Assembly (NCBI RefSeq): GCF_900187965.1 | Contig: NZ_FZNL01000013.1 | Span: 62,001 to 126,000, forward strand | DNA: 64,000 bases | Origin: Flavobacterium sp. ov086 | GTDB taxonomy: Bacteria > Bacteroidota > Bacteroidia > Flavobacteriales > Flavobacteriaceae | Direction of reading: 5' to 3' | Shown here: piece after piece, positions 1-64,000 of the stretch | Layout: each line of letters opens with the position of its first letter | Position numbering within the stretch: the first letter of the stretch is position 1 | The notes under the pieces: model-generated | What the model was told of the DNA's origin: nothing | What the model saw: only the letters and a program-made list of their open reading frames with translations | The model's database searches: none | Made by a program: the position numbers and the translations under genes

Positions 1-28
1 AAATTAACAAAATTTAAGAGTTAAAATT

Positions 29-667
29 GTGAAAGAATATCAGGTAGCTTTAATAGATAAAAATCAGAAAAAATCGAGTGAAATTTTAGATTTGGCTTTG
101 TGGGAAAAAGCAAATTGTTTAACTGATTTTTCTTCACCCTGGAAAAATGATTCTTTCTCTAAAATAGAGTTTAGAGCACTTTGGGATCTTGAAAATCTCT
201 TTTTTAATTTCAGGGTTTTTGATACTGCTATTTATATCGATCGAAAAGATGATAGTTTTGATAGCATCGGAAATTCAGATAGAGTAGAGCTTTTCTTTCG
301 TACAAATGATTCCTTAAACCCTTATTATTGCCTTGAAATGGACACCGCAGCAAGAATAATGGATTTTGAAGCGCGACCGAACAAGAATTTCGATTTTAAC
401 TGGAAATGGTCTAAAAAGGATATAGAAGTAAAAGCTTCAAAAGAGGAAACTTCATTTTGTGTCGAAGGCCGAATTAGTATTCAGTCCTTAGAAGATTTAA
501 ATTTAATTAAGAACAATACAATCGAAGCAGGAGTTTTTAGGGCAAAATTTTCTCTGGTCGAAAATCTGCAATACGACGCAACCTGGATTTCGTGGGTAAA
601 CCCAAATACCGAAACGCCTAATTTTCATATTGCTTCTTCTTTTGGGAAATTTATTTTGATGGAATAG
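29..667 (+). CDS. Carbohydrate-binding family 9 (CBM9)-like protein
   Basis: This 212-residue protein resembles the CBM9-like sugar-binding fold found as stand-alone proteins in Flavobacteria. It is rich in beta strand and has a W-E-K-A segment near residues 25-28, an acidic-aromatic strand S-D-R-V-E-L-F-F at 83-90, and an aromatic stretch T-W-I-S-W-V at 185-190 that could contact sugar. There is no signal peptide, so it is probably cytosolic. The start is a GTG; an in-frame TAA at 5-7 shows the gene is complete. It sits beside a sugar-uptake locus, which fits a role in handling oligosaccharides. The family call is by overall pattern; the ligand is unknown. Confidence 0.6.
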   Translation: MKEYQVALIDKNQKKSSEILDLALWEKANCLTDFSSPWKNDSFSKIEFRALWDLENLFFNFRVFDTAIYIDRKDDSFDSIGNSDRVELFFRTNDSLNPYYCLEMDTAARIMDFEARPNKNFDFNWKWSKKDIEVKASKEETSFCVEGRISIQSLEDLNLIKNNTIEAGVFRAKFSLVENLQYDATWISWVNPNTETPNFHIASSFGKFILME

Positions 668-676
668 GTTTTTGGG

Positions 677-716
677 AAAGAGGCAAAGGTTCAAAGAGGC
701 AAAGGTGCAAAGGTCT
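677..716. repeat. Short direct repeats AGGCAAAGGT / AGGTGCAAAGG
   Basis: Two AGGCAAAGGT units with spacers (GAGGCAAAGGTTCAAAGAGG and so on) follow the first gene. Related text (CCTTTGACCCTTTGACAC) appears in the opposite sense at 32018-32045, so this is probably a degenerate dispersed intergenic repeat. Confidence 0.5.
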
Positions 717-717
717 T

Positions 718-918
718 GCCCGCGGATTAATTGGATTGAACGGGTTTTCGCTGTTTTTTTTTAGTTAAGGTTTGATAGAAAAAAATCTGCTTAATCTGCT
801 AAATCTGCGAGCAAGCTTTTATCACACAGGTAAAAAATAAATCTGCGAAAACCCGTTTAATCCGCAAAATTCGTGTGCCATTTATAAACTTAGCGTCTTT
901 GTGACTTCGTGGCAAACA
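718..918. repeat. Intergenic inverted-repeat element
   Basis: The left part contains GCGGATTAATT and CGGGTTTTCGC. The right part contains GCGAAAACCCGTTTAATCCGC, so the two pair as an imperfect inverted repeat. Inside are three copies of AATCTGC-like text. The right end, CTTCGTGGC, resembles the CCACGAA repeats seen elsewhere in the window. No coding potential is visible. It separates the convergent ends of the CBM9-like gene and the regulator, so it may also act as a terminator. Confidence 0.55.
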
Positions 919-921
919 ACA

Positions 922-1962
922 CTAAGAAATATAAAATGAAGCATTCTCTACATTGATAATATCAATAGGAAGTAAAATTGTTTCCGGAATATCTTTTCGG
1001 AATAAAAAATGCTCTACTAAAGTACTTACGCCAAGATAAGCTTGTCTTTTTTGATTTTGGTGAATTAAAAAATGAACCAATCCCTGATTTAAGAAGTTTA
1101 CATTTTTTTCGACCAAATCGTAACCAATAATAGCAATCTTTTTATCTTTTAAAGAAGATAGGATAGAAGCAATTTGATAGGCTTTTGAAGTTGTAATGAA
1201 AATTCCTTTCAAGTTTGGGTTTTCTTCCAGAAAAGTCGAAAACTTAGTTTCAACATTTGGATGTTTTAATTTTAGAGTTGTCAGCGCAAAATTAGAAGTG
1301 TTTTTTTCGCTGAAGTAACTTCTAAAACCTTTTTCTTTTTCCTGCATGTGAACGGCATTTTTAAGGCTTTCGTCAATATGTATAATTGCAATTTGACCAT
1401 CGCTTAAAATCAAGTTCATTAAACTTGCAGCTACGCGACCACTTTTAAACAAATCCTGTCCAACAAAACTTTTGATAGATTTGCCTTCAATTTGATTGTT
1501 AAAAGTATTCACTATAATATTCAATTCGTCGTATTGTTTTAATACTTCGAGTGTTTCTTTATAGAAAAAGGGAGCGATCAAAACCGCATCCGGAGATTGT
1601 TTTATAATATTTTCGTTTGCATTTAAAAACGATTTAGTGCTTTCCGGATTAAAATAATGCGTTTCAATAACCACACTATAAGCTTTAAACTCTGTTATCG
1701 CTTCCTGAATTCCGTTTACACAAGGAAGCCAGTAAGAGTCAATTTCCGGATCAGGTAGTAAAACACAGATTCTGTAAACTTTTGTGTTTTTTAAATTTCG
1801 GGCAATTAAGTTCGGCTGATAGTCAATAACGTTCAGAACTTCGTTTATTTTATCCAATGCTGCCGGAGATACTTTTCCTCTATTGTGCAAAACCCGGTCT
1901 ACAGTTCCTTTAGAAACTCCAGCCATTTTTGCTATATCCTTAATTGTGTACTTTTTATCCAT
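922..1962 (-). CDS. LacI-family transcriptional regulator
   Basis: This 346-residue repressor has an N-terminal LacI helix-turn-helix (about residues 5-25, with AGVSKGTVDRVLHNRG, the subtype common in Bacteroidota) followed by a hinge. From about residue 66 (ICVLLPDPEIDSYW) it has a periplasmic-binding-protein-like sensor domain of the type that binds sugars. It is divergent from the kinase-transporter-NagB operon, and two near-palindromic sites lie between them, so it very likely controls that operon. The inducer cannot be read from the sequence; an amino sugar or its phosphate is the best guess from the neighbours. Confidence 0.9.
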   Translation of the reverse strand: MDKKYTIKDIAKMAGVSKGTVDRVLHNRGKVSPAALDKINEVLNVIDYQPNLIARNLKNTKVYRICVLLPDPEIDSYWLPCVNGIQEAITEFKAYSVVIETHYFNPESTKSFLNANENIIKQSPDAVLIAPFFYKETLEVLKQYDELNIIVNTFNNQIEGKSIKSFVGQDLFKSGRVAASLMNLILSDGQIAIIHIDESLKNAVHMQEKEKGFRSYFSEKNTSNFALTTLKLKHPNVETKFSTFLEENPNLKGIFITTSKAYQIASILSSLKDKKIAIIGYDLVEKNVNFLNQGLVHFLIHQNQKRQAYLGVSTLVEHFLFRKDIPETILLPIDIINVENASFYIS

Positions 1963-1967
1963 ATAAG

Positions 1968-2000
1968 CAAATATAGAAACTTTGATTTAATTATTTCAAA
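1968..2000 (-). promoter_or_regulatory. Promoter of the LacI-type regulator
   Basis: Read on the minus strand, TTTG (1997-2000) is followed after 21 nt by TATATTTG (1968-1975). This is a good match to the Bacteroidota -33/-7 consensus. The -7 element ends six bases before the regulator's ATG. Confidence 0.65.
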
Positions 2001-2021
2001 AATTCTGTAAGAATTATTTAG

Positions 2022-2058
2022 TGTGCTCGAGAACATTTATTTAGTGTGTTCGAGCACA
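2022..2058. promoter_or_regulatory. Tandem LacI-type operator pair
   Basis: Two 14-bp imperfect palindromes, TGTGCTCGAGAACA (2022-2035) and TGTGTTCGAGCACA (2045-2058), each have a central CG and six of seven symmetric pairs. They are 23 bp apart, start to start (about two helical turns), and each follows TTTAG. The central CG and the size are typical of LacI/GalR operators. They lie between the divergent regulator and the kinase operon. Confidence 0.75.
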
Positions 2059-2193
2059 TTTTTTGTTTTTTTCTTGTTTTATAAAAATATAATCTATAGT
2101 TTCGTAGAATCAAAACCAGAAAACTAGAATAAATCCTTAACCAATTAGCATTGTAACTTGTTGTTTTACAGTGTTTTGTTATATAATTTTCAA

Positions 2194-3285
2194 GTGAAAA
2201 AAATTACTTCATTAGCCCCAGGCCGGACATGTCTCTTTGGAGATCATCAGGATTATTTAGGATTGCCGGTTATAGCCTGTGCAATCGATAGAAATATAAA
2301 ACTAACTGCTGAACAAAATGAGATCCGCGCATTTGTTCTGAATATGATTGATATTGGTGAAGTTCGTATCATTGATATTGATGCAACTTTCGATAAATTA
2401 AAACCCAGAGATTATTTTGCTTCATCATTGCGGGTATTGCGCAGATATGGTTGTGTACCCAATATAGGTTATACTATTACAATAACCGGAGATATTCCTA
2501 TTAATTCAGGAACATCAAGTTCATCAGCTTTATTAATGGCGTGGATTCGTTTTTTAATTACCGCTTTTGGAGTTGATCATGAAGTAACACCGGAGTTTAT
2601 TTCGAAAATTGGATATGAATCTGAAGTTTTAGAACACGGTGAACCGGGTGGGATGATGGATCATTTTAGTATTGGAGCAGGGAATATTGTGTTTATAAAT
2701 ACAAAAGATCCTTTCTCGTATAAAATTATTGGAACAGAATTAAAAGGTTTAATTACCGGAGTTTCCGGAGTTCCAAAAGAAACAATTGGATTACTTGGTG
2801 AAGTAAAAGGAAATGCTTTAATGTCTATTGGAATTGTCAAGCAAAATTTCCCTGATTTTGATTTACACTCTTCTAAAATAGAAGATATAGATCGTTACAG
2901 AAACTGTTTGCCAGACCGATTGATTCCGTTTTTTGAAGCCGCTTTAAAAAATTATCATTATACCAAAGAAGCTTTAAAAGAGTTCGAAAAGCCAGTTTTA
3001 GATCTTAAAAAAATAGGAGAATTAATGAATCAGCATCATGAAGTTTTGCGTGATTTATTGAAAATTACAGTTCCAAGAATCGATGATATGATCAATGCAG
3101 CTTTGCGAGCTGGTGCTTACGGAGCTAAAATTGTAGGTTCAGGCGGCGGCGGAAGTATTGTTGTAATTGCCGATCCTAAAAAAGAAGATTCGGTAATCGA
3201 AGCTATTTTAAAAGCCGGAGCTCAGGAAGCTTATGCTGTGTCTGTAGATCCGGGTGTGAGAGTTATTGAAAACATTGAAATTTAA
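2194..3285 (+). CDS. GHMP-family sugar kinase (galactokinase-like)
   Basis: This 363-residue protein has the three GHMP kinase signatures: the galactokinase-like N-terminal box APGRTCLFGDHQDYLG near residue 7, the glycine/serine ATP loop SGTSSSSALL near 105, and the C-terminal GSGGGGS loop near 313. It should phosphorylate a sugar, probably at C1. I chose the GTG at 2194 because the signature box follows directly; an upstream in-frame TTG at 2158 would add 12 unlikely residues. The next gene, 9 bp on, is a sugar-phosphate nucleotidyltransferase, which suggests a sugar to sugar-1-P to NDP-sugar route. The sugar itself is not identifiable. Confidence 0.8.
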   Translation: MKKITSLAPGRTCLFGDHQDYLGLPVIACAIDRNIKLTAEQNEIRAFVLNMIDIGEVRIIDIDATFDKLKPRDYFASSLRVLRRYGCVPNIGYTITITGDIPINSGTSSSSALLMAWIRFLITAFGVDHEVTPEFISKIGYESEVLEHGEPGGMMDHFSIGAGNIVFINTKDPFSYKIIGTELKGLITGVSGVPKETIGLLGEVKGNALMSIGIVKQNFPDFDLHSSKIEDIDRYRNCLPDRLIPFFEAALKNYHYTKEALKEFEKPVLDLKKIGELMNQHHEVLRDLLKITVPRIDDMINAALRAGAYGAKIVGSGGGGSIVVIADPKKEDSVIEAILKAGAQEAYAVSVDPGVRVIENIEI

Positions 3286-3294
3286 AGTATAAGT

Positions 3295-4170
3295 ATGCAC
3301 AACAATTTAGTTATTCTTGCGGGTGGAGCATCTTCCCGCATGAAAAAAGAAGCAGTTTTAGATAATTTATCTCCTGAAGAAATCGCTCAGGCAAACGAAA
3401 GAAGCAAAGGTTTAATAGGCGTTGGTGCAAGCGGAAGACCTTTATTGGATTATCTTTTATTGAATGCTAAAAAAGCGGGATATAAAAACATCTACATTAT
3501 TATTGGGGAACAAGGGGAGTTGTTCAAGGAGTTTTACGGAAGCCAGAATATCAATAATGATTTTCACGGACTTACTATTTCATTTGCCGTACAATATATT
3601 CCCGAAGGTAGGGTAAAACCATTTGGTACTGCCGACGCTTTGTTTCAGGCCGTAGAACAATTTCCGGAGTTGAATTCACAACAATATTCGGTTTGTAACA
3701 GCGATAATTTATATTCGGCGAAAGCCTTATTAGCCTTAAGAGAAACCAATAGTCCAAACGCTTTTATTGCTTATGATCGTGACGCATTGGAATTTCCTTC
3801 TGAAAGAATTTCGCGTTTTGCTATTGCCAAATTGGATAAAAATAATCAGTTATTAGACATCTTAGAAAAACCTTCGGCAGATGTTTTAAACGATTATAAA
3901 GATGTTGAAGGGAAAATCAGAGTGAGTATGAATGCTTTTAAATTTAACGGAAGCACTTTATATACACATCTTAAAAATTGCCCTGTTCATCCTGAAAGAG
4001 ACGAAAAAGAATTGCCAACAGTACTATTAAATTCGGTAAAAGAAAACCCAAATACAACCTTGGGAATTCCGTTTTCTGAGCATGTTCCGGATCTAACAGC
4101 AAAAGAAGATATTGCCGATGTAAAAGCCTATTTGCAACAATATTATCCCGTTTTGGACTGGGGCAACTAA
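3295..4170 (+). CDS. Sugar-phosphate nucleotidyltransferase
   Basis: This 291-residue protein has the N-terminal nucleotide-binding loop ILAGGASSRMKK (residues 7-18) of the NTP-transferase family and the later S-V-C-N-S-D-N-L motif, where the aspartate normally binds the metal and nucleotide. It would form an NDP-sugar from the sugar-1-phosphate made by the kinase just upstream. The gene starts nine bases after the kinase stop, so they are almost certainly co-transcribed. Family members act on glucose, N-acetylglucosamine, mannose or fucose phosphates; the sequence alone does not decide which. Confidence 0.8.
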   Translation: MHNNLVILAGGASSRMKKEAVLDNLSPEEIAQANERSKGLIGVGASGRPLLDYLLLNAKKAGYKNIYIIIGEQGELFKEFYGSQNINNDFHGLTISFAVQYIPEGRVKPFGTADALFQAVEQFPELNSQQYSVCNSDNLYSAKALLALRETNSPNAFIAYDRDALEFPSERISRFAIAKLDKNNQLLDILEKPSADVLNDYKDVEGKIRVSMNAFKFNGSTLYTHLKNCPVHPERDEKELPTVLLNSVKENPNTTLGIPFSEHVPDLTAKEDIADVKAYLQQYYPVLDWGN

Positions 4171-4279
4171 AAAGAATTAACAAAAAATTGATATCTAATT
4201 TACGGATAAGTATAACTTATTAGACTATTTTTGTTTTGAAATTGCAAAAAAAATGCATCAATCTGTATTTTAATTGCGA

Positions 4280-4287
4280 TATATTTG
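4280..4287 (+). promoter_or_regulatory. Possible -7 element before the MFS permease
   Basis: TATATTTG matches the Bacteroidota -7 consensus and lies 70 bp before the permease ATG. A second candidate, TATTTTTG, is at 4226-4233. Neither has a clear TTTG at the usual distance upstream, so an internal promoter is only suggested. Confidence 0.4.
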
Positions 4288-4356
4288 CAAAAAAAAAGTT
4301 GATGCTATTTTAGATTGAGAAAACCACTAATCTATTAACAATCAACCAAAAGTATT

Positions 4357-5736
4357 ATGTCAAACATTGAAAGTGCATTACATATAGACAAGAGGAGTAC
4401 TATTATTCCGATGATAATCTTAACTGCATTATTTTTTATTCTGGGTTTTGTGACCTGGTTAAACGGGCCTTTAATTCCATTTTTTCAGTTGGCATGTGAG
4501 TTGACTTCTTCTCAGGCTTATTTTGTAACTTTTGCTTTTTACATTGCCTATTTTGTAATGGCAATTCCATCATCGTGGGTAATTGAAAAAGTAGGGTATA
4601 AAAATGGTATTTCGTTAGGATTATTAATCATTGCAGCGGGCGCATTTATGTTTTACCCAGCGGCCGAAAGCAGAACTTTTTTATTGTTTTTAATTGCATT
4701 ATTTGTAATGGGAACAGGTTTGGCAATTTTGCAGACTGCATCAAATCCGTATGTAGTCGTTATTGGTCCAAGAGAAAGTGCTGCGGCGAGAATTAGTGTT
4801 TTAGGAATTGCCAATAAATTAGCCGGATTTGTTGCACCGCTTATATTGACAGCTCTGGTTTTGTCTAATATGCAGGAGTTTACAGCAGATAAAATTGCAT
4901 TATTGGATTCTGTTTCAAAGACAAATGCTTTAAATTCACTTGCATTACAATTGCAAAGACCATATCTTTATATGGGATTGATTATTATGATTTTGGCGTT
5001 GATGGTAAAGCTGTCGCCACTTCCTGAAATTGATTTGGATGAAGACGGAAATGTAACGCATTTGAGTATTTTTAAGCAAATCAGAAATGCATTCAGACGT
5101 CCGCAATTGGTTTTAGGCGTAATCACTTTAATGTTGTATTTGGCTGCCGAAGTTTTAGCCGGAGATTCTATTGGAGGTTTCGGAAAAGAACTTGGAGTAT
5201 ATGGAACAGAAGGGAATTTTTATTTAAAATTAACCTCTTTCACAATGTCGGCAATGGTTGTGGGGTATATATTAGGAATCACATTAATACCTAAATATGT
5301 TTCGCAAGTTACAGCCTTGAAAGCGTCAGGAGTTTTAGGTTTGATTTTAGTATTGGTAATAGTTTTGATTTCGCCAAAAATAATGATTCAGTTGCCTGGA
5401 ATTCCAAACTTGCCAGTTGTACTGCTTTTAGTAGCATTATTAGGTTTGGCAAATGCACTTTGCTGGCCCGCAATTTGGCCAATGGCATTAGAAGATTTAG
5501 GAGGATATACTAAAATTGGAAGCGCAATTTTGATCATGGGAATCATTGGAGGAGCTATTTTTCCTTTGTTTTACGGAATAATCACAGAAAATATAAACGC
5601 ATCAAATATTGCAAACGGAACCGCAGCAGTTTCAAAAAGCGGAAATCAGATTGCGTATTTAATGTTGTTACCATCTTATTTAATGATTCTTTTTTATGCT
5701 GTAAAAGGTCATAAATACCGAAGTTGGAAAATTTAA
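4357..5736 (+). CDS. FucP-type MFS sugar permease
   Basis: This 459-residue, very hydrophobic protein has about 12 membrane helices. The N-terminus has the FucP/GluP-like L-N-G-P-L-I-P-F-F-Q loop in the first helix and a P-S-S-W-V-I-E-K-V-G-Y-K-N-G loop between helices 2 and 3, the MFS signature region of the glucose/galactose/fucose:proton symporters. It lies in the inner membrane and would import the monosaccharide used by its operon neighbours (kinase, nucleotidyltransferase, NagB-LmbE). In Bacteroidota, GlcNAc permeases such as NagP belong to this group, which fits the nagB-like gene 28 bp downstream. Confidence 0.85.
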   Translation: MSNIESALHIDKRSTIIPMIILTALFFILGFVTWLNGPLIPFFQLACELTSSQAYFVTFAFYIAYFVMAIPSSWVIEKVGYKNGISLGLLIIAAGAFMFYPAAESRTFLLFLIALFVMGTGLAILQTASNPYVVVIGPRESAAARISVLGIANKLAGFVAPLILTALVLSNMQEFTADKIALLDSVSKTNALNSLALQLQRPYLYMGLIIMILALMVKLSPLPEIDLDEDGNVTHLSIFKQIRNAFRRPQLVLGVITLMLYLAAEVLAGDSIGGFGKELGVYGTEGNFYLKLTSFTMSAMVVGYILGITLIPKYVSQVTALKASGVLGLILVLVIVLISPKIMIQLPGIPNLPVVLLLVALLGLANALCWPAIWPMALEDLGGYTKIGSAILIMGIIGGAIFPLFYGIITENINASNIANGTAAVSKSGNQIAYLMLLPSYLMILFYAVKGHKYRSWKI

Positions 5737-5764
5737 CGAGAGAAATTAAAAAAAAGACTATATC

Positions 5765-7693
5765 ATGTTAAAAAGTAAAATCGACAAAGCAACGGGGTTC
5801 GAGAAACGATTCGAAAACATCAATACAGTTGTTTTTGAAAATTCAAATGATGCTTCAAAAGCGGTTGCTCAGGAAATTGCAGCTTTAATTCAATCCAAAC
5901 AAAAAGAAAACAAGCCTTGTATTTTAGGTCTTGCAACAGGTTCTTCTCCAAAAGGATTATATGCAGAATTAGTACGTTTGCATAAAGAAGAAGGTTTAAG
6001 TTTTAAGAACGTAATTAGTTTTAACCTGGATGAATATTATCCAATGGCGCCAAATTCTATCAACAGTTATGTTCGTTTTATGAAAGAATTACTGTTTGAT
6101 CATGTCGATATTTTACCTGAAAACGCTCATGTTCCGGATGGACTTTTAACAAAAGAACAAATTGCAGATTATTGCCACGATTATGAAGCTAAAATTGAAG
6201 CTTTGGGCGGAATCGATCTTCAAATTCTTGGAATTGGTGGTAACGGGCATATTGGTTTTAATGAGTCTGGATCGTTACAAAACTCTAAAACTCGTTTAGT
6301 AGCTTTAGATCACATTACGAGAGTTGCTGCAAGTAAAGATTTCTTCGGATTGAGTAATACGCCAAGAACAGCAATCACACTTGGAGTAAAGAAAATCATG
6401 GAAGCCAAACAAGTTATTTTAATGGCTTGGGGAGAAGGAAAAGCAAATATTGTAAAGAAATCTGTAGAAGACGAAGTTACAAATCGCGTTCCAGCTTCAT
6501 TTTTACAGGAGCATAATAATGCTGTTTTTATTTTGGATAAAGAAGCTTCTTCAAAACTAACAAGAATCAATAAACCTTGGTTGGTAGAGAAAGTAATCTG
6601 GACGGATAAGTTAACTCGTAAAGCGGTTTTAGGATTAGCACTTCAGCTTAAGAAACCAATTTTGATGCTTACAGATGCAGATTATATCGAGCACGGAATG
6701 AGCGATTTATTGGCTGATTCTGGTCCGGCTTACGATATCAACATCAAAATATTCAATAAATTACAAAATACAATTACAGGTTGGCCAGGTGGAAAACCAA
6801 ATTCAGATGATACAAATCGTCCTGAAAGAGCAGAGCCGGCAAGAAAACGTGTATTGATTTTTAGCCCGCATCCTGATGATGATATTATTAGTATGGGAGG
6901 AACTTTTATGCGTTTGCAAGAGCAAGGACATGAAGTACATGTTGCGTATCAAACTTCAGGAAATATTGCTGTAGCGGATGATGAAGCGTTGCGTTTTGCA
7001 AGATTCGTAATTGATTACAACGAGAAATTCGGAATTAAAAGTGTCGAGGCAGATAATATCTACCAAAAAGCAGCTACTTTTTTAACCAATAAAAAGAACA
7101 GCGAAATTGACATTCCTGAAGTACGTTACATTAAAGGATTAATCAGAAAAGGGGAGGCGAGAGCTACAAGTCACTTTGTTGGATTGACAGACGATCAGAT
7201 TCATTTTATGGAATTACCTTTCTATGAAACCGGAACTATTGAGAAAAAACCAATAGGGAAAGAAGATATTCAATTGACAATGGATTTAATCGAAAAAATT
7301 AAACCACATCAGATCTACGCGGCAGGAGATTTAGCAGATCCACACGGAACGCATAAAGTTTGTCTGGACGCTATTTTTGAAGCTGTAAAAGCATTAAAAC
7401 CAAAATCATTTATGGACGATTGCTGGTTATGGTTGTACCGTGGAGCTTGGCAGGAATGGGGAATTGATGAAGTTGAAATGGCCGTGCCAATGAGCCCGGA
7501 TCAGGTTTTGGCTAAACGTCACGGAATCTTCAAACACCAATCTCAAAAAGACGGTGTTGTTTTTCAAGGAACCGATGCCAGAGAATTTTGGCAAAGAGCC
7601 GAAGACAGAAACGCTGAGACAGCTGCTTTGTACCAACAATTAGGTTTGGCAACATATGCGGCAATGGAAGCTTTCGTGAGATGGCATTACTAG
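5765..7693 (+). CDS. Glucosamine-6-phosphate deaminase-like / LmbE-type deacetylase fusion
   Basis: This 642-residue protein has two enzymes in one chain. Residues about 20-280 are a NagB domain with LATGSSPKGLY near 57, FNLDEYYP near 89 and GIGGNGHIGFNES near 157. The second domain, from about 362, is LmbE/PIG-L-like: SPHPDDDIISMGG supplies the His-Pro-Asp-Asp zinc motif, and D-P-H-G-T-H near 524 the distal histidines. NagB converts glucosamine-6-P to fructose-6-P and ammonia; LmbE proteins remove N-acetyl groups from GlcNAc-type substrates. Such two-domain proteins are known in Bacteroidota. Whether both halves are active is not shown by the sequence, though the key motifs are intact. Confidence 0.85.
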   Translation: MLKSKIDKATGFEKRFENINTVVFENSNDASKAVAQEIAALIQSKQKENKPCILGLATGSSPKGLYAELVRLHKEEGLSFKNVISFNLDEYYPMAPNSINSYVRFMKELLFDHVDILPENAHVPDGLLTKEQIADYCHDYEAKIEALGGIDLQILGIGGNGHIGFNESGSLQNSKTRLVALDHITRVAASKDFFGLSNTPRTAITLGVKKIMEAKQVILMAWGEGKANIVKKSVEDEVTNRVPASFLQEHNNAVFILDKEASSKLTRINKPWLVEKVIWTDKLTRKAVLGLALQLKKPILMLTDADYIEHGMSDLLADSGPAYDINIKIFNKLQNTITGWPGGKPNSDDTNRPERAEPARKRVLIFSPHPDDDIISMGGTFMRLQEQGHEVHVAYQTSGNIAVADDEALRFARFVIDYNEKFGIKSVEADNIYQKAATFLTNKKNSEIDIPEVRYIKGLIRKGEARATSHFVGLTDDQIHFMELPFYETGTIEKKPIGKEDIQLTMDLIEKIKPHQIYAAGDLADPHGTHKVCLDAIFEAVKALKPKSFMDDCWLWLYRGAWQEWGIDEVEMAVPMSPDQVLAKRHGIFKHQSQKDGVVFQGTDAREFWQRAEDRNAETAALYQQLGLATYAAMEAFVRWHY

Positions 7694-7719
7694 AAAGCTC
7701 CTAAGGTTCTTAGTTGCTA

Positions 7720-7737
7720 TCCCGATAGCTATCGGGA
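7720..7737. repeat. 18-bp perfect palindrome TCCCGATAGCTATCGGGA
   Basis: This self-complementary 18-mer lies 27 bp after the nagB-like gene. Palindromes of this wording recur between genes in Flavobacterium genomes (from memory), so it is probably a dispersed repeat rather than a local operator. Confidence 0.6.
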
Positions 7738-7754
7738 CTAAGTTTTAATATTCA

Positions 7755-7811
7755 CCACGAATTCACGAATTAGTTTTAAGTATAATTCGTGAATTCGTGG
7801 CGATTTTTTTT
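7755..7811 (+). terminator. Strong hairpin terminator made of CCACGAATT repeats
   Basis: CCACGAATTCACGAATTA (7755-7772) pairs perfectly with TAATTCGTGAATTCGTGG (7783-7800) around a 10-nt loop, followed by CGA and nine Ts. It would end the kinase-to-nagB operon. The arms belong to the same repeat family as 19749-19837 and 34966-35093. Confidence 0.75.
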
Positions 7812-7858
7812 AATCTTTAGCAAAAGAAATAAAAAATAAGAATAGCTTTGTACCAACA

Positions 7859-7910
7859 AGAAGCAAGAAGAAAGAATGAGTCTATATTCTTTCTTCTTGC
7901 TTCTTTTTTC
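7859..7910. repeat. 19-bp perfect purine/pyrimidine hairpin
   Basis: AGAAGCAAGAAGAAAGAAT (7859-7877) is followed after 8 nt by its exact reverse complement (7886-7904), then TTTTTTC. One arm is nearly all purine and the other nearly all pyrimidine. It ends about 14 nt before the DUF3820 ATG, so it is either a second terminator or, if transcribed with that gene, a leader hairpin. Confidence 0.6.
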
Positions 7911-7918
7911 TTCACAAC

Positions 7919-8152
7919 ATGGAACCAGACAAAAAACTTCTCATAAAATTAGCTCACACCAAAATGCCTTTCGGGAAATACGAAGGATGGTTTTTAATCG
8001 ATTTACCTGAATATTATGTTGTTTGGTATCAGAATAAAGGCTTTCCAAAAGGGGAATTAGGGCAGCAATTAGCGCTTGTTTACGAATTAAAATTAAACGG
8101 TTTGGAAGAATTAATTCGGAACATTAAAAAACAATATCCCAAACCAAATTAA
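7919..8152 (+). CDS. DUF3820 family protein
   Basis: This 77-residue soluble protein shows the DUF3820 pattern: MPFGKYEGWFLIDLPEYY near residues 16-33, then a W-Y-x-x-K-G-F-P-K-G-E-L-G block and the L-V-Y-E-L-K-L-N-G-L-E end motif. The family is small and widespread, and its biochemical role is not settled; some members are called quorum-sensing-regulated virulence factor-like. The ATG follows a strong hairpin directly. The length is typical of the family. Confidence 0.8.
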   Translation: MEPDKKLLIKLAHTKMPFGKYEGWFLIDLPEYYVVWYQNKGFPKGELGQQLALVYELKLNGLEELIRNIKKQYPKPN

Positions 8153-8197
8153 AAATAGTAAGAAAAATCTTTTGCTATATCGTTTTTTTTATTTAAG

Positions 8198-8413
8198 TTT
8201 GATATATAAAAATATTACAATTTTTAAAACTAATTGATACCACAGAATTCAAGACTGAATTTATAAATGTGTACAAGTCAATATTTTAAAATTATGATAT
8301 TTTTATTTGATATAAAAAATATTATAATTTTTAAAAACAAATTGATACCACAGAATTCAAGACTGAATTCATAAATGTGTACAAGTCGATGTTTTAAAAT
8401 TATAATATTTTTT
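8198..8413. repeat. 108-bp tandem duplication (two copies)
   Basis: Copies at 8198-8305 and 8306-8413 align base for base with a constant 108-bp offset and few mismatches. The shared core includes TTGATACCACAGAATTCAAG and ATAAATGTGTACAAGTC. Each copy contains two GAATTC (or GAATTT) sites flanking AAGACT. The second copy ends four bases before the glycosyltransferase ATG, so the duplication covers that gene's promoter and leader. Confidence 0.9.
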
Positions 8414-8416
8414 TTT

Positions 8417-9256
8417 ATGGTAAAACTTACCACTATTGCAAGTCTTACTTGCTGGTACGGAAAATATCCTTGGTACCTACCTTACTTTTTACATTCATGC
8501 TCTTTTAACCCAACTGTTGATTTTTATATTATAACAGATAACAGGGATAAAGTTGATAATAAACCTGAAAATGTAAAAATTATCCATAAAACACTTGATG
8601 AGATAAAAAAATCTGCATCCGAAAAACTTGGTTTCGTAGTAAATATTGATTACCCATATAAATTATGCGATTTTAAACCAGCTTATGGTTTCTTATTTTC
8701 TGAGATCATTGAAGCTTATGATTTTTGGGGAATAACTGATATCGATATTGTTTACGGATCTATCCGCAATTTCATCACTGAAGAAATCTTAAATAATCAT
8801 GAAATCATAAGTAGTCGCCATGATTACATAACAGGTTCATTTTGTTTATTTAGAAATAATGATTATGTCAATCAATTATTTATGAAAAGCAAAGACTATA
8901 AGATGGTCTTTAGCAATTCAACTCACTTCTGTTTTGATGAATGTAATTTTCTTTTTGAAGAATTGAAAACAGGAGTTTCAATACTGGAGATAAACAATCC
9001 TATAGAAAGCATGACTTATATCGTTAAAAAAGAGGAAAAAGAGTCTAGATTAAAAGCTTTTTTTGATTTCATAATTGTGGAGGGTTTGCCTGGAAATATA
9101 GAATGGAATACTGGAAGACTTGTATATAAAGAAATGTATGAAGTCATGTTTTATCATTTAATTGAATTTAAAGCTTCCTGCACAAATCGTAAAATACTAA
9201 AACCAATACCTTCAAAATTTTATTTTACTAAAACGGCAATAATGAAAAGACAGTAA
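8417..9256 (+). CDS. DUF6625 family glycosyltransferase-like protein
   Basis: This protein has 279 residues from the ATG at 8417. An in-frame ATG at 8375 lies inside the tandem repeat and would add a poor N-terminus. Typical of DUF6625 are L-T-C-W-Y-G-K-Y-P-W-Y near residue 10, YPYKLCDFKPAYG near 77, W-G-I-T-D-I-D-I-V-Y-G near 105-115 (a D-I-D of the kind that holds metal and nucleotide sugar in GT-A enzymes) and a later HFCFDECN. The family is thought to be glycosyltransferase-like but is unproven. It directly precedes the leader-peptide protein, so it could modify that protein; this is inference. No membrane segment is obvious. Confidence 0.65.
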   Translation: MVKLTTIASLTCWYGKYPWYLPYFLHSCSFNPTVDFYIITDNRDKVDNKPENVKIIHKTLDEIKKSASEKLGFVVNIDYPYKLCDFKPAYGFLFSEIIEAYDFWGITDIDIVYGSIRNFITEEILNNHEIISSRHDYITGSFCLFRNNDYVNQLFMKSKDYKMVFSNSTHFCFDECNFLFEELKTGVSILEINNPIESMTYIVKKEEKESRLKAFFDFIIVEGLPGNIEWNTGRLVYKEMYEVMFYHLIEFKASCTNRKILKPIPSKFYFTKTAIMKRQ

Positions 9257-9314
9257 TTTATTATTTTTAAGAAAATAGTTATATTTTTAATATTTTTTGT
9301 AATACTTTTTTTAC

Positions 9315-9322
9315 TATATTTG
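9315..9322 (+). promoter_or_regulatory. -7 element of the GG-leader gene
   Basis: TATATTTG matches the Bacteroidota -7 consensus, 27 bp before the ATG. A TTTG lies at 9296-9299, only 15 nt upstream (shorter than the usual 18-21), in a very AT-rich run. The export locus therefore probably has its own promoter after the glycosyltransferase. Confidence 0.55.
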
Positions 9323-9348
9323 AAATTCACTTTTTAAAATTTGACAGT

Positions 9349-10218
9349 ATGAAAATTAAGAAAATGAGTTTTGCAGATATTGAAAATACAATGTGCAAAG
9401 AAGAAATGAAATGTATAATGGGAGGTAGTGGCTCTGGCGGATCTGTTGGAGGAGGAAGTTATAATACTAATGGATCATTGATGTATGGAGGCAGTAATCC
9501 TCCTGCTTATAGCGGCGCCGGAGGTTATTACGGTAATACACAAGGCTGGGCTACTGGATTTACAGTTCCAAGTTCAGGAGGCTCTTCATCTAGTAGTGGA
9601 GGAGGAGGGGGTAGTTCATCATATTATACTCCAGGCTGGACTGATACCGGAAGAGGTATTGTGACAAGTGACCCAAATGTTATTAAACGAATAGTCGATT
9701 ATCTAGATTGGGAGCGTGTTATTTTAAAGAATGAACCAACAATTACTCAAGTTAATAATTTTGTTAACATGGATTATTTGACTGGTGGAAAAGGAATCCT
9801 TAGTGATGGAAGTATTCTTGCGCAGAGTATGACTATTACACATGATCCTTATGGAGAATTTAAAACAATAGAAAGTCTTTCTAGAATTTTTCAAAATTTC
9901 GGAGATTCTCTTACAATTGGAGGAGCGGCATTATCTACCACGGGTGTTGGTGCAATAGTTGGAGCCCCAATGATGGCTATTGGTGGTGGGATTTCTAAAG
10001 TTGGAACCGTTGCAGAATTGTATTTAGATCTAAAAAGTACTGAGCCTTTTGATTATGCAAAATGGGGAATTAAAGCTGGTTTAAATTTTGCTCCTGATGT
10101 TTATACCCAGCTTTTTAGTAAAAGGGCAGGTGCGGTTGGTTTTGATAAAGCGATGGTAGAAATGTACTCTGTTGCTTCTGATAGATGGTTCGATTATATG
10201 GGTACAGTGCGTAAATAG
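9349..10218 (+). CDS. Large secreted protein with double-glycine leader (bacteriocin/toxin-like)
   Basis: I do not recognise the mature domain of this 289-residue protein. Residues 1-26 form a bacteriocin-type leader: charged, no membrane segment, with E19, M20, I23 and G25-G26 at the positions (-8, -7, -4, -2, -1) read by C39 peptidases. Residues 27-103 are a Gly/Ser/Tyr/Pro-rich low-complexity stretch with a Ser5-Gly5 run. Residues 104-289 look folded and hold a glycine-rich hydrophobic segment (about 194-228) reminiscent of membrane-inserting or pre-toxin regions. Two small membrane proteins, a C39 ABC exporter and an HlyD partner follow, so it is the likely export cargo. The call as a toxin or bacteriocin is inference. 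Confidence 0.7.
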   Translation: MKIKKMSFADIENTMCKEEMKCIMGGSGSGGSVGGGSYNTNGSLMYGGSNPPAYSGAGGYYGNTQGWATGFTVPSSGGSSSSSGGGGGSSSYYTPGWTDTGRGIVTSDPNVIKRIVDYLDWERVILKNEPTITQVNNFVNMDYLTGGKGILSDGSILAQSMTITHDPYGEFKTIESLSRIFQNFGDSLTIGGAALSTTGVGAIVGAPMMAIGGGISKVGTVAELYLDLKSTEPFDYAKWGIKAGLNFAPDVYTQLFSKRAGAVGFDKAMVEMYSVASDRWFDYMGTVRK

Positions 10219-10224
10219 AATACT

Positions 10225-10443
10225 ATGAACAAATATGAGCATTTAATAATTTTTTTTTTCGGGATACTTTTTCTTGTTGCCTTTTGGGTTATACGTTTTA
10301 AGAAGGTTCATAATCCAAAAGATTTTTGTAAAAAAGATATTTATTCGAAAAGTTTGAGTTTTAGATTTTATCTAAGCTTGTTTATAATCCTGGGTATGAT
10401 CTTTGCTTTAGTTCGAGATTTTATTAAATTATATAATGAATAA
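10225..10443 (+). CDS. Small two-helix membrane protein, possible immunity protein
   Basis: This 72-residue protein has two predicted membrane helices (about residues 7-25 and 46-66) joined by a Lys-rich loop. It starts six bases after the putative toxin stop and overlaps the next gene by 8 bp (ATGAATAA), which indicates translational coupling. It is a paralogue of the next gene: both share the pattern K-Y-x-x-x-I-I-x-F-x-G and S-K-(S/T)-L-S-F. Small membrane proteins right after a bacteriocin gene are often immunity proteins, but nothing in this sequence proves it. I recognise no family. Confidence 0.6.
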   Translation: MNKYEHLIIFFFGILFLVAFWVIRFKKVHNPKDFCKKDIYSKSLSFRFYLSLFIILGMIFALVRDFIKLYNE

Positions 10444-10689
10444 AGTGTTTAAGGAAATATTAATAAATGAAAGCAAGTATCAAAATTTTATAATTCATTT
10501 TATAGGGTTAATAAGTATGATCATTTTTTGGATTGTAATGTATAAATTCAGTAATAGATTACAGTATTTTTCTGAGGATGATCTTTTCTTTAATAGTAAA
10601 ACTTTAAGTTTTATTGTGTTAGTGTTCCTATAACGATTGCCTATATCATTGCTTTTATTTTAGAATTTATTGTGCTTAATTGTAATTAA
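10436..10689 (+). pseudogene. Second small membrane protein, apparently frameshifted
   Basis: The open frame from 10436 stops at 10633 after 65 residues, in the middle of the second helix. From 10621 the -1 frame continues as S-V-P-I-T-I-A-Y-I-I-A-F and on to a stop at 10687-10689. This tail aligns with the second helix and charged end of the neighbouring paralogue at 10225. A single-base loss, perhaps in a T run near 10605-10610, would explain it and restores a protein of about 84 residues. The start overlaps the upstream gene. It may be a real pseudogene, an assembly error, or (less likely) a programmed frameshift; I see no classic slippery heptamer. Confidence 0.65.
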
Positions 10690-10765
10690 TTGATGCAAGC
10701 TAGATTTAAGTCTTTGCACAAGTTTAATGTTTAAAATCAATATGGTTTCTCATGTGAAATAATAA

Positions 10766-10800
10766 TAAGATATGGCAGATATTAAATCTGTCATATCTTA
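10766..10800 (+). terminator. 15-bp hairpin after the toxin/immunity genes
   Basis: TAAGATATGGCAGAT (10766-10780) pairs with ATCTGTCATATCTTA (10786-10800) around ATTAA, with one G-T wobble. The T tract after it is weak, so it may attenuate rather than stop transcription into the exporter genes. The rest of 10690-10867 holds nothing I can name. Confidence 0.5.
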
Positions 10801-10867
10801 AGTTTAAAGTTTCTTGATCTTAACGAGCTAGGAATTATTTAATTAAAAAATAAATGTTAACGATTTT

Positions 10868-11563
10868 ATGAAATATATTAAATTGAATTTATTGTTTCTG
10901 CTTTTTTGCCAAATCGGTATTTCACAAACTAATGTAATAGATGGATTGATGATAGAAGGAGAAAAAGCATATTTAGATAATAATTTCTTATTGGCAAAAG
11001 AAATTTACACGAAGGTAACAAATCTTGACTCTGAGAATAAAAATGGTTGGTATAACCTTGCGGGATCAGAATTAAAACTAGAAGAAAACGAAAATGCTTG
11101 CGAGCATTTCTATCAAGCTTATTTATTAAATGATGGAGAGGCATTAAAGTTAATAAAGTATAATTGTCCTGATTTTAGAAACGGTTCAATAATGTCAATA
11201 AATGATGTTGACGAGAAACCTAAGTTTATTTATAAAAAAGAAGAATATCTGCTTATTATAGACAATAGTTTAAATCCTAAATTTAGTAGTCTCTTAATGG
11301 GAAGACTTAAGTTTTCTACAATTATGTCGAAATATAAAGGACAAGCATCTGTTCAATTACAGATTAACAATTTGAATGATTTGGATGTGAAAATATTAAG
11401 AGTTAGCGGAAATCAAAAAGAGGCAGAAAAAATAAAGAAAGAAATTCTATCTGTTTTTAAAAATTTAGTCACTTATGTTTCAGCTAAGAACAAAGGTGTT
11501 AATGTTGATTTGTGGGAGAAATGGTCGCTAACGCTTAATTTCTTAATGGTACCTTATAAATAA
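10868..11563 (+). CDS. Secreted TPR-like protein with TonB-C-like end
   Basis: This 231-residue protein has a Sec signal peptide (residues 1-20, ending G-I-S-Q). Residues about 28-95 look like one or two TPR units (GEKAYLDNNFLLAKEIY, then N-G-W-Y-N-L-A-G-S-E-L-K). The C-terminal half (about 150-229) has the strand-helix-strand pattern of TonB C-terminal domains, with N-x-x-D-L-D-V-K-I-L-R-V and a closing L-T-L-N-F, but no TonB membrane anchor. It ends nine bases before the C39 exporter and so belongs to that operon. A periplasmic adaptor role is a guess; the TonB-C match is weak. Confidence 0.55.
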   Translation: MKYIKLNLLFLLFCQIGISQTNVIDGLMIEGEKAYLDNNFLLAKEIYTKVTNLDSENKNGWYNLAGSELKLEENENACEHFYQAYLLNDGEALKLIKYNCPDFRNGSIMSINDVDEKPKFIYKKEEYLLIIDNSLNPKFSSLLMGRLKFSTIMSKYKGQASVQLQINNLNDLDVKILRVSGNQKEAEKIKKEILSVFKNLVTYVSAKNKGVNVDLWEKWSLTLNFLMVPYK

Positions 11564-11572
11564 AAAATCAAA

Positions 11573-13759
11573 ATGTTCAATTTTCCCCACGAGTTCCAGC
11601 TCGATGCAAAAGATTGTGGTCCTTCTTGCATAAAAATAATAGCTAAATATTACGGCAGGTTTTATAGCCTGCCTTTTTTACGCGATTTATGTGGTATAAC
11701 GCGTGAAGGTGTTAGTTTTTTGGATTTAAGTGACGCATGCGAAGCCATCAGTTTGCGTACCAAAAGTATCAAGATAGATTTTAATACATTACAAACTATT
11801 CCGTTGCCCTGTATTGTGCATTGGCAAGACGGGCATTTTATCGTAGTTTATAAAATAAGTAACAAACAAGTTTTTGTTTCTGATCCGGCAAAAGGTTTAT
11901 TGAAATATTCATTTGAAAATTTTAAAGCAGGTTGGTTAAAAGAATCTAAAATAGGTGCGGTTCTAGCCATGGAACCTATGGCTGATTTTAAACAGCGTTC
12001 TATAAACGATAAATTAGAACGTCGTAAAACATTCGAAAATTTCCTGGGTTATTTCACTCCATACAAAAAGAGTTTTATAAACCTGTTTGTTGTAATGTTG
12101 ATCGTTACAATTCTGCAGGCTTTTTTGCCTTTTATTTCAAAAGCAGTTATAGATGTTGGAATTCAAACAAATGATTTAGATTTTATCGATCTTGTTTTAA
12201 TTGCCAATATTACCATTATAGTAAGCATCTTGTTAAGCAATATGATCCGGGATTGGATATTGCTGCATCTTACATCAAGAATTAATATTTCTTTAATTTC
12301 GGATTATCTCATTAAATTAATGAAATTACCCATTACTTTTTTTGAGAATAAACTCATCGGAGATATTCTGCAGCGAGCACAGGATCATGAGCGTATTCGT
12401 GATTTTATCATGAATAACTCTTTGAATTTTGTATTCTCAATTCTAACTTTTTTCATATTTGGAATTATCCTTTTTATTTATAGTCCAATTTTATGCTTGA
12501 TTTATGTAATTGGCAGTACATTATTTATTGGTTGGGTACTATTTTTTCTTCAGTTTAGAAAAAAGCTAGATTGGGAATATTTTGATATACATACTAAAAA
12601 TCAAAGCTATTGGGTAGAAACAATAGGAAGTATTCAGGATATTAAAATAAACAATTACGAAAAGCAAAAAAGATGGAAGTGGGAAGCTTTGCAAGTTCAG
12701 TTATTTAAGATAGATCAAAAAATATTGCGAATTACAAATGCTCAAAATTTGGGAGCGCAATTTATCAATCAATTAACGAATCTGGTTATTACTTTTTATT
12801 GTGCAAAATCAGTAATCAAAGGAGATATCACATTTGGAGTAATGATCTCAACTCAATTTATAATAGGAATGTTAAATGGTCCTATTATGCAGTTTATTTC
12901 TTTTATACAATCGGGACAATATGCCAAAATCAGTTTTTTGAGGCTTAACGAAATTCATGAACTCGAAAATGAAGAGGAAAACGATGCTAATAATAGTATC
13001 AAACTTCCGGAAGACAAAAGTTTATTTTTAAGGAATGTCAGTTTTCAATATAGCAGAAACAGCGATTACATCTTAAGCAATATATCATTAATGATTCCGG
13101 AAGGAAAAGTTACAGCAATTGTAGGAGATAGTGGAAGTGGGAAAACAACCTTGCTTAAACTTATTTTGAGATTATATAAACCTACTCATGGAGAATTGGC
13201 TATGGGAAATTTAAATATCCAAAATATTAATTTAAAACAATGGAGGGAAAGCTGTGGTGCTGTAATGCAAGATGGAAAAATATTTAGTGATACAATACAA
13301 AATAATATTGTTTTAGATGATGAAAATATTGATTATGAAAGGTTGAAAAAAGCAGTGACAGTAGCAAATATAGCAGCAGAAATTGAAGCTATGCCAAAAG
13401 GTTATCAAACTATGATGGGAGAAAACGGAAGAGGTTTAAGTGGCGGACAAAAACAACGTGTTTTAATTGCCAGAGCTTTATATAAAAATCCGGATTATTT
13501 ATTTTTTGATGAAGCAACAAATTCCTTGGATGTTATCAATGAGCAAAAGATTGTAGTAGCGTTAGAAGAGATTTTTAAAAATAAAACAGTAATTATTGTT
13601 GCACACCGATTAAGTACAATTCGAAAAGCAGATCAAATTATTGTACTTAAAAATGGTTTTATATCTGAAATTGGAAATCATGATACTTTGATGACAAGAG
13701 AAGGAGGACATTATTATCAGTTAGTAAAAACGCAAATAGGAGATACAATAAATGGCTAG
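11573..13759 (+). CDS. Peptidase-containing ABC exporter (C39 peptidase, membrane and ATPase domains)
   Basis: This 728-residue protein has the full bacteriocin-exporter layout. An N-terminal C39 peptidase has Q9, catalytic C15 (in DAKDCGPSC), H88 (in QDGHFIVVY) and D104. A membrane domain follows (about 165-440). The ATPase has Walker A GDSGSGKTT near 518, signature LSGGQKQR near 622, Walker B LFFDEA near 643 and a switch histidine in VAHRLS. The peptidase should cut the leader after Gly-Gly and the pump then export the cargo. The 289-residue GG-leader protein upstream is the obvious substrate. The stop overlaps the HlyD gene by 8 bp. Confidence 0.95.
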   Translation: MFNFPHEFQLDAKDCGPSCIKIIAKYYGRFYSLPFLRDLCGITREGVSFLDLSDACEAISLRTKSIKIDFNTLQTIPLPCIVHWQDGHFIVVYKISNKQVFVSDPAKGLLKYSFENFKAGWLKESKIGAVLAMEPMADFKQRSINDKLERRKTFENFLGYFTPYKKSFINLFVVMLIVTILQAFLPFISKAVIDVGIQTNDLDFIDLVLIANITIIVSILLSNMIRDWILLHLTSRINISLISDYLIKLMKLPITFFENKLIGDILQRAQDHERIRDFIMNNSLNFVFSILTFFIFGIILFIYSPILCLIYVIGSTLFIGWVLFFLQFRKKLDWEYFDIHTKNQSYWVETIGSIQDIKINNYEKQKRWKWEALQVQLFKIDQKILRITNAQNLGAQFINQLTNLVITFYCAKSVIKGDITFGVMISTQFIIGMLNGPIMQFISFIQSGQYAKISFLRLNEIHELENEEENDANNSIKLPEDKSLFLRNVSFQYSRNSDYILSNISLMIPEGKVTAIVGDSGSGKTTLLKLILRLYKPTHGELAMGNLNIQNINLKQWRESCGAVMQDGKIFSDTIQNNIVLDDENIDYERLKKAVTVANIAAEIEAMPKGYQTMMGENGRGLSGGQKQRVLIARALYKNPDYLFFDEATNSLDVINEQKIVVALEEIFKNKTVIIVAHRLSTIRKADQIIVLKNGFISEIGNHDTLMTREGGHYYQLVKTQIGDTING

Positions 13760-15077
13760 TAAAGGATTTCATAAAACGCTTAAAGAAAACAGAACCGAAG
13801 AAGTAGCCTCGATAATTGAAAGGATGCCAACTAAATTTGGCTTAATAATTAGTGCCGTAGCTATAGGATTAGTTTTGTTGTTATTGTTATTTGGATGGTT
13901 AATAAAATATCCTTCAGTATTGGCAGGACAAATAGTTATAAATACACAACAAGCACCAATTAAATTAATTACTTCAACATCGGGAAATATTATTTTACTA
14001 AAAAACACATCTGGAGCTAATGTAAAAACTGGCGAATATATTGCTTATATAAAGAATGAAGCCAATTTAAAGGATGTTCAATTGTTAGATGGAATGCTTC
14101 ATAAGATCAATATTCATAAGATTGATTACAAAAGTTATCGTCATTTATTTCCTGAAAACTTATCTTTAGGAGAAATGAATAATAAATATTTTAGCTATTT
14201 AAATTCCTTGTATCAATATTTAGATTATACAGTTCAACAACCTTATGAAATTCAGAAACAAATAAATCAAAAGTTATTAGAGTTACAGATAAAGAAATTT
14301 GATCAGTTAAAAAATGATTATCAAAATCAAAAAGTAAAATATAAAACTTCTCAAAGTCTTTTTACAAAAGATTCCACTTTATATACAAAAGATGTGACTT
14401 CTAAAGCTGATATAGAACGTTCTATTATTGCAAAAGCTAATAGTGAATTAGATTATAATGCAATTGATAAAGAAATTAATAACACAAGTTATCAGATAAA
14501 AGAAGCTCAAAACAGAGATCAGACCATTGCCATAGAAAAATCTACAAAAGAAAGAGAACTGATTATAACGATGTTCAATAGTTATTATGATTTGATTGAT
14601 GCTATAAAAAAATGGGAGCGTACTTATGTTTTTGTTGCTCCGATAAATGGGAAAGTTGATTTTTTAAGTTTCATAAAAAGCAATGATTATATCCAATCAG
14701 GACAGGAATTGTTTAAAATTGTACCTAATAATAATGAAATTATTGGTCAGGTAAATTTACCTGAAAATGGTTCAGGGAAGGTCAAAATAGGACAAAGAGT
14801 AATTATAAAACTTAACAATTATCCTTTTAATGAATATGGTTCTATAAAAGGAAGAGTTAAAAGAATCTCATTGGTTACAAACCAACAAACACTATCAGAT
14901 AATCAAAATAAAGTTAATTCGTATCTGGTAGATATAGATTTGCCTTCTGGTTTAAAAACCAATTATGGAGTAGAATTGAATTTTCATGCTGAAGCAAAAG
15001 GAACTGCTGAAATCATTACTGCCGACCGAAGATTAATCGAACGTTTCTTTGATAATTTAAGGCATAGCGCTAAATAA
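13752..15077 (+). CDS. HlyD-family membrane fusion protein
   Basis: This 441-residue protein has one membrane helix near residues 28-50 (cytosolic N-terminus), a beta/lipoyl half-motif (NIILLKNTSGANVKTGEY), and a long charged helical hairpin (about 125-290, coiled-coil-like). The second lipoyl half follows (F-V-A-P-I-N-G-K-V), then a beta-barrel end. It bridges the inner-membrane ABC exporter to the outer membrane. The gene overlaps the exporter by 8 bp, so the two are translated together. No TolC-like outer-membrane gene is in this locus, so a shared one is presumably used. Confidence 0.92.
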   Translation: MASKGFHKTLKENRTEEVASIIERMPTKFGLIISAVAIGLVLLLLLFGWLIKYPSVLAGQIVINTQQAPIKLITSTSGNIILLKNTSGANVKTGEYIAYIKNEANLKDVQLLDGMLHKINIHKIDYKSYRHLFPENLSLGEMNNKYFSYLNSLYQYLDYTVQQPYEIQKQINQKLLELQIKKFDQLKNDYQNQKVKYKTSQSLFTKDSTLYTKDVTSKADIERSIIAKANSELDYNAIDKEINNTSYQIKEAQNRDQTIAIEKSTKERELIITMFNSYYDLIDAIKKWERTYVFVAPINGKVDFLSFIKSNDYIQSGQELFKIVPNNNEIIGQVNLPENGSGKVKIGQRVIIKLNNYPFNEYGSIKGRVKRISLVTNQQTLSDNQNKVNSYLVDIDLPSGLKTNYGVELNFHAEAKGTAEIITADRRLIERFFDNLRHSAK

Positions 15078-15229
15078 TATCTTTATAAAAGAAATGAAAC
15101 CGGGAAAACAATATCCAAACCTAAATAAGAGTATTCTTCAAAAATAATCCTAATAAAATCTTAAAATTATCGATTACAAAACCAAGTAATTGATCTAATT
15201 AAAAATTTGCAAATTATCTCATTCTCTAA

Positions 15230-16915
<1,686 letters not shown>

Positions 16916-16995
16916 TAATTAATATTCTGAAGGATGTAACTTTTGAGTTAAACTCATACTAATAGCCTTTAACGAATAACTTTTTTTAAATTATA

Positions 16996-18903
16996 ATGGA
17001 AGAAAAAAAATTTGATCTTAATTCAATCATTGGTTTTGTATTGATATTTGGAATTTTGATTTGGATTATGTACCAAAATCAACCTTCTGATAAAGAGATT
17101 GCTGCTGAAAAAGCCAAGAAAGAATTAGTTGCTAAACAAGAAGCACAAGCTAAAGCGGATAAAACTAAAACAGCTGTTTTACCAGTTGCTGCGGCTACAA
17201 CTCCTGGTGATACAGTTCAATTGGCACAATTGCAAAAAACATTAGGCGGTTTTGCTTATTCAGCGACACTTCCTTCTGCAAAAGAAGCTTTCACGACTAT
17301 TGAAAACGAAAAAATGATACTTAAAATCGCCAACAAAGGTGGTTATATAGTAGAAGCTAAGTTGAAAGAGTTCAAAAGGTTTGAGAAAAATTCAGGTCAA
17401 TTAGTAGAATTAATTAAAGATAATAATTCTAATCTAAATATTCAGTTACAAACAACTGATAACAGAACTTTAAACACTAAGGATTTATATTTTGAACCAA
17501 CGTTAACTAAAAACGGAGCAGATCAAATTCTGACTATGCGTTTGAAGGCTGGTGCAAACGAATTTTTAGAATATAAATATATCCTGAAAGCAAACGACTA
17601 TTTAGTTGGTTTTGATGTTCGTTCTCAAGGATTGAATAAAGTTTTAAATTCTGCTAAACCATTAGATTTACAATGGGATTTAAAAAGTTACAGAAACGAG
17701 AAAAGCGTTTCTATTGAAAAGAGATATGCTCAGATTGAATATGAATATGGTGATGAAAAATACAGTTCAGTAGGTCACGGTGTAGGAAAAGAAGATACTC
17801 CTGAAAAAGTAAGTTATATTGCTTTTAAGCAACATTTCTTTGCTGCAATTTTATCTACTGATAAACCATTCGAAAAATCAAAGTTGCAATCTGATGATTT
17901 AGTAAAAGACGAAAGTTTAGATACAACATTTGTAAAGCAATTTAGAGCAACAGTTCCTTTAGCTTTTTCTAATGGAGAAGTTGACTATAAAATGAGCTGG
18001 TATTTTGGACCATCAGATTATAAAGTATTAAAATCATACGATAAAAACTTCGAAAAAATTATTCCATTAGGTTGGGGAATTTTCGGATGGATCAATCAAT
18101 GGATTTTCATTCCATTATTTGGATTCTTAAGTTCTACAATTGGATTGTCATTAGGAATTGCAATTATCATTTTTACAATTATTATCAAATTGGCGATGTC
18201 GCCAATTACATATAAATCATTCTTGTCACAGGCTAAAATGAAAGTTTTACGTCCGGAGATTACAGAGTTGGGAGAAAAATTCAAAAAAGACCCAATGAAG
18301 AAACAACAAGAAACAATGAAACTGTACAATAAAGCAGGAGTAAACCCAATGGCAGGATGTATCCCGGCATTGATTCAGCTTCCGTTTATGTATGCATCAT
18401 TCCAGTTTTTCCCATCAGCTTTTGAGTTAAGACAAAAAAGTTTCCTTTGGGCAGACGATTTATCATCATTTGATGCTGTTGTAAAATTACCATTCCACAT
18501 TCCGTTGTATGGAGATCATATTAGTTTGTTTCCAATTATGGCGGCAATTGCGATTTTCTTCTACATGAAAATGACTTCTGGAGATCAGCAAATGGCTGCG
18601 CCTCAACAAGAAGGTATGCCGGATATGGCAAAAATGATGAAAATTATGATTTATGTTTCACCATTAATGATGTTAATTTTCTTCAATAGTTATGGTGCAG
18701 GTTTGAGTTTGTATAACTTTATTTCAAACTTAATTACAATTGGAATTATGTTTGTAATCAAAAACTATATTGTTGATACGGACAAAATTCATGCTCAAAT
18801 TCAAGAGAATAAATTAAAAGAGCCTAAAAAGCAAAGTAAGTTTCAACAACGTCTTCAAGAAGTGATGGAACAACAAGAAGCTGCAAAAGGTAAAAAGAAA
18901 TAA
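16996..18903 (+). CDS. yidC: Membrane protein insertase YidC
   Basis: This 635-residue protein has a first membrane helix near residues 9-25, a Lys/Ala-rich linker, and a large periplasmic beta domain (about 75-350) that starts with A-Y-S-A-T-L-P. Five conserved C-terminal helices start near 360 (GWGIFGWINQWIFIPLF), with M-S-P-I-T-Y-K-S and N-P-M-A-G-C-I-P-A-L. The last about 35 residues are Lys/Gln-rich and probably touch the ribosome. It inserts inner-membrane proteins with or without SecYEG. The size is that of a Gram-negative YidC. Confidence 0.97.
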   Translation: MEEKKFDLNSIIGFVLIFGILIWIMYQNQPSDKEIAAEKAKKELVAKQEAQAKADKTKTAVLPVAAATTPGDTVQLAQLQKTLGGFAYSATLPSAKEAFTTIENEKMILKIANKGGYIVEAKLKEFKRFEKNSGQLVELIKDNNSNLNIQLQTTDNRTLNTKDLYFEPTLTKNGADQILTMRLKAGANEFLEYKYILKANDYLVGFDVRSQGLNKVLNSAKPLDLQWDLKSYRNEKSVSIEKRYAQIEYEYGDEKYSSVGHGVGKEDTPEKVSYIAFKQHFFAAILSTDKPFEKSKLQSDDLVKDESLDTTFVKQFRATVPLAFSNGEVDYKMSWYFGPSDYKVLKSYDKNFEKIIPLGWGIFGWINQWIFIPLFGFLSSTIGLSLGIAIIIFTIIIKLAMSPITYKSFLSQAKMKVLRPEITELGEKFKKDPMKKQQETMKLYNKAGVNPMAGCIPALIQLPFMYASFQFFPSAFELRQKSFLWADDLSSFDAVVKLPFHIPLYGDHISLFPIMAAIAIFFYMKMTSGDQQMAAPQQEGMPDMAKMMKIMIYVSPLMMLIFFNSYGAGLSLYNFISNLITIGIMFVIKNYIVDTDKIHAQIQENKLKEPKKQSKFQQRLQEVMEQQEAAKGKKK

Positions 18904-18911
18904 TAAGTAAA

Positions 18912-18938
18912 AAAATCTCGAGTAATCGGGATTTTTTT
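18912..18938 (+). terminator. Rho-independent terminator after yidC
   Basis: AAATCTCG pairs with CGGGATTT (one wobble) around AGTAAT and is followed by a T run. It sits right after the yidC stop. Confidence 0.75.
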
Positions 18939-18996
18939 ATATCTGAAATATACTTTATCAAAGTCATTTTCGTTAAAGTTTAAAATCGAATATCAT

Positions 18997-19713
18997 ATGA
19001 TTTATAAAAAAATAGTAATTGCTTTAGTTTTCTTAAATGCTGTTTTAGTATCGGCACAAGATTTTAATAAACTGGACGCCAACGGAAAGAAAGATGGTGT
19101 TTGGAAAGGAACTTATGAAGTTTCTAAACGTCCTCGATATGAAGGCACTTTTAGTCACGGAAAAGAAACGGGTATATTTAAATATTTTGATGATACTAAA
19201 AAAGGCGATGTTGTGGCTACTCGTGATTTTAGTGCCAATGATGGAAGCGCTTATAATATTTTTTATGATCAGAATAAAAACAAAGTAAGTGAAGGTGAAG
19301 TAATTGGCAGAAGTAATGAAGGCGAATGGAAGTATTATCATAAAGCTTCTAAAGTGCTTATGACGCTTGAGAATTACAAAAACGGTAAACTGGAAGGTTC
19401 AAGAACGGTTTATTATCCAAATGCTAAAGTTGCGGAAGAAATGACGTATAAGAATGGACTAAAAGAAGGTATTTATAAAAAATACGGACAAAATGGAACT
19501 CTTTTAGAACAAACTACATATGTAAATGACCAATATAATGGTGATGCTATTTTTTATGATTCGGAAGGAGCTGTTGCTTCTAAAGGGAAATTTTTGAATG
19601 GAAAAAAAGTGGGAAGATGGCAATTTTACTTAAAAGGTAAATTAACCAAAGAAGTAAATATGAGTGATCCAAAAAGCAATTATCAGGCAGATTCAAAGCC
19701 TAAAACTGAATAG
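18997..19713 (+). CDS. Secreted MORN-repeat (YwqK-like) protein
   Basis: This 238-residue protein has a Sec signal peptide (residues 1-20, ending V-S-A-Q). The rest is built of repeats of the MORN type, such as N-G-K-K-D-G-V-W-K-G, E-G-E-W-K-Y-Y and N-G-L-K-E-G-I-Y-K-K-Y-G. Databases often label this family YwqK-type antitoxin, but secretion and the lack of a toxin partner here argue against that role. It is probably a periplasmic or surface repeat protein. A perfect terminator follows, so it is a single-gene unit. Confidence 0.75.
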   Translation: MIYKKIVIALVFLNAVLVSAQDFNKLDANGKKDGVWKGTYEVSKRPRYEGTFSHGKETGIFKYFDDTKKGDVVATRDFSANDGSAYNIFYDQNKNKVSEGEVIGRSNEGEWKYYHKASKVLMTLENYKNGKLEGSRTVYYPNAKVAEEMTYKNGLKEGIYKKYGQNGTLLEQTTYVNDQYNGDAIFYDSEGAVASKGKFLNGKKVGRWQFYLKGKLTKEVNMSDPKSNYQADSKPKTE

Positions 19714-19724
19714 ATCTCTATATA

Positions 19725-19750
19725 AGTCCGCTTAAAGCGGACTATTTTTT
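19725..19750 (+). terminator. Perfect 8-bp stem terminator
   Basis: AGTCCGCT (19725-19732), loop TAA, AGCGGACT (19736-19743), then ATTTTTT. It ends the YwqK-like gene. Confidence 0.85.
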
Positions 19751-19837
19751 GCCACGAATTACACGAATTTTCACGAATTATTTTTTACTTCGACTATGCG
19801 AAGAAAAATTAGTAAAAATTCGTGTAATTCGTGGCAA
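19749..19837. repeat. CCACGAATT inverted-repeat element
   Basis: TTGCCACGAATTACACGAATTT (19749-19770) pairs perfectly over 22 bp with the text at 19816-19837. The 45-nt loop contains a further TCACGAATT. A third half-copy, AAATTCGTGACAAA, follows at 19862-19876. Same family as 7755-7800, 33246-33275 and 34966-35093. Confidence 0.8.
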
Positions 19838-19914
19838 CTTTTTTTTAAATATCAAAAAAGAAAAATTCGTGACAAACTTTTTTCTAAATTTGATTGACCT
19901 AACATTTCAATTAA

Positions 19915-20472
19915 ATGGATTTAAACGAGCTTTCAGGACGATTTTTATTATTGTTTTTCTCAATTTTGATTTTGTATTTTTTCTCCAATAGAAAAGATAA
20001 TGAAACCATAAATCCGCTGATGGTTATTGTTGGACTTTGTACTTTTTCGCTTTGTTATTTGTTTACAAAAATCGAGATTGGCGTTGGAATTGGGTTTGGA
20101 TTGTTTGCTATTTTCTCGATTTTAAGATTTAGAACCCAATCGTTCACAGTAAACGCGATCATTTTTCTTTTTGCTACAATTACACTTTCTATTTTAGACA
20201 TTATGTATCCGTATGAAAAGATAGAAGTGCTTTTGTTTTTTCAGTTTACAATTATTGGATTTTATATTATTGCTTCTGTTATAGTTAATAAAAAAGCTTC
20301 TAAATATCTGAATATAGTTGATGTGAAAATTGCCTTGGAAAATGGTTTTTCTTTGGATAATGAAACTATTCGAAAATCAGTTCAACAAAAAATAAATATT
20401 GATGATTTTGATTTTAAAATTGTGAATATAAATACTGTTTCAAACGAAATTGATGTTCAGGTATTTTATTGA
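19915..20472 (+). CDS. DUF4956 membrane protein
   Basis: This 185-residue protein has four or so membrane helices (about 7-24, 36-52, 56-70 and 80-135) and a soluble C-terminal domain. The G-F-G-L-F-A-I-F-S-I-L-R-F-R-T block near 59-73 is the DUF4956 hallmark. The function of the family is unknown; relatives often sit near polyphosphate or CotH-type genes, but not here. A TAAATTTG -7 element at 19885-19892 probably drives it. It converges on the next gene with its stop directly abutting it. Confidence 0.75.
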   Translation: MDLNELSGRFLLLFFSILILYFFSNRKDNETINPLMVIVGLCTFSLCYLFTKIEIGVGIGFGLFAIFSILRFRTQSFTVNAIIFLFATITLSILDIMYPYEKIEVLLFFQFTIIGFYIIASVIVNKKASKYLNIVDVKIALENGFSLDNETIRKSVQQKINIDDFDFKIVNINTVSNEIDVQVFY

Positions 20473-22350
20473 TTATTCATTAAAAGGACGAACTTGTTTG
20501 ATATATAAATCTCTGTTTTCTCCAACAATCTTGAACTCGATATCAACCGGATGATATCGGTTTTTTCTCCAATAACGATACATTTTCTCTTCAATTTTTG
20601 AGCTGACAAGAAAAAGTCTGCTCATTTCTTTTCGGCTTAATAAGGGTTCATTATTGTTTAAGTTCGAGTTTGAAGTATAATCTACATCAAAATCTGTATC
20701 GTCTTTTCCTGAATTGAAATGATAAGCGACAAATTGCTCACAGATTTCTCCTTTTTCAGGTTTTACAACTGAGTTTTCTCCTTTTTGAACATTAACAGTT
20801 ATACCCGGGAAATTCTCTCGGAAGATATTTTTTGTAATTACAACGCCATTTGCCAGTTCATCCGGAAAAGAACGATGCACCAAAACTCCCATTGCGATAT
20901 TATGCTGATCGATGCCAAAAAGTTCTCTTTCGTTATATGAGGCTTCATTCCAGACACTTGCCCAAACTTGTTTAATCGCTTTTTCAAATGTCTTAATGCT
21001 GTCGCCTAGAATTCCGGTTTTTGAGTCGTACAATCCGGCACCATTAAAATCATCTAAATCTTCGGCATTAGTCGATGATCTGAATCTGAAATTTTTAAAG
21101 GCGGCATTTTTAAAAGTTTGATTCAGTTTTGCAATTAAATCCGGATCTACTGATTCTTTTTTTATTGCATCGCGAATCTTTTTTAATTGTTTGTTAATCC
21201 AAACTGTAGAATCTTTATGAGGATTTTCTAAAAGCTCTGAAATTAAAGGTGAAATTGATTTTTTCTGAATGTGTTTGGTATAAAAATAAAACGGAATAGC
21301 ATGCGCATCTTCGGGAGTTTTAAAAGGAATTTCTTTTGAAATAGCGATTAAATAAGACATGTTTTGCGCTTTAGAGCCAATATAATTGATTCCCTTTTTT
21401 GGAATTACAGCTAGATCTACTAAGTCCGTAACACTATTGTCAATGATTAATTTTTTCTTTTTGGTAATAGCTTTTTGCTCAATCTTTTTAGTGGTTTCTT
21501 TGATGTAAAAAGTATCAATTTCGATTTTTAGTTCTACTTTTTTCGAAAGTAATCTTTTGATATTATTATCCTGCAAAGCTGTCGTGTAAGCCATTATCGG
21601 AATTTTTCTGTTTTTGCCTAAAAGCACTAAATGGCTTAATGGAGTTTGCAATTCATTCACGATAATTCCTCTTACATTGGGCAAAATATCGGGCGTTCCG
21701 TCCAAAACAATAATCTCATCTGGATTTGGTTTTATGGTCTCTAAGTCTTTGATTTTATATTGTTTCAGAATACCAATATTTGTTCCCGCAACAACTTCCT
21801 GATATTTGATTTCGTTAAAAATATAATCTGATTTCACACAAGGAATCTTGAATTTTTGTTGTTGAAACCATTCCATTTGAGTAGGATTGTTAAGGTAGAA
21901 TTTTAGATTTGAACCAATAAAAGTCGATTTTACGATTAAATTATAAAATCGTTCAATTGATTCAAGTGGCATATGATCTGAAGCTGCTAATTCGAGAATC
22001 CATTTTTCGGTTCCTTTGATATGATTAAGATTTCCAAGAAAGAAATCTCTGTCTTTCATCGTATCACTATAATTTTCATTGTTAAAAATTTCTAAGTCTT
22101 GGCTATATCCTAAATAATTGGTAACAAAGTCATAATGCAAAAGAATCAGACTACTATTGAAGTAGTACATTTTTTGTTTTTTTAGATCATAGATAACTTT
22201 TACAGATTCTATATTCGAAAATTTATCTGATAAAGGCTTGCCTCTAAATGCTTTATAAGCCTCATAATTTGATAATGACGCAGAATATCTCTGAGCACTT
22301 AAAGTAACTGCAATGAATAGAAAAAACAGACTGTAAATGTATTTTTGCAT
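20473..22350 (-). CDS. Secreted PEP/pyruvate-binding (dikinase-like) protein
   Basis: This 625-residue protein has a signal peptide (residues 1-20, ending L-S-A-Q). A swivel-like domain around 210-260 has D-I-L-P-N-V-R-G-I-I-V and the phospho-histidine-type motif Q-T-P-L-S-H (H240). A PEP/pyruvate-binding ATP-grasp domain (about 318-625) has RFRSSTNAEDLDDFNGAG at 422-439 and ends K-Q-V-R-P. PEP synthase has the order ATP-grasp then histidine domain. Here the histidine domain comes first, as in alpha-glucan water dikinases. An ATP-dependent enzyme in the periplasm would be odd, so its substrate and phosphate source are open questions. No operon partner is visible. Confidence 0.75.
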   Translation of the reverse strand: MQKYIYSLFFLFIAVTLSAQRYSASLSNYEAYKAFRGKPLSDKFSNIESVKVIYDLKKQKMYYFNSSLILLHYDFVTNYLGYSQDLEIFNNENYSDTMKDRDFFLGNLNHIKGTEKWILELAASDHMPLESIERFYNLIVKSTFIGSNLKFYLNNPTQMEWFQQQKFKIPCVKSDYIFNEIKYQEVVAGTNIGILKQYKIKDLETIKPNPDEIIVLDGTPDILPNVRGIIVNELQTPLSHLVLLGKNRKIPIMAYTTALQDNNIKRLLSKKVELKIEIDTFYIKETTKKIEQKAITKKKKLIIDNSVTDLVDLAVIPKKGINYIGSKAQNMSYLIAISKEIPFKTPEDAHAIPFYFYTKHIQKKSISPLISELLENPHKDSTVWINKQLKKIRDAIKKESVDPDLIAKLNQTFKNAAFKNFRFRSSTNAEDLDDFNGAGLYDSKTGILGDSIKTFEKAIKQVWASVWNEASYNERELFGIDQHNIAMGVLVHRSFPDELANGVVITKNIFRENFPGITVNVQKGENSVVKPEKGEICEQFVAYHFNSGKDDTDFDVDYTSNSNLNNNEPLLSRKEMSRLFLVSSKIEEKMYRYWRKNRYHPVDIEFKIVGENRDLYIKQVRPFNE

Positions 22351-22456
22351 GATGTTTTTATTGATAATTAAAAGTAATTAAAAAAAACAATAAGTTTTAT
22401 CTACTGTGGCATTATATAAACTAATCAAAACTATCTTAATAATCTATAATTTGAGT

Positions 22457-22464
22457 TATCTTTG
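22457..22464 (+). promoter_or_regulatory. -7 element before mnmA
   Basis: TATCTTTG, a consensus -7 box followed by the typical GCACCC, lies 30 bp before the mnmA ATG. Confidence 0.55.
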
Positions 22465-22493
22465 CACCCTTGTAAAAATATAAACGATTTAGA

Positions 22494-23681
22494 ATGAAAC
22501 GTGTAGTTGTTGGACTTTCTGGTGGAGTAGATTCTAGTGTTGCTGCTTATTTATTGCAACAACAAGGGTACGAAGTTATTGGGCTTTTTATGAAAAATTG
22601 GCACGATGATTCCGTTACTATTTCTAATGAATGTCCGTGGTTAGAAGATAGTAATGATGCTTTATTAGTAGCTGAAAAACTTGGAATACCGTTTCAAACT
22701 GTCGATTTAAGTGAAGAATACAAAGAAAAAATCGTTGATTATATGTTCAACGAATACGAAAAAGGAAGAACTCCAAACCCTGACGTGCTTTGTAATCGCG
22801 AGATCAAATTTGATGTTTTCATGAAAATTGCTTTAAGTCTTGGCGCTGATTATGTTGCAACTGGACATTACTGTCAAAAAAATGAAATCGAAGTTGATGG
22901 AAAGCCCGTTTACCAATTAATCGCCGGAGCAGACAATAATAAAGATCAATCGTATTTTTTATGTCAGTTATCACAAGAGCAATTGGCTAAATCATTGTTT
23001 CCAATTGGTGCTTTGACTAAACCAGAAGTTCGCGAAATCGCTGCTGAAATGGATTTGGTAACTGCTGAAAAGAAAGATTCTCAAGGATTATGTTTCATCG
23101 GGAAAGTTCGTTTACCGGAATTTCTGCAACAAAAATTGCAGCCAAAAGAGGGTAAAATTGTTCAGATTGATAAAAATGATTCTATTTATACCATCGAAAA
23201 ATCATCTGGTTTATCAGTGGAAGAAGAATTGAAATTGGAAGCTAAAAAGCGAGATTATCTTCCAACAATGGGAAAAGTAGTTGGAAAACACCAAGGTGCT
23301 CATTATTTTACAATTGGACAAAGAAAAGGATTGAATGTAGGCGGAACAACAGATCCGTTATTCATCATTGCGACTGATGTTGAAACTAATACTATTTATA
23401 CAGGTTTAACAAGTCAACATCCTGGTTTATTTAAAAAAGCTTTATTTATCGAAAAATCTGAAGTACACTGGATTCGTACTGATTTGGCTTTAAAAGTTGG
23501 AGAAACAATGGAAGTTATGGCGAGAATTCGTTATCGTCAACCATTGCAAAAAGCAACTTTACACCAATTCGAAGATGGAATGTACGTTAGTTTTGAAGAA
23601 CCACAATCTGCAATTACAGAAGGTCAGTTTGTGGCTTGGTATTTCGATAATGAATTAGTTGGTTCGGGAGTAATTTCTTAG
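22494..23681 (+). CDS. mnmA: tRNA 2-thiouridine(34) synthase
   Basis: This 395-residue enzyme thiolates U34 of tRNA-Lys, -Glu and -Gln. It has the PP-loop LSGGVDSSV near residue 8, the catalytic cysteine in N-P-D-V-L-C-N (about residue 100), and the second cysteine in S-Q-G-L-C-F-I-G (about 203). The C-terminal beta domain is complete ([13 protein letters not shown]). The length is usual for Bacteroidota MnmA. It is a stand-alone gene with its own promoter; the downstream protease begins 44 bp later. Confidence 0.96.
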
Positions 23682-23725
23682 CTTTATACTTTTTTACAAA
23701 GGATTTCCTTCTAAAAAAGTAAACT

Positions 23726-25333
23726 ATGAAGCACTACTACACATTTCTTTTATTGGTTTTTTCGACTGTAATGTTTTCGCAAGAAGACGCTTGGGTATAT
23801 TTTAAAGATAAACCAAATTCTCAGCATTTTTTAGATAATCCGTCTGAGATGCTTTCGGCACGCGCTTTAGAACGCAGAACCAATCAGAATATTCCGTTAG
23901 ATCTTAGAGATGTTCCATTAGAAGAAACTTATATCAATCAGGTAAAAAGTGCGACAGGAATTGTTGTAATGGCACAATCCAAATGGATGAATGCACTTCA
24001 TATTCGTGGAACTCAAACTGATATTTCAGCTTTAAAATTACTTTCATTTGTTGATAAAGTAGTTTTTGCAGATAAAACTTTGAATGCAACCGGTAAAAAG
24101 GTTTCGGAGAATAAAATTTCGCAGACAAAAGATAAACTTAAAACCACAATTGATTATGCTTACGGAAACTCGGCAAATCAAATACAGATGCTTAATGGTC
24201 AGGTTTTACACCAACAAAACTTTACAGGTACAGGAAAAATAATTGCAGTTTTAGATGCAGGTTTTCCTGGCGTAAATACTGCTGAACCGTTTCAGAATCT
24301 TATTACTAATAATCAGATTTTAGGCGGATATAATTTTGTAACCAGAAACGATAACTTTTACACAGGTGATGATCATGGTACAATGGTGCTTTCTACGATT
24401 GGCGGTTACAAAGTAAATGCTTTGGTAGGAACTGCTCCAAGTGCGTCATTTTATTTGTTTATTACTGAAAATGATGCTACTGAAAACCCTGTAGAAGAAT
24501 CACTTTGGGTTGAAGCAGCCGAAAAAGCTGATTATTTTGGAGTAGATATTATTACAACTTCGCTAGGATATTTTGAATTTGATAATCCTAATTATACCCA
24601 TACTTATAGCGATATGAACGGGACTACAAATTTTATTTCTCGTGGAGCCGAAATTGCTTTTAGCAAAGGAATTGTGGTAGTAGCTTCGGCAGGAAATGAA
24701 GGAAACACGACAGAACCTCATATTGGTAGTCCGGCTGATGCAGTTTCAGTTATAACGGTTGGTTCTGTTACAGCGGCCAAGGTGAGATCTGGTTTCAGTT
24801 CTATTGGACCAAGTTTTGATAATCGAATAAAACCGGATGTTATGGCGCAAGGGACGGCGGCTGTTGTTTCTGACACAAATGGAAATATTAATACTGTAAA
24901 CGGAACTTCATTTTCGTGCCCAATTATGGCAGGAATGATTGCTTGTTTGTGGCAGGCTTATCCGACTAAAACAAATAAACAAATCCGACAAATGGTACTT
25001 GAATCTTCTGATCGATATTCGGCACCAAATAATAATTATGGTTACGGAATTCCAAATTTCGGATCAACTTTAGGTGTTGAAGATTATCAAACTGCACTTT
25101 CTGCTTTTTCGATATATCCAAATCCAGCTCAAACCACAGTTTCGTTTTTGTTTTCTGATCAAAATAATACTGCTTCGGTAAAAATTTATTCTGTTTTAGG
25201 ACAAAAAGTAATCGAAAAACAAATAACAAATCAAGATCCAATTCTTTCTGTAGCATCTTTACAAAGCGGACTCTATTTTTATGCTTTTGATGCCGAGGGT
25301 TTGCATAAAACAGGAAAGATAATTAAACAATAA
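23726..25333 (+). CDS. Subtilisin-like serine protease with T9SS type A sorting domain
   Basis: This 535-residue S8 protease has a signal peptide (1-18), an N-terminal prodomain-like region, and the Asp-His-Ser triad in A-V-L-D-A-G-F (near 177), D-D-H-G-T-M (near 217) and N-G-T-S-F-S-C-P (near 395). The last about 75 residues are a type A T9SS sorting domain (Y-P-N-P-A-Q-T, V-K-I-Y-S-V-L-G-Q, L-Q-S-G-L-Y-F). It is thus exported through the type IX system and either released or anchored on the surface. The domain order is complete and standard. Confidence 0.93.
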   Translation: MKHYYTFLLLVFSTVMFSQEDAWVYFKDKPNSQHFLDNPSEMLSARALERRTNQNIPLDLRDVPLEETYINQVKSATGIVVMAQSKWMNALHIRGTQTDISALKLLSFVDKVVFADKTLNATGKKVSENKISQTKDKLKTTIDYAYGNSANQIQMLNGQVLHQQNFTGTGKIIAVLDAGFPGVNTAEPFQNLITNNQILGGYNFVTRNDNFYTGDDHGTMVLSTIGGYKVNALVGTAPSASFYLFITENDATENPVEESLWVEAAEKADYFGVDIITTSLGYFEFDNPNYTHTYSDMNGTTNFISRGAEIAFSKGIVVVASAGNEGNTTEPHIGSPADAVSVITVGSVTAAKVRSGFSSIGPSFDNRIKPDVMAQGTAAVVSDTNGNINTVNGTSFSCPIMAGMIACLWQAYPTKTNKQIRQMVLESSDRYSAPNNNYGYGIPNFGSTLGVEDYQTALSAFSIYPNPAQTTVSFLFSDQNNTASVKIYSVLGQKVIEKQITNQDPILSVASLQSGLYFYAFDAEGLHKTGKIIKQ

Positions 25334-25345
25334 CAGCATTTTTGA

Positions 25346-26290
25346 ATGAACAGAATTACGCAACTTTTCAATATTAAATATCCAATTATTCAAGGCGGAA
25401 TGATTTGGAATAGTGGTTACAAATTAGCATCAGCAGTTAGCAACGCAGGAGGTTTAGGACTTATTGGAGCAGGATCAATGTATCCTGAAATTTTAAGAGA
25501 ACATATTCAGAAATGTAAAAAAGCAACTGACAAACCGTTTGGGGTTAACATTCCGATGTTATATCCAAACATTGAAGAAATCATGAATATTGTGGTTGAA
25601 GAAGGCGTTAAAATCGTTTTTACTTCGGCGGGAAATCCTAAAACATGGACTTCTTTTTTAAAAGAAAAAGGAATTACGGTTGTTCACGTAGTTAGCAGCA
25701 GTATTTTTGCCTTAAAAGCACAAGAAGCCGGAGTTAATGCAATTGTAGCAGAAGGTTTTGAAGCGGGTGGACATAACGGACGCGATGAAACAACGACGTT
25801 AACATTGATTCCAATGGTTAAGGAAAAAATCCAGATTCCAATTATTGCTGCTGGCGGAATCGCTACGGGAAGAGGAATGTTGGCGGTAATGATTTTGGGC
25901 GCTGACGGTGTTCAGGTTGGAAGTCGTTTTGCGGCATCAATAGAATCATCTTCGCATGCTAATTTCAAACAAACGATTGTGAATGTAAAAGAAGGCGATA
26001 CACAATTAACGCTAAAGGAATTGGCACCGGTGCGATTGATCAAAAATAAGTTTTATCAGGATGTTCAGGCTTTATATGAAAGATGCCCTTCGAAAGAAGA
26101 ATTAATCGAACTTTTAGGAAGAGCAAGAGCCAAAAAAGGAATGTTTGAGGGCAATCTTGAAGAAGGCGAACTTGAAATTGGTCAAATAGCAGGAATTATT
26201 CATGAAATTTTGCCGGTAGAACAAATTATCAAACAAATGATAGCTGATTTTGAAGTTGCTTCGAAAGAAAAAGCTAAATTTGAGTTTTAA
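25346..26290 (+). CDS. Nitronate monooxygenase-family flavin oxidoreductase
   Basis: This 314-residue TIM-barrel protein of the NMO/FabK-like flavin family has P-I-I-Q-G-G-M-I-W near residue 14, A-E-G-F-E-A-G-G-H-N-G near 133 (the conserved histidine region) and I-I-A-A-G-G-I-A-T-G-R-G near 165, with the G-A-D-G-V-Q-V-G-S-R-F phosphate-binding end. It binds FMN and would oxidise nitronates or act as an enoyl reductase; the substrate is uncertain. It starts 12 bp after the protease and may be co-transcribed. Confidence 0.88.
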   Translation: MNRITQLFNIKYPIIQGGMIWNSGYKLASAVSNAGGLGLIGAGSMYPEILREHIQKCKKATDKPFGVNIPMLYPNIEEIMNIVVEEGVKIVFTSAGNPKTWTSFLKEKGITVVHVVSSSIFALKAQEAGVNAIVAEGFEAGGHNGRDETTTLTLIPMVKEKIQIPIIAAGGIATGRGMLAVMILGADGVQVGSRFAASIESSSHANFKQTIVNVKEGDTQLTLKELAPVRLIKNKFYQDVQALYERCPSKEELIELLGRARAKKGMFEGNLEEGELEIGQIAGIIHEILPVEQIIKQMIADFEVASKEKAKFEF

Positions 26291-26310
26291 TTACCTGCAA
26301 GAATATTTTT

Positions 26311-26721
26311 ATGAATACTATACGCATCTCCATATTAATCCTTTTTTTGTCATTTGGTCTGCAACAAGCTCAAGCTCAGTCTTATCAATTTAAAACATCG
26401 GGATTTAGTGTTTTAGAAAAAAATGAAAAAGGAAAATGGGGCGAATGGTCCAATCTTGATTTGGTAAATCTATCGGTTATTTTAGATACCAACAAACACC
26501 GAATTGTGGTGTATTCCATGGAAATTCAGCTTTTCAATATTGAAGATTATATCGAACGTGAAGAAAACGATACTGATATTGTTTACTCTTTTATGTGTAA
26601 AGACAATGACGGAAAAGATTGTAAACTCTCGATTATAACCCGCAAAAAACAAGATTATCGAAAACAACTTTATATCAATTACGACGATCATATTATTGTT
26701 TATAATATTTTTAGTGTGTAG
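26311..26721 (+). CDS. Secreted protein of unknown function
   Basis: This 136-residue protein has a signal peptide (residues 1-22, ending A-Q-A-Q). I do not recognise its fold. The mature part is beta-rich with many charged residues and two cysteines (about 94 and 101, C-K-D-N-D-G-K-D-C) that could form a disulfide. It follows the flavin oxidoreductase by 20 bp. Similar small Flavobacterium proteins are common, but I cannot name a family. Confidence 0.7.
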   Translation: MNTIRISILILFLSFGLQQAQAQSYQFKTSGFSVLEKNEKGKWGEWSNLDLVNLSVILDTNKHRIVVYSMEIQLFNIEDYIEREENDTDIVYSFMCKDNDGKDCKLSIITRKKQDYRKQLYINYDDHIIVYNIFSV

Positions 26722-26752
26722 ATATAAACTTATTGATCCCAAGTAATTAAAT

Positions 26753-28918
26753 ATGAAAATTAAGTATTTTACTGCATTTTTTTTCCTAACTGTATTAAAT
26801 GTATTTTCTCAAGAATGGAAGCAAAATTTTAAAATTGTTGAGCCTGTCAGAGCAACAGATAATGATTTTGGTTTTTCTGTTGTAACTTATGATGGTTATG
26901 CTGCTTATGGTGCTGATCAGGTAGATATTGGTGATGTCGAAAATGCTGGTAAAGTCTATATCGCAAAGCAAGATTGTGATGGTTGGACAATATATCAGGA
27001 ACTTTCGCAACCTGATGCAAGAAATTATTGTGGTTTTGGTTCGGTATTATTTATGGAAGGAAAAATACTTGCTATTGTAGGTTGTGATCCTTCAGTTTCC
27101 CAGGGAAATGCGGTATATATGTACGAAAGGGATACTAGTGGTCAATACATATTTACGCAGAAAATAACTAGGGATGAAAATTCTTTGTTGGATAATTACG
27201 GTTCTAAGATTGCCATATCAGAAAATTTCATGGTTGTAGGATCATCATATAATAGTACAGATAATAATCTAAATAATTATTTAGAGAATGCTGGAGCAGC
27301 TTATATTTTTTTTAAAGGTACTGATGGAGTTTGGACATTGGTACAAAAAATTGTTGCCAGTGATAGAGAACGACGAGATACTTTCGGTAATTCTGTAGCT
27401 ATTTATAAAAATACAATAGTAGTTGGAGCAGTAGATGAAGGTACTAATTGGGCAGGAGCAGCTTATGTATTCGAAAAAAATAATGGTTCTAACACATGGA
27501 AAGAAACGAAAAAATTAATTGCGTATGATTTTAGAGGACTTCAGGATCGATTTGGTGAAATTGTAAAGGTTAATGAAAATGGGATTATGGTTTCAGCTCA
27601 AAGTGAAGATGATTATGATTCCAATTTAAGTGGAGATGGAGGAGGGCCTCTTACTATGTTAGGATCTGTTTATATTTTTAATAAAAATGTTGATGGCGAA
27701 TGGGTTGGAAACCAAAAAATTAGAGCTTCTGACGGTTCTGCTAAGATTTTTAATTTTGGCAATCAAATGGATGTTTATGAAGACAGAATTGCTGTTAGAG
27801 CGACTGAATATGAGTATGATAAGACTGGAAATTTATCAAAAGTTTTCGGCCGTGTTTACATGTTTCAAAAAGGAGTCAATGGTAATTGGACAGAATCGCA
27901 AATTGTACAGTCAAATGTAAAACGCAATAGCGATTGGTTCGCAGGTTCAATTTCTTTATTTAAAGATGATTTGTTTATAGGAGCATTTTGGGATGCTTTA
28001 GATGCAAATGGCCAAAATTACATAGGTTACGCGGGAACAGTTTATATTTTTAATACATATAATTACGTAAGTACAAAAAAGCCTGTATTAAATACTATTC
28101 CCGTTTTAATATCTTGTGCTGATTTAGGAAACGGATTTTCCTCTCATTTTGATATGTCATCTATTGAAAAAGATTTGATAGAAAATCCGGAAGATTTTGT
28201 TTTTTCTTATAAAGATCAACTAGGTAATAATCTTGTATCTCCCTTACCAACTAATTATTCTAATAAATATCCTTATAACGAAAAAATTAGTGTACGAGTT
28301 GGAAATAAAAATAATCCAAGCTGCTATGAAGAAACCAAACTTGAATTAAGCACTATTTCTTCTGTGAGTTTAAATGCAATTCCAGAGTTGAAAGAATGTG
28401 ATTATAGTGGAACAGGATATGCAACATTTGATCTGTCAAAAATTAATTCTCTTTTAGTCGATAATGCTTCGCTTTATGATTTTTCATACTATGATTATAA
28501 TAAGAATGATATAAGTATTTTTATAAATGAGTCTTATAAAAACACTGTTAAAAATCATGAAGAAATAACTGTGAATGTTACTGAGAAAAGTACCTCATGT
28601 ACTGCCAAAACAAAAATAGTTTTAAATGTTTCGAATGTAGGTGTAGCTTGTGAGATTATAGATGATTATGATATTCCTAAGTTTTTTACTCCAAACGGTG
28701 ACGGGGTAAATGATCTTTGGGGGATTAACGGTTTAGAAAGTAAAAAATACACTTTGTACATTTACGATAGATATGGAATGTTGTTAAAAACATTCAGTAA
28801 TAATTCAGGATGGGATGGAAGTTATCTAGGAAAACCCTTGCCGGCTTCAGATTATTGGTTTCATATTGTTTTCGAAAATGGAATTGATAAAAGAGGGCAC
28901 TTTGCGTTAAAAAGATAA
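26753..28918 (+). CDS. FG-GAP-like repeat protein with T9SS type B domain
   Basis: This 721-residue cell-surface or secreted protein has a signal peptide (1-18). Residues about 25-440 are FG-GAP/integrin-like beta-propeller repeats, each with an F-G-(N/F)-S-V start and a V-Y-I-(F/A) strand (for example F-G-N-S-V-A-I-Y and G-S-V-Y-I-F-N). A middle region follows with C-x-x-x-G-x-G-x-A-x-F-D-L-S repeats. The end is the gliding-motility-associated (type B) sorting domain F-F-T-P-N-G-D-G-V-N-D near 645. The ligand is unknown. It is long and repeat-rich like typical adhesion proteins. Confidence 0.88.
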   Translation: MKIKYFTAFFFLTVLNVFSQEWKQNFKIVEPVRATDNDFGFSVVTYDGYAAYGADQVDIGDVENAGKVYIAKQDCDGWTIYQELSQPDARNYCGFGSVLFMEGKILAIVGCDPSVSQGNAVYMYERDTSGQYIFTQKITRDENSLLDNYGSKIAISENFMVVGSSYNSTDNNLNNYLENAGAAYIFFKGTDGVWTLVQKIVASDRERRDTFGNSVAIYKNTIVVGAVDEGTNWAGAAYVFEKNNGSNTWKETKKLIAYDFRGLQDRFGEIVKVNENGIMVSAQSEDDYDSNLSGDGGGPLTMLGSVYIFNKNVDGEWVGNQKIRASDGSAKIFNFGNQMDVYEDRIAVRATEYEYDKTGNLSKVFGRVYMFQKGVNGNWTESQIVQSNVKRNSDWFAGSISLFKDDLFIGAFWDALDANGQNYIGYAGTVYIFNTYNYVSTKKPVLNTIPVLISCADLGNGFSSHFDMSSIEKDLIENPEDFVFSYKDQLGNNLVSPLPTNYSNKYPYNEKISVRVGNKNNPSCYEETKLELSTISSVSLNAIPELKECDYSGTGYATFDLSKINSLLVDNASLYDFSYYDYNKNDISIFINESYKNTVKNHEEITVNVTEKSTSCTAKTKIVLNVSNVGVACEIIDDYDIPKFFTPNGDGVNDLWGINGLESKKYTLYIYDRYGMLLKTFSNNSGWDGSYLGKPLPASDYWFHIVFENGIDKRGHFALKR

Positions 28919-29008
28919 AACTTGTTTGTAAATGTCTATCATTAGTATATTAAATTTCAAAACATAAAAATAGTATCTTAGGTCTTCAGTAAATCAATAA
29001 CTTAAGAT

Positions 29009-29707
29009 ATGAATCAGGAACAAATCAATCTAAAAAGAACAGCAAGAATTGCAGGATTAATCTACTTGCTTATTGTTATAACGGGAGTTTTTGGTATTAT
29101 GTATATGCCTATGCAATTGATAGATTCCGGTAATTTGCCCCTCACAATGCGAACTATTTTACGTCATGAGTTTTTGTTTCGGGCTGGGATTATGAGCAAT
29201 TTGGTTTGCCAGACTTTATTTGTGTTTTTAGTTCTACAGCTTTATAAATTGTTCCAGCAAGTAAGTAAACATTTATCCAGAACGATGTTTGCGTTAGTAA
29301 TTGTTGGAGTTCCAATTGCGTTTCTTATTATTTTTAATCAGTTGTTTGCTCTATTGTTATTGAAAGAAAATTTTATGAAGAGTTTTCCGCCTGCTCAATT
29401 GCAGTCATTGATAATGGCATTTATTAAAATGTATAATTACGGAAATGTAGTTATCGGAATCTTTTGGGGACTTTGGTTGATTCCTTTTGGGCAATTAGTG
29501 TACAAATCCGGATTTATGCCTAAAATTTTAGGGATATTATTAATTATCGGAGGATCTGCTTATGTACTTGATGCTTTTACTTTTGTATTATTTCCCGCTT
29601 ATCATTATTCAGTAACAGGAATAATTGTTGGATTAACCTCTTCTGTAGCCGAATTTGCAATGGTTTTTTGGTTATTGATTAAAGGTGTTAGAAAAATTAC
29701 AGTTTAA
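29009..29707 (+). CDS. DUF4386 membrane protein
   Basis: This 232-residue protein with about six membrane helices starts K-R-T-A-R-I-A-G-L-I-Y-L-L-I, the DUF4386 opening. R-H-E-F-L-F-R-A-G-I-M-S and a G-Y/F-M-P-K-I-L-G-I-L-L-I-I-G-G block near 171 also fit. The function is unknown. A 22-bp perfect hairpin follows the gene. Confidence 0.8.
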   Translation: MNQEQINLKRTARIAGLIYLLIVITGVFGIMYMPMQLIDSGNLPLTMRTILRHEFLFRAGIMSNLVCQTLFVFLVLQLYKLFQQVSKHLSRTMFALVIVGVPIAFLIIFNQLFALLLLKENFMKSFPPAQLQSLIMAFIKMYNYGNVVIGIFWGLWLIPFGQLVYKSGFMPKILGILLIIGGSAYVLDAFTFVLFPAYHYSVTGIIVGLTSSVAEFAMVFWLLIKGVRKITV

Positions 29708-29740
29708 AGTTTCGAAATAAATAAGAATCATATCGTCATG

Positions 29741-29787
29741 ATATAACAAACCCGACAGGTTTTAAAAACCTGTCGGGTTTGTTATAT
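29741..29787. terminator. Bidirectional 22-bp perfect hairpin
   Basis: The arm at 29741-29762 (contains CAAACCCGACAGGTTT) pairs exactly with 29766-29787 around a 3-nt loop. An A run follows and a T-rich stretch lies on the other strand. It sits between converging genes and probably stops both. Confidence 0.75.
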
Positions 29788-29830
29788 AAAAAAACTTAGA
29801 AACTTAGAGGCTCAGCATCTTAGCGACTTT

Positions 29831-30265
29831 TTAAGAAATATCTTTTATAAACTCATCATATTCTAAATAGAACATTTCAAGAGCATTCATATTTTCGAAA
29901 AAGAAATCAAAAATAGCATCCCAATTATTGCGATTGCTAAAACCAACACCTTGTTTTTCGATCCAAATTCGGCTTATGGTTTTACCACTTTCTAAAGTGT
30001 AGTTTTTTTCGAAAACCAAATCTTTGATAAATTCTTCTTCCAGAATGTTTTTTAAAGCTTCTATTTTTTCAAAGTAAGCTGTTCGTTTTTCGTCGCTTCG
30101 GTGTTCGATGTCAATTAAAACCTGTGCTTTTTTATTGTCAACATAAAATTTAAAAGAGAAATCTTTAATCTTGGTATCATAAAGCACCCATTTACGTGGA
30201 TATTTTTCGGCGAAAGCCACCCAAAATTCTCTTTTTATTTTCTGCGATTCTTCTTTACTGTACAT
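29831..30265 (-). CDS. DUF4268 family protein
   Basis: This 144-residue soluble protein has K-R-E-F-W-V-A-F near residue 11, W-V-L-Y-D-T-K-I-K-D near 26 and a central D-I-E-H-R-S-D-E-K-R, the DUF4268 pattern. The domain is often found at the end of restriction-related proteins, but here it stands alone, and Flavobacteria have many such single-domain copies. No function is proven. Confidence 0.78.
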   Translation of the reverse strand: MYSKEESQKIKREFWVAFAEKYPRKWVLYDTKIKDFSFKFYVDNKKAQVLIDIEHRSDEKRTAYFEKIEALKNILEEEFIKDLVFEKNYTLESGKTISRIWIEKQGVGFSNRNNWDAIFDFFFENMNALEMFYLEYDEFIKDIS

Positions 30266-30357
30266 TTTTATGGCTTTGGTTTTTAGAAAACTTGTGGAAC
30301 CGCGTTTTCTAGAGTATATTTATATTTTATTTGAAAGTACAAAAATAAACTTTGCTC

Positions 30358-31008
30358 ATGGATTTTCAATATTTTTTACAATATGTTCCTAATTTAATTC
30401 CGATTGAACTTCCGGCAATTTCGGCACATATAAAAATGGCTCCTAAAGAAAGAATAGAGTCTTTAAAAAATATGGATTTCAAAGCCGAGAATCCTAGAAT
30501 TGCTGCTGTGATGATGCTTTTTTATCCAAAGAATGGAAAAACTCATTTGGTTTTAATTGTCAGAAATGCTTATAATGGAGTTCATTCGTCGCAAATTGCT
30601 TTTCCCGGAGGAAAGTATGAAGCTACTGATGCAGATTTTGCAGAAACAGCCTTAAGAGAAACACACGAAGAAGTAGGGGTAATGCCGAATAAAATAGAAA
30701 TAATTAAGCATTTTTCTCCAATGTATATTCCGCCGAGTAATTTTTTAGTGCATCCGTTTTTAGGAATTTCGAAAGAAGAACTCTCCTTTTATCCAGATGT
30801 CAGAGAAGTTGCTGATATTATAGAGCTGCCATTATCTGTTTTTTTGAACGACGAAATTATCATCGAAGCCACATTGTCAACTTCTTACGCCAATAATACT
30901 TTAGTTCCGGCATTTAATATCCAAAACCATATTGTTTGGGGAGCAACCGCTATGATTTTAAGTGAGCTTAGAGATGTCTTGAAATTAACTTTTGAAGAAA
31001 ATACGTAA
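30358..31008 (+). CDS. Nudix hydrolase (CoA pyrophosphatase type)
   Basis: This protein has 216 residues from ATG 30358; an in-frame TTG six bases upstream is less likely. The CoA-pyrophosphatase signature H-S-S-Q-I-A-F-P-G-G-K leads into the Nudix box, which ends A-L-R-E-T-H-E-E-V-G-V (about residues 100-110), with the metal-binding glutamates present. It would cut CoA or oxidised CoA to 4-phosphopantetheine and ADP. The pattern matches the NudL/YeaB branch, though other nucleoside diphosphates cannot be ruled out. Confidence 0.87.
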   Translation: MDFQYFLQYVPNLIPIELPAISAHIKMAPKERIESLKNMDFKAENPRIAAVMMLFYPKNGKTHLVLIVRNAYNGVHSSQIAFPGGKYEATDADFAETALRETHEEVGVMPNKIEIIKHFSPMYIPPSNFLVHPFLGISKEELSFYPDVREVADIIELPLSVFLNDEIIIEATLSTSYANNTLVPAFNIQNHIVWGATAMILSELRDVLKLTFEENT

Positions 31009-31094
31009 AACATAAAATTAACAATTTGATATTCATTATAATAACAATTTATTTCCGAAATTGTTTTGAAGTGTCGCTAAAAGAATAATTTTTG

Positions 31095-31102
31095 TATGTT
31101 TG
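31095..31102 (+). promoter_or_regulatory. -7 element before the acyltransferase gene
   Basis: TATGTTTG, followed by GCGTCC, is a clear Bacteroidota -7 box 30 bp before the ATG. The nearest TTTG is 26 nt upstream (31065-31068), slightly far. Confidence 0.5.
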
Positions 31103-31131
31103 CGTCCTAACAAAAAATACAATAAACAGCT

Positions 31132-31962
31132 ATGGGATTGTTTAAACGAAATCCTTTTGGACATATATTATTCATCAAAAAATGGTTGATCCGTGTTTTG
31201 GGCGCCATGACGCATAGAAGATATAGAGGTTTTAATGAATTACAAATCGAAGGATCTGAAATTATTAAAACGCTTCCGGATACAAATGTTTTGTTTATTT
31301 CAAATCACCAAACTTATTTTGCCGATGTTGTAGCTATGTTTCACGTCTTTAACGCAAGTTTAAGCGGACGTCAAGATACTATTAAGAACATTGGTTATTT
31401 GTGGCAGCCAAAGATGAATATTTATTACGTTGCTGCCAAAGAGACCATGCAGGCCGGTTTATTGCCAAGAATTTTAGCTTATGTTGGTGCAATTACTGTC
31501 GAAAGAACCTGGCGTGCTAAAGGTGTAGATGTTACTGAAAAACGTGAGGTTAACCCAAATGATACTGAAAATATCAGAATTGCGCTAGAAGACGGCTGGG
31601 TAATTACGTTTCCGCAAGGAACCACAAAATCATTTAAACCTGTTCGAAAAGGAACTGCTCATATCATCAAACAACACAAACCAATTGTAATTCCTATTGT
31701 TATCGATGGCTTTCGCCGATCGTTTGACAAAAAGGGTTTGCGAATGAAGAAAAAAGGGATTCTGCAATCTTTCATCATCAAAGAACCTCTTGATATTGAT
31801 TATGAAAATGATACTATCGAAGAAATCGTAGAAAAAGTAGAGTACGCAATTGAGCAGCATCCATCATTCTTAAAAGTAATTCCAGCCGAAGAAATCAAAG
31901 TAGAGGAAGAACTTAACGAAATGAGAAGATGGAGTTACAAGGCTTCAGAAAACGAACACTAA
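31132..31962 (+). CDS. 1-acyl-glycerol-3-phosphate acyltransferase-like (PlsC family)
   Basis: This 276-residue protein has the PlsC acyltransferase blocks. The first is I-S-N-H-Q-T-Y-F-A-D near residue 56 (an NHQxxxxD variant of the usual HxxxxD). The second is F-P-Q-G-T-T-K-S near 160 (the FPEG block with Gln for Glu). The third is V-I-P-I-V-I-D-G-F. It would transfer an acyl chain to a lysophospholipid at the inner membrane. Substituted motif residues suggest it may favour another acceptor, such as an aminolipid, as many Bacteroidota members do. Confidence 0.85.
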   Translation: MGLFKRNPFGHILFIKKWLIRVLGAMTHRRYRGFNELQIEGSEIIKTLPDTNVLFISNHQTYFADVVAMFHVFNASLSGRQDTIKNIGYLWQPKMNIYYVAAKETMQAGLLPRILAYVGAITVERTWRAKGVDVTEKREVNPNDTENIRIALEDGWVITFPQGTTKSFKPVRKGTAHIIKQHKPIVIPIVIDGFRRSFDKKGLRMKKKGILQSFIIKEPLDIDYENDTIEEIVEKVEYAIEQHPSFLKVIPAEEIKVEEELNEMRRWSYKASENEH

Positions 31963-31979
31963 ATTTTAAATTTTTGTTT

Positions 31980-32058
31980 CAGGTTTTATTGGTTTCAAGT
32001 TTCAGGTTTGATAAAAAAACCTTTGACCCTTTGACACTCTGAACCTTTGAATCTCACC
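31980..32058. repeat. Intergenic CTTTGA-type repeats
   Basis: Between the acyltransferase and the convergent membrane gene are GTTTCAGG units at 31977-32010 and CCTTTGACCCTTTGACAC with AACCTTTGAA at 32018-32053. They resemble the AGGCAAAGG repeats at 677-716 in reverse sense. Confidence 0.5.
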
Positions 32059-32059
32059 T

Positions 32060-32692
32060 CTAAAAATCTATCTTCTTCAACTCCTTATAATTTGAGTGTA
32101 ATCTGCGTAATAGAGTTCCGTAAAGCAATCTGTAAAAACACCAGAACAGCCCAAAGAAACCTAATATAACCAGGATTAAGATTCCAATAGTAACAAACAT
32201 TGCTTTTCCGTTTATGGCTAATTTTTCTCTTAAAAATGCCATGTCCGGATTGTAAACAAATGCAATAAAGAAGCTCAAAATAGCGGTTATAACAATCATT
32301 CCCAGATTATACCACACATAATACTGAACCGTTTTTCGAGTTCTTAGAATAGCGCTCATTAAAGATTTTGTAGCAACTGTTGTCGAAATTGTTTTGTAGT
32401 TTTTGTAGAAAATGAAAACAAAAATTAATACAACAACATAATTGAAATAAGTCAAAAACTCAAGCGCCATCACGATTTCAGGATGATTTATTTTTTGTAA
32501 AACATCATCAGTATTGATGAAAAAGTTTGAAAAAGTCCAAAAGGAAACCTCCAAAATGCTAATAATCAAAATCCACTTCACGATCGAAGACGATTTTTTG
32601 TGAATCATTTTGTAGATCTCTGTTTCAGAAATTTGTTGAAAAGAATCCGAGTTCTTTTGCCAGTCTTTTTTTAGTAAATCCAGTTCTTTCAT
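32060..32692 (-). CDS. Membrane protein paired with ECF sigma factor
   Basis: This 210-residue protein has an N-terminal cytosolic segment of about 35 residues and four membrane helices (about 38-57, 75-98, 115-140 and 165-188). It starts eight bases after the sigma factor gene ends, so the two form an operon. Its position fits an anti-sigma or sensor partner, and the short cytosolic N-terminus (L-L-K-K-D-W-Q-K-N) resembles the start of such proteins. No zinc-binding anti-sigma motif is present, so the role is inferred only from context. Confidence 0.65.
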   Translation of the reverse strand: MKELDLLKKDWQKNSDSFQQISETEIYKMIHKKSSSIVKWILIISILEVSFWTFSNFFINTDDVLQKINHPEIVMALEFLTYFNYVVVLIFVFIFYKNYKTISTTVATKSLMSAILRTRKTVQYYVWYNLGMIVITAILSFFIAFVYNPDMAFLREKLAINGKAMFVTIGILILVILGFFGLFWCFYRLLYGTLLRRLHSNYKELKKIDF

Positions 32693-32700
32693 AATAATTT

Positions 32701-33195
32701 TTAAGGATTTAGTATTTTTTTAAGTTTCCCTTTAATTCTGTTCATTTTCACGCGCGCATTCACTTCGCTGATTCCTAAGGTTTCGGCTATTTCTTGATAA
32801 TCTTTGTCTTCTAAATACATAAAAACTAATGCTTTTTCGATGTCATTAAGCTGATAAACGGCTTTATACATCAATTTAATCTGTTCTTCCTCTTCATAAT
32901 TGTAATCGACATCCTTTACAAAATGCTGATGACTTTCATATTCTACTGTCGATACGGTTCTTTTGGTTTTTCGATATAGGGTTATGGCGGTATTTAAGGC
33001 AACGCGATACGTCCAGGTCGAAAACTTACTATCGCCTCTAAATTTAGGATACGCCTTCCATAATTGTATGGTAATCTCTTGAAATAAGTCTTTATGAGCA
33101 TCTTCGCCAGCAGTATATAATCTACAAATCTTGTGGATTATATTCTGATTTGCCTGCAATTGCGCAACAAATGACTGTTCTAGATTATCGCTCAT
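32701..33195 (-). CDS. RNA polymerase ECF-type sigma factor
   Basis: This 164-residue protein has region 2 near residues 18-85 (D-L-F-Q-E-I-T-I-Q-L-W-K, then F-S-T-W-T-Y-R-V-A-L-N-T-A) and region 4 near 112-160 (L-N-D-I-E-K-A-L-V-F-M-Y-L-E, then I-A-E-T-L-G-I-S-E-V-N-A-R-V-K). These are the marks of a group-4 sigma factor with no region 3. The four-helix membrane protein downstream is the likely partner. The target promoters are unknown. Confidence 0.92.
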   Translation of the reverse strand: MSDNLEQSFVAQLQANQNIIHKICRLYTAGEDAHKDLFQEITIQLWKAYPKFRGDSKFSTWTYRVALNTAITLYRKTKRTVSTVEYESHQHFVKDVDYNYEEEEQIKLMYKAVYQLNDIEKALVFMYLEDKDYQEIAETLGISEVNARVKMNRIKGKLKKILNP

Positions 33196-33245
33196 AATGT
33201 ATTAGTAGTACTGAAAACAATTTTGTTACAGTGAAATGTTTTTTT

Positions 33246-33280
33246 TCGCCACGAATTTCACAAATTTTCACAAATTACTG
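33246..33280. repeat. Single half-copy of the CCACGAATT repeat
   Basis: CGCCACGAATTTCACAAATTTTCACAAATTA lies upstream of the sigma factor, without an inverted partner. It is the same family as at 34966-35093. Confidence 0.6.
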
Positions 33281-33340
33281 TTGTTTTTTGAATTTAATGG
33301 TGCACAGATAAGAGTTATTTGTTTTGGGAACTAGGTTGTA

Positions 33341-33799
33341 TTAAGTCAACTTTTTAGAGAAATATATACGCTTATGGCCCTTTGGAAAATCTTTTATTTC
33401 TCCGATTGGTTCATAACCATTTTTTAAGTAAAATTTTTCTGCTTGGAAATCAAATGTATCAAGCATAGAGATTTTTGCTCCTTTTTCTGTAGCAATTTTT
33501 TCAGCCTGTTTTAGAATCCAAGTTCCGATACCTTTATTTCTGTATTTTCCCTCTATCCACAAAACTTTGATTTCAAGTCCATTCCAATATCCAATACCTC
33601 CCAGTATTCCGCCAATTTCAATTCCGTTTTTGGTTTTCGCTACTAATTCTATTGGTTCCCAGATATTTGAATTTGCTGGAACTTTACTCCAATTAAATTC
33701 ATTTATTCCATCAATTATTTTATTTATATTTTCCTTTTCGCAAGTTTCAATAGTAAATTCCTTCAATACCTCCATGTTATTTTTTTTAGTCATTGACAA
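33341..33799 (-). CDS. GNAT-family N-acetyltransferase
   Basis: This protein has up to 152 residues. The GNAT core is visible: G-I-L-G-G-I-G-Y-W-N-G strand near 63, then the acetyl-CoA-binding R-N-K-G-I-G-T-W-I-L-K-Q-A-E near 86-99, and a C-terminal L-K-N-G-Y-E-P-I-G-E. Nearby methionines at 33793 and 33775 are also possible starts; the last gives 144 residues beginning at the first predicted strand. The acceptor is unknown. It is not linked to its neighbours. Confidence 0.85.
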   Translation of the reverse strand: MSMTKKNNMEVLKEFTIETCEKENINKIIDGINEFNWSKVPANSNIWEPIELVAKTKNGIEIGGILGGIGYWNGLEIKVLWIEGKYRNKGIGTWILKQAEKIATEKGAKISMLDTFDFQAEKFYLKNGYEPIGEIKDFPKGHKRIYFSKKLT

Positions 33800-33849
33800 T
33801 GTATTGTTTTTTTTTGCCTATTCATCATTACTTGATTCGTGGTAAACTT

Positions 33850-34911
33850 TTATAATTCTCGGGTTTTATAATAATTCACCATTAAATCTACAAATTTGCT
33901 GTAACTGTCCATTCCATCTTTTTGATTGTTTGATTTTAAGAAATTATCGTAGAAGATCTCAAATCCGGTTTCAATAGGAGTTTGATACTTTTTCCAGAAA
34001 TCATAACTTTCCTGATAGTTTTTCAAAATTCCGCCATGAACCGTTTTTTTTAATTGCTGAAATATCTTTTCGTCCTTGACTTTCCAGATGCTCAGGCAAT
34101 AATGCAAACTAAAACTATATCCTGAATACTTGTAATATAGATTATCATTTTTTACAGAAGCCAAAACTCCAATGAAATTACATTCGCTTTCGCTGGCAAA
34201 ACCCATTTGATGTGCCATTTCGTGGCAACTCGTAAGTGGGAAATTATACATTGGCAGCAAATCATTTACCTGAGCTTCATTTGTAAAGGGATTCAGATAA
34301 CCTCCAAAACCCATGTATGTCAACGGAAGGCTAAAAAGAGATTTTTTGATACTTAAGACTTCATATTTAAAAAAAGAATGTTCCTGCGCCAGATTTTTAT
34401 AACCATTCAAATTCATTTGGAAAGCTTCATTTTGCGAATACGGAAAAACAATTTTTGCACTATCATTTTTAGTGATTTGAAGTTGAATTTCGTTTGTTTT
34501 AACAATGAGCTTTTTAGTAAAAGCTAATAATTCAGTGTCAGTATATTCTCTTTGAATCTTCATTTTTTCGAAAAGAGGTTCTCTGTAATAATTCAACGCC
34601 CAAAGCAAGTGAAAGAAAAAATAAAATACAGAGAGACAACTTAAAACTTTCAGGAGATTATCTTTCCATTGCAGTTTCCATGTTTTTCTAACTTTCCAAA
34701 ACCATCTGATAACTAATAAAATCAAAATCGAGTAGATACAATCTCCAACAGAAAAAGGGATTTTGCCTAAAAGTGTTCTCGAAAAGTAAGATATTTTTAA
34801 GTATAATCCGTTGCTGTAAAAACTTTCAATGAATTCCGGGAAAAATCGAAGAATCTTTAAAATGATAATCTGTACGAGAAATAATAAAGGTAAGATGTAT
34901 TTTGATTTCAC
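33850..34911 (-). CDS. DUF3810 putative zinc metalloprotease
   Basis: This 353-residue protein has three N-terminal membrane helices (about 5-22, 52-72 and 88-105) and a large C-terminal domain with the zinc-protease motif H-E-M-A-H-Q-M-G-F-A-S-E near 229-240 (HExxH plus a downstream Glu). The family DUF3810 is unstudied as far as I know. The active site points to a membrane-anchored peptidase acting in the periplasm; the substrate is unknown. Confidence 0.82.
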   Translation of the reverse strand: MKSKYILPLLFLVQIIILKILRFFPEFIESFYSNGLYLKISYFSRTLLGKIPFSVGDCIYSILILLVIRWFWKVRKTWKLQWKDNLLKVLSCLSVFYFFFHLLWALNYYREPLFEKMKIQREYTDTELLAFTKKLIVKTNEIQLQITKNDSAKIVFPYSQNEAFQMNLNGYKNLAQEHSFFKYEVLSIKKSLFSLPLTYMGFGGYLNPFTNEAQVNDLLPMYNFPLTSCHEMAHQMGFASESECNFIGVLASVKNDNLYYKYSGYSFSLHYCLSIWKVKDEKIFQQLKKTVHGGILKNYQESYDFWKKYQTPIETGFEIFYDNFLKSNNQKDGMDSYSKFVDLMVNYYKTREL

Positions 34912-34965
34912 AGCATAAATTTTGGATACGTAAATATAGATACAATATTAAATGATTGAAAAAAG

Positions 34966-35093
34966 TTTGCCACGAATTTCACTAATTTTCACTAATTTGA
35001 TTTGTTTTAATAGTTCGCAAAATTTTAAAATATTCGAGTAATCCAATTTTTTGATTCTTATAATTTGTGCTAATTCGTGCAATTCGTGGCAAA
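34966..35093. repeat. CCACGAATT inverted-repeat element
   Basis: TTTGCCACGAATTTCACTAATT at 34966 onwards pairs imperfectly with the reverse complement of AATTCGTGCAATTCGTGGCAAA ending at 35093. It lies between divergent genes, so it probably affects neither coding region. Same family as 7755, 19749 and 33246. Confidence 0.75.
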
Positions 35094-35121
35094 AACAACA
35101 ACACATTCCCTTTAAACTTTG

Positions 35122-35129
35122 TAACTTTG
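35122..35129 (+). promoter_or_regulatory. Possible -7 element before pepD
   Basis: TAACTTTG matches the TAnnTTTG box 35 bp before the pepD ATG; no good -33 is seen. Confidence 0.4.
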
Positions 35130-35163
35130 GGACTCTTAATTGTTAAACTTCAAACAAAATATA

Positions 35164-36624
35164 ATGAGTCAGGAAATAAGAAATCTGGAGCCTAAAGCGC
35201 TATGGAATAAGTTTGCGGATTTAAACGCAGTTCCGCGTCCGTCAAAGAAAGAAGAACGTGTGATCGAGTTCATGAAAAACTTTGGAAATAGCTTAGGTTT
35301 AGAAACTTTTGAAGACGAAATTCGAAATGTAATTATCCGTAAACCTGCAACTCCGGGAATGGAAAATCGTAAAGCAATCGTAATGCAGGGACACCTTGAT
35401 ATGGTGCACCAAAAAAATGCAGATACTGTTTTTGATTTCGATACCCAAGGAATTGATATGTATGTAGATGGTGACTGGGTTCGTGCGCGTGGTACAACTC
35501 TTGGAGCTGATAACGGACTTGGAGTAGCAACAATTATGGCTATTTTAGAAAGTAAAGATATTCCGCATCCAGCAATCGAAGCATTGTTTACAATCGATGA
35601 GGAAACTGGAATGACAGGAGCTTTAAACTTAAAAGGAGGAATTCTTCAAGGTCAGATTCTTTTGAATTTAGATACAGAAGAAGATGACGAAATTGATATA
35701 GGTTGCGCTGGTGGAATCGATGTAACGGCTACAAGAACCTATCATGAAGAAGAAGTTCCGGAGGGATCAGTTGGTCATATTATTACCGTAAAAGGTCTAA
35801 ATGGCGGACATTCAGGAATGGATATTCATAAAGGTTTAGGAAACGCTAACAAAATTATGAATCGTTTATTATTTGATGCTTTTGAAAACTTTGGTTTACA
35901 AGTGTCAGAAATTAACGGTGGAAGTTTGCGTAATGCAATCCCAAGAGAAAGTGTAGCAAAAGTTATTATTTCTGAAATGTTTGATGAAGCATATATTTTT
36001 GATATGCAGGAAATCATCAATGATATTAAAACAGAATACAAAACGACTGAACCAAACCTTTCTATTGAAATTGTAAAATGCGATTTGCCTGCAAAAGTAA
36101 TGGATTTAGGTGTTCAGGAAGGGATTATTCGTGCTATTTATGCTGCTCATAATGGAGTTTACAGAATGAGTGCTGACATGGATAATTTAGTTGAAACTTC
36201 AAATAACATTGCAAGAGTTATTGTAAAAGATGGTGAAATATCTGTTGGATGTTTGACACGTTCTTCTGTAGAAACTTCAAAATTTGATTTGGCTAATTCT
36301 CTTCGTTCTGCTTTCGAATTAGTAGGTTGTGAGGTTGAGCTTGCAGGTTCTTATCCAGGTTGGACGCCAAATGTAAATTCTGAAATTCTGGATACTTTGG
36401 TTGGGATTTATGAGAAACAAAATAATGAGAAGCCAAAAGTTGTAGCTTGTCACGCTGGTTTAGAATGTGGAATTTTGGGAACAAATTATCCTGATATGGA
36501 TATGATTTCTTTTGGACCAACTATTCACGGTGCGCACTCTCCAGACGAAAGAGCAAGTATTTCATCGGCTCAAAAATACTGGAAGTTTGTATTAGAGATT
36601 CTTTCGAATATACCAGTTAAATAA
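35164..36624 (+). CDS. pepD: Aminoacyl-histidine dipeptidase (M20)
   Basis: This 486-residue M20 metallopeptidase cuts Xaa-His and other dipeptides in the cytoplasm. The zinc ligands are visible as Q-G-H-L-D-M-V-H (H77), L-G-A-D-N-G (D116) and D-E-E-T-G-M (E146-E147), followed by G-C-A-G-G-I and a C-terminal H-G-A-H-S-P. The conserved N-terminus starts at ATG 35164 (M-S-Q-E-I-R-N-L); the upstream frame from 35140 is not conserved. It is a single-gene unit with an inverted repeat downstream. Confidence 0.95.
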   Translation: MSQEIRNLEPKALWNKFADLNAVPRPSKKEERVIEFMKNFGNSLGLETFEDEIRNVIIRKPATPGMENRKAIVMQGHLDMVHQKNADTVFDFDTQGIDMYVDGDWVRARGTTLGADNGLGVATIMAILESKDIPHPAIEALFTIDEETGMTGALNLKGGILQGQILLNLDTEEDDEIDIGCAGGIDVTATRTYHEEEVPEGSVGHIITVKGLNGGHSGMDIHKGLGNANKIMNRLLFDAFENFGLQVSEINGGSLRNAIPRESVAKVIISEMFDEAYIFDMQEIINDIKTEYKTTEPNLSIEIVKCDLPAKVMDLGVQEGIIRAIYAAHNGVYRMSADMDNLVETSNNIARVIVKDGEISVGCLTRSSVETSKFDLANSLRSAFELVGCEVELAGSYPGWTPNVNSEILDTLVGIYEKQNNEKPKVVACHAGLECGILGTNYPDMDMISFGPTIHGAHSPDERASISSAQKYWKFVLEILSNIPVK

Positions 36625-36643
36625 AGTAATAAGTTTTTAGTCA

Positions 36644-36679
36644 CAGTTTTCAGTTTCTTTTTTTTGAGACTGAAAACTG
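36644..36679. terminator. Hairpin shared by pepD and the small basic gene
   Basis: CAGTTTTCAGT (36644-36654) pairs exactly with ACTGAAAACTG (36669-36679) around a T-rich loop. It lies between the converging pepD and the 36-residue gene. Confidence 0.6.
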
Positions 36680-36696
36680 CAACTGAAAATTAAAAA

Positions 36697-36807
36697 TTAA
36701 TCTCTTTTAGGAGAATTTTTCTTTTCTCTCTTTTCCTCTTTTTTTTCTTTAGCCGTTTTTAACGGTTCTTTTTTTGCTGTTTTTTTAGCATCTTGACTCT
36801 TTGCCAT
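36697..36807 (-). CDS. 36-residue lysine-rich protein
   Basis: This small gene codes for M-A-K-S-Q-D-A-K-K-T and onwards, ending N-S-P-K-R-D, with 15 Lys, 6 Glu and 2 Arg among 36 residues. It has no hydrophobic segment and no known domain. Its many AAA/AAG and GAA codons and alternating K/E pattern suggest a disordered or helical nucleic-acid- or ribosome-binding peptide. I recall similar tiny proteins in other Flavobacteria, but the function is unknown. Confidence 0.65.
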   Translation of the reverse strand: MAKSQDAKKTAKKEPLKTAKEKKEEKREKKNSPKRD

Positions 36808-36871
36808 AATATTTTGATTTAGATAATTAACTTATTTTAAAGTAAATATAGGTTCTATTTTTGGTTTATGT

Positions 36872-38182
36872 TTAATTATTTTGCTGATAAACTTCGATTG
36901 AGTCCTTCGCAAGTCTTTCTTTTAGCCACAATTTCATCTTTTGTTGGGTTTGCGAATCCAGACCTTTTTTACTTTGATAAAGAATTACCGGAATATTTTT
37001 TGGCTTATTTGCTTCATTTTCACTTGTATAATTTCCAATTGTAAGAGAAGTTACCGTAGGAAATAATATTTTGGCTTCGGCACTAATCTGATTGTTATTA
37101 AATTGGTATTGTGATAATTGAGTTCGAAGGTTGTTGATTATAATGTCTTTTTGATCAACAATATTTTGATTGCTATTAATCTGATTCATGATATCCTTTC
37201 TCAAATTGACAGTATCTTGCCTGATGATTAATTTTGTGTTTGGTAAGTCATAATAAGCTAGTCTTTTATTAAGATCGACAATTTCAGCATCACTGAATTT
37301 TTTGGCTAAAAAGGCTAACTCAATTCTTCTGGGATCTGTGCTGTATCTTATTTTTTTGTAAATAATAGGATAATCGTTATCCAGGAATTCTTTTTGTATG
37401 AAAATTTCTGTTCTCGAAGTGTAGCTCTTTTGAATGTATAATTGATACGCAAAATATATACTCGGAATAATTAAAAGTAAAATTAGAATTGTAATACCGT
37501 ATTTTACTCGCTTTTGATGCTTTATATCGAGTTGTTTTGTAACAGGATAATTTAAATATTTTACGATTACAAAAGTGGCGATGCAAATAAAAACACAATT
37601 GATCGTGTAAAGGTATAGTGCGCCAAAAAAGTAAAGATAGTTTCCTAAGGCCAGTCCGTATCCGGCCGTACAAAGTGGAGGCATCAAGGCGGTTGCAATG
37701 GCAACACCCGGAATAGGGTTTCCTTTTTCGACACGAGTTACGGCAATCACACCCACTAAACCTCCAAAAAAGGCAATTAAAATATCGTAAATGTTTGGAG
37801 AAGTTCTGGCCAATAATTCTGATTGTGCTTCTTTAAAAGGGCTTATATAAAAATAAATTGCCGATGTGGTTAAACTAACAACAGTTGCTATCAGCAAATT
37901 TTTAACTGATTTTTTTACTAGTTCAAAATCATACATTCCTAAACCAAAACCCGCACCTACAATTGGTCCCATTAAAGGCGAAATTAACATGGCACCAATA
38001 ATCACAGCGGTCGAATTTACATTTAATCCAACAGAGGCAATGATAATAGCACATGCTAAAATCCAGATATTAGAACCTCTAAAAGATACAGCACTTGTGA
38101 TGTTTTCGATTACTAATTTTTTATTTTCTTCGCCTTTGTGAAGATCAATAAAGTTTAGAATTTTTTGTGTGATATCAGTCAT
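36872..38182 (-). CDS. DUF389 (TIGR00341-type) membrane protein
   Basis: This protein has 436 residues from ATG 38182; the frame can begin 22 residues earlier at 38248 but the core starts here. The DUF389 membrane block is clear: I-G-A-M-L-I-S-P-L-M-G-P-I near residue 63, then five more helices with P-G-V-A-I-A-T-A-L-M-P-P-L-C-T near 156. The C-terminal half (about 230-436) is soluble and charged, with a possible coiled coil. Neither substrate nor role is known. Confidence 0.85.
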   Translation of the reverse strand: MTDITQKILNFIDLHKGEENKKLVIENITSAVSFRGSNIWILACAIIIASVGLNVNSTAVIIGAMLISPLMGPIVGAGFGLGMYDFELVKKSVKNLLIATVVSLTTSAIYFYISPFKEAQSELLARTSPNIYDILIAFFGGLVGVIAVTRVEKGNPIPGVAIATALMPPLCTAGYGLALGNYLYFFGALYLYTINCVFICIATFVIVKYLNYPVTKQLDIKHQKRVKYGITILILLLIIPSIYFAYQLYIQKSYTSRTEIFIQKEFLDNDYPIIYKKIRYSTDPRRIELAFLAKKFSDAEIVDLNKRLAYYDLPNTKLIIRQDTVNLRKDIMNQINSNQNIVDQKDIIINNLRTQLSQYQFNNNQISAEAKILFPTVTSLTIGNYTSENEANKPKNIPVILYQSKKGLDSQTQQKMKLWLKERLAKDSIEVYQQNN

Positions 38183-38329
38183 TGTATTCGGTATGGTTAT
38201 GTTTGGAATCTGAATTTTGATAAAAGTAGCAAAATCTAATTTAGTCAAAAAAAACGTGAAGCCCTACATTTATTAAGGTAAGTGTTGCAATATATAAAGA
38301 ACTAAAGTTTTATTATTTCTAAAAAGCAT

Positions 38330-38361
38330 AAAAAAATCCTCAGCTTTGAGATTGAGGATTT
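38330..38361 (-). terminator. Terminator of the cupin gene
   Basis: On the minus strand AAATCCTCA pairs with TGAGGATTT and is followed by a T run. It lies just downstream of the cupin stop. Confidence 0.7.
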
Positions 38362-38385
38362 GTGTATTTTGATTTGTTTGCAATG

Positions 38386-38724
38386 TTATTTTAAAAAATC
38401 TCCATCGATTATTAATAACTCAACTCTATTGGTAGTTATTGAACGATGAGAGCTTGCATTATCTGAAACGACATAAGTCATTCCTTTAGAAAGTTTAAAC
38501 TTTTCTCCGGTTTCCAGTTCGCTAATTAATTCTCCTTCCAGACAATGTACAATATGTCCTTTTTGACACCAATGATCGGCAATATAATTTTCAGAATAGG
38601 TAACTTTTCGAATACGTAAACCTTCTAATTGTAAGGTCTGCCAATATGCTGTTCCAGTTTCTCCGGAATGCTCTGTTTTGGCAATTAAGCTCCAGTCAAT
38701 ATTTTGAAAAGGTACTAAAGGCAT
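38386..38724 (-). CDS. DHCW-motif cupin-fold protein
   Basis: This 112-residue single-domain cupin has the conserved A-D-H-W-C-Q-K-G-H-I near residue 49 (the family's DHCW-type motif) and L-E-G-E-L near 63. The two histidines in the motif are likely metal ligands. No partner gene suggests its substrate. The length is normal for the family. Confidence 0.85.
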   Translation of the reverse strand: MPLVPFQNIDWSLIAKTEHSGETGTAYWQTLQLEGLRIRKVTYSENYIADHWCQKGHIVHCLEGELISELETGEKFKLSKGMTYVVSDNASSHRSITTNRVELLIIDGDFLK

Positions 38725-38763
38725 AGTTTGTGTTTTATTCAGTTAGTAATCAAATATAGCGAA

Positions 38764-38803
38764 AAAACAAAAAATCCTCAATTACTATTGTAAATGAGGA
38801 TTT
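38764..38803 (-). terminator. Terminator of the CarboxypepD-reg gene
   Basis: AAATCCTCA (38772-38780) and TGAGGATTT (38795-38803) pair, with A/T runs outside, giving a T tract on the minus strand. The stem wording is the same as at 38334-38361. Confidence 0.7.
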
Positions 38804-38829
38804 GTATATTTTTGATTTAAAAGTAAAGT

Positions 38830-39603
38830 TTAATTCTTTTTTAGTATTTTATATTGCTCATAACAGCCACTAATTGCATCCATAATTTGTAAATCGTTAG
38901 CTGTTTGTATAAAAGAATCAGAATAATTGCAACGCTGCAAAATTTCAGGAATTTCGTCTTTGCTAATCCCTAAAAGTACTGAGATAGTTTCACGATCATA
39001 CTTTGATTCTAATAAGTTTCGAATCGTATCATCTTTCTTCATTTCTTTTAACTTCTTGAGTTCTTTTCCGTTTTTTCCAAAGAAACCATACAATACGTCG
39101 GCAGGATTAAAGATAGATCCTAGTACTTTTCCAAAAGCATTTGGAGAATATTCACCCGCTTCATAACCTTGTGTAAGACCAGAAATGCTATAACGGTAGT
39201 TTTCTTTGGTTGGAATTAATTTAGAATCGACTTCAAGATAGCCGGTCAGGTTAAAAGGGGCAATGATTACTTCTTCAAGTGCAATAGCTTTTTCAGTAAG
39301 TTGAATTCGCGTTACTTTATTTTTTATCCAGTCATTAGTAACTCTAACGCGTAAAGATTGAAATCCAAGTATAGAAAAATGAATAGTATCATTTGGCTGC
39401 ACATCAATTTCAAAATACCCTTTAGCATCAGACATAGCGCCCCGTACCTTATTTGTATTGATAACATTTACATTGGCAAGAGGTTGTTTGCTATTATCAT
39501 TAATAATATAGCCTGAGACTCTTTGCGGGACTGTAGGTTCTGTATTTTGTGCAAAACCAACGGCTGATAGTAGTGTGAAAAAGAAAACTGCGAAATATTT
39601 CAT
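38830..39603 (-). CDS. Secreted protein with carboxypeptidase-regulatory-like domain
   Basis: This 257-residue protein has a signal peptide (residues 1-18, ending G-F-A-Q). Residues about 30-115 form a CarboxypepD_reg-like beta-sandwich (V-S-G-Y-I-I-N-D, G-A-M-S-D-A-K-G-Y-F-E-I, I-Q-L-T-E-K-A-I-A-L-E-E). The remaining half is helical and charged with no recognised fold. This N-terminal domain is the plug-side module of SusC-like proteins, but here no barrel follows, so it is probably a periplasmic or surface accessory protein. Confidence 0.8.
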   Translation of the reverse strand: MKYFAVFFFTLLSAVGFAQNTEPTVPQRVSGYIINDNSKQPLANVNVINTNKVRGAMSDAKGYFEIDVQPNDTIHFSILGFQSLRVRVTNDWIKNKVTRIQLTEKAIALEEVIIAPFNLTGYLEVDSKLIPTKENYRYSISGLTQGYEAGEYSPNAFGKVLGSIFNPADVLYGFFGKNGKELKKLKEMKKDDTIRNLLESKYDRETISVLLGISKDEIPEILQRCNYSDSFIQTANDLQIMDAISGCYEQYKILKKN

Positions 39604-39794
39604 ATCCTGATTTAAAGCACTAAAAGTAGTAAATCAGGATTAAATATTTTGCAGTCTTTGAATATAATTATCAGAAAATTAACAAAGGAAGCAGTGTTGC
39701 TTTTGGTATTTAAATAAAAAGTGATAAGAAAGATTAGATTACATTGTTTTGAATTGCAAAACTCATTCATAGAGTGTAAGGTTCTCTATATAAG

Positions 39795-39836
39795 AAAAAA
39801 TCCCAAATTCCAATTATGTCTGGAATTTGGGATTTT
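39795..39836 (-). terminator. Terminator of the DEAD-box helicase
   Basis: AAATCCCAAATTCCA (left) pairs with TGGAATTTGGGATTT (right) around ATTATGTC, near-perfect over 15 bp, with T-rich flanks in the minus direction. Confidence 0.8.
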
Positions 39837-39857
39837 ATATTTTAAGATATTAAATAA

Positions 39858-41777
39858 TTAATCTCTTCTTGGTCTTCTTGGTCTTGGTGAATCACCAAAG
39901 CTTTCAGAACGTCTAGGAGCTCTGTCAGAACTACCTTCGCTTCTTGGAGCTGAACTTCTAAAACCACCTTCTCTTTTTGGAGCAGATGAGTTTCTGTCGC
40001 TTCTGAAACCACCTTCTCTAGGAGCAGAGTTTCTGTCGCTTCTAAAACCTCCACCACCAGAACCTTCACGTCTTGGAGCAAAGCTTCCTTCTCTTCTTGG
40101 TCCACCAGAACTACGACCTCCGCCGCTACGTCCATTATGGTCACGTCTTCCGCCACCGTCATTTTTAGAAATTTCAACATTAATACGACGTCCTTCTAAT
40201 TGTACGTTGTTTAATACTTCCATTACTTTATCAGTGTGCTCAGGATCAGTGTTAAAGAAAGAGAAACCTTCTTTTACATCTACTTTGAAAACATCATCAC
40301 GACCTAAGTCTAATGTTTCTTTCAAGTAATCTTTAAGTGACATCCAATCGAAATTATCTCTTGAACCAATGTTTACAAAATAACGAACTGCTCCGTTGTT
40401 GTTGAATTCTCTTGGCTCAGAATCACTTCTTTCGCGTCTTTCAGAACCTGAAGACTGATTAGAAATATCTCTGTTCTTTTTATAGTAAGCAATAAAACGG
40501 TTAAATTCTACTGAAACCATTTTCTTAATCAACTCTTCTTTAGATAAACCTTCAAGAACATTGTTGATTGCTGGTAAATAGTTGTCAATTTCGTGATCAA
40601 CCTCAGTATCTTTAATTTTGTTTGCTAAGTGCAATAATTGAATTTCGCAGATTTCGATTCCTGATGGAATAGTTTTCTCTTCAAATTTTTGTTTGATGAT
40701 TCTTTCGATAGAAGAAATTTTACGCAACTCACTTTTTGTAACAATTACAATAGAAGTTCCTAATTTTCCAGCTCTACCAGTACGTCCAGAACGGTGATTG
40801 TATGTTTCAATTTCGTCAGGAAGTTGGTAATTTACTACGTGAGTAATATTATCAACGTCAATACCACGTGCAGCAACGTCAGTAGCAACAAGCATCTGAA
40901 TTTGTCTTCCACGGAAAGATTTCATTACACCATCACGTTGCGCCTGAGATAAATCTCCGTGCAATGCAGCAGCGCTGTATCCATCTTCAACTAATTTTTC
41001 GGCTACAGCCTGAGTATCTCTTTTAGTACGACAGAAAACCACAGAGAAAATGTCTGGGTTTGCATCGGCTAAACGTTTTAAAGCTTCATAACGATCACGT
41101 GCATTTACTAAGTAAAATTCGTGAGAAACCGTTGCAGAACCTGAATTTTTAGCTCCAACTGTAATTTCAACCGGTTCGCTCATGAATTGTTTAGCAATTC
41201 TGGCAACCTCTTGTGGCATAGTTGCAGAGAACAACCATGTGTTTTTTTGATCTGGAGTATCTGATAAAATAGATACGATATCCTCATAGAATCCCATGTT
41301 CAACATTTCGTCAGCCTCATCAAGAATACAGTAATCTATATTTTTAATGTTTACTAAACCTCTGTTAATCATGTCTTGCATTCTTCCTGGAGTAGCCACA
41401 ATAATTTGTGCTCCTCTTTTAATCTCTCTAGCTTGCTCTGTAATACTAGCCCCGCCGTAAACTGCTACCACATTAATACCTTTCTCGTATTTTGAGTAGT
41501 TTTTAAGTTCGTTGGTAATCTGTAAACAAAGTTCTCGTGTTGGCGATAAAACTAATGCTTGTGTATTCCTGTTGTCAGCATCAATTTTTTGAATTAGCGG
41601 AAAACCGAAAGCTGCCGTTTTCCCTGTCCCTGTCTGAGCCAACGCAACCATATCTGTGTCTTTTTCCAATAATAGGGGAATCGCCTTTTCCTGTACCTCT
41701 GACGGATTTTCAAATCCTAGATCTAAAATCGCCTTCAGTAACGATTCATTCAATCCTAATTGTTCAAATTTATTCAT
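39858..41777 (-). CDS. DEAD-box RNA helicase with DbpA-type end and basic RGG-like tail
   Basis: This protein has 639 residues from ATG 41777; 41801 would add eight residues. Q motif N-K-F-E-Q-L-G at the start, A-Q-T-G-T-G-K-T (47-54), L-D-E-A-D-E-M and the H-R-S-G-R-T-G-R-A-G motif are present, followed by a DbpA/CsdA-like RNA-binding fold. The last about 90 residues are Gly/Ser/Arg-rich with repeated S-A-P-R-E-G-G-F-R-S-D-R units. It remodels RNA or ribosome precursors, as CsdA/DeaD-type cold-shock helicases do. The repeats in the tail are also repeats in DNA. Confidence 0.93.
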   Translation of the reverse strand: MNKFEQLGLNESLLKAILDLGFENPSEVQEKAIPLLLEKDTDMVALAQTGTGKTAAFGFPLIQKIDADNRNTQALVLSPTRELCLQITNELKNYSKYEKGINVVAVYGGASITEQAREIKRGAQIIVATPGRMQDMINRGLVNIKNIDYCILDEADEMLNMGFYEDIVSILSDTPDQKNTWLFSATMPQEVARIAKQFMSEPVEITVGAKNSGSATVSHEFYLVNARDRYEALKRLADANPDIFSVVFCRTKRDTQAVAEKLVEDGYSAAALHGDLSQAQRDGVMKSFRGRQIQMLVATDVAARGIDVDNITHVVNYQLPDEIETYNHRSGRTGRAGKLGTSIVIVTKSELRKISSIERIIKQKFEEKTIPSGIEICEIQLLHLANKIKDTEVDHEIDNYLPAINNVLEGLSKEELIKKMVSVEFNRFIAYYKKNRDISNQSSGSERRERSDSEPREFNNNGAVRYFVNIGSRDNFDWMSLKDYLKETLDLGRDDVFKVDVKEGFSFFNTDPEHTDKVMEVLNNVQLEGRRINVEISKNDGGGRRDHNGRSGGGRSSGGPRREGSFAPRREGSGGGGFRSDRNSAPREGGFRSDRNSSAPKREGGFRSSAPRSEGSSDRAPRRSESFGDSPRPRRPRRD

Positions 41778-41981
41778 ATGTGTTTTTAAAATAGGGTGCA
41801 AAATTACTGTTAATTATTCAGATAAACTAATGCTATTTTAAGAATTATATATTTGTTATGATTTGATTATCAAAAAGTTATGTTTAGTGTAAAATCATTT
41901 TCATAACATATTGAAGAAATTTCCGCGAAAAAACGTCGTGAAATATAAAATTAGCACTCTAAAATGTTGTATTTTAAACAA

Positions 41982-42560
41982 TTATTTTGTGGAGTTCAGA
42001 AAATCAATCAGTTGCTGAGTTGCTTTTCCCCGATGCCCAATTTTATTTTTGATTTCTAAAGGCAATTGGGCAAAAGTTTCTGAATAATTTTCCGGTTGAA
42101 AAATCGGATCATATCCAAAACCTTGATTTCCTGTTTTTTCAAAAGTAATATTTCCTTTAACGATTCCGGTAAATAAATGTTGTTCTCCTTTTATATTTAA
42201 TATAATAACGGTCTTGAACTGTGCGCTGCGATCTGATTTATCTTTTAAAGCATCCAAAAGTTTATTCATATTATCATCAGCATTGCGTTGTTTACCTGCG
42301 TATCTGGCCGAATATACGCCTGGTTCTCCATTCAAAGCGGTAACTTCCAAACCTGAATCATCTGCAAAACAATCGTAACCATATTTTTCGGTCACGTAAT
42401 TGGCTTTCAAAATTGCATTTCCTTCAATTGTATCAGCAGTTTCTTCTATTTCTTCAAAACAACCAATTTCTTCAAGACTTAATAATTGTATAGATCCGTT
42501 TAGGATACTTTGAATTTCTTTGATTTTATTTTGATTGTTTGATGCGAAAACGAGTTTCAT
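41982..42560 (-). CDS. rdgB: Non-canonical purine NTP pyrophosphatase (HAM1/RdgB)
   Basis: This 192-residue protein begins M-K-L-V-F-A-S-N-N at ATG 42560; the longer frame from 42668 lacks conserved residues and overlaps the divergent ABC gene's promoter. HAM1 blocks: K-I-K-E-I near 14, D-D-S-G-L-E-V near 74 and G-F-G-Y-D-P-I-F near 155. It removes ITP and XTP from nucleotide pools. The length is as expected. Confidence 0.95.
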   Translation of the reverse strand: MKLVFASNNQNKIKEIQSILNGSIQLLSLEEIGCFEEIEETADTIEGNAILKANYVTEKYGYDCFADDSGLEVTALNGEPGVYSARYAGKQRNADDNMNKLLDALKDKSDRSAQFKTVIILNIKGEQHLFTGIVKGNITFEKTGNQGFGYDPIFQPENYSETFAQLPLEIKNKIGHRGKATQQLIDFLNSTK

Positions 42561-42587
42561 AAATATTGATTTAAAGGTACGACTATT

Positions 42588-42619
42588 TTTGAAACACAAA
42601 TTTAGAATTCTTATATTTG
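42588..42619 (+). promoter_or_regulatory. Promoter of the ABC exporter
   Basis: TTTG (42588-42591), 20-nt spacer, TATATTTG (42612-42619): a near-ideal Bacteroidota promoter 26 bp before the ATG. It lies between rdgB and the exporter, which diverge. Confidence 0.75.
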
Positions 42620-42645
42620 ATAGTTGCCCAAAAAATAAAAAATAA

Positions 42646-44424
42646 ATGGAGATATCCGCATTATACAAAAAAATAACCCCATTTGTAAAACCATACCGAA
42701 AAATGGTAATTGCAACTTTACTGCTTACTTTTTTGGGTTCGTTTGCCGCACAGGTAAATGCTTTAATAATAAAGTATACCGTTGATAAAATTAGTAATTT
42801 AATGGTAGCGCACGAACCGTTGTCAAAGGGTTTTCATTTATTAGGTATAATAAGCATCGTTTTGCTTTCTAAAGAACTGATTTATTCAGTAGTGCAATTT
42901 GGACAGAAATTTTATGGAGAAAAACTACGCATCTTTATAACCCGCGATATTTCTCAAACTATTGTAGAGAAAATTTTAAGTTATAGAATGGAGTTTTACA
43001 CTTCAGGTGAAAATGAAAGCGGAAAACTTCAAACCAGAATAGATTTAGGAATCAGTAGTTTGACAAAATTGGTTCAGAACTTTTTTATTGATATTCTGCC
43101 TTTATTTGCTAATTCCCTCGTTGCTTTAGTGCTTATGTTTTACGCTAATATTTATGTTGGATTAGTGAGTTTGTGTATTATTCCGATTTATTTTTATGTA
43201 AGTCAATTACAAGCCAGTAAATTAAGTGGTTTTAGAAGAAGAATGCGCAATTATCGCGAAACAAAGAACAACGGAGTCATCAGTTTAATTGAATCTATTA
43301 CGGTTATTAAGTCTTTTGTTCGGGAACCAATGGAAGCAGATCGGCATCAGAAAATTCAATTTGAAATGACCGAAAATCAACTAGCGACCAGAAAAACGAG
43401 TTTCATTTTTGAAAGTATCAAAGGTTTTATTGAACAAATAGGAGTGGTAATTATCATTATTCTTACCGCTTATTTTGTTTTGAATAATAAGATGACTATT
43501 GGTGCAATTATGTTCCATATTATGTTGTTTAATAACGTTTCTTCTCCAATCAGGCAATTACACCGAATTTATGATGAAGTAAATGATGCTTTAATTTATT
43601 CGGAAGGTTTCTTTGATATTTTAGAATCGGAGAATGAAAAAGAAACTACCGGAGATTATATTCCGGAGAAAATAGTAGGATTGATTGAAGTTAAAGATGT
43701 TGATTTCGCCTATCCAAATGGAACCAAAGCACTTTCGGACATTAATTTCACTATAAAACCAAATGAAACAACAGCTTTGGTTGGTTTAAGCGGCGCCGGC
43801 AAAAGCACGATTATTAATTTGCTGGATAAATTTTATTTGCCCTCTTCGGGAAAAATTTACTTAGACGGAATTGATTTGAATGATTATGATACAGACTTTC
43901 TCCGAAAGAATATTGGATTGGTTTTGCAAAAGAATCACATTTTTAAAGGAACAATTGCGGAGAATATTCTCTACGGAAATCCTGAAGCTACAAAAGACGA
44001 AGTTATAGATGCGGCAAAACAAGCTTATATTCACGAGCAAGTCATGCAATTGCCAAAAGGATATGATTCTGATGCGCATTTGCTTTCCGGAGGTCAACAA
44101 CAGCGAATTGCGATTGCGAGATTGTTTCTGAAAAATCCGCCAATTATCTTTTTAGACGAACCCACAGCAAGTTTGGATGCCATTGCAACAGAGCAAATAA
44201 AGAAATCGCTGGATGCTATAAAAAAAGACAGAACAGTAATTATTATTTCGCATAGTATTTCTCAAATCATCGACGCTTCTCATATTATAGTTTTAGAAAA
44301 AGGAAGATGTATAGAACAAGGTGAGCATGATGAACTTTATGATAACAGATCTGTCTATTATGAGATATTTACAGCGATGGCAAATAGTTTGAATATTGAT
44401 AAAATCACGCAGACACTCGATTAG
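42646..44424 (+). CDS. ABC exporter half-transporter (lipid/drug type)
   Basis: This 592-residue protein has an N-terminal six-helix membrane domain (about 15-310) and an ATPase with Walker A G-L-S-G-A-G-K-S-T near 380, L-L-S-G-G-Q-Q-Q-R near 482, F-L-D-E-P-T near 505 and switch I-I-S-H-S. There is no peptidase domain, unlike the exporter at 11573. It is a type IV (MsbA-like) half-transporter that dimerises in the inner membrane; a multidrug or lipid substrate is likely but unproven. Its last 20 bp overlap the end of the opposing DUF2809 gene. Confidence 0.88.
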   Translation: MEISALYKKITPFVKPYRKMVIATLLLTFLGSFAAQVNALIIKYTVDKISNLMVAHEPLSKGFHLLGIISIVLLSKELIYSVVQFGQKFYGEKLRIFITRDISQTIVEKILSYRMEFYTSGENESGKLQTRIDLGISSLTKLVQNFFIDILPLFANSLVALVLMFYANIYVGLVSLCIIPIYFYVSQLQASKLSGFRRRMRNYRETKNNGVISLIESITVIKSFVREPMEADRHQKIQFEMTENQLATRKTSFIFESIKGFIEQIGVVIIIILTAYFVLNNKMTIGAIMFHIMLFNNVSSPIRQLHRIYDEVNDALIYSEGFFDILESENEKETTGDYIPEKIVGLIEVKDVDFAYPNGTKALSDINFTIKPNETTALVGLSGAGKSTIINLLDKFYLPSSGKIYLDGIDLNDYDTDFLRKNIGLVLQKNHIFKGTIAENILYGNPEATKDEVIDAAKQAYIHEQVMQLPKGYDSDAHLLSGGQQQRIAIARLFLKNPPIIFLDEPTASLDAIATEQIKKSLDAIKKDRTVIIISHSISQIIDASHIIVLEKGRCIEQGEHDELYDNRSVYYEIFTAMANSLNIDKITQTLD

Positions 44425-44788
44425 TGTATTTCAAAACAATTTGTTCAATACAAAAAGCACTGGCAATCCCAAAAGTATAGGCAAGAATATCACTCCACAG
44501 GAAACCTTGTCCGAGAACATATCTGCCAAAAAGAGTTTTTCTAAGTTCGATCATCCAGTTTCCCTGATAAAGCTGCAAAAATTCTATAGAATAACATATT
44601 AATAAGGAGACGACTATAATATATAAGGCTTTTTTATCTGTAAATACAATTCGGACCAATAAGTAAATCATAACGGCATACAGAAAATCGCCAGTAATTA
44701 AAGGGATTTGCGAAATTTTCCTTGACAGAATTCCAAGAAAAATTGTCATTAGAAATAAAATGGAATAATAGATTCTGGATTTCTTCAA
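44405..44788 (-). CDS. DUF2809 membrane protein
   Basis: This 127-residue protein has four membrane helices, with I-L-S-R-K near residue 20, P-L-I-T-G-D-F-L-Y-A near 29, Y-S-I-E-F-L-Q-L-Y near 65 and a conserved L-G-Q-G-F-L-W-S-D-I-L-A-Y near 92. This is the DUF2809 pattern (VanZ-like fold in databases). The function is unknown. The stop overlaps the ABC exporter's 3' end by 20 bp, so the two converge. Confidence 0.82.
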   Translation of the reverse strand: MKKSRIYYSILFLMTIFLGILSRKISQIPLITGDFLYAVMIYLLVRIVFTDKKALYIIVVSLLICYSIEFLQLYQGNWMIELRKTLFGRYVLGQGFLWSDILAYTFGIASAFCIEQIVLKYTNRVSA

Positions 44789-44909
44789 AATTTAACTTTG
44801 GTTGGTATCGTTAGTACTTTTTTGGGTAAACAAAAATACAAAGATTCGGATTGGTTGTTCTTATTTTATAAATTTATCAATTCTATAAACCTCATATTAA
44901 AATAACCAC

Positions 44910-46088
44910 ATGAATACAAGATTTACCATACTGATTTTAACTTTGTTTCTTTTAGGAAATATTGGTTATTCTCAAAAAGACAATTCATTTAATATTAAAA
45001 AGCAGTTCGAATATTGTGCAAATCAGGCTTCTCAGACTTTAAAAGTAATTCCGAATGATGGAACATCTCCAAGAAGTATTGCAACAGGAAGCAAGGAATG
45101 GAAGTTTGTTGATTATAAAGATTGGACAAGCGGTTTCTGGCCGGGAGAATTATGGTATTTATATGAAGCAACGGGAGATAAAAAATGGGGAAAAGAAGCG
45201 GATAAATTTAGCCAATTTTTAAAACCACTATCGGTAAGTAAAGCAAACGATCATGATTTAGGTTTTCAGATTTTTAATAGTTTTGGAAACGGATATCGAT
45301 TGACTAAAAATCCGGCATACAAAGATATTATCCTAAAAACAGCCGATACTTTGGCAACACTTTTTAATCCAAAAGTTGGAACGATTCAGTCTTGGCCACA
45401 TAATAAAATGGGTGGGCACAATACGATTATTGATAATATGATGAATTTAGAGTTGCTTTTCTGGGCTTCTAAAAACGGAGGAAATAAGAAGTTGTATGAT
45501 ATTGCAGTAAAACATGCCGAAACTACCATGAATAATCATTTCAGACCTGATTATTCATCCTATCATGTTATAATTTATGATTATGAAACTGGTAAAAAAA
45601 TAAAAGGGAGAACTGCACAAGGTTACAGCGATGACAGTATGTGGGCGAGAGGTCAGGCTTGGGCGATTTATGGTTTTACAATGGTTTACAGAGAAACAAA
45701 AGATTCTAAATTTCTAGATTTTGCTCATAAAGTAGCGCGTGTTTATTTAGATAGATTAACAACTGATGATTTAATTCCGTATTGGGATTTTAATGCGCCG
45801 GGAATTCCAAATGAGCCTAGAGATGCTTCTGCAGCTGCAATTGTATCTTCGGCATTAATTGAGCTGAGTTCTTATACAAAAGATAAAACTTTAAAAAACG
45901 AATATCTGACTAAATCTAAAAAAATGATTGTTTCGCTTTCAGATCATTATCAAAGTCACGATGTAAACTTTGCTTTTTTACTTCATTCAACAGGACACAA
46001 ACCTGGCGGAAGTGAAATAGATTGTTCTATAAATTACGCCGATTATTATTATCTTGAAGCACTTTTAAGACTTCAGAAATTAAAATAA
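44910..46088 (+). CDS. GH88 unsaturated glucuronyl hydrolase
   Basis: This 392-residue protein has a signal peptide (residues 1-21, ending G-Y-S-Q). The (alpha/alpha)6 barrel shows D-W-T-S-G-F-W-P-G-E-L near residue 68, H-D-L-G-F-Q-I near 113 and R-G-Q-A-W near 247; the aspartates in the first two are the usual catalytic pair. GH88 enzymes hydrolyse the unsaturated uronic end left by polysaccharide lyases (ulvan, glycosaminoglycans, pectin-like). No SusC/D or lyase gene is next to it, so it is an orphan of its usual locus. Confidence 0.9.
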   Translation: MNTRFTILILTLFLLGNIGYSQKDNSFNIKKQFEYCANQASQTLKVIPNDGTSPRSIATGSKEWKFVDYKDWTSGFWPGELWYLYEATGDKKWGKEADKFSQFLKPLSVSKANDHDLGFQIFNSFGNGYRLTKNPAYKDIILKTADTLATLFNPKVGTIQSWPHNKMGGHNTIIDNMMNLELLFWASKNGGNKKLYDIAVKHAETTMNNHFRPDYSSYHVIIYDYETGKKIKGRTAQGYSDDSMWARGQAWAIYGFTMVYRETKDSKFLDFAHKVARVYLDRLTTDDLIPYWDFNAPGIPNEPRDASAAAIVSSALIELSSYTKDKTLKNEYLTKSKKMIVSLSDHYQSHDVNFAFLLHSTGHKPGGSEIDCSINYADYYYLEALLRLQKLK

Positions 46089-46100
46089 AATTATAAAATT

Positions 46101-46505
46101 ATGATCAGGAAAATAAGTCAAATCTCGTTTGCAATTATGGTTGTTTTAATGCTGGTAAGCTGTAAAAATACCAAACAAAAACTTCAGGAATATGTTGTTT
46201 CCTATAATGCTGCTGCCAAAAGTTTTAAAGGTGATCACGTAACACTTACAACTGCAAGGGGCTATATAAACGACAATAAAATTGAATTGCGTTTTGAAAC
46301 CAGTTTAGAAAAAAATGTATCGAATGAAGCTTCGGCTAATAAAGACTTTCCAAACTTGTTGAAACAAATGATAAATAAAGATCAGATTCCTAAGCAATTG
46401 GTTGAAGAAGGAGTGCAATTTGATGCTTATTATCTGGCGAATGACAATACCGTTCTTATGAAGCAAATAATTAATAAGGAAGAAATAGCCGGATTATTAA
46501 AATAA
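46101..46505 (+). CDS. Lipoprotein of unknown function
   Basis: This 134-residue protein has a lipobox L-V-S-C (Cys21). The mature part is alpha/beta-mixed with no domain I know. It starts 12 bp after the GH88 gene, so they are co-transcribed. It may be a short surface protein of the same pathway. Confidence 0.65.
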   Translation: MIRKISQISFAIMVVLMLVSCKNTKQKLQEYVVSYNAAAKSFKGDHVTLTTARGYINDNKIELRFETSLEKNVSNEASANKDFPNLLKQMINKDQIPKQLVEEGVQFDAYYLANDNTVLMKQIINKEEIAGLLK

Positions 46506-46550
46506 CAAGAATGTTGTTTTAAACAGCATTTGATGAAAATATTTCTAATG

Positions 46551-46582
46551 AAAAGTTTCTTTGTGAATTCAAAGAGACTTTT
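46551..46582. terminator. Hairpin between converging genes
   Basis: AAAAGTTTCTTT pairs with AAAGAGACTTTT (one wobble). The right arm overlaps the last codons of the GltB-like gene. Confidence 0.6.
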
Positions 46583-48101
46583 TGTCATTAATGTGTTTAG
46601 CTACATTCGTTAAAATATCCGGAAAATAAGAATCGGATAGGTTTCCAAATTCGTCGCCACGCATAAAGATGTTAATGTCAACATCAGCAAAATTTTTCTT
46701 GCCGGCTGCAGCCAAAAGTTCATTTGCAGCGTGCAAAGTATTTTTATGGAAATGATAAACACGATCTGATTTATCGGTTACAACAAGACCTTTCATAAGC
46801 ATTTTGTTTTGAGTTGCAACTCCGGTAGGACATTCGTTATTATGACAACGCAATGCCTGAATACAACCTAAGGAGAACATGAAACCACGAGCACTATTGC
46901 ACATGTCTGCCCCCAAAGCAACGGCATGTAAAATAGAATATCCGGAAATAATTTTTCCGCTGCCAATAATGCGTATTTTATCTCGAATATTCAGTCTGAC
47001 CAATGTTTTGTTTACAAAGATTAAAGCCGGTTCAAAAGGCATTCCAACGCCATCTGCAAATTCTAACGGAGCAGCTCCGGTACCTCCTTCGGCACCATCA
47101 ACGGTTATGAAATCAGGAAAAATATCTTCGGCAATCATCTCGTGACAAATAGCTTCAAATTCGTTGGTGTTACCAATACATAATTTAAATCCAATAGGTT
47201 TTCCGTTTGATAATTCACGCAATCGCGCAATAAAATGAATAAGTCCTTTGCTGTCTGAAAAAGCATGATGCCCGGGAGGAGAAAGAATCATTGTATGTGG
47301 TTCAACGCCTCTTATTTTTGCAATTTGTACGGTGTTTTTAGCCGCAGGAAGTACACCACCATGACCTGGTTTTGCACCTTGCGAAAGCTTAATCTCAATC
47401 ATTTTTACGTTAGGAAGATTGGCTTTTTCTGAGAATTTTTCAGGATCAAAATTTCCTTCAGCATTTCGGCATCCAAAATATCCTGTTCCAATTTGCCACG
47501 TAATATCGCCACCGCCTGCAAGATGAAATTCGGTTAAACCACCTTCTCCAGTATTTTGATAGAAATTTCCTTTTTTAGCACCAATGTTTATGGCGCGAAC
47601 CGCATTTTCGCTTAGCGAACCAAAACTCATAGCCGAAACATTAAATAAAGAAGCAAGATAGGGTTGTTTACAATCTTTCCCGCCTACTAATACACGAGGT
47701 AATTCTTCGTTAACTTTTGCGGGAAAAACAGAATGTTTTATTCCTTCGTAACTATCATGATTTAAGTTTTGTTGTGTTCCAAAAGGTGTGCTTGAATCGA
47801 TATTTTTGGCTCTTTGGTACACTAAGGAACGCTGATTTCTGGAGAATGGTTTTCCATCAGTCGATCTTTCGATAAAATATTGCTGAATTTCAGGAGCAAT
47901 CATTTCAAATAAATATCTGAAATAGCCTAAAACCGGGAAATTTCTTAGAATAGCATGTTTAGTTTGAGTTGTATTGTAAACACCAACAATTAATAGTATT
48001 GGCAAAAGAATAACGAGTAAAAAACCGCGGTCAGTATAGTAATAAGTTACTGCAACAATTAGAAACAATAAGAATCCGTAGATAAAGAATTTTTTTCTCA
48101 T
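46569..48101 (-). CDS. FMN-binding glutamate synthase-family protein
   Basis: This 510-residue protein has two N-terminal membrane helices (about 7-40) and a GltB-type FMN barrel. N-T-G-E-G-G-L-T-E near 188, E-I-K-L-S-Q-G-A-K-P-G-H-G-G near 237, D-G-A-E-G-G-T-G-A-A-P near 339 and a Cys-rich C-H-N-N-E-C-P-T-G-V near 427 are typical. It lacks the glutaminase half of GltB. Relatives are predicted NAD(P)-linked glutamate-synthase-like enzymes of unknown substrate; membrane helices suggest it is tied to the inner membrane. Confidence 0.85.
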   Translation of the reverse strand: MRKKFFIYGFLLFLIVAVTYYYTDRGFLLVILLPILLIVGVYNTTQTKHAILRNFPVLGYFRYLFEMIAPEIQQYFIERSTDGKPFSRNQRSLVYQRAKNIDSSTPFGTQQNLNHDSYEGIKHSVFPAKVNEELPRVLVGGKDCKQPYLASLFNVSAMSFGSLSENAVRAINIGAKKGNFYQNTGEGGLTEFHLAGGGDITWQIGTGYFGCRNAEGNFDPEKFSEKANLPNVKMIEIKLSQGAKPGHGGVLPAAKNTVQIAKIRGVEPHTMILSPPGHHAFSDSKGLIHFIARLRELSNGKPIGFKLCIGNTNEFEAICHEMIAEDIFPDFITVDGAEGGTGAAPLEFADGVGMPFEPALIFVNKTLVRLNIRDKIRIIGSGKIISGYSILHAVALGADMCNSARGFMFSLGCIQALRCHNNECPTGVATQNKMLMKGLVVTDKSDRVYHFHKNTLHAANELLAAAGKKNFADVDINIFMRGDEFGNLSDSYFPDILTNVAKHINDKKSL

Positions 48102-48135
48102 GTTTTTAAAATTTTAATATATGATAATTTAATAA

Positions 48136-48918
48136 TTAGTTGAAACGTAATCGAACGTAAACATGTTTAATTCCTTTTTTGTCTGATTCTCTTTCGTCGA
48201 TTTCAAGAATTTCAGTCAAAGATTTTAACATTGGCGTAAGCTTAGAAAAACCATAGTTTCTTGGGTCAAATTCAGGTTTCTTCTTAACGATTAAATTTCC
48301 TACATCGCCCAAAAATGCCCAGCCATCGTCGTCTTCAATATCTTCAATAGTGGCTTCAATAAGTTCGATGGTTTGCTTGTCAATTTTATGTAAAGCTTTT
48401 TCGGCGGGTTTTTCTACAGGTTTTTTGGCATCAGCGGCAGCGGTAACTTTTGGTTTTTTCTTCTGGATTGCTCCATCCAAAACTTCAATATAAATAAATC
48501 TGTCACAGGCTACTATAAAGGAGTTTGGCGTTTTCTTTTCGCCAATACCAATAACTTTCATGCCAGATTCACGAAGGCGAATTGCCAAACGGGTAAAATC
48601 GCTATCGCTCGAAACAATGCAAAATCCATCTAGTTTACCGGAATAAAGCAAATCCATTGCATCGATAATTAAGGCAGAATCTGAGGAGTTTTTTCCAACA
48701 GTATAACTGTATTGTTGAATAGGAGTGATGGCATGTTCGAGTAAAACACCTTTCCAGCCATTAGAATTTGGTTTGGTCCAGTCTGCATAAATACGTTTTG
48801 TAGTTGGTGTTCCAAATTTCGTTATTTCTTCCATCATACCTTTTACGTTGCTGTACGGAACGTTGTCGGCATCAATAAGAACGGCTAATTTTAGATCTTT
48901 AGAGTTGCTTAAAGCCAT
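48136..48918 (-). CDS. NYN-domain protein with LOTUS/OST-HTH end
   Basis: This 260-residue protein has an N-terminal NYN (PIN-like) nuclease domain with L-I-D-A-D-N-V near residue 15, D-S-A-L-I-I-D-A near 80 and S-S-D-S-D-F-T near 103; the aspartates are the metal ligands. After a Lys/Ala linker (about 153-180), the C-terminal 80 residues match the OST-HTH/LOTUS domain (D-D-G-W-A-F-L-G-D-V, N-Y-G-F-S-K-L). It resembles the LabA/MARF1 group of RNA-binding, possibly RNA-cleaving, proteins. Confidence 0.87.
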   Translation of the reverse strand: MALSNSKDLKLAVLIDADNVPYSNVKGMMEEITKFGTPTTKRIYADWTKPNSNGWKGVLLEHAITPIQQYSYTVGKNSSDSALIIDAMDLLYSGKLDGFCIVSSDSDFTRLAIRLRESGMKVIGIGEKKTPNSFIVACDRFIYIEVLDGAIQKKKPKVTAAADAKKPVEKPAEKALHKIDKQTIELIEATIEDIEDDDGWAFLGDVGNLIVKKKPEFDPRNYGFSKLTPMLKSLTEILEIDERESDKKGIKHVYVRLRFN

Positions 48919-49052
48919 TATTTAGGTATTAAAAAAATTAGATAAATTCAAAGGTAAAACTAAAATTGGTTTTATGGGAATTTGATCTTAAATAAGTCTT
49001 TTTCCGGATATTAATTATTTTGATTATAAATAAGATATTTTTTATAAAAATT

Positions 49053-49078
49053 AATTAAGGATAAATTTGTCTTTTAAT
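49053..49078 (+). promoter_or_regulatory. NO-regulon inverted repeat before rrf2
   Basis: AATTAAGGAT-AAATTT-GTCTTTTAAT matches the consensus AATAAAAGAC-N6-GTCTTTTATT at 16 of 20 arm positions. It overlaps the -33 element (TTTG 49066-49069) and lies 42 bp before the rrf2 ATG, so it may mediate autoregulation. Compare 50157 and 55195. Confidence 0.65.
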
Positions 49079-49097
49079 GCTTCTTTGAATATATTTG
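49066..49097 (+). promoter_or_regulatory. Promoter of the Rrf2 regulator gene
   Basis: TTTG (49066-49069), 20-nt spacer, TATATTTG (49090-49097). It overlaps the inverted repeat at 49053-49078, as expected of a repressible promoter. Confidence 0.7.
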
Positions 49098-49119
49098 TAA
49101 TCAATTTAATCCATTTTTT

Positions 49120-49569
49120 ATGTTTTCAAAAGCATGTGAGTACGGCATTCGGGCTTCTATATTTATTGCTACCAAATCGTCAGAAGGAATTCGGGTCGGG
49201 ATAAAAGATGTGGCAAAAGAAATAGATTCTCCGGAACCTTTTACGGCCAAAATAATGCAGATTCTGACTAAGAATGGTATTATTATTTCGGCAAAAGGAG
49301 TTGGTGGCGGTTTTGAGGTTTCAAATGAAGCTGTAAAATCTATAAAACTAATCCAAATTGTAGATGCAATTGATGGCGATGCCATTTATAAAGGCTGCGG
49401 TATTGGGCTTAAAGAATGTTCAGAAACGCATCCTTGTCCGGTTCATAATGAGTTTAAAAAAATCCGTGAATTATTACTGGCAATGCTTTCCAATACTACA
49501 TTAGAACAGTTGGCTTCGGGAGTAAATTCCGGAGATTTTTATTTGAAAACATTAATTAAAAACGAATAA
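49120..49569 (+). CDS. Rrf2-family iron-sulfur regulator (NsrR-like)
   Basis: This 149-residue protein has an N-terminal winged helix with V-A-K-E-I-D and K-G-V-G-G-G-F-E (residues 60-66). The Rrf2 cluster loop K-G-C-G-I-G-L-K-E-C-x5-C-P-V-H puts cysteines at 93, 100 and 106, the spacing that binds an Fe-S cluster in NsrR. NsrR senses nitric oxide. The neighbours (azurin, Ric, NirK and an oxidase-like protein) fit NO sensing, and the gene has the shared operator upstream. Autoregulation is inferred. Confidence 0.88.
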   Translation: MFSKACEYGIRASIFIATKSSEGIRVGIKDVAKEIDSPEPFTAKIMQILTKNGIIISAKGVGGGFEVSNEAVKSIKLIQIVDAIDGDAIYKGCGIGLKECSETHPCPVHNEFKKIRELLLAMLSNTTLEQLASGVNSGDFYLKTLIKNE

Positions 49570-49594
49570 AATATTATAATTTAAATACTTAATA

Positions 49595-50110
49595 ATGAAT
49601 AAAAGAATTAAAATTTCGATGATAATGCTAATGGGATTTTTAGCAGTAACTTCTTGCGGAAAAAAAGAAACAGCACCAACTGATGAGCAAACAGAAGCTA
49701 ACGAATCAACTGGTGAGGGAGAAACTCCTGCTGTAAGCAATGTTTTGGTTATTGAAGGAAACGATCAAATGCAGTTTAATGAAACAGAATTGCATGCTGT
49801 TGCCGGAAAACCAATTACCTTAACGCTAAAACATGTTGGTCAAACGCCAAAAGAAGCAATGGGACATAATTTAGTGATTTTGCAAGAAGGTACAGATGAA
49901 GCTGCTTTTGCAACAAAAGCAATGGCGGCAAAAGACACTGATTATATTCCTGCATCAGAAAAAGCATCAATTGTAGCGCATACTAAATTACTTGGTGGAG
50001 GAGAAGAGGATACAATCGAATTTACTATTGATAAAAAAGGAACTTATAACTTTTTATGTACTTTTCCGGGGCATTATGCAATGATGAAAGGTGTTTTAAT
50101 AGTAGAATAA
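49595..50110 (+). CDS. Azurin-type blue copper lipoprotein
   Basis: This 171-residue protein has a lipobox T-S-C (Cys21), a Glu/Thr-rich spacer to about residue 48, and an azurin fold. Copper ligands fit H91 (in M-G-H-N-L-V), C155, H160 and M164 (in F-L-C-T-F-P-G-H-Y-A-M-M). Azurin shuttles electrons to nitrite or cytochrome enzymes in the periplasm, consistent with the copper nitrite reductase nearby. It lies 25 bp after rrf2. Confidence 0.9.
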   Translation: MNKRIKISMIMLMGFLAVTSCGKKETAPTDEQTEANESTGEGETPAVSNVLVIEGNDQMQFNETELHAVAGKPITLTLKHVGQTPKEAMGHNLVILQEGTDEAAFATKAMAAKDTDYIPASEKASIVAHTKLLGGGEEDTIEFTIDKKGTYNFLCTFPGHYAMMKGVLIVE

Positions 50111-50116
50111 AGTATA

Positions 50117-50148
50117 AACTCTAATGCTTTTAAGTGCTGGAGTTTTTT
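50117..50148 (+). terminator. Terminator after azurin
   Basis: AACTCTAATGC pairs imperfectly with GTGCTGGAGTT around TTTTAA and is followed by TTTTT. It separates azurin from ric, which has its own operator. Confidence 0.55.
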
Positions 50149-50152
50149 AATA

Positions 50153-50186
50153 TCACAATAAAAGATAGTTTTGTCTTTTATTGTGA
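50153..50186 (+). promoter_or_regulatory. NO-regulon inverted repeat before ric
   Basis: TCACAATAAAAGAT-N6-GTCTTTTATTGTGA is a dyad with 13 of 14 paired positions; its core (50157-50182) matches the sites at 49053 and 55195. It lies 33 bp before the ric ATG (core 37 bp). Confidence 0.75.
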
Positions 50187-50218
50187 TTTCAATAAATAAT
50201 AAATTAAATAAAAGTAAA

Positions 50219-50941
50219 ATGGAAAATTTAAAAAATAAAACAATTGGTTCATTTGTAGCACAGGATTTTAGAACAGCTGCGGTATTTACAAAATATCAAA
50301 TCGATTTTTGCTGTAAAGGCAACAGAACTCTTGCTGAAGTTTGCGAAAAACAAGAAATCGACGCAGATGTTTTACTGCAAAATGTTTATGATGTTCTTCA
50401 GTCTGAAAAAGGGAATACAATTGACTTTAATTCTTGGCCTTTAGATTTATTAGTAGATTATATTGAGAAAACGCATCACCGTTATGTAGAAGAGAAAACA
50501 ACGGTTCTTATTCAGTTTTTAGATAAATTATGCAGTGTTCATGGCGCAGGTCATCCGGAATTGTTTAAAATAAATGAATTGTTTACAGCAGGTGCGGGCG
50601 AGCTTTCTCAACATATGAAAAAAGAAGAATTGATGTTATTCCCTTTTATCAAAAGAATGGTTAAAACCAAAGAAGCTAATGGTGTTTTATCTCAACCTTC
50701 TTTTGGGACGGTATCAAATCCAATTGCAATGATGATGCAGGAACATGATAATGAAGGAGAACGCTTTAGAGAAATCGCAATTTTAACTAATAATTATACT
50801 GCGCCAAGTGATGGCTGTACCACTTATAAAGTAACTTTTGCAATGCTAAAAGAGTTTGAAGAAGATTTGCACAAGCATATTCATCTTGAGAATAATATTT
50901 TGTTTCCTAAAGCTGTAATTTTAGAACAAGAGTTCGCTTAG
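50219..50941 (+). CDS. ric: Iron-sulfur cluster repair di-iron protein Ric (ScdA/YtfE)
   Basis: This protein has 240 residues from ATG 50219; the frame opens at 50171 inside the operator and is not used. The N-terminal ScdA_N part has Y-Q-I-D-F-C-C-K-G near residue 26. The hemerythrin-like domain has histidines in T-H-H-R-Y, H-G-A-G-H-P-E, Q-H-M-K-K-E-E, E-H-D-N-E-G and K-H-I-H-L-E-N, the set that binds two irons. It restores Fe-S clusters harmed by nitric oxide or peroxide. The shared operator upstream supports NO control. Confidence 0.93.
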   Translation: MENLKNKTIGSFVAQDFRTAAVFTKYQIDFCCKGNRTLAEVCEKQEIDADVLLQNVYDVLQSEKGNTIDFNSWPLDLLVDYIEKTHHRYVEEKTTVLIQFLDKLCSVHGAGHPELFKINELFTAGAGELSQHMKKEELMLFPFIKRMVKTKEANGVLSQPSFGTVSNPIAMMMQEHDNEGERFREIAILTNNYTAPSDGCTTYKVTFAMLKEFEEDLHKHIHLENNILFPKAVILEQEFA

Positions 50942-50959
50942 AATAATAAGGTTAGAAAG

Positions 50960-51012
50960 AAATGCACTAAGCGAATCCTATCAAAATGGATTGTTCTTAG
51001 TGCATTTTTATT
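50960..51012 (+). terminator. Hairpin terminator after ric
   Basis: AAATGCACTAAG (50960-50971) pairs perfectly with CTTAGTGCATTT (50996-51007), with an inner AATCC/GGATT stem in the loop and T's after. It overlaps no coding region that I accept. Confidence 0.7.
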
Positions 51013-51038
51013 TAAAAGAAAATAAAACCAGATCTGTA

Positions 51039-52259
51039 ATGAACTCACAAAGAAGTTGGATAATATGTTGCTTTTTTAATTTTCTGATAGCGGCAGTTAT
51101 GGGATTGTTAATGCGTTTCTCTTTTTTGTTTCCTTTAAAAAGTATAAACTATATTTATACGCTTCATGCGCATTCTCATGTTGCGATGTTGGGCTGGGTT
51201 TATTTGATGATTTACGTTTTGGTAGTTCATTTTTTTATTCCAAAAGATAAAAGTCAGAAACCAATTTATAATCAATTATTCTGGATTACTGAATTTAGTG
51301 TTATCGGAATGATGATTTCATTTCCAATTCAAGGATATGCTTTGTTTTCGATTGTATTTTCGACGTTACATATTTTATTGAGTTATGTTTTTTGCTGGCT
51401 AGTTTGGAGAGATTGTTCTAATGGCAGAATATGTGATAAAAGACTTTTGCAAATGGCAATTCTGTTTATGGTATTTTCTACATTTGGAGTTTGGTGTTTA
51501 GGACCAACAATAAATATGTTGGGAAAACAAAGTTCTTTTTATCAAATAGCCATTCAGTTTTTTCTGCATTTTCAATTTAATGGCTGGTTTTTATTTGCTG
51601 TTTTGGCTTTGTTTCTTAAACAGTTTAAAAATAAAATAGCGGTAAACGAATTTAGAATTTTTTCGACATTACTTATAATAGCTACTTTGCTTACGGTTGC
51701 ATTTCCTGTAAGCTGGTATATTAAAAATAGTATTTTGAATGCGACCAATACAGTTGGAGTTCTGTTGCAATTGGTTTCTTTTATTTATTTCTACAGAATG
51801 CTGAAACCTCAAATAAAGCAGTTCAAAACGAATTTAGATGCAACAGCGAAATTGGCTTATAGTTTGGCATTATGGTCTTTATTTCTAAAAATTGGAATAC
51901 AATTAATGGTTGTTATACCTGATCTTGCTGAAGTTTCACATCAAATTAGAAATTGGGTTATTGGATTTATTCACTTAACAACATTAGGAATCATAACAGG
52001 ATTTTTATTGGGTATATTGTTTCAGAACAAACTTTTATCAAGTCAATCCTATTGGTTTAAAATTGGAATAAAATCTTTTTTTCTGGGATATGCGTTGACT
52101 GAAATATTCTTGTTTTTACAAGGAATCTTTTTTTATCAAAATAAGGGATTACTTTTTGGGTATTACGAAAGTGTTTTTGGAGCCAGTATTTTTATAATCA
52201 TCGGTTTGATATTAATGATTACTTCAATACTAAAAACAAAAAAAACAAGAGTCGATTAA
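51039..52259 (+). CDS. Heme-copper-oxidase-like membrane protein
   Basis: This protein has 406 residues from ATG 51039; the longer frame from 50991 would start inside the ric terminator. About 12 membrane helices. H-A-H-S-H-V-A-M-L-G-W at 43-53 resembles the low-spin heme histidine region of cbb3/NorB subunit I, and F-L-H-F-Q-F-N-G-W near 176 and H-Q-I-R-N-W/H-L-T-T-L-G at 301-315 offer further histidines. The HH pair and H-P-E-V-Y of true CuB sites are missing. It may be an accessory or sensor form. NO-linked neighbours suggest a nitrogen-oxide role. Confidence 0.6.
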   Translation: MNSQRSWIICCFFNFLIAAVMGLLMRFSFLFPLKSINYIYTLHAHSHVAMLGWVYLMIYVLVVHFFIPKDKSQKPIYNQLFWITEFSVIGMMISFPIQGYALFSIVFSTLHILLSYVFCWLVWRDCSNGRICDKRLLQMAILFMVFSTFGVWCLGPTINMLGKQSSFYQIAIQFFLHFQFNGWFLFAVLALFLKQFKNKIAVNEFRIFSTLLIIATLLTVAFPVSWYIKNSILNATNTVGVLLQLVSFIYFYRMLKPQIKQFKTNLDATAKLAYSLALWSLFLKIGIQLMVVIPDLAEVSHQIRNWVIGFIHLTTLGIITGFLLGILFQNKLLSSQSYWFKIGIKSFFLGYALTEIFLFLQGIFFYQNKGLLFGYYESVFGASIFIIIGLILMITSILKTKKTRVD

Positions 52260-52275
52260 TTAAAATCGCCTCTTG
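52246..52275. terminator. Terminator between converging genes
   Basis: CAAGAG-T-CGATT (from 52246) pairs with AATCG-C-CTCTTG (to 52275) around AATTAA and overlaps the stop of the upstream gene. Confidence 0.6.
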
Positions 52276-52300
52276 CTTTCTTCCGAATCAACCTTAAAAA

Positions 52301-52903
52301 TTATATTTTTTGAGCTTCGTTATTTATTGTTTTCACTGTCTCTGCATTATTCACGCCCAAGCCTTCTTGCTGAAATATCAATTCGCCATCAGGATTAAAA
52401 ACGCTTATAATATTAGAATGAGAAAAATCCATAGGAGAAATTTGTTTGTAATTTATTGCCAGAACAGCAGCAAATTCACGTGTGTTTTCTTCTGTAGAAC
52501 GAAGAAATATCCAAGGGTTTTGATTCATTTTATTGACTATTGCAAAAGCTTTTAATTTTTGAGGTGTATCAGTTTTCGGATCTATACTTACCAAAATAAG
52601 TTTGACATTTTTTTTGGTTTTTTGATCTAGTTTTTTCTCGATATCTCTCATATCTGCCACTAATCTGGGACACGCAGCTTTGCAGGAAGTATAAATCATA
52701 ACCATAACAAGGACATTCCCTTTAAGGCTTTTTAGTTCGATGTTTTTCCCATCTTGCGTAGTCCATTGAGAAGGCAAATTATAAATGGACAGATCTGTTA
52801 TTTCTTTAGTTTCTACTTTTGGTTTGTTTTCTTCTTTCTTAGAATCCTTACAGCTTTGTAAAGTAAAAAGAAGCATAAAAAACACAATTATTGATTTTTT
52901 CAT
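52301..52903 (-). CDS. SCO/SenC-type copper chaperone or thiol oxidoreductase
   Basis: This protein has 200 residues from ATG 52903. A lipobox L-Q-S-C (Cys18), the C-K-A-A-C motif (C74 and C78, the CxxxC of SCO proteins) and H162 (in F-S-H-S-N) form the copper site. SCO proteins load copper into oxidases and other copper enzymes; here the partner is presumably NirK, since the order nirK-SUMF1-SCO runs in one direction with 13 and 19 bp gaps. Confidence 0.9.
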   Translation of the reverse strand: MKKSIIVFFMLLFTLQSCKDSKKEENKPKVETKEITDLSIYNLPSQWTTQDGKNIELKSLKGNVLVMVMIYTSCKAACPRLVADMRDIEKKLDQKTKKNVKLILVSIDPKTDTPQKLKAFAIVNKMNQNPWIFLRSTEENTREFAAVLAINYKQISPMDFSHSNIISVFNPDGELIFQQEGLGVNNAETVKTINNEAQKI

Positions 52904-52922
52904 TTTTAAAATGATTTTGTAA

Positions 52923-53693
52923 TTATAGTTTTGTTGTACTGGCACATCGAAATCCTAAATTTCGTGTTGAATATTGTGCTTTAAGACTTCCTCTAAAAGC
53001 GTATCGCATAAAAGCGGCATAATCCATTAAATCTGTTGCATTGACAGAAGCAGCACCACAAAAGAGATTTTTATCATTGCTTTTGTCTTTTCTGGATTCT
53101 CCGGATAAAAAAATGCTGTTAAAATCAGAAGTCCATTCCCATACCAATCCGTGCATGTCGTAAACGCCCCAATAATTTTTGAAGGTTTTGCCAATTGGAT
53201 TCTCGTATGTTTTTGATTTTTCATACCACGACAAAATGTATTTGTTGAATTCTGCTTTGGTTCTCGCGTCTATCTTTTTTTCATCGGCCATAGCTGCATA
53301 TTCCCATTCTTCCATTGTTGGTAAACGTTTTCCTTGGCACTCGCAATATTTTTTGGCGGCAAACCAGGAAATATTTGTAACGGGAGATTTAGGATTTACG
53401 TTTCCAAAATCAAAATCAGTTTTCCAATATTGTAAATAGCTTTTATCGGCAAAAATCCCTTTTATTTTAGATTTACCGTAATCAGGATTCTTCTTGACAA
53501 AACTTAGATATTCACTATTGGTAACGGGATAAACATCGATATAAAATGACTTGACGTTGACAGGTTTTTTTGTTGTAGCTCCGTAAAGAGGGACAAAATT
53601 GCCCTCTTTTATCGGAACCATTTTCGATTCTTGTCCACTTATAGATGGAATTTGGACTAAGAAAAGAATAAGAATTAAAATGCTCTTTTGCAT
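52923..53693 (-). CDS. Formylglycine-generating enzyme (SUMF1)-like protein
   Basis: This 256-residue protein has a signal peptide (residues 1-20, ending I-S-G-Q). The FGE-sulfatase fold is shown by V-Y-P-V-T-N-S-E-Y near residue 54, R-L-P-T-M-E-E-W-E-Y-A near 123, G-L-V-W-E-W-T-S near 181 and the C-terminal L-G-F-R-C-A-S. It lacks the sulfatase neighbours of a true FGE. It sits 13 bp after nirK. A role in maturing or assembling a copper reductase is inferred from this gene order. Confidence 0.82.
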   Translation of the reverse strand: MQKSILILILFLVQIPSISGQESKMVPIKEGNFVPLYGATTKKPVNVKSFYIDVYPVTNSEYLSFVKKNPDYGKSKIKGIFADKSYLQYWKTDFDFGNVNPKSPVTNISWFAAKKYCECQGKRLPTMEEWEYAAMADEKKIDARTKAEFNKYILSWYEKSKTYENPIGKTFKNYWGVYDMHGLVWEWTSDFNSIFLSGESRKDKSNDKNLFCGAASVNATDLMDYAAFMRYAFRGSLKAQYSTRNLGFRCASTTKL

Positions 53694-53706
53694 ATTATTG
53701 ATGCGA

Positions 53707-55155
53707 TTATCGTTGTGCTTTTACCATTTCTGGAGTAACTTCGGTTTTATTATTTCCCCAACTGTTATAGATATAAGTCATAACATTGGCAATTTCATCA
53801 TCAGATAAGTTTTGTGCCGGCATAATGCTGTTAAATTTCTTCCCATTTACGGTTACTTCGCCGCTTAAACCATGAAGAATTGTTTTGATGGCACGTTTAG
53901 AATCTGCATTTAAATAATCTGATTTTGCAAGAGGAGGGAAAGCATTTGGAATTCCTTGTCCTTCAGATTGATGGCAGGCAAAACAGGTTGTCTCGAAAAT
54001 TTCTTTTCCAATTTTTATTCTGTCTGCTACAGTTCTTTTTGGCGGAGCTGTTTTTACTGCTGTGTTAGCTGGCATATTCTGGATAGTTCCACCTTCGGGC
54101 AAATAAATTCCTTCCTGAATTGTTCCGGAATAAATCTTTTTATTTTCGTTGCCTTCAACTTTTAGAATTCCTAAAGCACCTTTATTAAATGCTCTGAAAA
54201 TAGAGTGATCTACCAAAATGAAATTTCCGGGAGTTTCTACTTTAAAATCAACAATAGCAGATCCACCTGCAGGAATCAAAGTAGTTTGAACATTTTTATT
54301 GATAAGAGCGCCACCTTCTACATGAACATTATCGAATATTTCTCCAATTACGTGAAACGACGAAACTAAGTTTGGACCACCGTTTCCAACAAATAATCGG
54401 ACCGTTTCGCCTACTTTTGCGGTAAGTTCATTTCCGTTGGTCAGCGAACCTACTTTTCCGTTAAAAACGACATAATCCGGAGTTTCTTTAACTGCTTTAT
54501 TCATGTCAAAAGGCTGAAGTCCTTTGGCTCCATATTCGCCTTGTGTATAAAAATCACCTTGCATAACGTAGTATTCCTTATCAACTGGAGGAAGTCCGCC
54601 TTCTGGTTCAACCAAAATCAAACCATACATTCCGTTTGCAATATGCATTCCCACAGGCGCAGTCGCACAATGATACACGTACAAACCTGGATTTATTACT
54701 TTAAAACTAAAAACTTTTTCATGACCCGGAGCTACTAAAGAGGATGATGCGCCTCCACCAGGACCAGTTACAGCATGTAAGTCAATGTTGTGCGGTAATT
54801 TATTGTCAGGATGATTCTTTAAGTGAAACTCAACTTCGTCTCCAACACGAGTTCTAATGAAGCTTCCGGGAACGGAACCGCCAAATGTCCAATAAGTATA
54901 TGTCACGCCATCGGCCATAGTGCCTTCCTGTTCTTTTATTTCCATGTTTACTTTTAGTTTCATGGCGGGACGATTACCAACAGGCTTCGGAACTTTTGGC
55001 GGCGCTGTAAGTTCCGCTTCCATTTGTCCGTCAGTACTAATTTTGGTGTAATCGGTTGGAGTTTCGTCTTTTTTGCATGATGATACGACCATTGCCACGC
55101 ATATTGCATAAAAAAAGATTTTCATTTTACCGGAAGTTAGGTGCTTCTTTCTCAT
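53707..55155 (-). CDS. nirK: Copper nitrite reductase NirK with fused cytochrome c domain
   Basis: This 482-residue protein has a lipobox V-S-S-C (Cys27). Two cupredoxin domains carry the type-1 copper (H122, C163, H171, M176) and the type-2 site (H127, H162, H317); the N-I-D-L-H-A-V and [10 protein letters not shown] motifs are canonical. A C-terminal cytochrome c domain has C-F-A-C-H at 391-395 and a methionine near 445. It reduces nitrite to nitric oxide and likely takes electrons through the fused heme or azurin. Start 55155 or 55125 (M-K-I-F-F); the lipoprotein signal fits either. An inverted repeat lies 40 bp upstream. Confidence 0.95.
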
Positions 55156-55194
55156 AATTATTTGGTTCTATTTTAGTTTTAAATCTGAAGTAAA

Positions 55195-55220
55195 AATAAA
55201 AGACTGTTTTGTCTTTTATT
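55195..55220 (-). promoter_or_regulatory. NO-regulon inverted repeat before nirK
   Basis: AATAAAAGAC-TGTTTT-GTCTTTTATT is a perfect 10-bp inverted repeat with a 6-bp centre, ending 40 bp before the nirK ATG. It is the best copy of the motif found also before rrf2 and ric. No TAnnTTTG box is visible behind it, so activation rather than repression cannot be excluded. Confidence 0.75.
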
Positions 55221-55400
55221 ATGATAAAAGTCATGTATTTCGTACTTTTTGATCGGTTATTTCAAATTTTTTGATTTTATGAAGGATATAATCTTACAAG
55301 AAAAGATGTGTAGACTGAAAGCTTTACTGATAAGGACTCGATATGGGCAATATTTTTTAATAAAAATAATTACCAAACTCTATTTTAGAATAATAATCAT

Positions 55401-55408
55401 TATTTTTG
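55401..55408 (+). promoter_or_regulatory. -7 element before the oxoamine synthase
   Basis: TATTTTTG, followed by CACCC, fits the -7 box 41 bp before the ATG. Confidence 0.5.
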
Positions 55409-55448
55409 CACCCTGTATAAATTAAAATTATTACTTCAAAATATATTT

Positions 55449-56711
55449 ATGGTAAAAGATTTATTCGAAAGAATTCAGAACAACAAAGGGCCATTAGGAA
55501 AATGGGCTTCACAAGCTGAGGGTTATTTTGTTTTCCCTAAATTAGAAGGTGAACTTGGTCCAAGAATGCAATTTGGTGGAAAAAATATTTTAAATTGGAG
55601 TTTGAATGACTATTTAGGTCTTGCAAATCATCCAGAGGTTCGTCAGGCTGATATTGATGCTGCAACTCAATACGGAGCAGCTTATCCAATGGGAGCTCGT
55701 ATGATGTCTGGACATACTAAATACCACGAACAATTAGAAAATGAGTTGGCTGAATTTGTAATGAAACCAGCAGCTTATTTATTGAATTTTGGTTATCAGG
55801 GAATGGTATCTACTATTGATGCGTTGGTTACTAAAAATGATATTATTGTTTATGATGTAGATTCTCATGCTTGTATTATTGATGGTGTTCGTTTGCATAT
55901 GGGTAAACGTTTTACCTACAAACACAATGATCTTGAGAGTATGGAGAAAAATCTGCAACGTGCTACTAAAATGGCTACAGAAACAGGTGGTGGAATTTTG
56001 TTTATTACCGAAGGCGTTTTCGGAATGCGAGGACAACAAGGTAAATTAAAAGAAATTGTTGCTTTAAAAGAGAAATATAATTTCCGTCTATTAGTAGATG
56101 ATGCACATGGTTTTGGTACACTTGGTAAAACAGGAGCCGGAGCAGGTGAAGAGCAAGGAGTTCAGGATGGTATTGATGTTTATTTCTCGACTTTTGCAAA
56201 ATCAATGGCAAATATTGGAGCTTTTATTGCTGCGGATAAAGACATCATTGATTATTTAAAATATAATTTACGTTCTCAAATGTTTGCAAAAGCATTACCA
56301 ATGATTCAAACAATTGGTTCTTTGAAGCGTTTAGAGTTATTACGTAATCATCCGGAATTGAAAGATAAACTTTGGGAAAATGTTAATGCATTGCAAAACG
56401 GATTACGTTCAAGAAACTTCAATATTGGAGATACAAATACTTGTGTAACACCTGTTTATTTAGAGGGAAGTGTTCCGGAAGCAATGGTTATGGTAAATGA
56501 TTTAAGAGAAAACTATGGCATTTTCTTATCGATTGTAATTTATCCGGTAATTCCAAAAGGTATTATTCTATTGAGAATGATTCCAACAACTTCACATACT
56601 TTAGGTGATATTGATGAAACACTTACTGCATTTGAAGCAATTCGTGAAAAATTAGAAAACGGAACGTACAAAGAAATTGCAAGTAGAACTACTGTTGATC
56701 TTGATGCTTAA
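55449..56711 (+). CDS. Alpha-oxoamine synthase (serine palmitoyltransferase / cysteate acyltransferase-like)
   Basis: This 420-residue PLP enzyme has N-W-S-L-N-D-Y-L-G-L near 48, D-D-A-H-G-F-G near 217 and the PLP lysine in F-S-T-F-A-K-S-M-A near 251. The family condenses an amino acid with an acyl thioester. Among members, serine palmitoyltransferase and the cysteate acyltransferase of sulfonolipid synthesis are known in Bacteroidota; glycine C-acetyltransferase and BioF also match broadly. The length of 420 and the N-terminal block favour the sphingolipid/sulfonolipid type, but this is not decisive. Confidence 0.85.
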   Translation: MVKDLFERIQNNKGPLGKWASQAEGYFVFPKLEGELGPRMQFGGKNILNWSLNDYLGLANHPEVRQADIDAATQYGAAYPMGARMMSGHTKYHEQLENELAEFVMKPAAYLLNFGYQGMVSTIDALVTKNDIIVYDVDSHACIIDGVRLHMGKRFTYKHNDLESMEKNLQRATKMATETGGGILFITEGVFGMRGQQGKLKEIVALKEKYNFRLLVDDAHGFGTLGKTGAGAGEEQGVQDGIDVYFSTFAKSMANIGAFIAADKDIIDYLKYNLRSQMFAKALPMIQTIGSLKRLELLRNHPELKDKLWENVNALQNGLRSRNFNIGDTNTCVTPVYLEGSVPEAMVMVNDLRENYGIFLSIVIYPVIPKGIILLRMIPTTSHTLGDIDETLTAFEAIREKLENGTYKEIASRTTVDLDA

Positions 56712-56753
56712 TTTCTAGAAAATAGATTCCTGTAATATGGAAATTATGTAAAA

Positions 56754-56787
56754 AAATCCATTCGTTATGCGAATGGATTTTTTTTTA
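56754..56787 (+). terminator. Terminator of the oxoamine synthase
   Basis: AAATCCATTCG (56754-56764) pairs exactly with CGAATGGATTT (56770-56780) and is followed by eight more T's. Confidence 0.85.
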
Positions 56788-56832
56788 TTTAGTGTAAATT
56801 TATATTTCTAAACCACAGTAAAAAATAGCATT

Positions 56833-57312
56833 ATGAAAAAAGTATTAGCAATAACAGCAATAATTTTAGTTGTTTTAGTTTCTTGTAAAAAGGCAGAGCC
56901 TACACCCGCACCTGAAATTACGCCAGATCCTCCAAAAGAAGCTGAGGTTACAGAACCGGCAGGAGATCAGTGTTTTGCATCAAGACTAAATGGAAATATC
57001 GTGGCATTAAGTTTTAATGTAAATTCACATCAGGAAGTAAACGGAAAATTAAGTTACAATTTAACAGGAAAAGATAAAAATGAAGGTACCTTAATAGGAA
57101 ACATGAAAGGTGATACGCTAATTGCAGATTATACTTTTGTGTCTGAAGGTGTTTCTTCTGTTCGAGAAGTAGTTTTTTTACAAAAAGACGGAACTCTTAT
57201 CGAAGGATATGGAGATGTGGTAGACGCAAATAATAAAGTAACTTTTAAGGATAAAAAGAAATTAAAATTTGATGCAAAAAATACTTTGACTAAAGTAGAT
57301 TGTCCTCAGTAG
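56833..57312 (+). CDS. Lipoprotein of unknown function
   Basis: This 159-residue protein has a lipobox V-L-V-S-C (Cys18). A Pro/Glu-rich tether (about 20-43) leads to a beta-rich domain with cysteines at about 47 and 157, which could pair. I recognise no family. It is a single-gene unit between two terminators. Confidence 0.7.
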   Translation: MKKVLAITAIILVVLVSCKKAEPTPAPEITPDPPKEAEVTEPAGDQCFASRLNGNIVALSFNVNSHQEVNGKLSYNLTGKDKNEGTLIGNMKGDTLIADYTFVSEGVSSVREVVFLQKDGTLIEGYGDVVDANNKVTFKDKKKLKFDAKNTLTKVDCPQ

Positions 57313-57347
57313 TACAGGAATAAAGAAATAAAAAAAATGTAAAAAGA

Positions 57348-57380
57348 AAAAATCCATTCGATTCGTCGAATGGATTTTTT
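57348..57380. terminator. Bidirectional terminator
   Basis: AATCCATTCG and CGAATGGATT pair around ATTCGT, with A and T runs on the two sides. It serves the lipoprotein and the converging GNAT gene. The stem is the same as at 56754. Confidence 0.85.
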
Positions 57381-57401
57381 TATATAATACGAAAAATACC
57401 C

Positions 57402-58520
57402 TTAAAGATACTTCAAATATGTTTTTCTCTGACAATGAACTTTTGGATCAAAGTTTTTCCATAATAAATGAATCGCTGTATTGTCTGCTAATTCTGGAGT
57501 TCTGATGCAAGTTTGAATTCCTTTTTCAGAGAAAGTTTTAAAATACTCATCAAAGATAATTGCTGTAACGCCTTTGTTTTGGTAGTCCGGATGAACTCCG
57601 ATAAGGTAAAAAACAACATCTTTACTCTTTCTGCGGGCTCTCAATAAGTGAATGAATCCAAAAGGGAATAGCTTTCCTTTAGCTTTTTGTAAAGCTTCAG
57701 AAAAGCTTGGCATTACGATACTAAAAGCAACCAGATTGTCATCTTTGTCAACCACAAATTTGATGTATTCCGGATTGATAAAACTGATGTATTTCTTTTT
57801 AAAATATTCTTTCTGAACATCTGTAATTGCCACAAAAGAAGCCAGACTTGCATAAGAATCATTAAACAAATCAAACATTTTGTCGACATGCGGCATAATG
57901 TCTTTTGTCTTGGTGAAAGTTAAAGCGCGTAAATTATATCTTTTTTTGATTAGTTCTTGTGCTTTCAGGAAGAATTCAGGTTTAACATTCGAAAATGGAA
58001 AAATACTTTCGATATATTCCTTTTCTACCTGAAAACCCAGTTGCTCAAAATGTGTTACGTAATAAGGATTGTTATACCAGGTAATCATAGTTCCCATTTG
58101 GTCATACCCTTCAGTGAGAACCCCAACTTTATCCAGATTTGAGAATCCCATTGGGCCTTCAACATGCTCCAAACCGTGCTGTCTTCCAAGTTCGTAAACT
58201 TTCTCTAATAAAGCTTTTGTAACTTCGATATCATCAATAACATCAAACCAGCCAAAACGAACTTTTCTTTTATGCTGATTGTTAACTTCAGACCAGTTTA
58301 TGATTGCAGTAATACGACCAACAATTTCATCGTTTTTGTACGCTATATAAAAATAAGCTTCTGCACTATCAAAAGCGGGGTTTTTGGTTTTGTCAAACGA
58401 TTCTAACTCGTCTGCAATAATAGGCGGAACCCAGTATGGATTGTCTTTGTATAATGAAAACGGAAACTTAATATAGTCAGTTAGTTCTTTTTTGGTTTTG
58501 GCTTCTTTTATTGTAATCAT
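57402..58520 (-). CDS. Large GNAT-superfamily acyltransferase-like protein
   Basis: This 372-residue protein has an N-terminal half with Y-I-A-Y-K-N-D-E-I-V-G-R-I near residue 57 and a C-terminal half with Y-L-I-G-V-H-P-D-Y-Q-N-K-G-V (acetyl-CoA loop) near 304. It is thus a two-lobe GNAT-like enzyme of the size that acts on long-chain acyl donors. In databases relatives are often labelled GTP cyclohydrolase, which the sequence does not support. It converges on the oxoamine locus; a role in the same lipid pathway is only a guess. Confidence 0.7.
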   Translation of the reverse strand: MITIKEAKTKKELTDYIKFPFSLYKDNPYWVPPIIADELESFDKTKNPAFDSAEAYFYIAYKNDEIVGRITAIINWSEVNNQHKRKVRFGWFDVIDDIEVTKALLEKVYELGRQHGLEHVEGPMGFSNLDKVGVLTEGYDQMGTMITWYNNPYYVTHFEQLGFQVEKEYIESIFPFSNVKPEFFLKAQELIKKRYNLRALTFTKTKDIMPHVDKMFDLFNDSYASLASFVAITDVQKEYFKKKYISFINPEYIKFVVDKDDNLVAFSIVMPSFSEALQKAKGKLFPFGFIHLLRARRKSKDVVFYLIGVHPDYQNKGVTAIIFDEYFKTFSEKGIQTCIRTPELADNTAIHLLWKNFDPKVHCQRKTYLKYL

Positions 58521-58571
58521 TCAGTTGGTATTATAAAAAGTCTCTCTTGGAGAGGTTTAGTTGTTAAATTC

Positions 58572-59546
58572 TTATTCGTATTTAGACTTACGTTTTCTTT
58601 CTTTTTCCTGATAATCTACTTTTTGGTCTAATTCGTTATCCTTGTTCTTTTTTGCTTTTGCGCTGTTTTTTACTTCGATCTGCTTCTCTTTATAGCGTCC
58701 GTCATAACGCCATGAAACTCCTACACCGCCATAAAGTATTGACGGAGTGTTTTTGAAGTTCGTACTTATAGAAGCATCAACCTGAAGATTCGGATTGATT
58801 AAATAAGCTGCTCCGCCACGAACAATGGCATCACTGTAGAAATCGCTTTTATAGCCTTGATTTTCGATAAAACCAGACCATTTGTTATTGAATCCATGTG
58901 TTAAAGTTAATACGTAACCATAACTAGGATAGTCAGTTCCTATGTAATCAGCAATAATATTAGTTACAAAAACCCATTTTCCACCCCCAAAAAGATTTTG
59001 AGTAATCAATGCTACTTTTGGAGAAATAGCTGATTGAGGAGAAAAATAATAAGGATTATCAGCACCCACAAAATTAGCTCCTGCAAATATTGAAACCGCA
59101 GGGATTAATTCATGCCAATTAAAGCTATGATTGGCTTTGTAGCTGTATATATTATCTGTTTTGTTATAGTTTTTATAAGGATCGTAAATCAAATATTTAG
59201 CTCCTAAAACAGTTTGTCTGAAATTGTTTTTTTTATAAGAGGTAAAAGGAGTATCAAAATTTTCCATTTGATACTGAAGATCAAGAATGAATTCCAGTTT
59301 TTCAAGAAATGCACCGTAGCGCAGGGTTAAATCAGTACCAAAACCATTAGAATTATAGCCTAGTAAATCATGTTTTTCTTTAATACCGTAAATCCCTAAT
59401 TCAGCTTGAAATACAGTTTTTCCAACGGCGTATGCAGACATTGTTTCGCCTGGACGATTGGAGTTGATAATGTCAGTATATTGTGCGAAAAAAACTTGCG
59501 GTACAAAAAAAAGAGCTGTAAGAAATAAGTTTTTAGTTTTTAACAT
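58572..59546 (-). CDS. Outer-membrane MetA-pathway (phenol degradation)-type protein
   Basis: This 324-residue protein has a signal peptide (residues 1-21, ending F-F-A-Q). It begins N-S-N-R-P-G-E-T-M, then V-F-Q-A-E-L-G-I-Y and many alternating aromatic strands, as in the Phenol_MetA_deg/transporter family of outer-membrane barrels. The last about 40 residues are highly charged and coiled-coil-like (K-A-K-K-N-K-D-N, E-R-K-R-K-S-K), probably in the periplasm. The substrate is unknown. Confidence 0.75.
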   Translation of the reverse strand: MLKTKNLFLTALFFVPQVFFAQYTDIINSNRPGETMSAYAVGKTVFQAELGIYGIKEKHDLLGYNSNGFGTDLTLRYGAFLEKLEFILDLQYQMENFDTPFTSYKKNNFRQTVLGAKYLIYDPYKNYNKTDNIYSYKANHSFNWHELIPAVSIFAGANFVGADNPYYFSPQSAISPKVALITQNLFGGGKWVFVTNIIADYIGTDYPSYGYVLTLTHGFNNKWSGFIENQGYKSDFYSDAIVRGGAAYLINPNLQVDASISTNFKNTPSILYGGVGVSWRYDGRYKEKQIEVKNSAKAKKNKDNELDQKVDYQEKERKRKSKYE

Positions 59547-59670
59547 AGATGTATTATTTGATTAAAAAGTAATAACGCATTTCAAATGTACTATATTTTA
59601 TTATTTATTTAAGATTGATATTTTAATTTTAAACAATGGATTTATTAATTTTGGAAAAAATTATACGATT

Positions 59671-59955
59671 ATGCAAGAAGCATCTTTTACAGGTTTAATA
59701 AAAGCCATATGCTATATGGTGGCATTTTATTATATTTTTAAGTTTTTGGCTAGAATCTTTTTACCGGTATTGGTAAAAAAGGCAGTTGAAAAAGCAGGCG
59801 AGAATTTTCAGAGACAACAACAATATAGTCAGGATAATACATGGCAAAAAACACGTACAAATAATGATGAAATAATCATTAATACTGCCAATGCAAAAAA
59901 TCCTCGTGAAACCAAAAAGGTTGGCGATTATGTTGATTACGAAGAAATAGATTAA
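59671..59955 (+). CDS. DUF4834 family protein
   Basis: This 94-residue protein has one membrane helix (about 10-32, V-A-F-Y-Y-I-F-K-F-L) and a charged cytosolic tail ending V-G-D-Y-V-D-Y-E-E-I-D, the DUF4834 end motif. The family is Bacteroidota-specific and unstudied. It sits upstream of the YfhO gene, 51 bp away. Confidence 0.82.
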   Translation: MQEASFTGLIKAICYMVAFYYIFKFLARIFLPVLVKKAVEKAGENFQRQQQYSQDNTWQKTRTNNDEIIINTANAKNPRETKKVGDYVDYEEID

Positions 59956-60006
59956 GTTTGTGTCCTAAAAAATAGAGGATTCATCATTTAACCAAACCTG
60001 CCAAAA

Positions 60007-62442
60007 TTGAAAATAGTAAATAAGTTCTATCCGCATGCCCTTGTTATATTAGGGTTTATTCTCGTTTCTTTAATTTATTTTTATCCTGTTTTACAAGGAA
60101 AGCAAATTTTCCAATCGGATATTGCTCAATATACCGGAATGGCAAAAGAGCAAAATGACTTTAGAGCAACAGAACATTCTGAACCATATTGGACAAATTC
60201 AGCATTTGGCGGAATGCCAACGTATCAGTTAGGGGCAAATTATCCTAATGATTTCGTGGGGCATTTAGATGATGTTTTACGTTTTTTACCTCGTCCGGCA
60301 GATTATTTGTTTTTATATTTCTTAGGTTTTTATGGCTTGTTATTAGTTTTAAAAACAGATCCTTTAAAAGCATTTATTGGAGCCATTGCCTTTGGTTTCT
60401 CAACTTATTTAATCATTATTCTTGGGGTTGGTCATAATGCAAAAGCACATGCAATTGCTTATATGCCATTGGTCATCGCCGGATTTATAATGGTTTTTCA
60501 GAAAAAATATATTTGGGGAGGTTTACTCACCATGTTTGCCGTTGCACTTGAAGTGAATGCAAATCACTTTCAGATGACTTATTATTTATTGATTTTCTTA
60601 TTGATACTTTCTGGATACTTTGCTTTTCAATTTATCAAAGAAAAAGAATATAAGCCACTTTTAACAGCTATTGGAGTTTTGGCTGTAGCCGGAATTTTTG
60701 CTATTGGTGCCAATGCCACTAATTTAATGGCAACAAGTGAATATGCTAAATTTAGTACACGTAGTAATAGCGAATTGACTTTTAATCCTGATGGATCTAA
60801 AAAGACAAATGAAAATGCTTTGAGCCGTGAGTATATCACAGAATACAGTTACGGAATTGCAGAAAGTTTTAACTTGATTGCGCCAAGACTTTTTGGAGGT
60901 TCAAATCATGAAAATGTTGGAACTGATAGCCGTATGTATTCCTTTATGATAGAACAAGGGGTTCCAACAGAGCAAGCGCAGGATTTTGTATCCGGAATGC
61001 CAACTTATTGGGGAGACCAGCCTATTGTTGCTGCTCCGGCATATATTGGGGTTGTAGTTTTCTTCTTAGGAGTTTTGGCATTATTTATTGATGATCGAAA
61101 AATAAAATATGTATTTCTTTCAGGAGCATTATTTTCTTTAGTGCTTTCATGGGGGAAAAACTTTTCATTACTGACAGACTTTTTTATCGACTATGTTCCA
61201 ATGTATGATAAGTTCAGAGCTGTGTCATCGATTCAGGTTATTCTTGAATTGTGTTTCCCGGTTTTGGCTATTATGGGACTACAATCGTTTTTTAAAGCCA
61301 AAGACGAACCTAAATTACAGCAAAAAGCACTTGTTCAAACCGGTGTTTTTGGATTAGGAATTATTTTGATTTTTGTTTTTGCTAAAGGAATGTTCCATTT
61401 TACAGGAAGCAGTGATAGTTACTTCATGCAAACTTACGGACCTGCTTTTGTTGATGCATTAAAAGAGGACAGAATGAGTCTGTATTCAGCTGATTTATTG
61501 CGTTCAGGCTTTTTTATTGTATTAACTTTTGGAATTTTATGGTTATTTATTAAAAATAAACTGGCCCAAAATACAACCTTAATTATTGTTGGTCTTTTAA
61601 TGATTTTTGATTTGTTTTTTGTTGACAAAAAATATGTTTCTGCTAAAGATTTTGTGAGTCCGGTAGAAATTGCGGCTCCATTTCAGGAGACACCTTCAGA
61701 TGCTCAAATTTTAAAAGATACAGGACACTATAGAGTTTTTGAGGTAAACGGAAATCTTTCGAGCGCACGTGCTTCTTATTTCCATCACTCAATAGGAGGA
61801 TATCATGCTGCAAAACCTAGAAGAATGCAACAGTTATTTGATTATCAGATAGCAAAAAACAATATTGAAGCACTTAATATGTTGAATGTTAAGTATATTA
61901 TTCAGACAGATAAAGAAGGGAAAGAATTTCCTGTTGTAAATCCTGATGCAAACGGAAACGCTTGGTTTGTAAGTACCGTAAAATTGGTAAATAAACCAGA
62001 TGATGTCATGAAAGCTTTAGATCATCTTAACACTAAACAAGTAGCGGTTTTTAATGTTCACGATCATGAAGGCAAATTTAGAAATGCCCGAATGAAAAAA
62101 GATTGGGATACAACCGGAACCATTAAAGTTGTAGAATATAAACCAAACTATATTAAATACGAATCTGATAATGGAAAAGACGGTTTGGCAGTATTCTCTG
62201 AAATGTATTATAAAAATGGTTGGAATGCTTATATCGACGGTAAATTGACAGATCATTTCCCAGTTGATTATGTATTAAGAGCGATGGAAGTTCCGGGAGG
62301 AAAACATACAATCGAATTCAAATTTGAACCTCAGGTAGTAAAAACCGGTGGAACAATTGTTTTGGCAAGCTCAATTGGAATGTTCTTACTTTTAATAGGT
62401 GGAATTTATTTTGAGAGAAAGAAAGTTACAAGTAAGCAGTAA
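60007..62442 (+). CDS. YfhO-family membrane protein
   Basis: This 811-residue protein has about 12-14 membrane helices in the first 545 residues (starting H-A-L-V-I-L-G-F-I-L-V) and a C-terminal part with H-Y-R-V-F-E-V-N-G near 571, then a beta-rich soluble domain, then one last helix near the end (residues 785-805). The YfhO family is thought to glycosylate lipids or wall polymers (GT-C-like). The start is a TTG, chosen because the first helix follows it. It precedes a glycosyltransferase, which supports a surface-polymer role. Confidence 0.82.
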   Translation: MKIVNKFYPHALVILGFILVSLIYFYPVLQGKQIFQSDIAQYTGMAKEQNDFRATEHSEPYWTNSAFGGMPTYQLGANYPNDFVGHLDDVLRFLPRPADYLFLYFLGFYGLLLVLKTDPLKAFIGAIAFGFSTYLIIILGVGHNAKAHAIAYMPLVIAGFIMVFQKKYIWGGLLTMFAVALEVNANHFQMTYYLLIFLLILSGYFAFQFIKEKEYKPLLTAIGVLAVAGIFAIGANATNLMATSEYAKFSTRSNSELTFNPDGSKKTNENALSREYITEYSYGIAESFNLIAPRLFGGSNHENVGTDSRMYSFMIEQGVPTEQAQDFVSGMPTYWGDQPIVAAPAYIGVVVFFLGVLALFIDDRKIKYVFLSGALFSLVLSWGKNFSLLTDFFIDYVPMYDKFRAVSSIQVILELCFPVLAIMGLQSFFKAKDEPKLQQKALVQTGVFGLGIILIFVFAKGMFHFTGSSDSYFMQTYGPAFVDALKEDRMSLYSADLLRSGFFIVLTFGILWLFIKNKLAQNTTLIIVGLLMIFDLFFVDKKYVSAKDFVSPVEIAAPFQETPSDAQILKDTGHYRVFEVNGNLSSARASYFHHSIGGYHAAKPRRMQQLFDYQIAKNNIEALNMLNVKYIIQTDKEGKEFPVVNPDANGNAWFVSTVKLVNKPDDVMKALDHLNTKQVAVFNVHDHEGKFRNARMKKDWDTTGTIKVVEYKPNYIKYESDNGKDGLAVFSEMYYKNGWNAYIDGKLTDHFPVDYVLRAMEVPGGKHTIEFKFEPQVVKTGGTIVLASSIGMFLLLIGGIYFERKKVTSKQ

Positions 62443-62466
62443 TCAGTTTTTAGTCTCAGTTCAATT

Positions 62467-62715
62467 ATGCTTCTGAAAGTTTTAAAAATAATTCTATTTG
62501 TCATTTTTGATTTATTAGTATTTATTTTTTGTGGACTTTATATGATGGGCTATGATGATTTTTATGATGAAAGTCAAGGAGAATATTTTAGCCTTTCGAG
62601 CATGCAGACCCAATATAAAGTGGTTTGGATTTTCTATAATTTTTGGATTGTTTTAAACTGTTTATTTTTGTTATATGTCTTATTTAGAATATTTAGAAAA
62701 TCAGCTGTGAAATAA
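62467..62715 (+). CDS. Small two-helix membrane protein
   Basis: This 82-residue protein has membrane helices near residues 6-28 and 52-74, with an acidic loop (D-D-F-Y-D-E-S-Q-G-E) between them. I recognise no family. It lies 24 bp after the YfhO gene and 60 bp before the glycosyltransferase, so it is probably part of their operon. Confidence 0.65.
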   Translation: MLLKVLKIILFVIFDLLVFIFCGLYMMGYDDFYDESQGEYFSLSSMQTQYKVVWIFYNFWIVLNCLFLLYVLFRIFRKSAVK

Positions 62716-62775
62716 CTTTTTAATCATTGTAATAACTTCTAAATTTGCAGCTTTAAAACAATAAACCCAATTTTC

Positions 62776-64000
62776 TTGGAACAAAAAAAACTCTTAATCA
62801 TTACCTATTATTTTCCACCGGCTGGCGGACCTGGTGTTCAGCGTTGGTTGAAATTTGTAAAGTATTTGCCTGAATTTAATATTCAGCCTATTGTTTATGT
62901 TCCGGAGAATCCAACTTATCCAATAATTGACGAAGGCTTGGTTAGTGAAATTTCTGATCAGGTAATTGTTCTTAAAAATAAAATTTGGGAGCCTTATCAA
63001 TTGGCATCTATCTTTTCGAAAAATAAAACAAAGAAGATTAGTTCAGGAATTTTTCCGCATAAAAAGAAACAGACTTTTTTAGATAAAACATTTCTTTGGG
63101 TTCGTGGAAATCTTTTTATTCCGGATGCTCGTGTATTTTGGGTAAAACCTTCTGTTTCTTATCTTGAAAAATATATTAAAGAAAACAATATAGATACTAT
63201 TGTAACTTCGGGACCGCCGCACAGTTTACATTTAATAGGTTTAGAATTAAAAGAAAAACTAAACGTAAAATGGTTTGCAGATTTTCGTGATCCCTGGACT
63301 ACAATTGGTTATCATAAAGCGTTGCGTTTATCAGCTTACGCCGATAAAAAACACAAACAATTAGAGCATAAAGTACTTAATACTGCTGATACTATTATTG
63401 TAACCAGTAAAACTACAAAAGCCGAGTTTCAGGGAATTACCAATAAACCAATTTCGGTAATTACAAATGGCTATGATATCGAAAATGTTGAGAAACAAAC
63501 TTTAGATGCCAAATTTACTCTGGCACACATCGGATCATTTTTGTCAGAAAGAAACCCAAGGTTTTTATGGGAGTGTCTGGTCGAATTATTACAGGAAATT
63601 CCAGATTTTAAATCACATTTAGAGATTAAACTAATTGGAGCTGTTAGTCAGGAAGTTTTGGATGCTATTGCAGAATTTAACCTGAATGATTATTTGAATC
63701 TTCTTGGTTATGTTTCACATCATGAAGCAATTGCGCATCAAAAAAAATCACAGGTTTTACTTTTAATCGAAATAAATTCTGAAGATACAAAGAGTATTAT
63801 TCCGGGTAAATTATTCGAATATATGGTTTCAAATCGCCCAATAATTGCCATAGGACCTCAAGGTTCTGATTTTGCCGATATTATAAAAGAAACTAATACA
63901 GGAGTATTTTTTGATTATTCTGAAAAAGCGAAGCTAAAAAGTGTAATTTTGGACTTTTATAATCAGTTTTTGGAAGGAAAATTACAATCTCATGGCGTTG
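62776..64000 (+). CDS. GT4-family glycosyltransferase, cut by the window end
   Basis: At least 408 residues are seen and no stop occurs before the end of the window. It opens I-I-T-Y-Y-F-P-P-A-G-G-P-G-V-Q-R near residue 9, typical of GT4/GT-B enzymes. F-A-D-F-R-D-P-W follows near 167 and V-I-T-N-G-Y-D near 230. The late S-I-I-P-G-K-L-F-E-Y motif near 338 carries the catalytic glutamate. The start is a TTG at 62776, just before the conserved opening. It probably extends a surface or exopolysaccharide, as suggested by the YfhO gene upstream. Confidence 0.9.
   Translation, partial: MEQKKLLIITYYFPPAGGPGVQRWLKFVKYLPEFNIQPIVYVPENPTYPIIDEGLVSEISDQVIVLKNKIWEPYQLASIFSKNKTKKISSGIFPHKKKQTFLDKTFLWVRGNLFIPDARVFWVKPSVSYLEKYIKENNIDTIVTSGPPHSLHLIGLELKEKLNVKWFADFRDPWTTIGYHKALRLSAYADKKHKQLEHKVLNTADTIIVTSKTTKAEFQGITNKPISVITNGYDIENVEKQTLDAKFTLAHIGSFLSERNPRFLWECLVELLQEIPDFKSHLEIKLIGAVSQEVLDAIAEFNLNDYLNLLGYVSHHEAIAHQKKSQVLLLIEINSEDTKSIIPGKLFEYMVSNRPIIAIGPQGSDFADIIKETNTGVFFDYSEKAKLKSVILDFYNQFLEGKLQSHGV

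Follow-up and report, generated by a model that had tools for sequence, protein, structure and literature searches.

A shared inverted repeat before rrf2, ric and nirK as the putative operator of an Rrf2-family nitric oxide regulator in Flavobacterium

In a 64,000-nucleotide stretch of DNA from Flavobacterium sp. ov086 (the window), the same inverted repeat precedes rrf2, ric and nirK. Which protein recognizes it, and to what signal would that protein respond? In this bacterial group, many genomes encode part of the denitrification pathway, and a 26-bp site so highly specific for its targets would make the regulon predictable from the genome. A sequence-only reading had proposed that the repeat defines a nitric oxide (NO) regulon under the local Rrf2 protein. 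Our comparisons of sequences make it quite likely that the repeat is the operator of the Rrf2 regulator encoded at 49120-49569, that NO lifts repression and that a Crp/Fnr protein activates.

Three inverted repeats in the window

The three repeats and their arm matches were found as described by the sequence-only reading (Table 1). The distances to the start codons, given there as 37 to 42 bp, run one too high: 39 bases (nirK), 36 (ric) and 41 (rrf2) intervene when the sequence is read. The claimed overlap of the rrf2 copy with the -33 element was borne out.

Table 1. Features of the rrf2-ric-nirK region, in window coordinates
Feature	Position	Strand	Evidence or remark
Operator before rrf2: AATTAAGGATAAATTTGTCTTTTAAT	49053..49078	.	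16/20 arm positions to consensus; over -33 element
-33 element TTTG of rrf2	49066..49069	+	inside operator; 20-bp spacing to TAnnTTTG in 57/78 relatives
-7 element TATATTTG of rrf2	49090..49097	+	exactly 20 bp after TTTG; TAnnTTTG consensus match
rrf2: Rrf2-family regulator, 149 aa, C93 C100 C106 H109	49120..49569	+	PF02082 81.2 bits (cut-off 30)
Azurin lipoprotein gene	49595..50110	+	TIGR02695 110.8 bits (cut-off 105.1)
Operator before ric: AATAAAAGATAGTTTTGTCTTTTATT	50157..50182	.	19/20 arm positions
ric: iron-sulfur repair di-iron protein	50219..50941	+	TIGR03652 240.4 bits (cut-off 204.7)
406-aa membrane protein, ric neighbour in many loci	51039..52259	+	heme-copper oxidase / NO reductase fold
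SCO1/SenC-like protein, nirK side	52301..52903	-	PF02630
FGE-sulfatase-domain protein, nirK side	52923..53693	-	PF03781
nirK with C-terminal cytochrome c domain	53707..55155	-	TIGR02376 351.4 bits (cut-off 296.3); PF00034
Operator before nirK: AATAAAAGACTGTTTTGTCTTTTATT	55195..55220	.	20/20 arm positions
FNR-like box ATGACTTTTATCAT (nirK strand)	55221..55234	-	abuts nirK operator upstream; 0 mismatches to joint pattern

At up to three mismatches the window held two matches, against a mean of 0.03 in 100 shuffles, none of which reached two. The sequence-only reading had suggested a genome scan with the 26-bp motif; run on the 6.2-Mb genome with a core degenerate for C/T and G/A, it gave sites with 0 or 1 mismatch at ric and nirK only. 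At up to three mismatches the same genome contained 23 motif sites versus 32 for the reversed control, and the weaker home-genome sites are therefore noise as a class; the sole one beside a gene of the query set, among 14 of these 21 examined, was the rrf2 site. A random spread of the motif in intergenic DNA, named beforehand as the outcome that would count against an operator, was rejected on the window's excess over shuffles and on the near-perfect genus sites lying at NO genes.

The membrane protein downstream of ric gave no hit in family profile searches; its structural model (pLDDT 85.9) matched 8smr_E (Z 34.0 over 396 residues) and 4xyd_A (Z 33.3).

The repeat overlaps the rrf2 promoter

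Among 78 rrf2 genes of relatives, 74 have the core dyad 62-69 bp before the ATG, the arms, on which no threshold was imposed, forming 6-11 of 12 pairs. The arms covary: in 64 distinct rrf2 sites 621 of 1024 arm positions paired, compared with 539 (sd 12) after shuffling, and none of 2000 shuffles scored as high. TAnnTTTG, given in PMC9723704 as the flavobacterial sigma-A -7 consensus, follows the -33 TTTG at the spacing listed in Table 1. The position of the dyad over the -33 box, at a fixed spacing to the -7 box, fits a putative autoregulation of rrf2.

The window sequence revealed neither a good -7 box nor a convincing promoter for ric. The ric copy follows the azurin terminator, and its arms extend to 23 nt. 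Such an arrangement would suit an RNA hairpin that acts as a terminator or attenuator instead of binding a protein. That reading is extremely improbable and was rejected, since the rrf2 palindrome is upstream of the -7 box and should therefore be outside the transcript; the nirK copy, too, reaches no farther than the -7 region.

Near-perfect sites mark NO genes across the genus

With at most one mismatch, 144 sites were found in 249 genomes of the genus; 79 of the 249 carried such a site, versus 22 with the reversed control. At up to two mismatches there was no clear excess in 61 genomes (86 motif and 80 control sites). We inspected 76 of the 144 near-perfect sites, i.e., the matches listed. 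Among these, 73 of 76 precede rrf2, ric, norB (qNOR), norC (cNOR), nirK, hmp or cytochrome c-nosZ clusters, and the 70 sites whose GAY-N6-RTC core is intact do so without exception; nosZ targets were identified by TIGR04246 and Hmp by NF009805. One of the two nosZ-cluster sites is 351 bp ahead of the first gene (locus L274).

In a scan of upstream regions, which excluded genes with less than 60 bp of free upstream DNA (64/128 Ric, 384/1001 other genes), the operator was present before NorB (32/41), NirK (28/42), NorC (10/14), Ric (34/64), Rrf2 (27/104) and Hmp (1/1), and before 5/617 other genes, counts that are not independent as some genomes enter twice (e.g., L054 and L206, L190 and L213). 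The same scan with spacers of 3, 5, 7, 8 or 9 found no site in any gene class. Of the further NO genes that the sequence-only reading proposed to check, norB and hmp carry the motif in relatives. The repeat recurs in many relatives, nearly always before genes for making or removing NO or before the likely repressor gene, and is thus the probable mark of a gas-sensing control circuit.

The site follows rrf2

Of 124 genomes that encode this Rrf2, 78 have a near-perfect site; of 125 that lack it, 1 has (reversed control, 12 and 10 genomes, respectively). In this co-occurrence related genomes are not independent, and it is confounded, because nirK and ric are rare in Rrf2-less genomes: in the 80 of the 125 that were searched, ric was found in 12 and nirK in 1. 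The remaining 46 Rrf2 genomes have no near-perfect site, and genome G222 has a site with Rrf2 absent at E 1e-20. None of the 12 ric genes from Rrf2-less genomes has the core dyad, and the only nirK in the searched genomes without Rrf2 (G002, L219) shows a degenerate site and an FNR box. The core dyad was also missing at ric in four Rrf2-bearing genomes (L161, L177, L188, L189), and no site was found at the two ric genes of G034. Target specificity, dyad covariation, the putative autoregulation, the spread over several families and this confounded co-occurrence support the earlier proposal that one shared operator defines an NO regulon with the local Rrf2 as its regulator.

The operator reaches other families than that of Flavobacterium and is spread over several, which supports the conjecture that its wording is peculiar to Bacteroidota. 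With the exact consensus held fixed, 21 of 32 loci (from the set L053-L084) had no site within four mismatches anywhere: L060-L062, L064-L069, L071-L074 and L077-L084. With GAY-N6-RTC and free A/T arms, a dyad appeared before rrf2 in most of those other-genus loci, none being found in L080 and L083 and a poor one in L072. Inspection by eye for covariation between recognition helix and arm type gave nothing firm. In a poorly resolved Rrf2 tree (FastTree, 136 rows, 149 columns), the operator label required 10 changes versus 33.6 when shuffled, a difference inflated by near-copies. One branch of 15 rows has rrf2 without its own site; in 9 of them a site precedes ric or norC within the cluster. 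A strain named Flavobacterium johnsoniae, CI04, also has the locus (L017).

Might another regulator travelling with rrf2 bind the site? Co-occurrence and neighbourhood by themselves point to no single protein, and in Aquimarina the rrf2 and nirK sites have different arms, so that one intergenic region has arms of two types, for which two regulators could also account. Nevertheless, from 48136 to 55155 no window gene other than rrf2 was recognized as a regulator, in agreement with the sequence-only reading, and the site tracks rrf2 through rearrangements and into other families. We therefore give another regulator very little probability.

A separate FNR-like box at nirK and norC

A second element, absent from the earlier description, abuts the nirK site: an FNR-like box of pattern ATGAY-N4-RTCAT, whose 14-bp offset to the operator was seen 19 times before nirK. 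The pattern precedes NirK in 35 of 42 cases and NorC in 12 of 14, versus 37 of 617 other genes, as expected of an FNR/DNR box, a TGAY-N4-RTCA dyad ahead of anaerobic genes. An FNR-like gene stands at G000:C16 (L220).

A Crp/Fnr-family protein might instead of Rrf2 bind the AATAAAAGAC dyad itself. The N6 spacer of the dyad matches that of CRP-type sites, including the HcpR site wTGTGAnnnnnnTCACAw reported in PMC1274295, and the genome has six HTH_Crp_2 matches, five of them above cut-off. However, the N4 box before NirK and NorC is separate from the dyad, and rrf2 itself is preceded by the core dyad in nearly all loci. Moreover, the two elements come apart: in Rrf2-less genomes ric lacks the operator, yet 8 of 12 such genes have the FNR-like box. 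We thus rejected a single Crp/Fnr-bound box, and Crp/Fnr as the binder of the dyad is a very improbable reading.

The Rrf2 protein and its candidate ligands

Superfamily membership is clear from PF02082 (Table 1) and TIGR00738 (81.1 bits, cut-off 73.3). The protein scored far below the cut-offs of the equivalog models for NsrR (NF008240, 30.4 bits; cut-off 182) and IscR (TIGR02010, 43.1 bits; cut-off 207.55), and also below that of suf_reg (54.2). C93, C100 and C106 are present in 148 of 148 aligned rows and H109 in 147 (136 rows are distinct), giving the candidate ligands C93-x6-C100-x5-C106 plus His109. The acidic E7 is, we presume, a possible counterpart of the NsrR aspartate ligand. Three conserved C-terminal cysteines are a feature of NsrR, with a spacing that differs here. 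The sequence-only reading had called the cysteines NsrR-type; the set is not simply so, since Cys3-His with C-x2-His is the IscR arrangement. The IscR ligands described in PMC6599224 include C104 and H107 in such a C-x2-His, and according to PMC4432287 this His of IscR is not a conserved residue of NsrR.

These features bear on the signal. Rrf2 might bind the dyad in response to Fe-S or iron supply or oxygen, like IscR or RirA, rather than to NO. The Cys3-His set shared with IscR (PMC6599224), an operator resembling the IscR type 1 layout, the order of the three equivalog scores, each below its cut-off, and the concern of the ric and nrdD products with Fe-S repair or anaerobiosis all lean that way. 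Yet 73 of 76 targets among the matches listed are genes making or removing NO, ric or rrf2, and no isc or suf gene was recognized at the inspected sites (these were not looked for by name). A signal of Fe-S or iron supply or of oxygen is accordingly rather unlikely, and NO is the signal that we infer.

A model for joint repression and activation

In the proposed mechanism, an Rrf2 dimer carrying an Fe-S cluster, with C93, C100, C106 and either H109 or E7 as its probable ligands, would bind a dyad of core GAY-N6-RTC in A/T-rich arms, the Flavobacterium form being AATAAAAGAY-N6-RTCTTTTATT. The bound repressor would block the rrf2 promoter by covering the -33 box. At nirK it would cover the stretch between the FNR-like activator box and the -7 region, and at norC it would sit just downstream of the -7 box. 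NO would damage the cluster, the repressor would leave, and nirK, nor, ric and hmp, as well as nos in some genomes, would be expressed. A Crp/Fnr protein at ATGAY-N4-RTCAT may add a low-oxygen condition at nirK, norC and ric-nrdD.

Comparison with known systems

HcpR and DNR, of the Crp/Fnr family, share NO-related targets with the present system, and an activator of this kind would suit the FNR-like box found at nirK and norC; that N4 box differs from the operator described here. For HcpR2, which covers Bacteroides, Rodionov (2005) gives GTAACnnnnGTTAC (PMC1274295).

NsrR of proteobacteria, Bacillus and Streptomyces has in common with our protein the Rrf2 family, three cysteines and a regulon of NO detoxification and, in some species, denitrification genes; here, such targets are seen at the level of sites, not of expression. 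An FNR-like site upstream of the repressor site is likewise described for enterobacterial hcp (PMC1274295). The differences lie in the low NsrR equivalog score, in the x6/x5 cysteine spacing with His109, and in the operator. The proteobacterial motif gATGyAT-N5-ATrCATc was rejected for these promoters: its four weak window matches, versus 9.5 expected, include none at the three sites, so the observation that the wording differs from proteobacterial NsrR sites stands.

IscR shares the Cys3-His set, and its type 1 site ATASYYGACTRWWWYAGTCRRSTAT (PMC6599224) has ATA...GAC...GTC...TAT in common with ATAAAAGAC-N6-GTCTTTTAT. In contrast, its spacer is 7 rather than 6, a 7-bp spacer occurs before no gene class in our scan, the equivalog score is below the IscR cut-off, and the recognized targets are NO genes. 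Nor does rrf2 head an isc operon; its neighbours are azurin, ric and the membrane protein.

A literature search (titles and abstract openings) found no Rrf2 operator in Bacteroidota. In PMC6264515, Rrf2 genes are described as adjoining clade II nosZ in metagenome scaffolds, and knowledge of Rrf2 control of denitrification as limited to Proteobacteria and Firmicutes. We consider it an evenly balanced question whether Bacteroidota have their own lineage of NO repressor, present in several families and of an origin separate from NsrR. It would be an Rrf2 protein whose cluster site is of the IscR-like Cys3-His kind, acting at an operator that resembles the IscR type 1 site but has a 6-bp spacer (GAY-N6-RTC). 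Through joint FNR-like activator and repressor logic it would gate denitrification (nirK, the two types of NO reductase, nosZ) together with NO repair (ric, hmp). If true, different branches of a single protein family would have given rise to NO regulons.

A probable operator found at one locus of the genome

The sequence-only reading had described three inverted repeats before nirK, ric and rrf2; all three lie where it placed them, with 20, 19 and 16 of 20 arm positions kept, respectively. At up to three mismatches, the motif matched twice in the window, where 0.03 matches were expected, and none of 100 shuffles held two. Over all 6.21 Mb of the genome (58 contigs), just two sites, those of ric and nirK, have at most one mismatch. 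The site before rrf2 has three, and at that level the motif (23 matches) shows no excess over the reversed control (32). Among the weaker genome sites, 14 of 21 were examined and, except for the rrf2 site, they lie in reading frames or beside genes outside the query set. The genome-wide scan and the check for random spread that the same reading had proposed thus point to a small regulon at this locus and speak against a repeat scattered over the genome.

Features of the locus and of related loci (positions are those of the window or of the fetched locus)
Feature	Location	Strand	Remarks
Operator before rrf2	window 49053-49078
Operator before ric	window 50157-50182
Operator before nirK	window 55195-55220
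FNR-like box	window 55221-55234		before the nirK operator
rrf2	window 49120-49569	+	149-aa Rrf2-family protein
ric, nirK (cytochrome c tail), azurin			assigned by scores over curated cut-offs
406-aa membrane protein	window 51039-52259	+	adjoins ric in many Flavobacteriaceae
hmp operators	L185 5506 (G050); L294 2542 (G065); L296 2517 (G226)		before the flavohemoglobin gene
nosZ-cluster operators	L274 2488; L277 2551		FNR-like box nearby
Perfect operator	L205 5197-5222 (G049:C1)		between azurin and kbl
Crp/Fnr gene region	L224 698-2082 (G000:C36)		in the window's genome
Divergent nirK and rrf2	L056, L057, L059, L075, about 7803 and 7934		loci of Aquimarina and of one MAG
Site before same-cluster ric or norC	L076, L158, L163, L166, L172, L179, L180, L182, L183		nine rows of an Rrf2 branch

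Recurrence and target specificity

Eighty named loci that carry the closest Rrf2 relatives were fetched. Among the nearest 48 of them (L005-L052), 45 have a site before rrf2 (at most four mismatches), and all 48 have one behind azurin (at most three mismatches), where it precedes ric or a gene for quinol NO reductase situated at that place. All 16 closest loci holding at least 75 bp of nirK upstream DNA have a site before nirK (at most three mismatches), including L028, whose site is at the very end of its stretch. Regions from further genomes of the genus extend the targets to cNOR (norC-norB), to hmp next to a paralogue of Rrf2 and to two clusters of cytochrome c and nosZ.

Across 249 genus genomes, the pattern AATAAAAGAY-N6-RTCTTTTATT with at most one mismatch occurs at 144 sites; 79 genomes have such a site versus 22 with a reversed-control match. 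Allowing two mismatches in 61 genomes gave no clear excess (86 versus 80), and the signal therefore sits in the near-perfect sites. Among the matches listed (76 of 144, all inspected), 73 precede rrf2, ric, norB, norC, nirK, hmp or a nosZ cluster, which upholds the proposal that the shared repeat marks a putative NO regulon; nosZ was not a target fixed beforehand, and its two sites were assigned after viewing the genes. Every one of the 70 sites (of these 76) whose GAY-N6-RTC core is intact falls on target, and 28 of the 70 have zero mismatches. The core is broken in the three off-target sites (L281, L287, L290) and in three on-target ones.

Upstream regions were also scanned by gene class for a dyad with this core, at least 9 of 12 arm pairs and A/T-rich arms. 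Matches were frequent for NorB (32/41), NirK (28/42), NorC (10/14) and Ric (34/64), and were found for Rrf2 (27/104), Hmp (1/1) and NrdD (1/10), versus 5/617 other genes; those for KBL (14/35) and NYN (6/57) come from divergent regions that these genes have in common with nirK and rrf2. Some strict misses hold a site with at most three mismatches (NirK 8/14, NorC 4/4, NorB 8/9, Ric 5/30). Spacers of 3, 5, 7, 8 or 9 gave zero matches, and a spacer of 4 gave a few in several classes (Ric 8/64, other genes 10/617).

At the two nosZ clusters, the operator, with an FNR-like box nearby, precedes a cytochrome c gene and nosZ (TIGR04246), with 84 bp to the first gene in one and 351 bp in the other; the regulon may hence include nitrous oxide reduction. 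The L185 hmp operator lies directly behind an Rrf2 paralogue (48% identical), and those of L294 and L296 have one core mismatch. At the L205 operator, neither ric nor norB was called; a recent deletion may have left this site behind, or a small gene there may have been missed.

The rrf2 promoter

With the core alone fixed and no arm threshold, a dyad precedes 75 of 78 rrf2 genes; in 74 it lies 62-69 bp ahead of the ATG, and 6 to 11 of its 12 arm positions pair. In 56 of those genes TTTG straddles the spacer end, and in 57 TAnnTTTG, a sequence used by flavobacterial sigma-A (excerpt of PMC9723704), follows 20 bp on. Pairing with the right arm is seen for the left one, whose sequence is not accounted for by promoter constraint: 64 distinct sites gave 621 of 1024 pairs versus 539 (sd 12) after re-dealing right halves (0/2000 as high), and 25 sites outside the close group gave 291 of 400 versus 238 (sd 9), in shuffles that do not preserve relatedness. 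The arms change together between sites, as in TAATTCGGAT...GTCCGTATTA versus AATTAAAGAT...GTCTTTTATT. We read the rrf2 site as DNA because it lies upstream of the -7 box.

In the wider phylum, Rrf2 (E up to 1e-30) is found in 49 of 296 genomes, and 16 of 26 loci (L230-L255) have, as judged by eye, a core dyad (6 to 11 of 12 arm positions paired) at 62-68 bp upstream of rrf2. Of the 26, 15 belong to families other than that of the window; 7 of these 15 are among the 16, and they come from four families (f2, f4, f5, f8).

In the Aquimarina and MAG loci with divergent nirK and rrf2, the two arm types stand in a single intergenic region, AATAAAAGAC on the nirK side and TTCGGAT on the rrf2 side; this is a natural experiment on whether they are recognized by the same protein.

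A second, FNR-like element

The box ATGAY-N4-RTCAT lies upstream of NirK (35/42), NorC (12/14) and Ric (26/64) genes, versus 37/617 others. It starts 14 bp before the nirK operator in 19 cases, as it does in the window, and that operator extends into a TAnnTTT-like -7 region; at norC, 5 cases have the box 52-53 bp ahead of the operator and a TAnTTTG-like stretch in the interval. The operator thus covers or follows the core promoter, and the box is upstream. We infer that a Crp/Fnr protein binds it; the window's genome encodes an FNR-like protein whose gene itself has a box of this kind close to it (L220). At L224, a Crp/Fnr gene with ATGATTTTAATCAT nearby adjoins a gene that matches bacterial globin weakly (PF01152, 19.1 bits, below the cut-off of 21); the two may form another NO-related unit of the genome.

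Rrf2 as the candidate binder

Near-perfect sites occur in 78 of 124 genus genomes with Rrf2 (E up to 1e-20) versus 1 of 125 without (reversed control, 12 and 10), a co-occurrence confounded because ric and nirK are scarce in Rrf2-less genomes (12 and 1, respectively, in the 80 of 125 checked). At ric of those 12, the core dyad is absent (0/12) and the FNR-like box is present in 8. In a 15-row Rrf2 branch lacking a site of its own, nine rows have one before same-cluster ric or norC. Against Rrf2 as binder, the lone nirK of the searched Rrf2-less genomes retains a degenerate site (L219), genome G222 has a site without Rrf2, and no dyad was found at ric of four Rrf2-bearing genomes (L161, L177, L188, L189). 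The inverted repeat is a real operator, whose binding and signal are predicted.

A possible heme-copper-like protein behind ric

The 406-aa membrane protein gave no match in Pfam, NCBIfam and PDB sequence searches. Its structural model (pLDDT 85.9) has a fold like the large subunits of cbb3 oxidase and NO reductase (8smr_E, Z 34.0; 4xyd_A, Z 33.3); His 43, 45, 47, 111, 177 and 312 are invariant in 15 sequences, and the double His is absent. Possibly this is a protein of NO metabolism with the heme-copper fold that is missing from family libraries.

Comparison with known regulators

The cysteines of Rrf2 had been called NsrR-type. All three (C93, C100, C106) are invariant in 148 aligned rows (136 distinct), which also conserve H109 (147), C6 (147) and E7 (139); the resulting Cys3-His set and an NsrR score of 30.4, below the cut-off of 182, make that label too simple. 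The protein exceeds the NCBIfam Rrf2 superfamily cut-off (81.1; 73.3) and falls below those of suf_reg (54.2; 110.65) and IscR (43.1; 207.55). Its Cys3 and H109 resemble the three Cys and His107 of IscR (excerpt of PMC6599224), a His not conserved in NsrR, as an excerpt of PMC4432287 has it. Given these residues and scores, we file it neither as NsrR nor as IscR and propose that it works like NsrR.

In an open-licence library, none of the titles or abstract starts listed dealt with this operator. Rodionov 2005 (PMC1274295) describes NsrR for gamma- and beta-proteobacteria, Bacillus and Streptomyces, whose counterpart in the account of Bacteroides is HcpR; part of PMC6264515 reports Rrf2 genes adjoining clade II nosZ. 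The locus very probably represents a new NO regulon that belongs to a general type already known but has an operator wording of its own and a regulator with a Cys3-His set.
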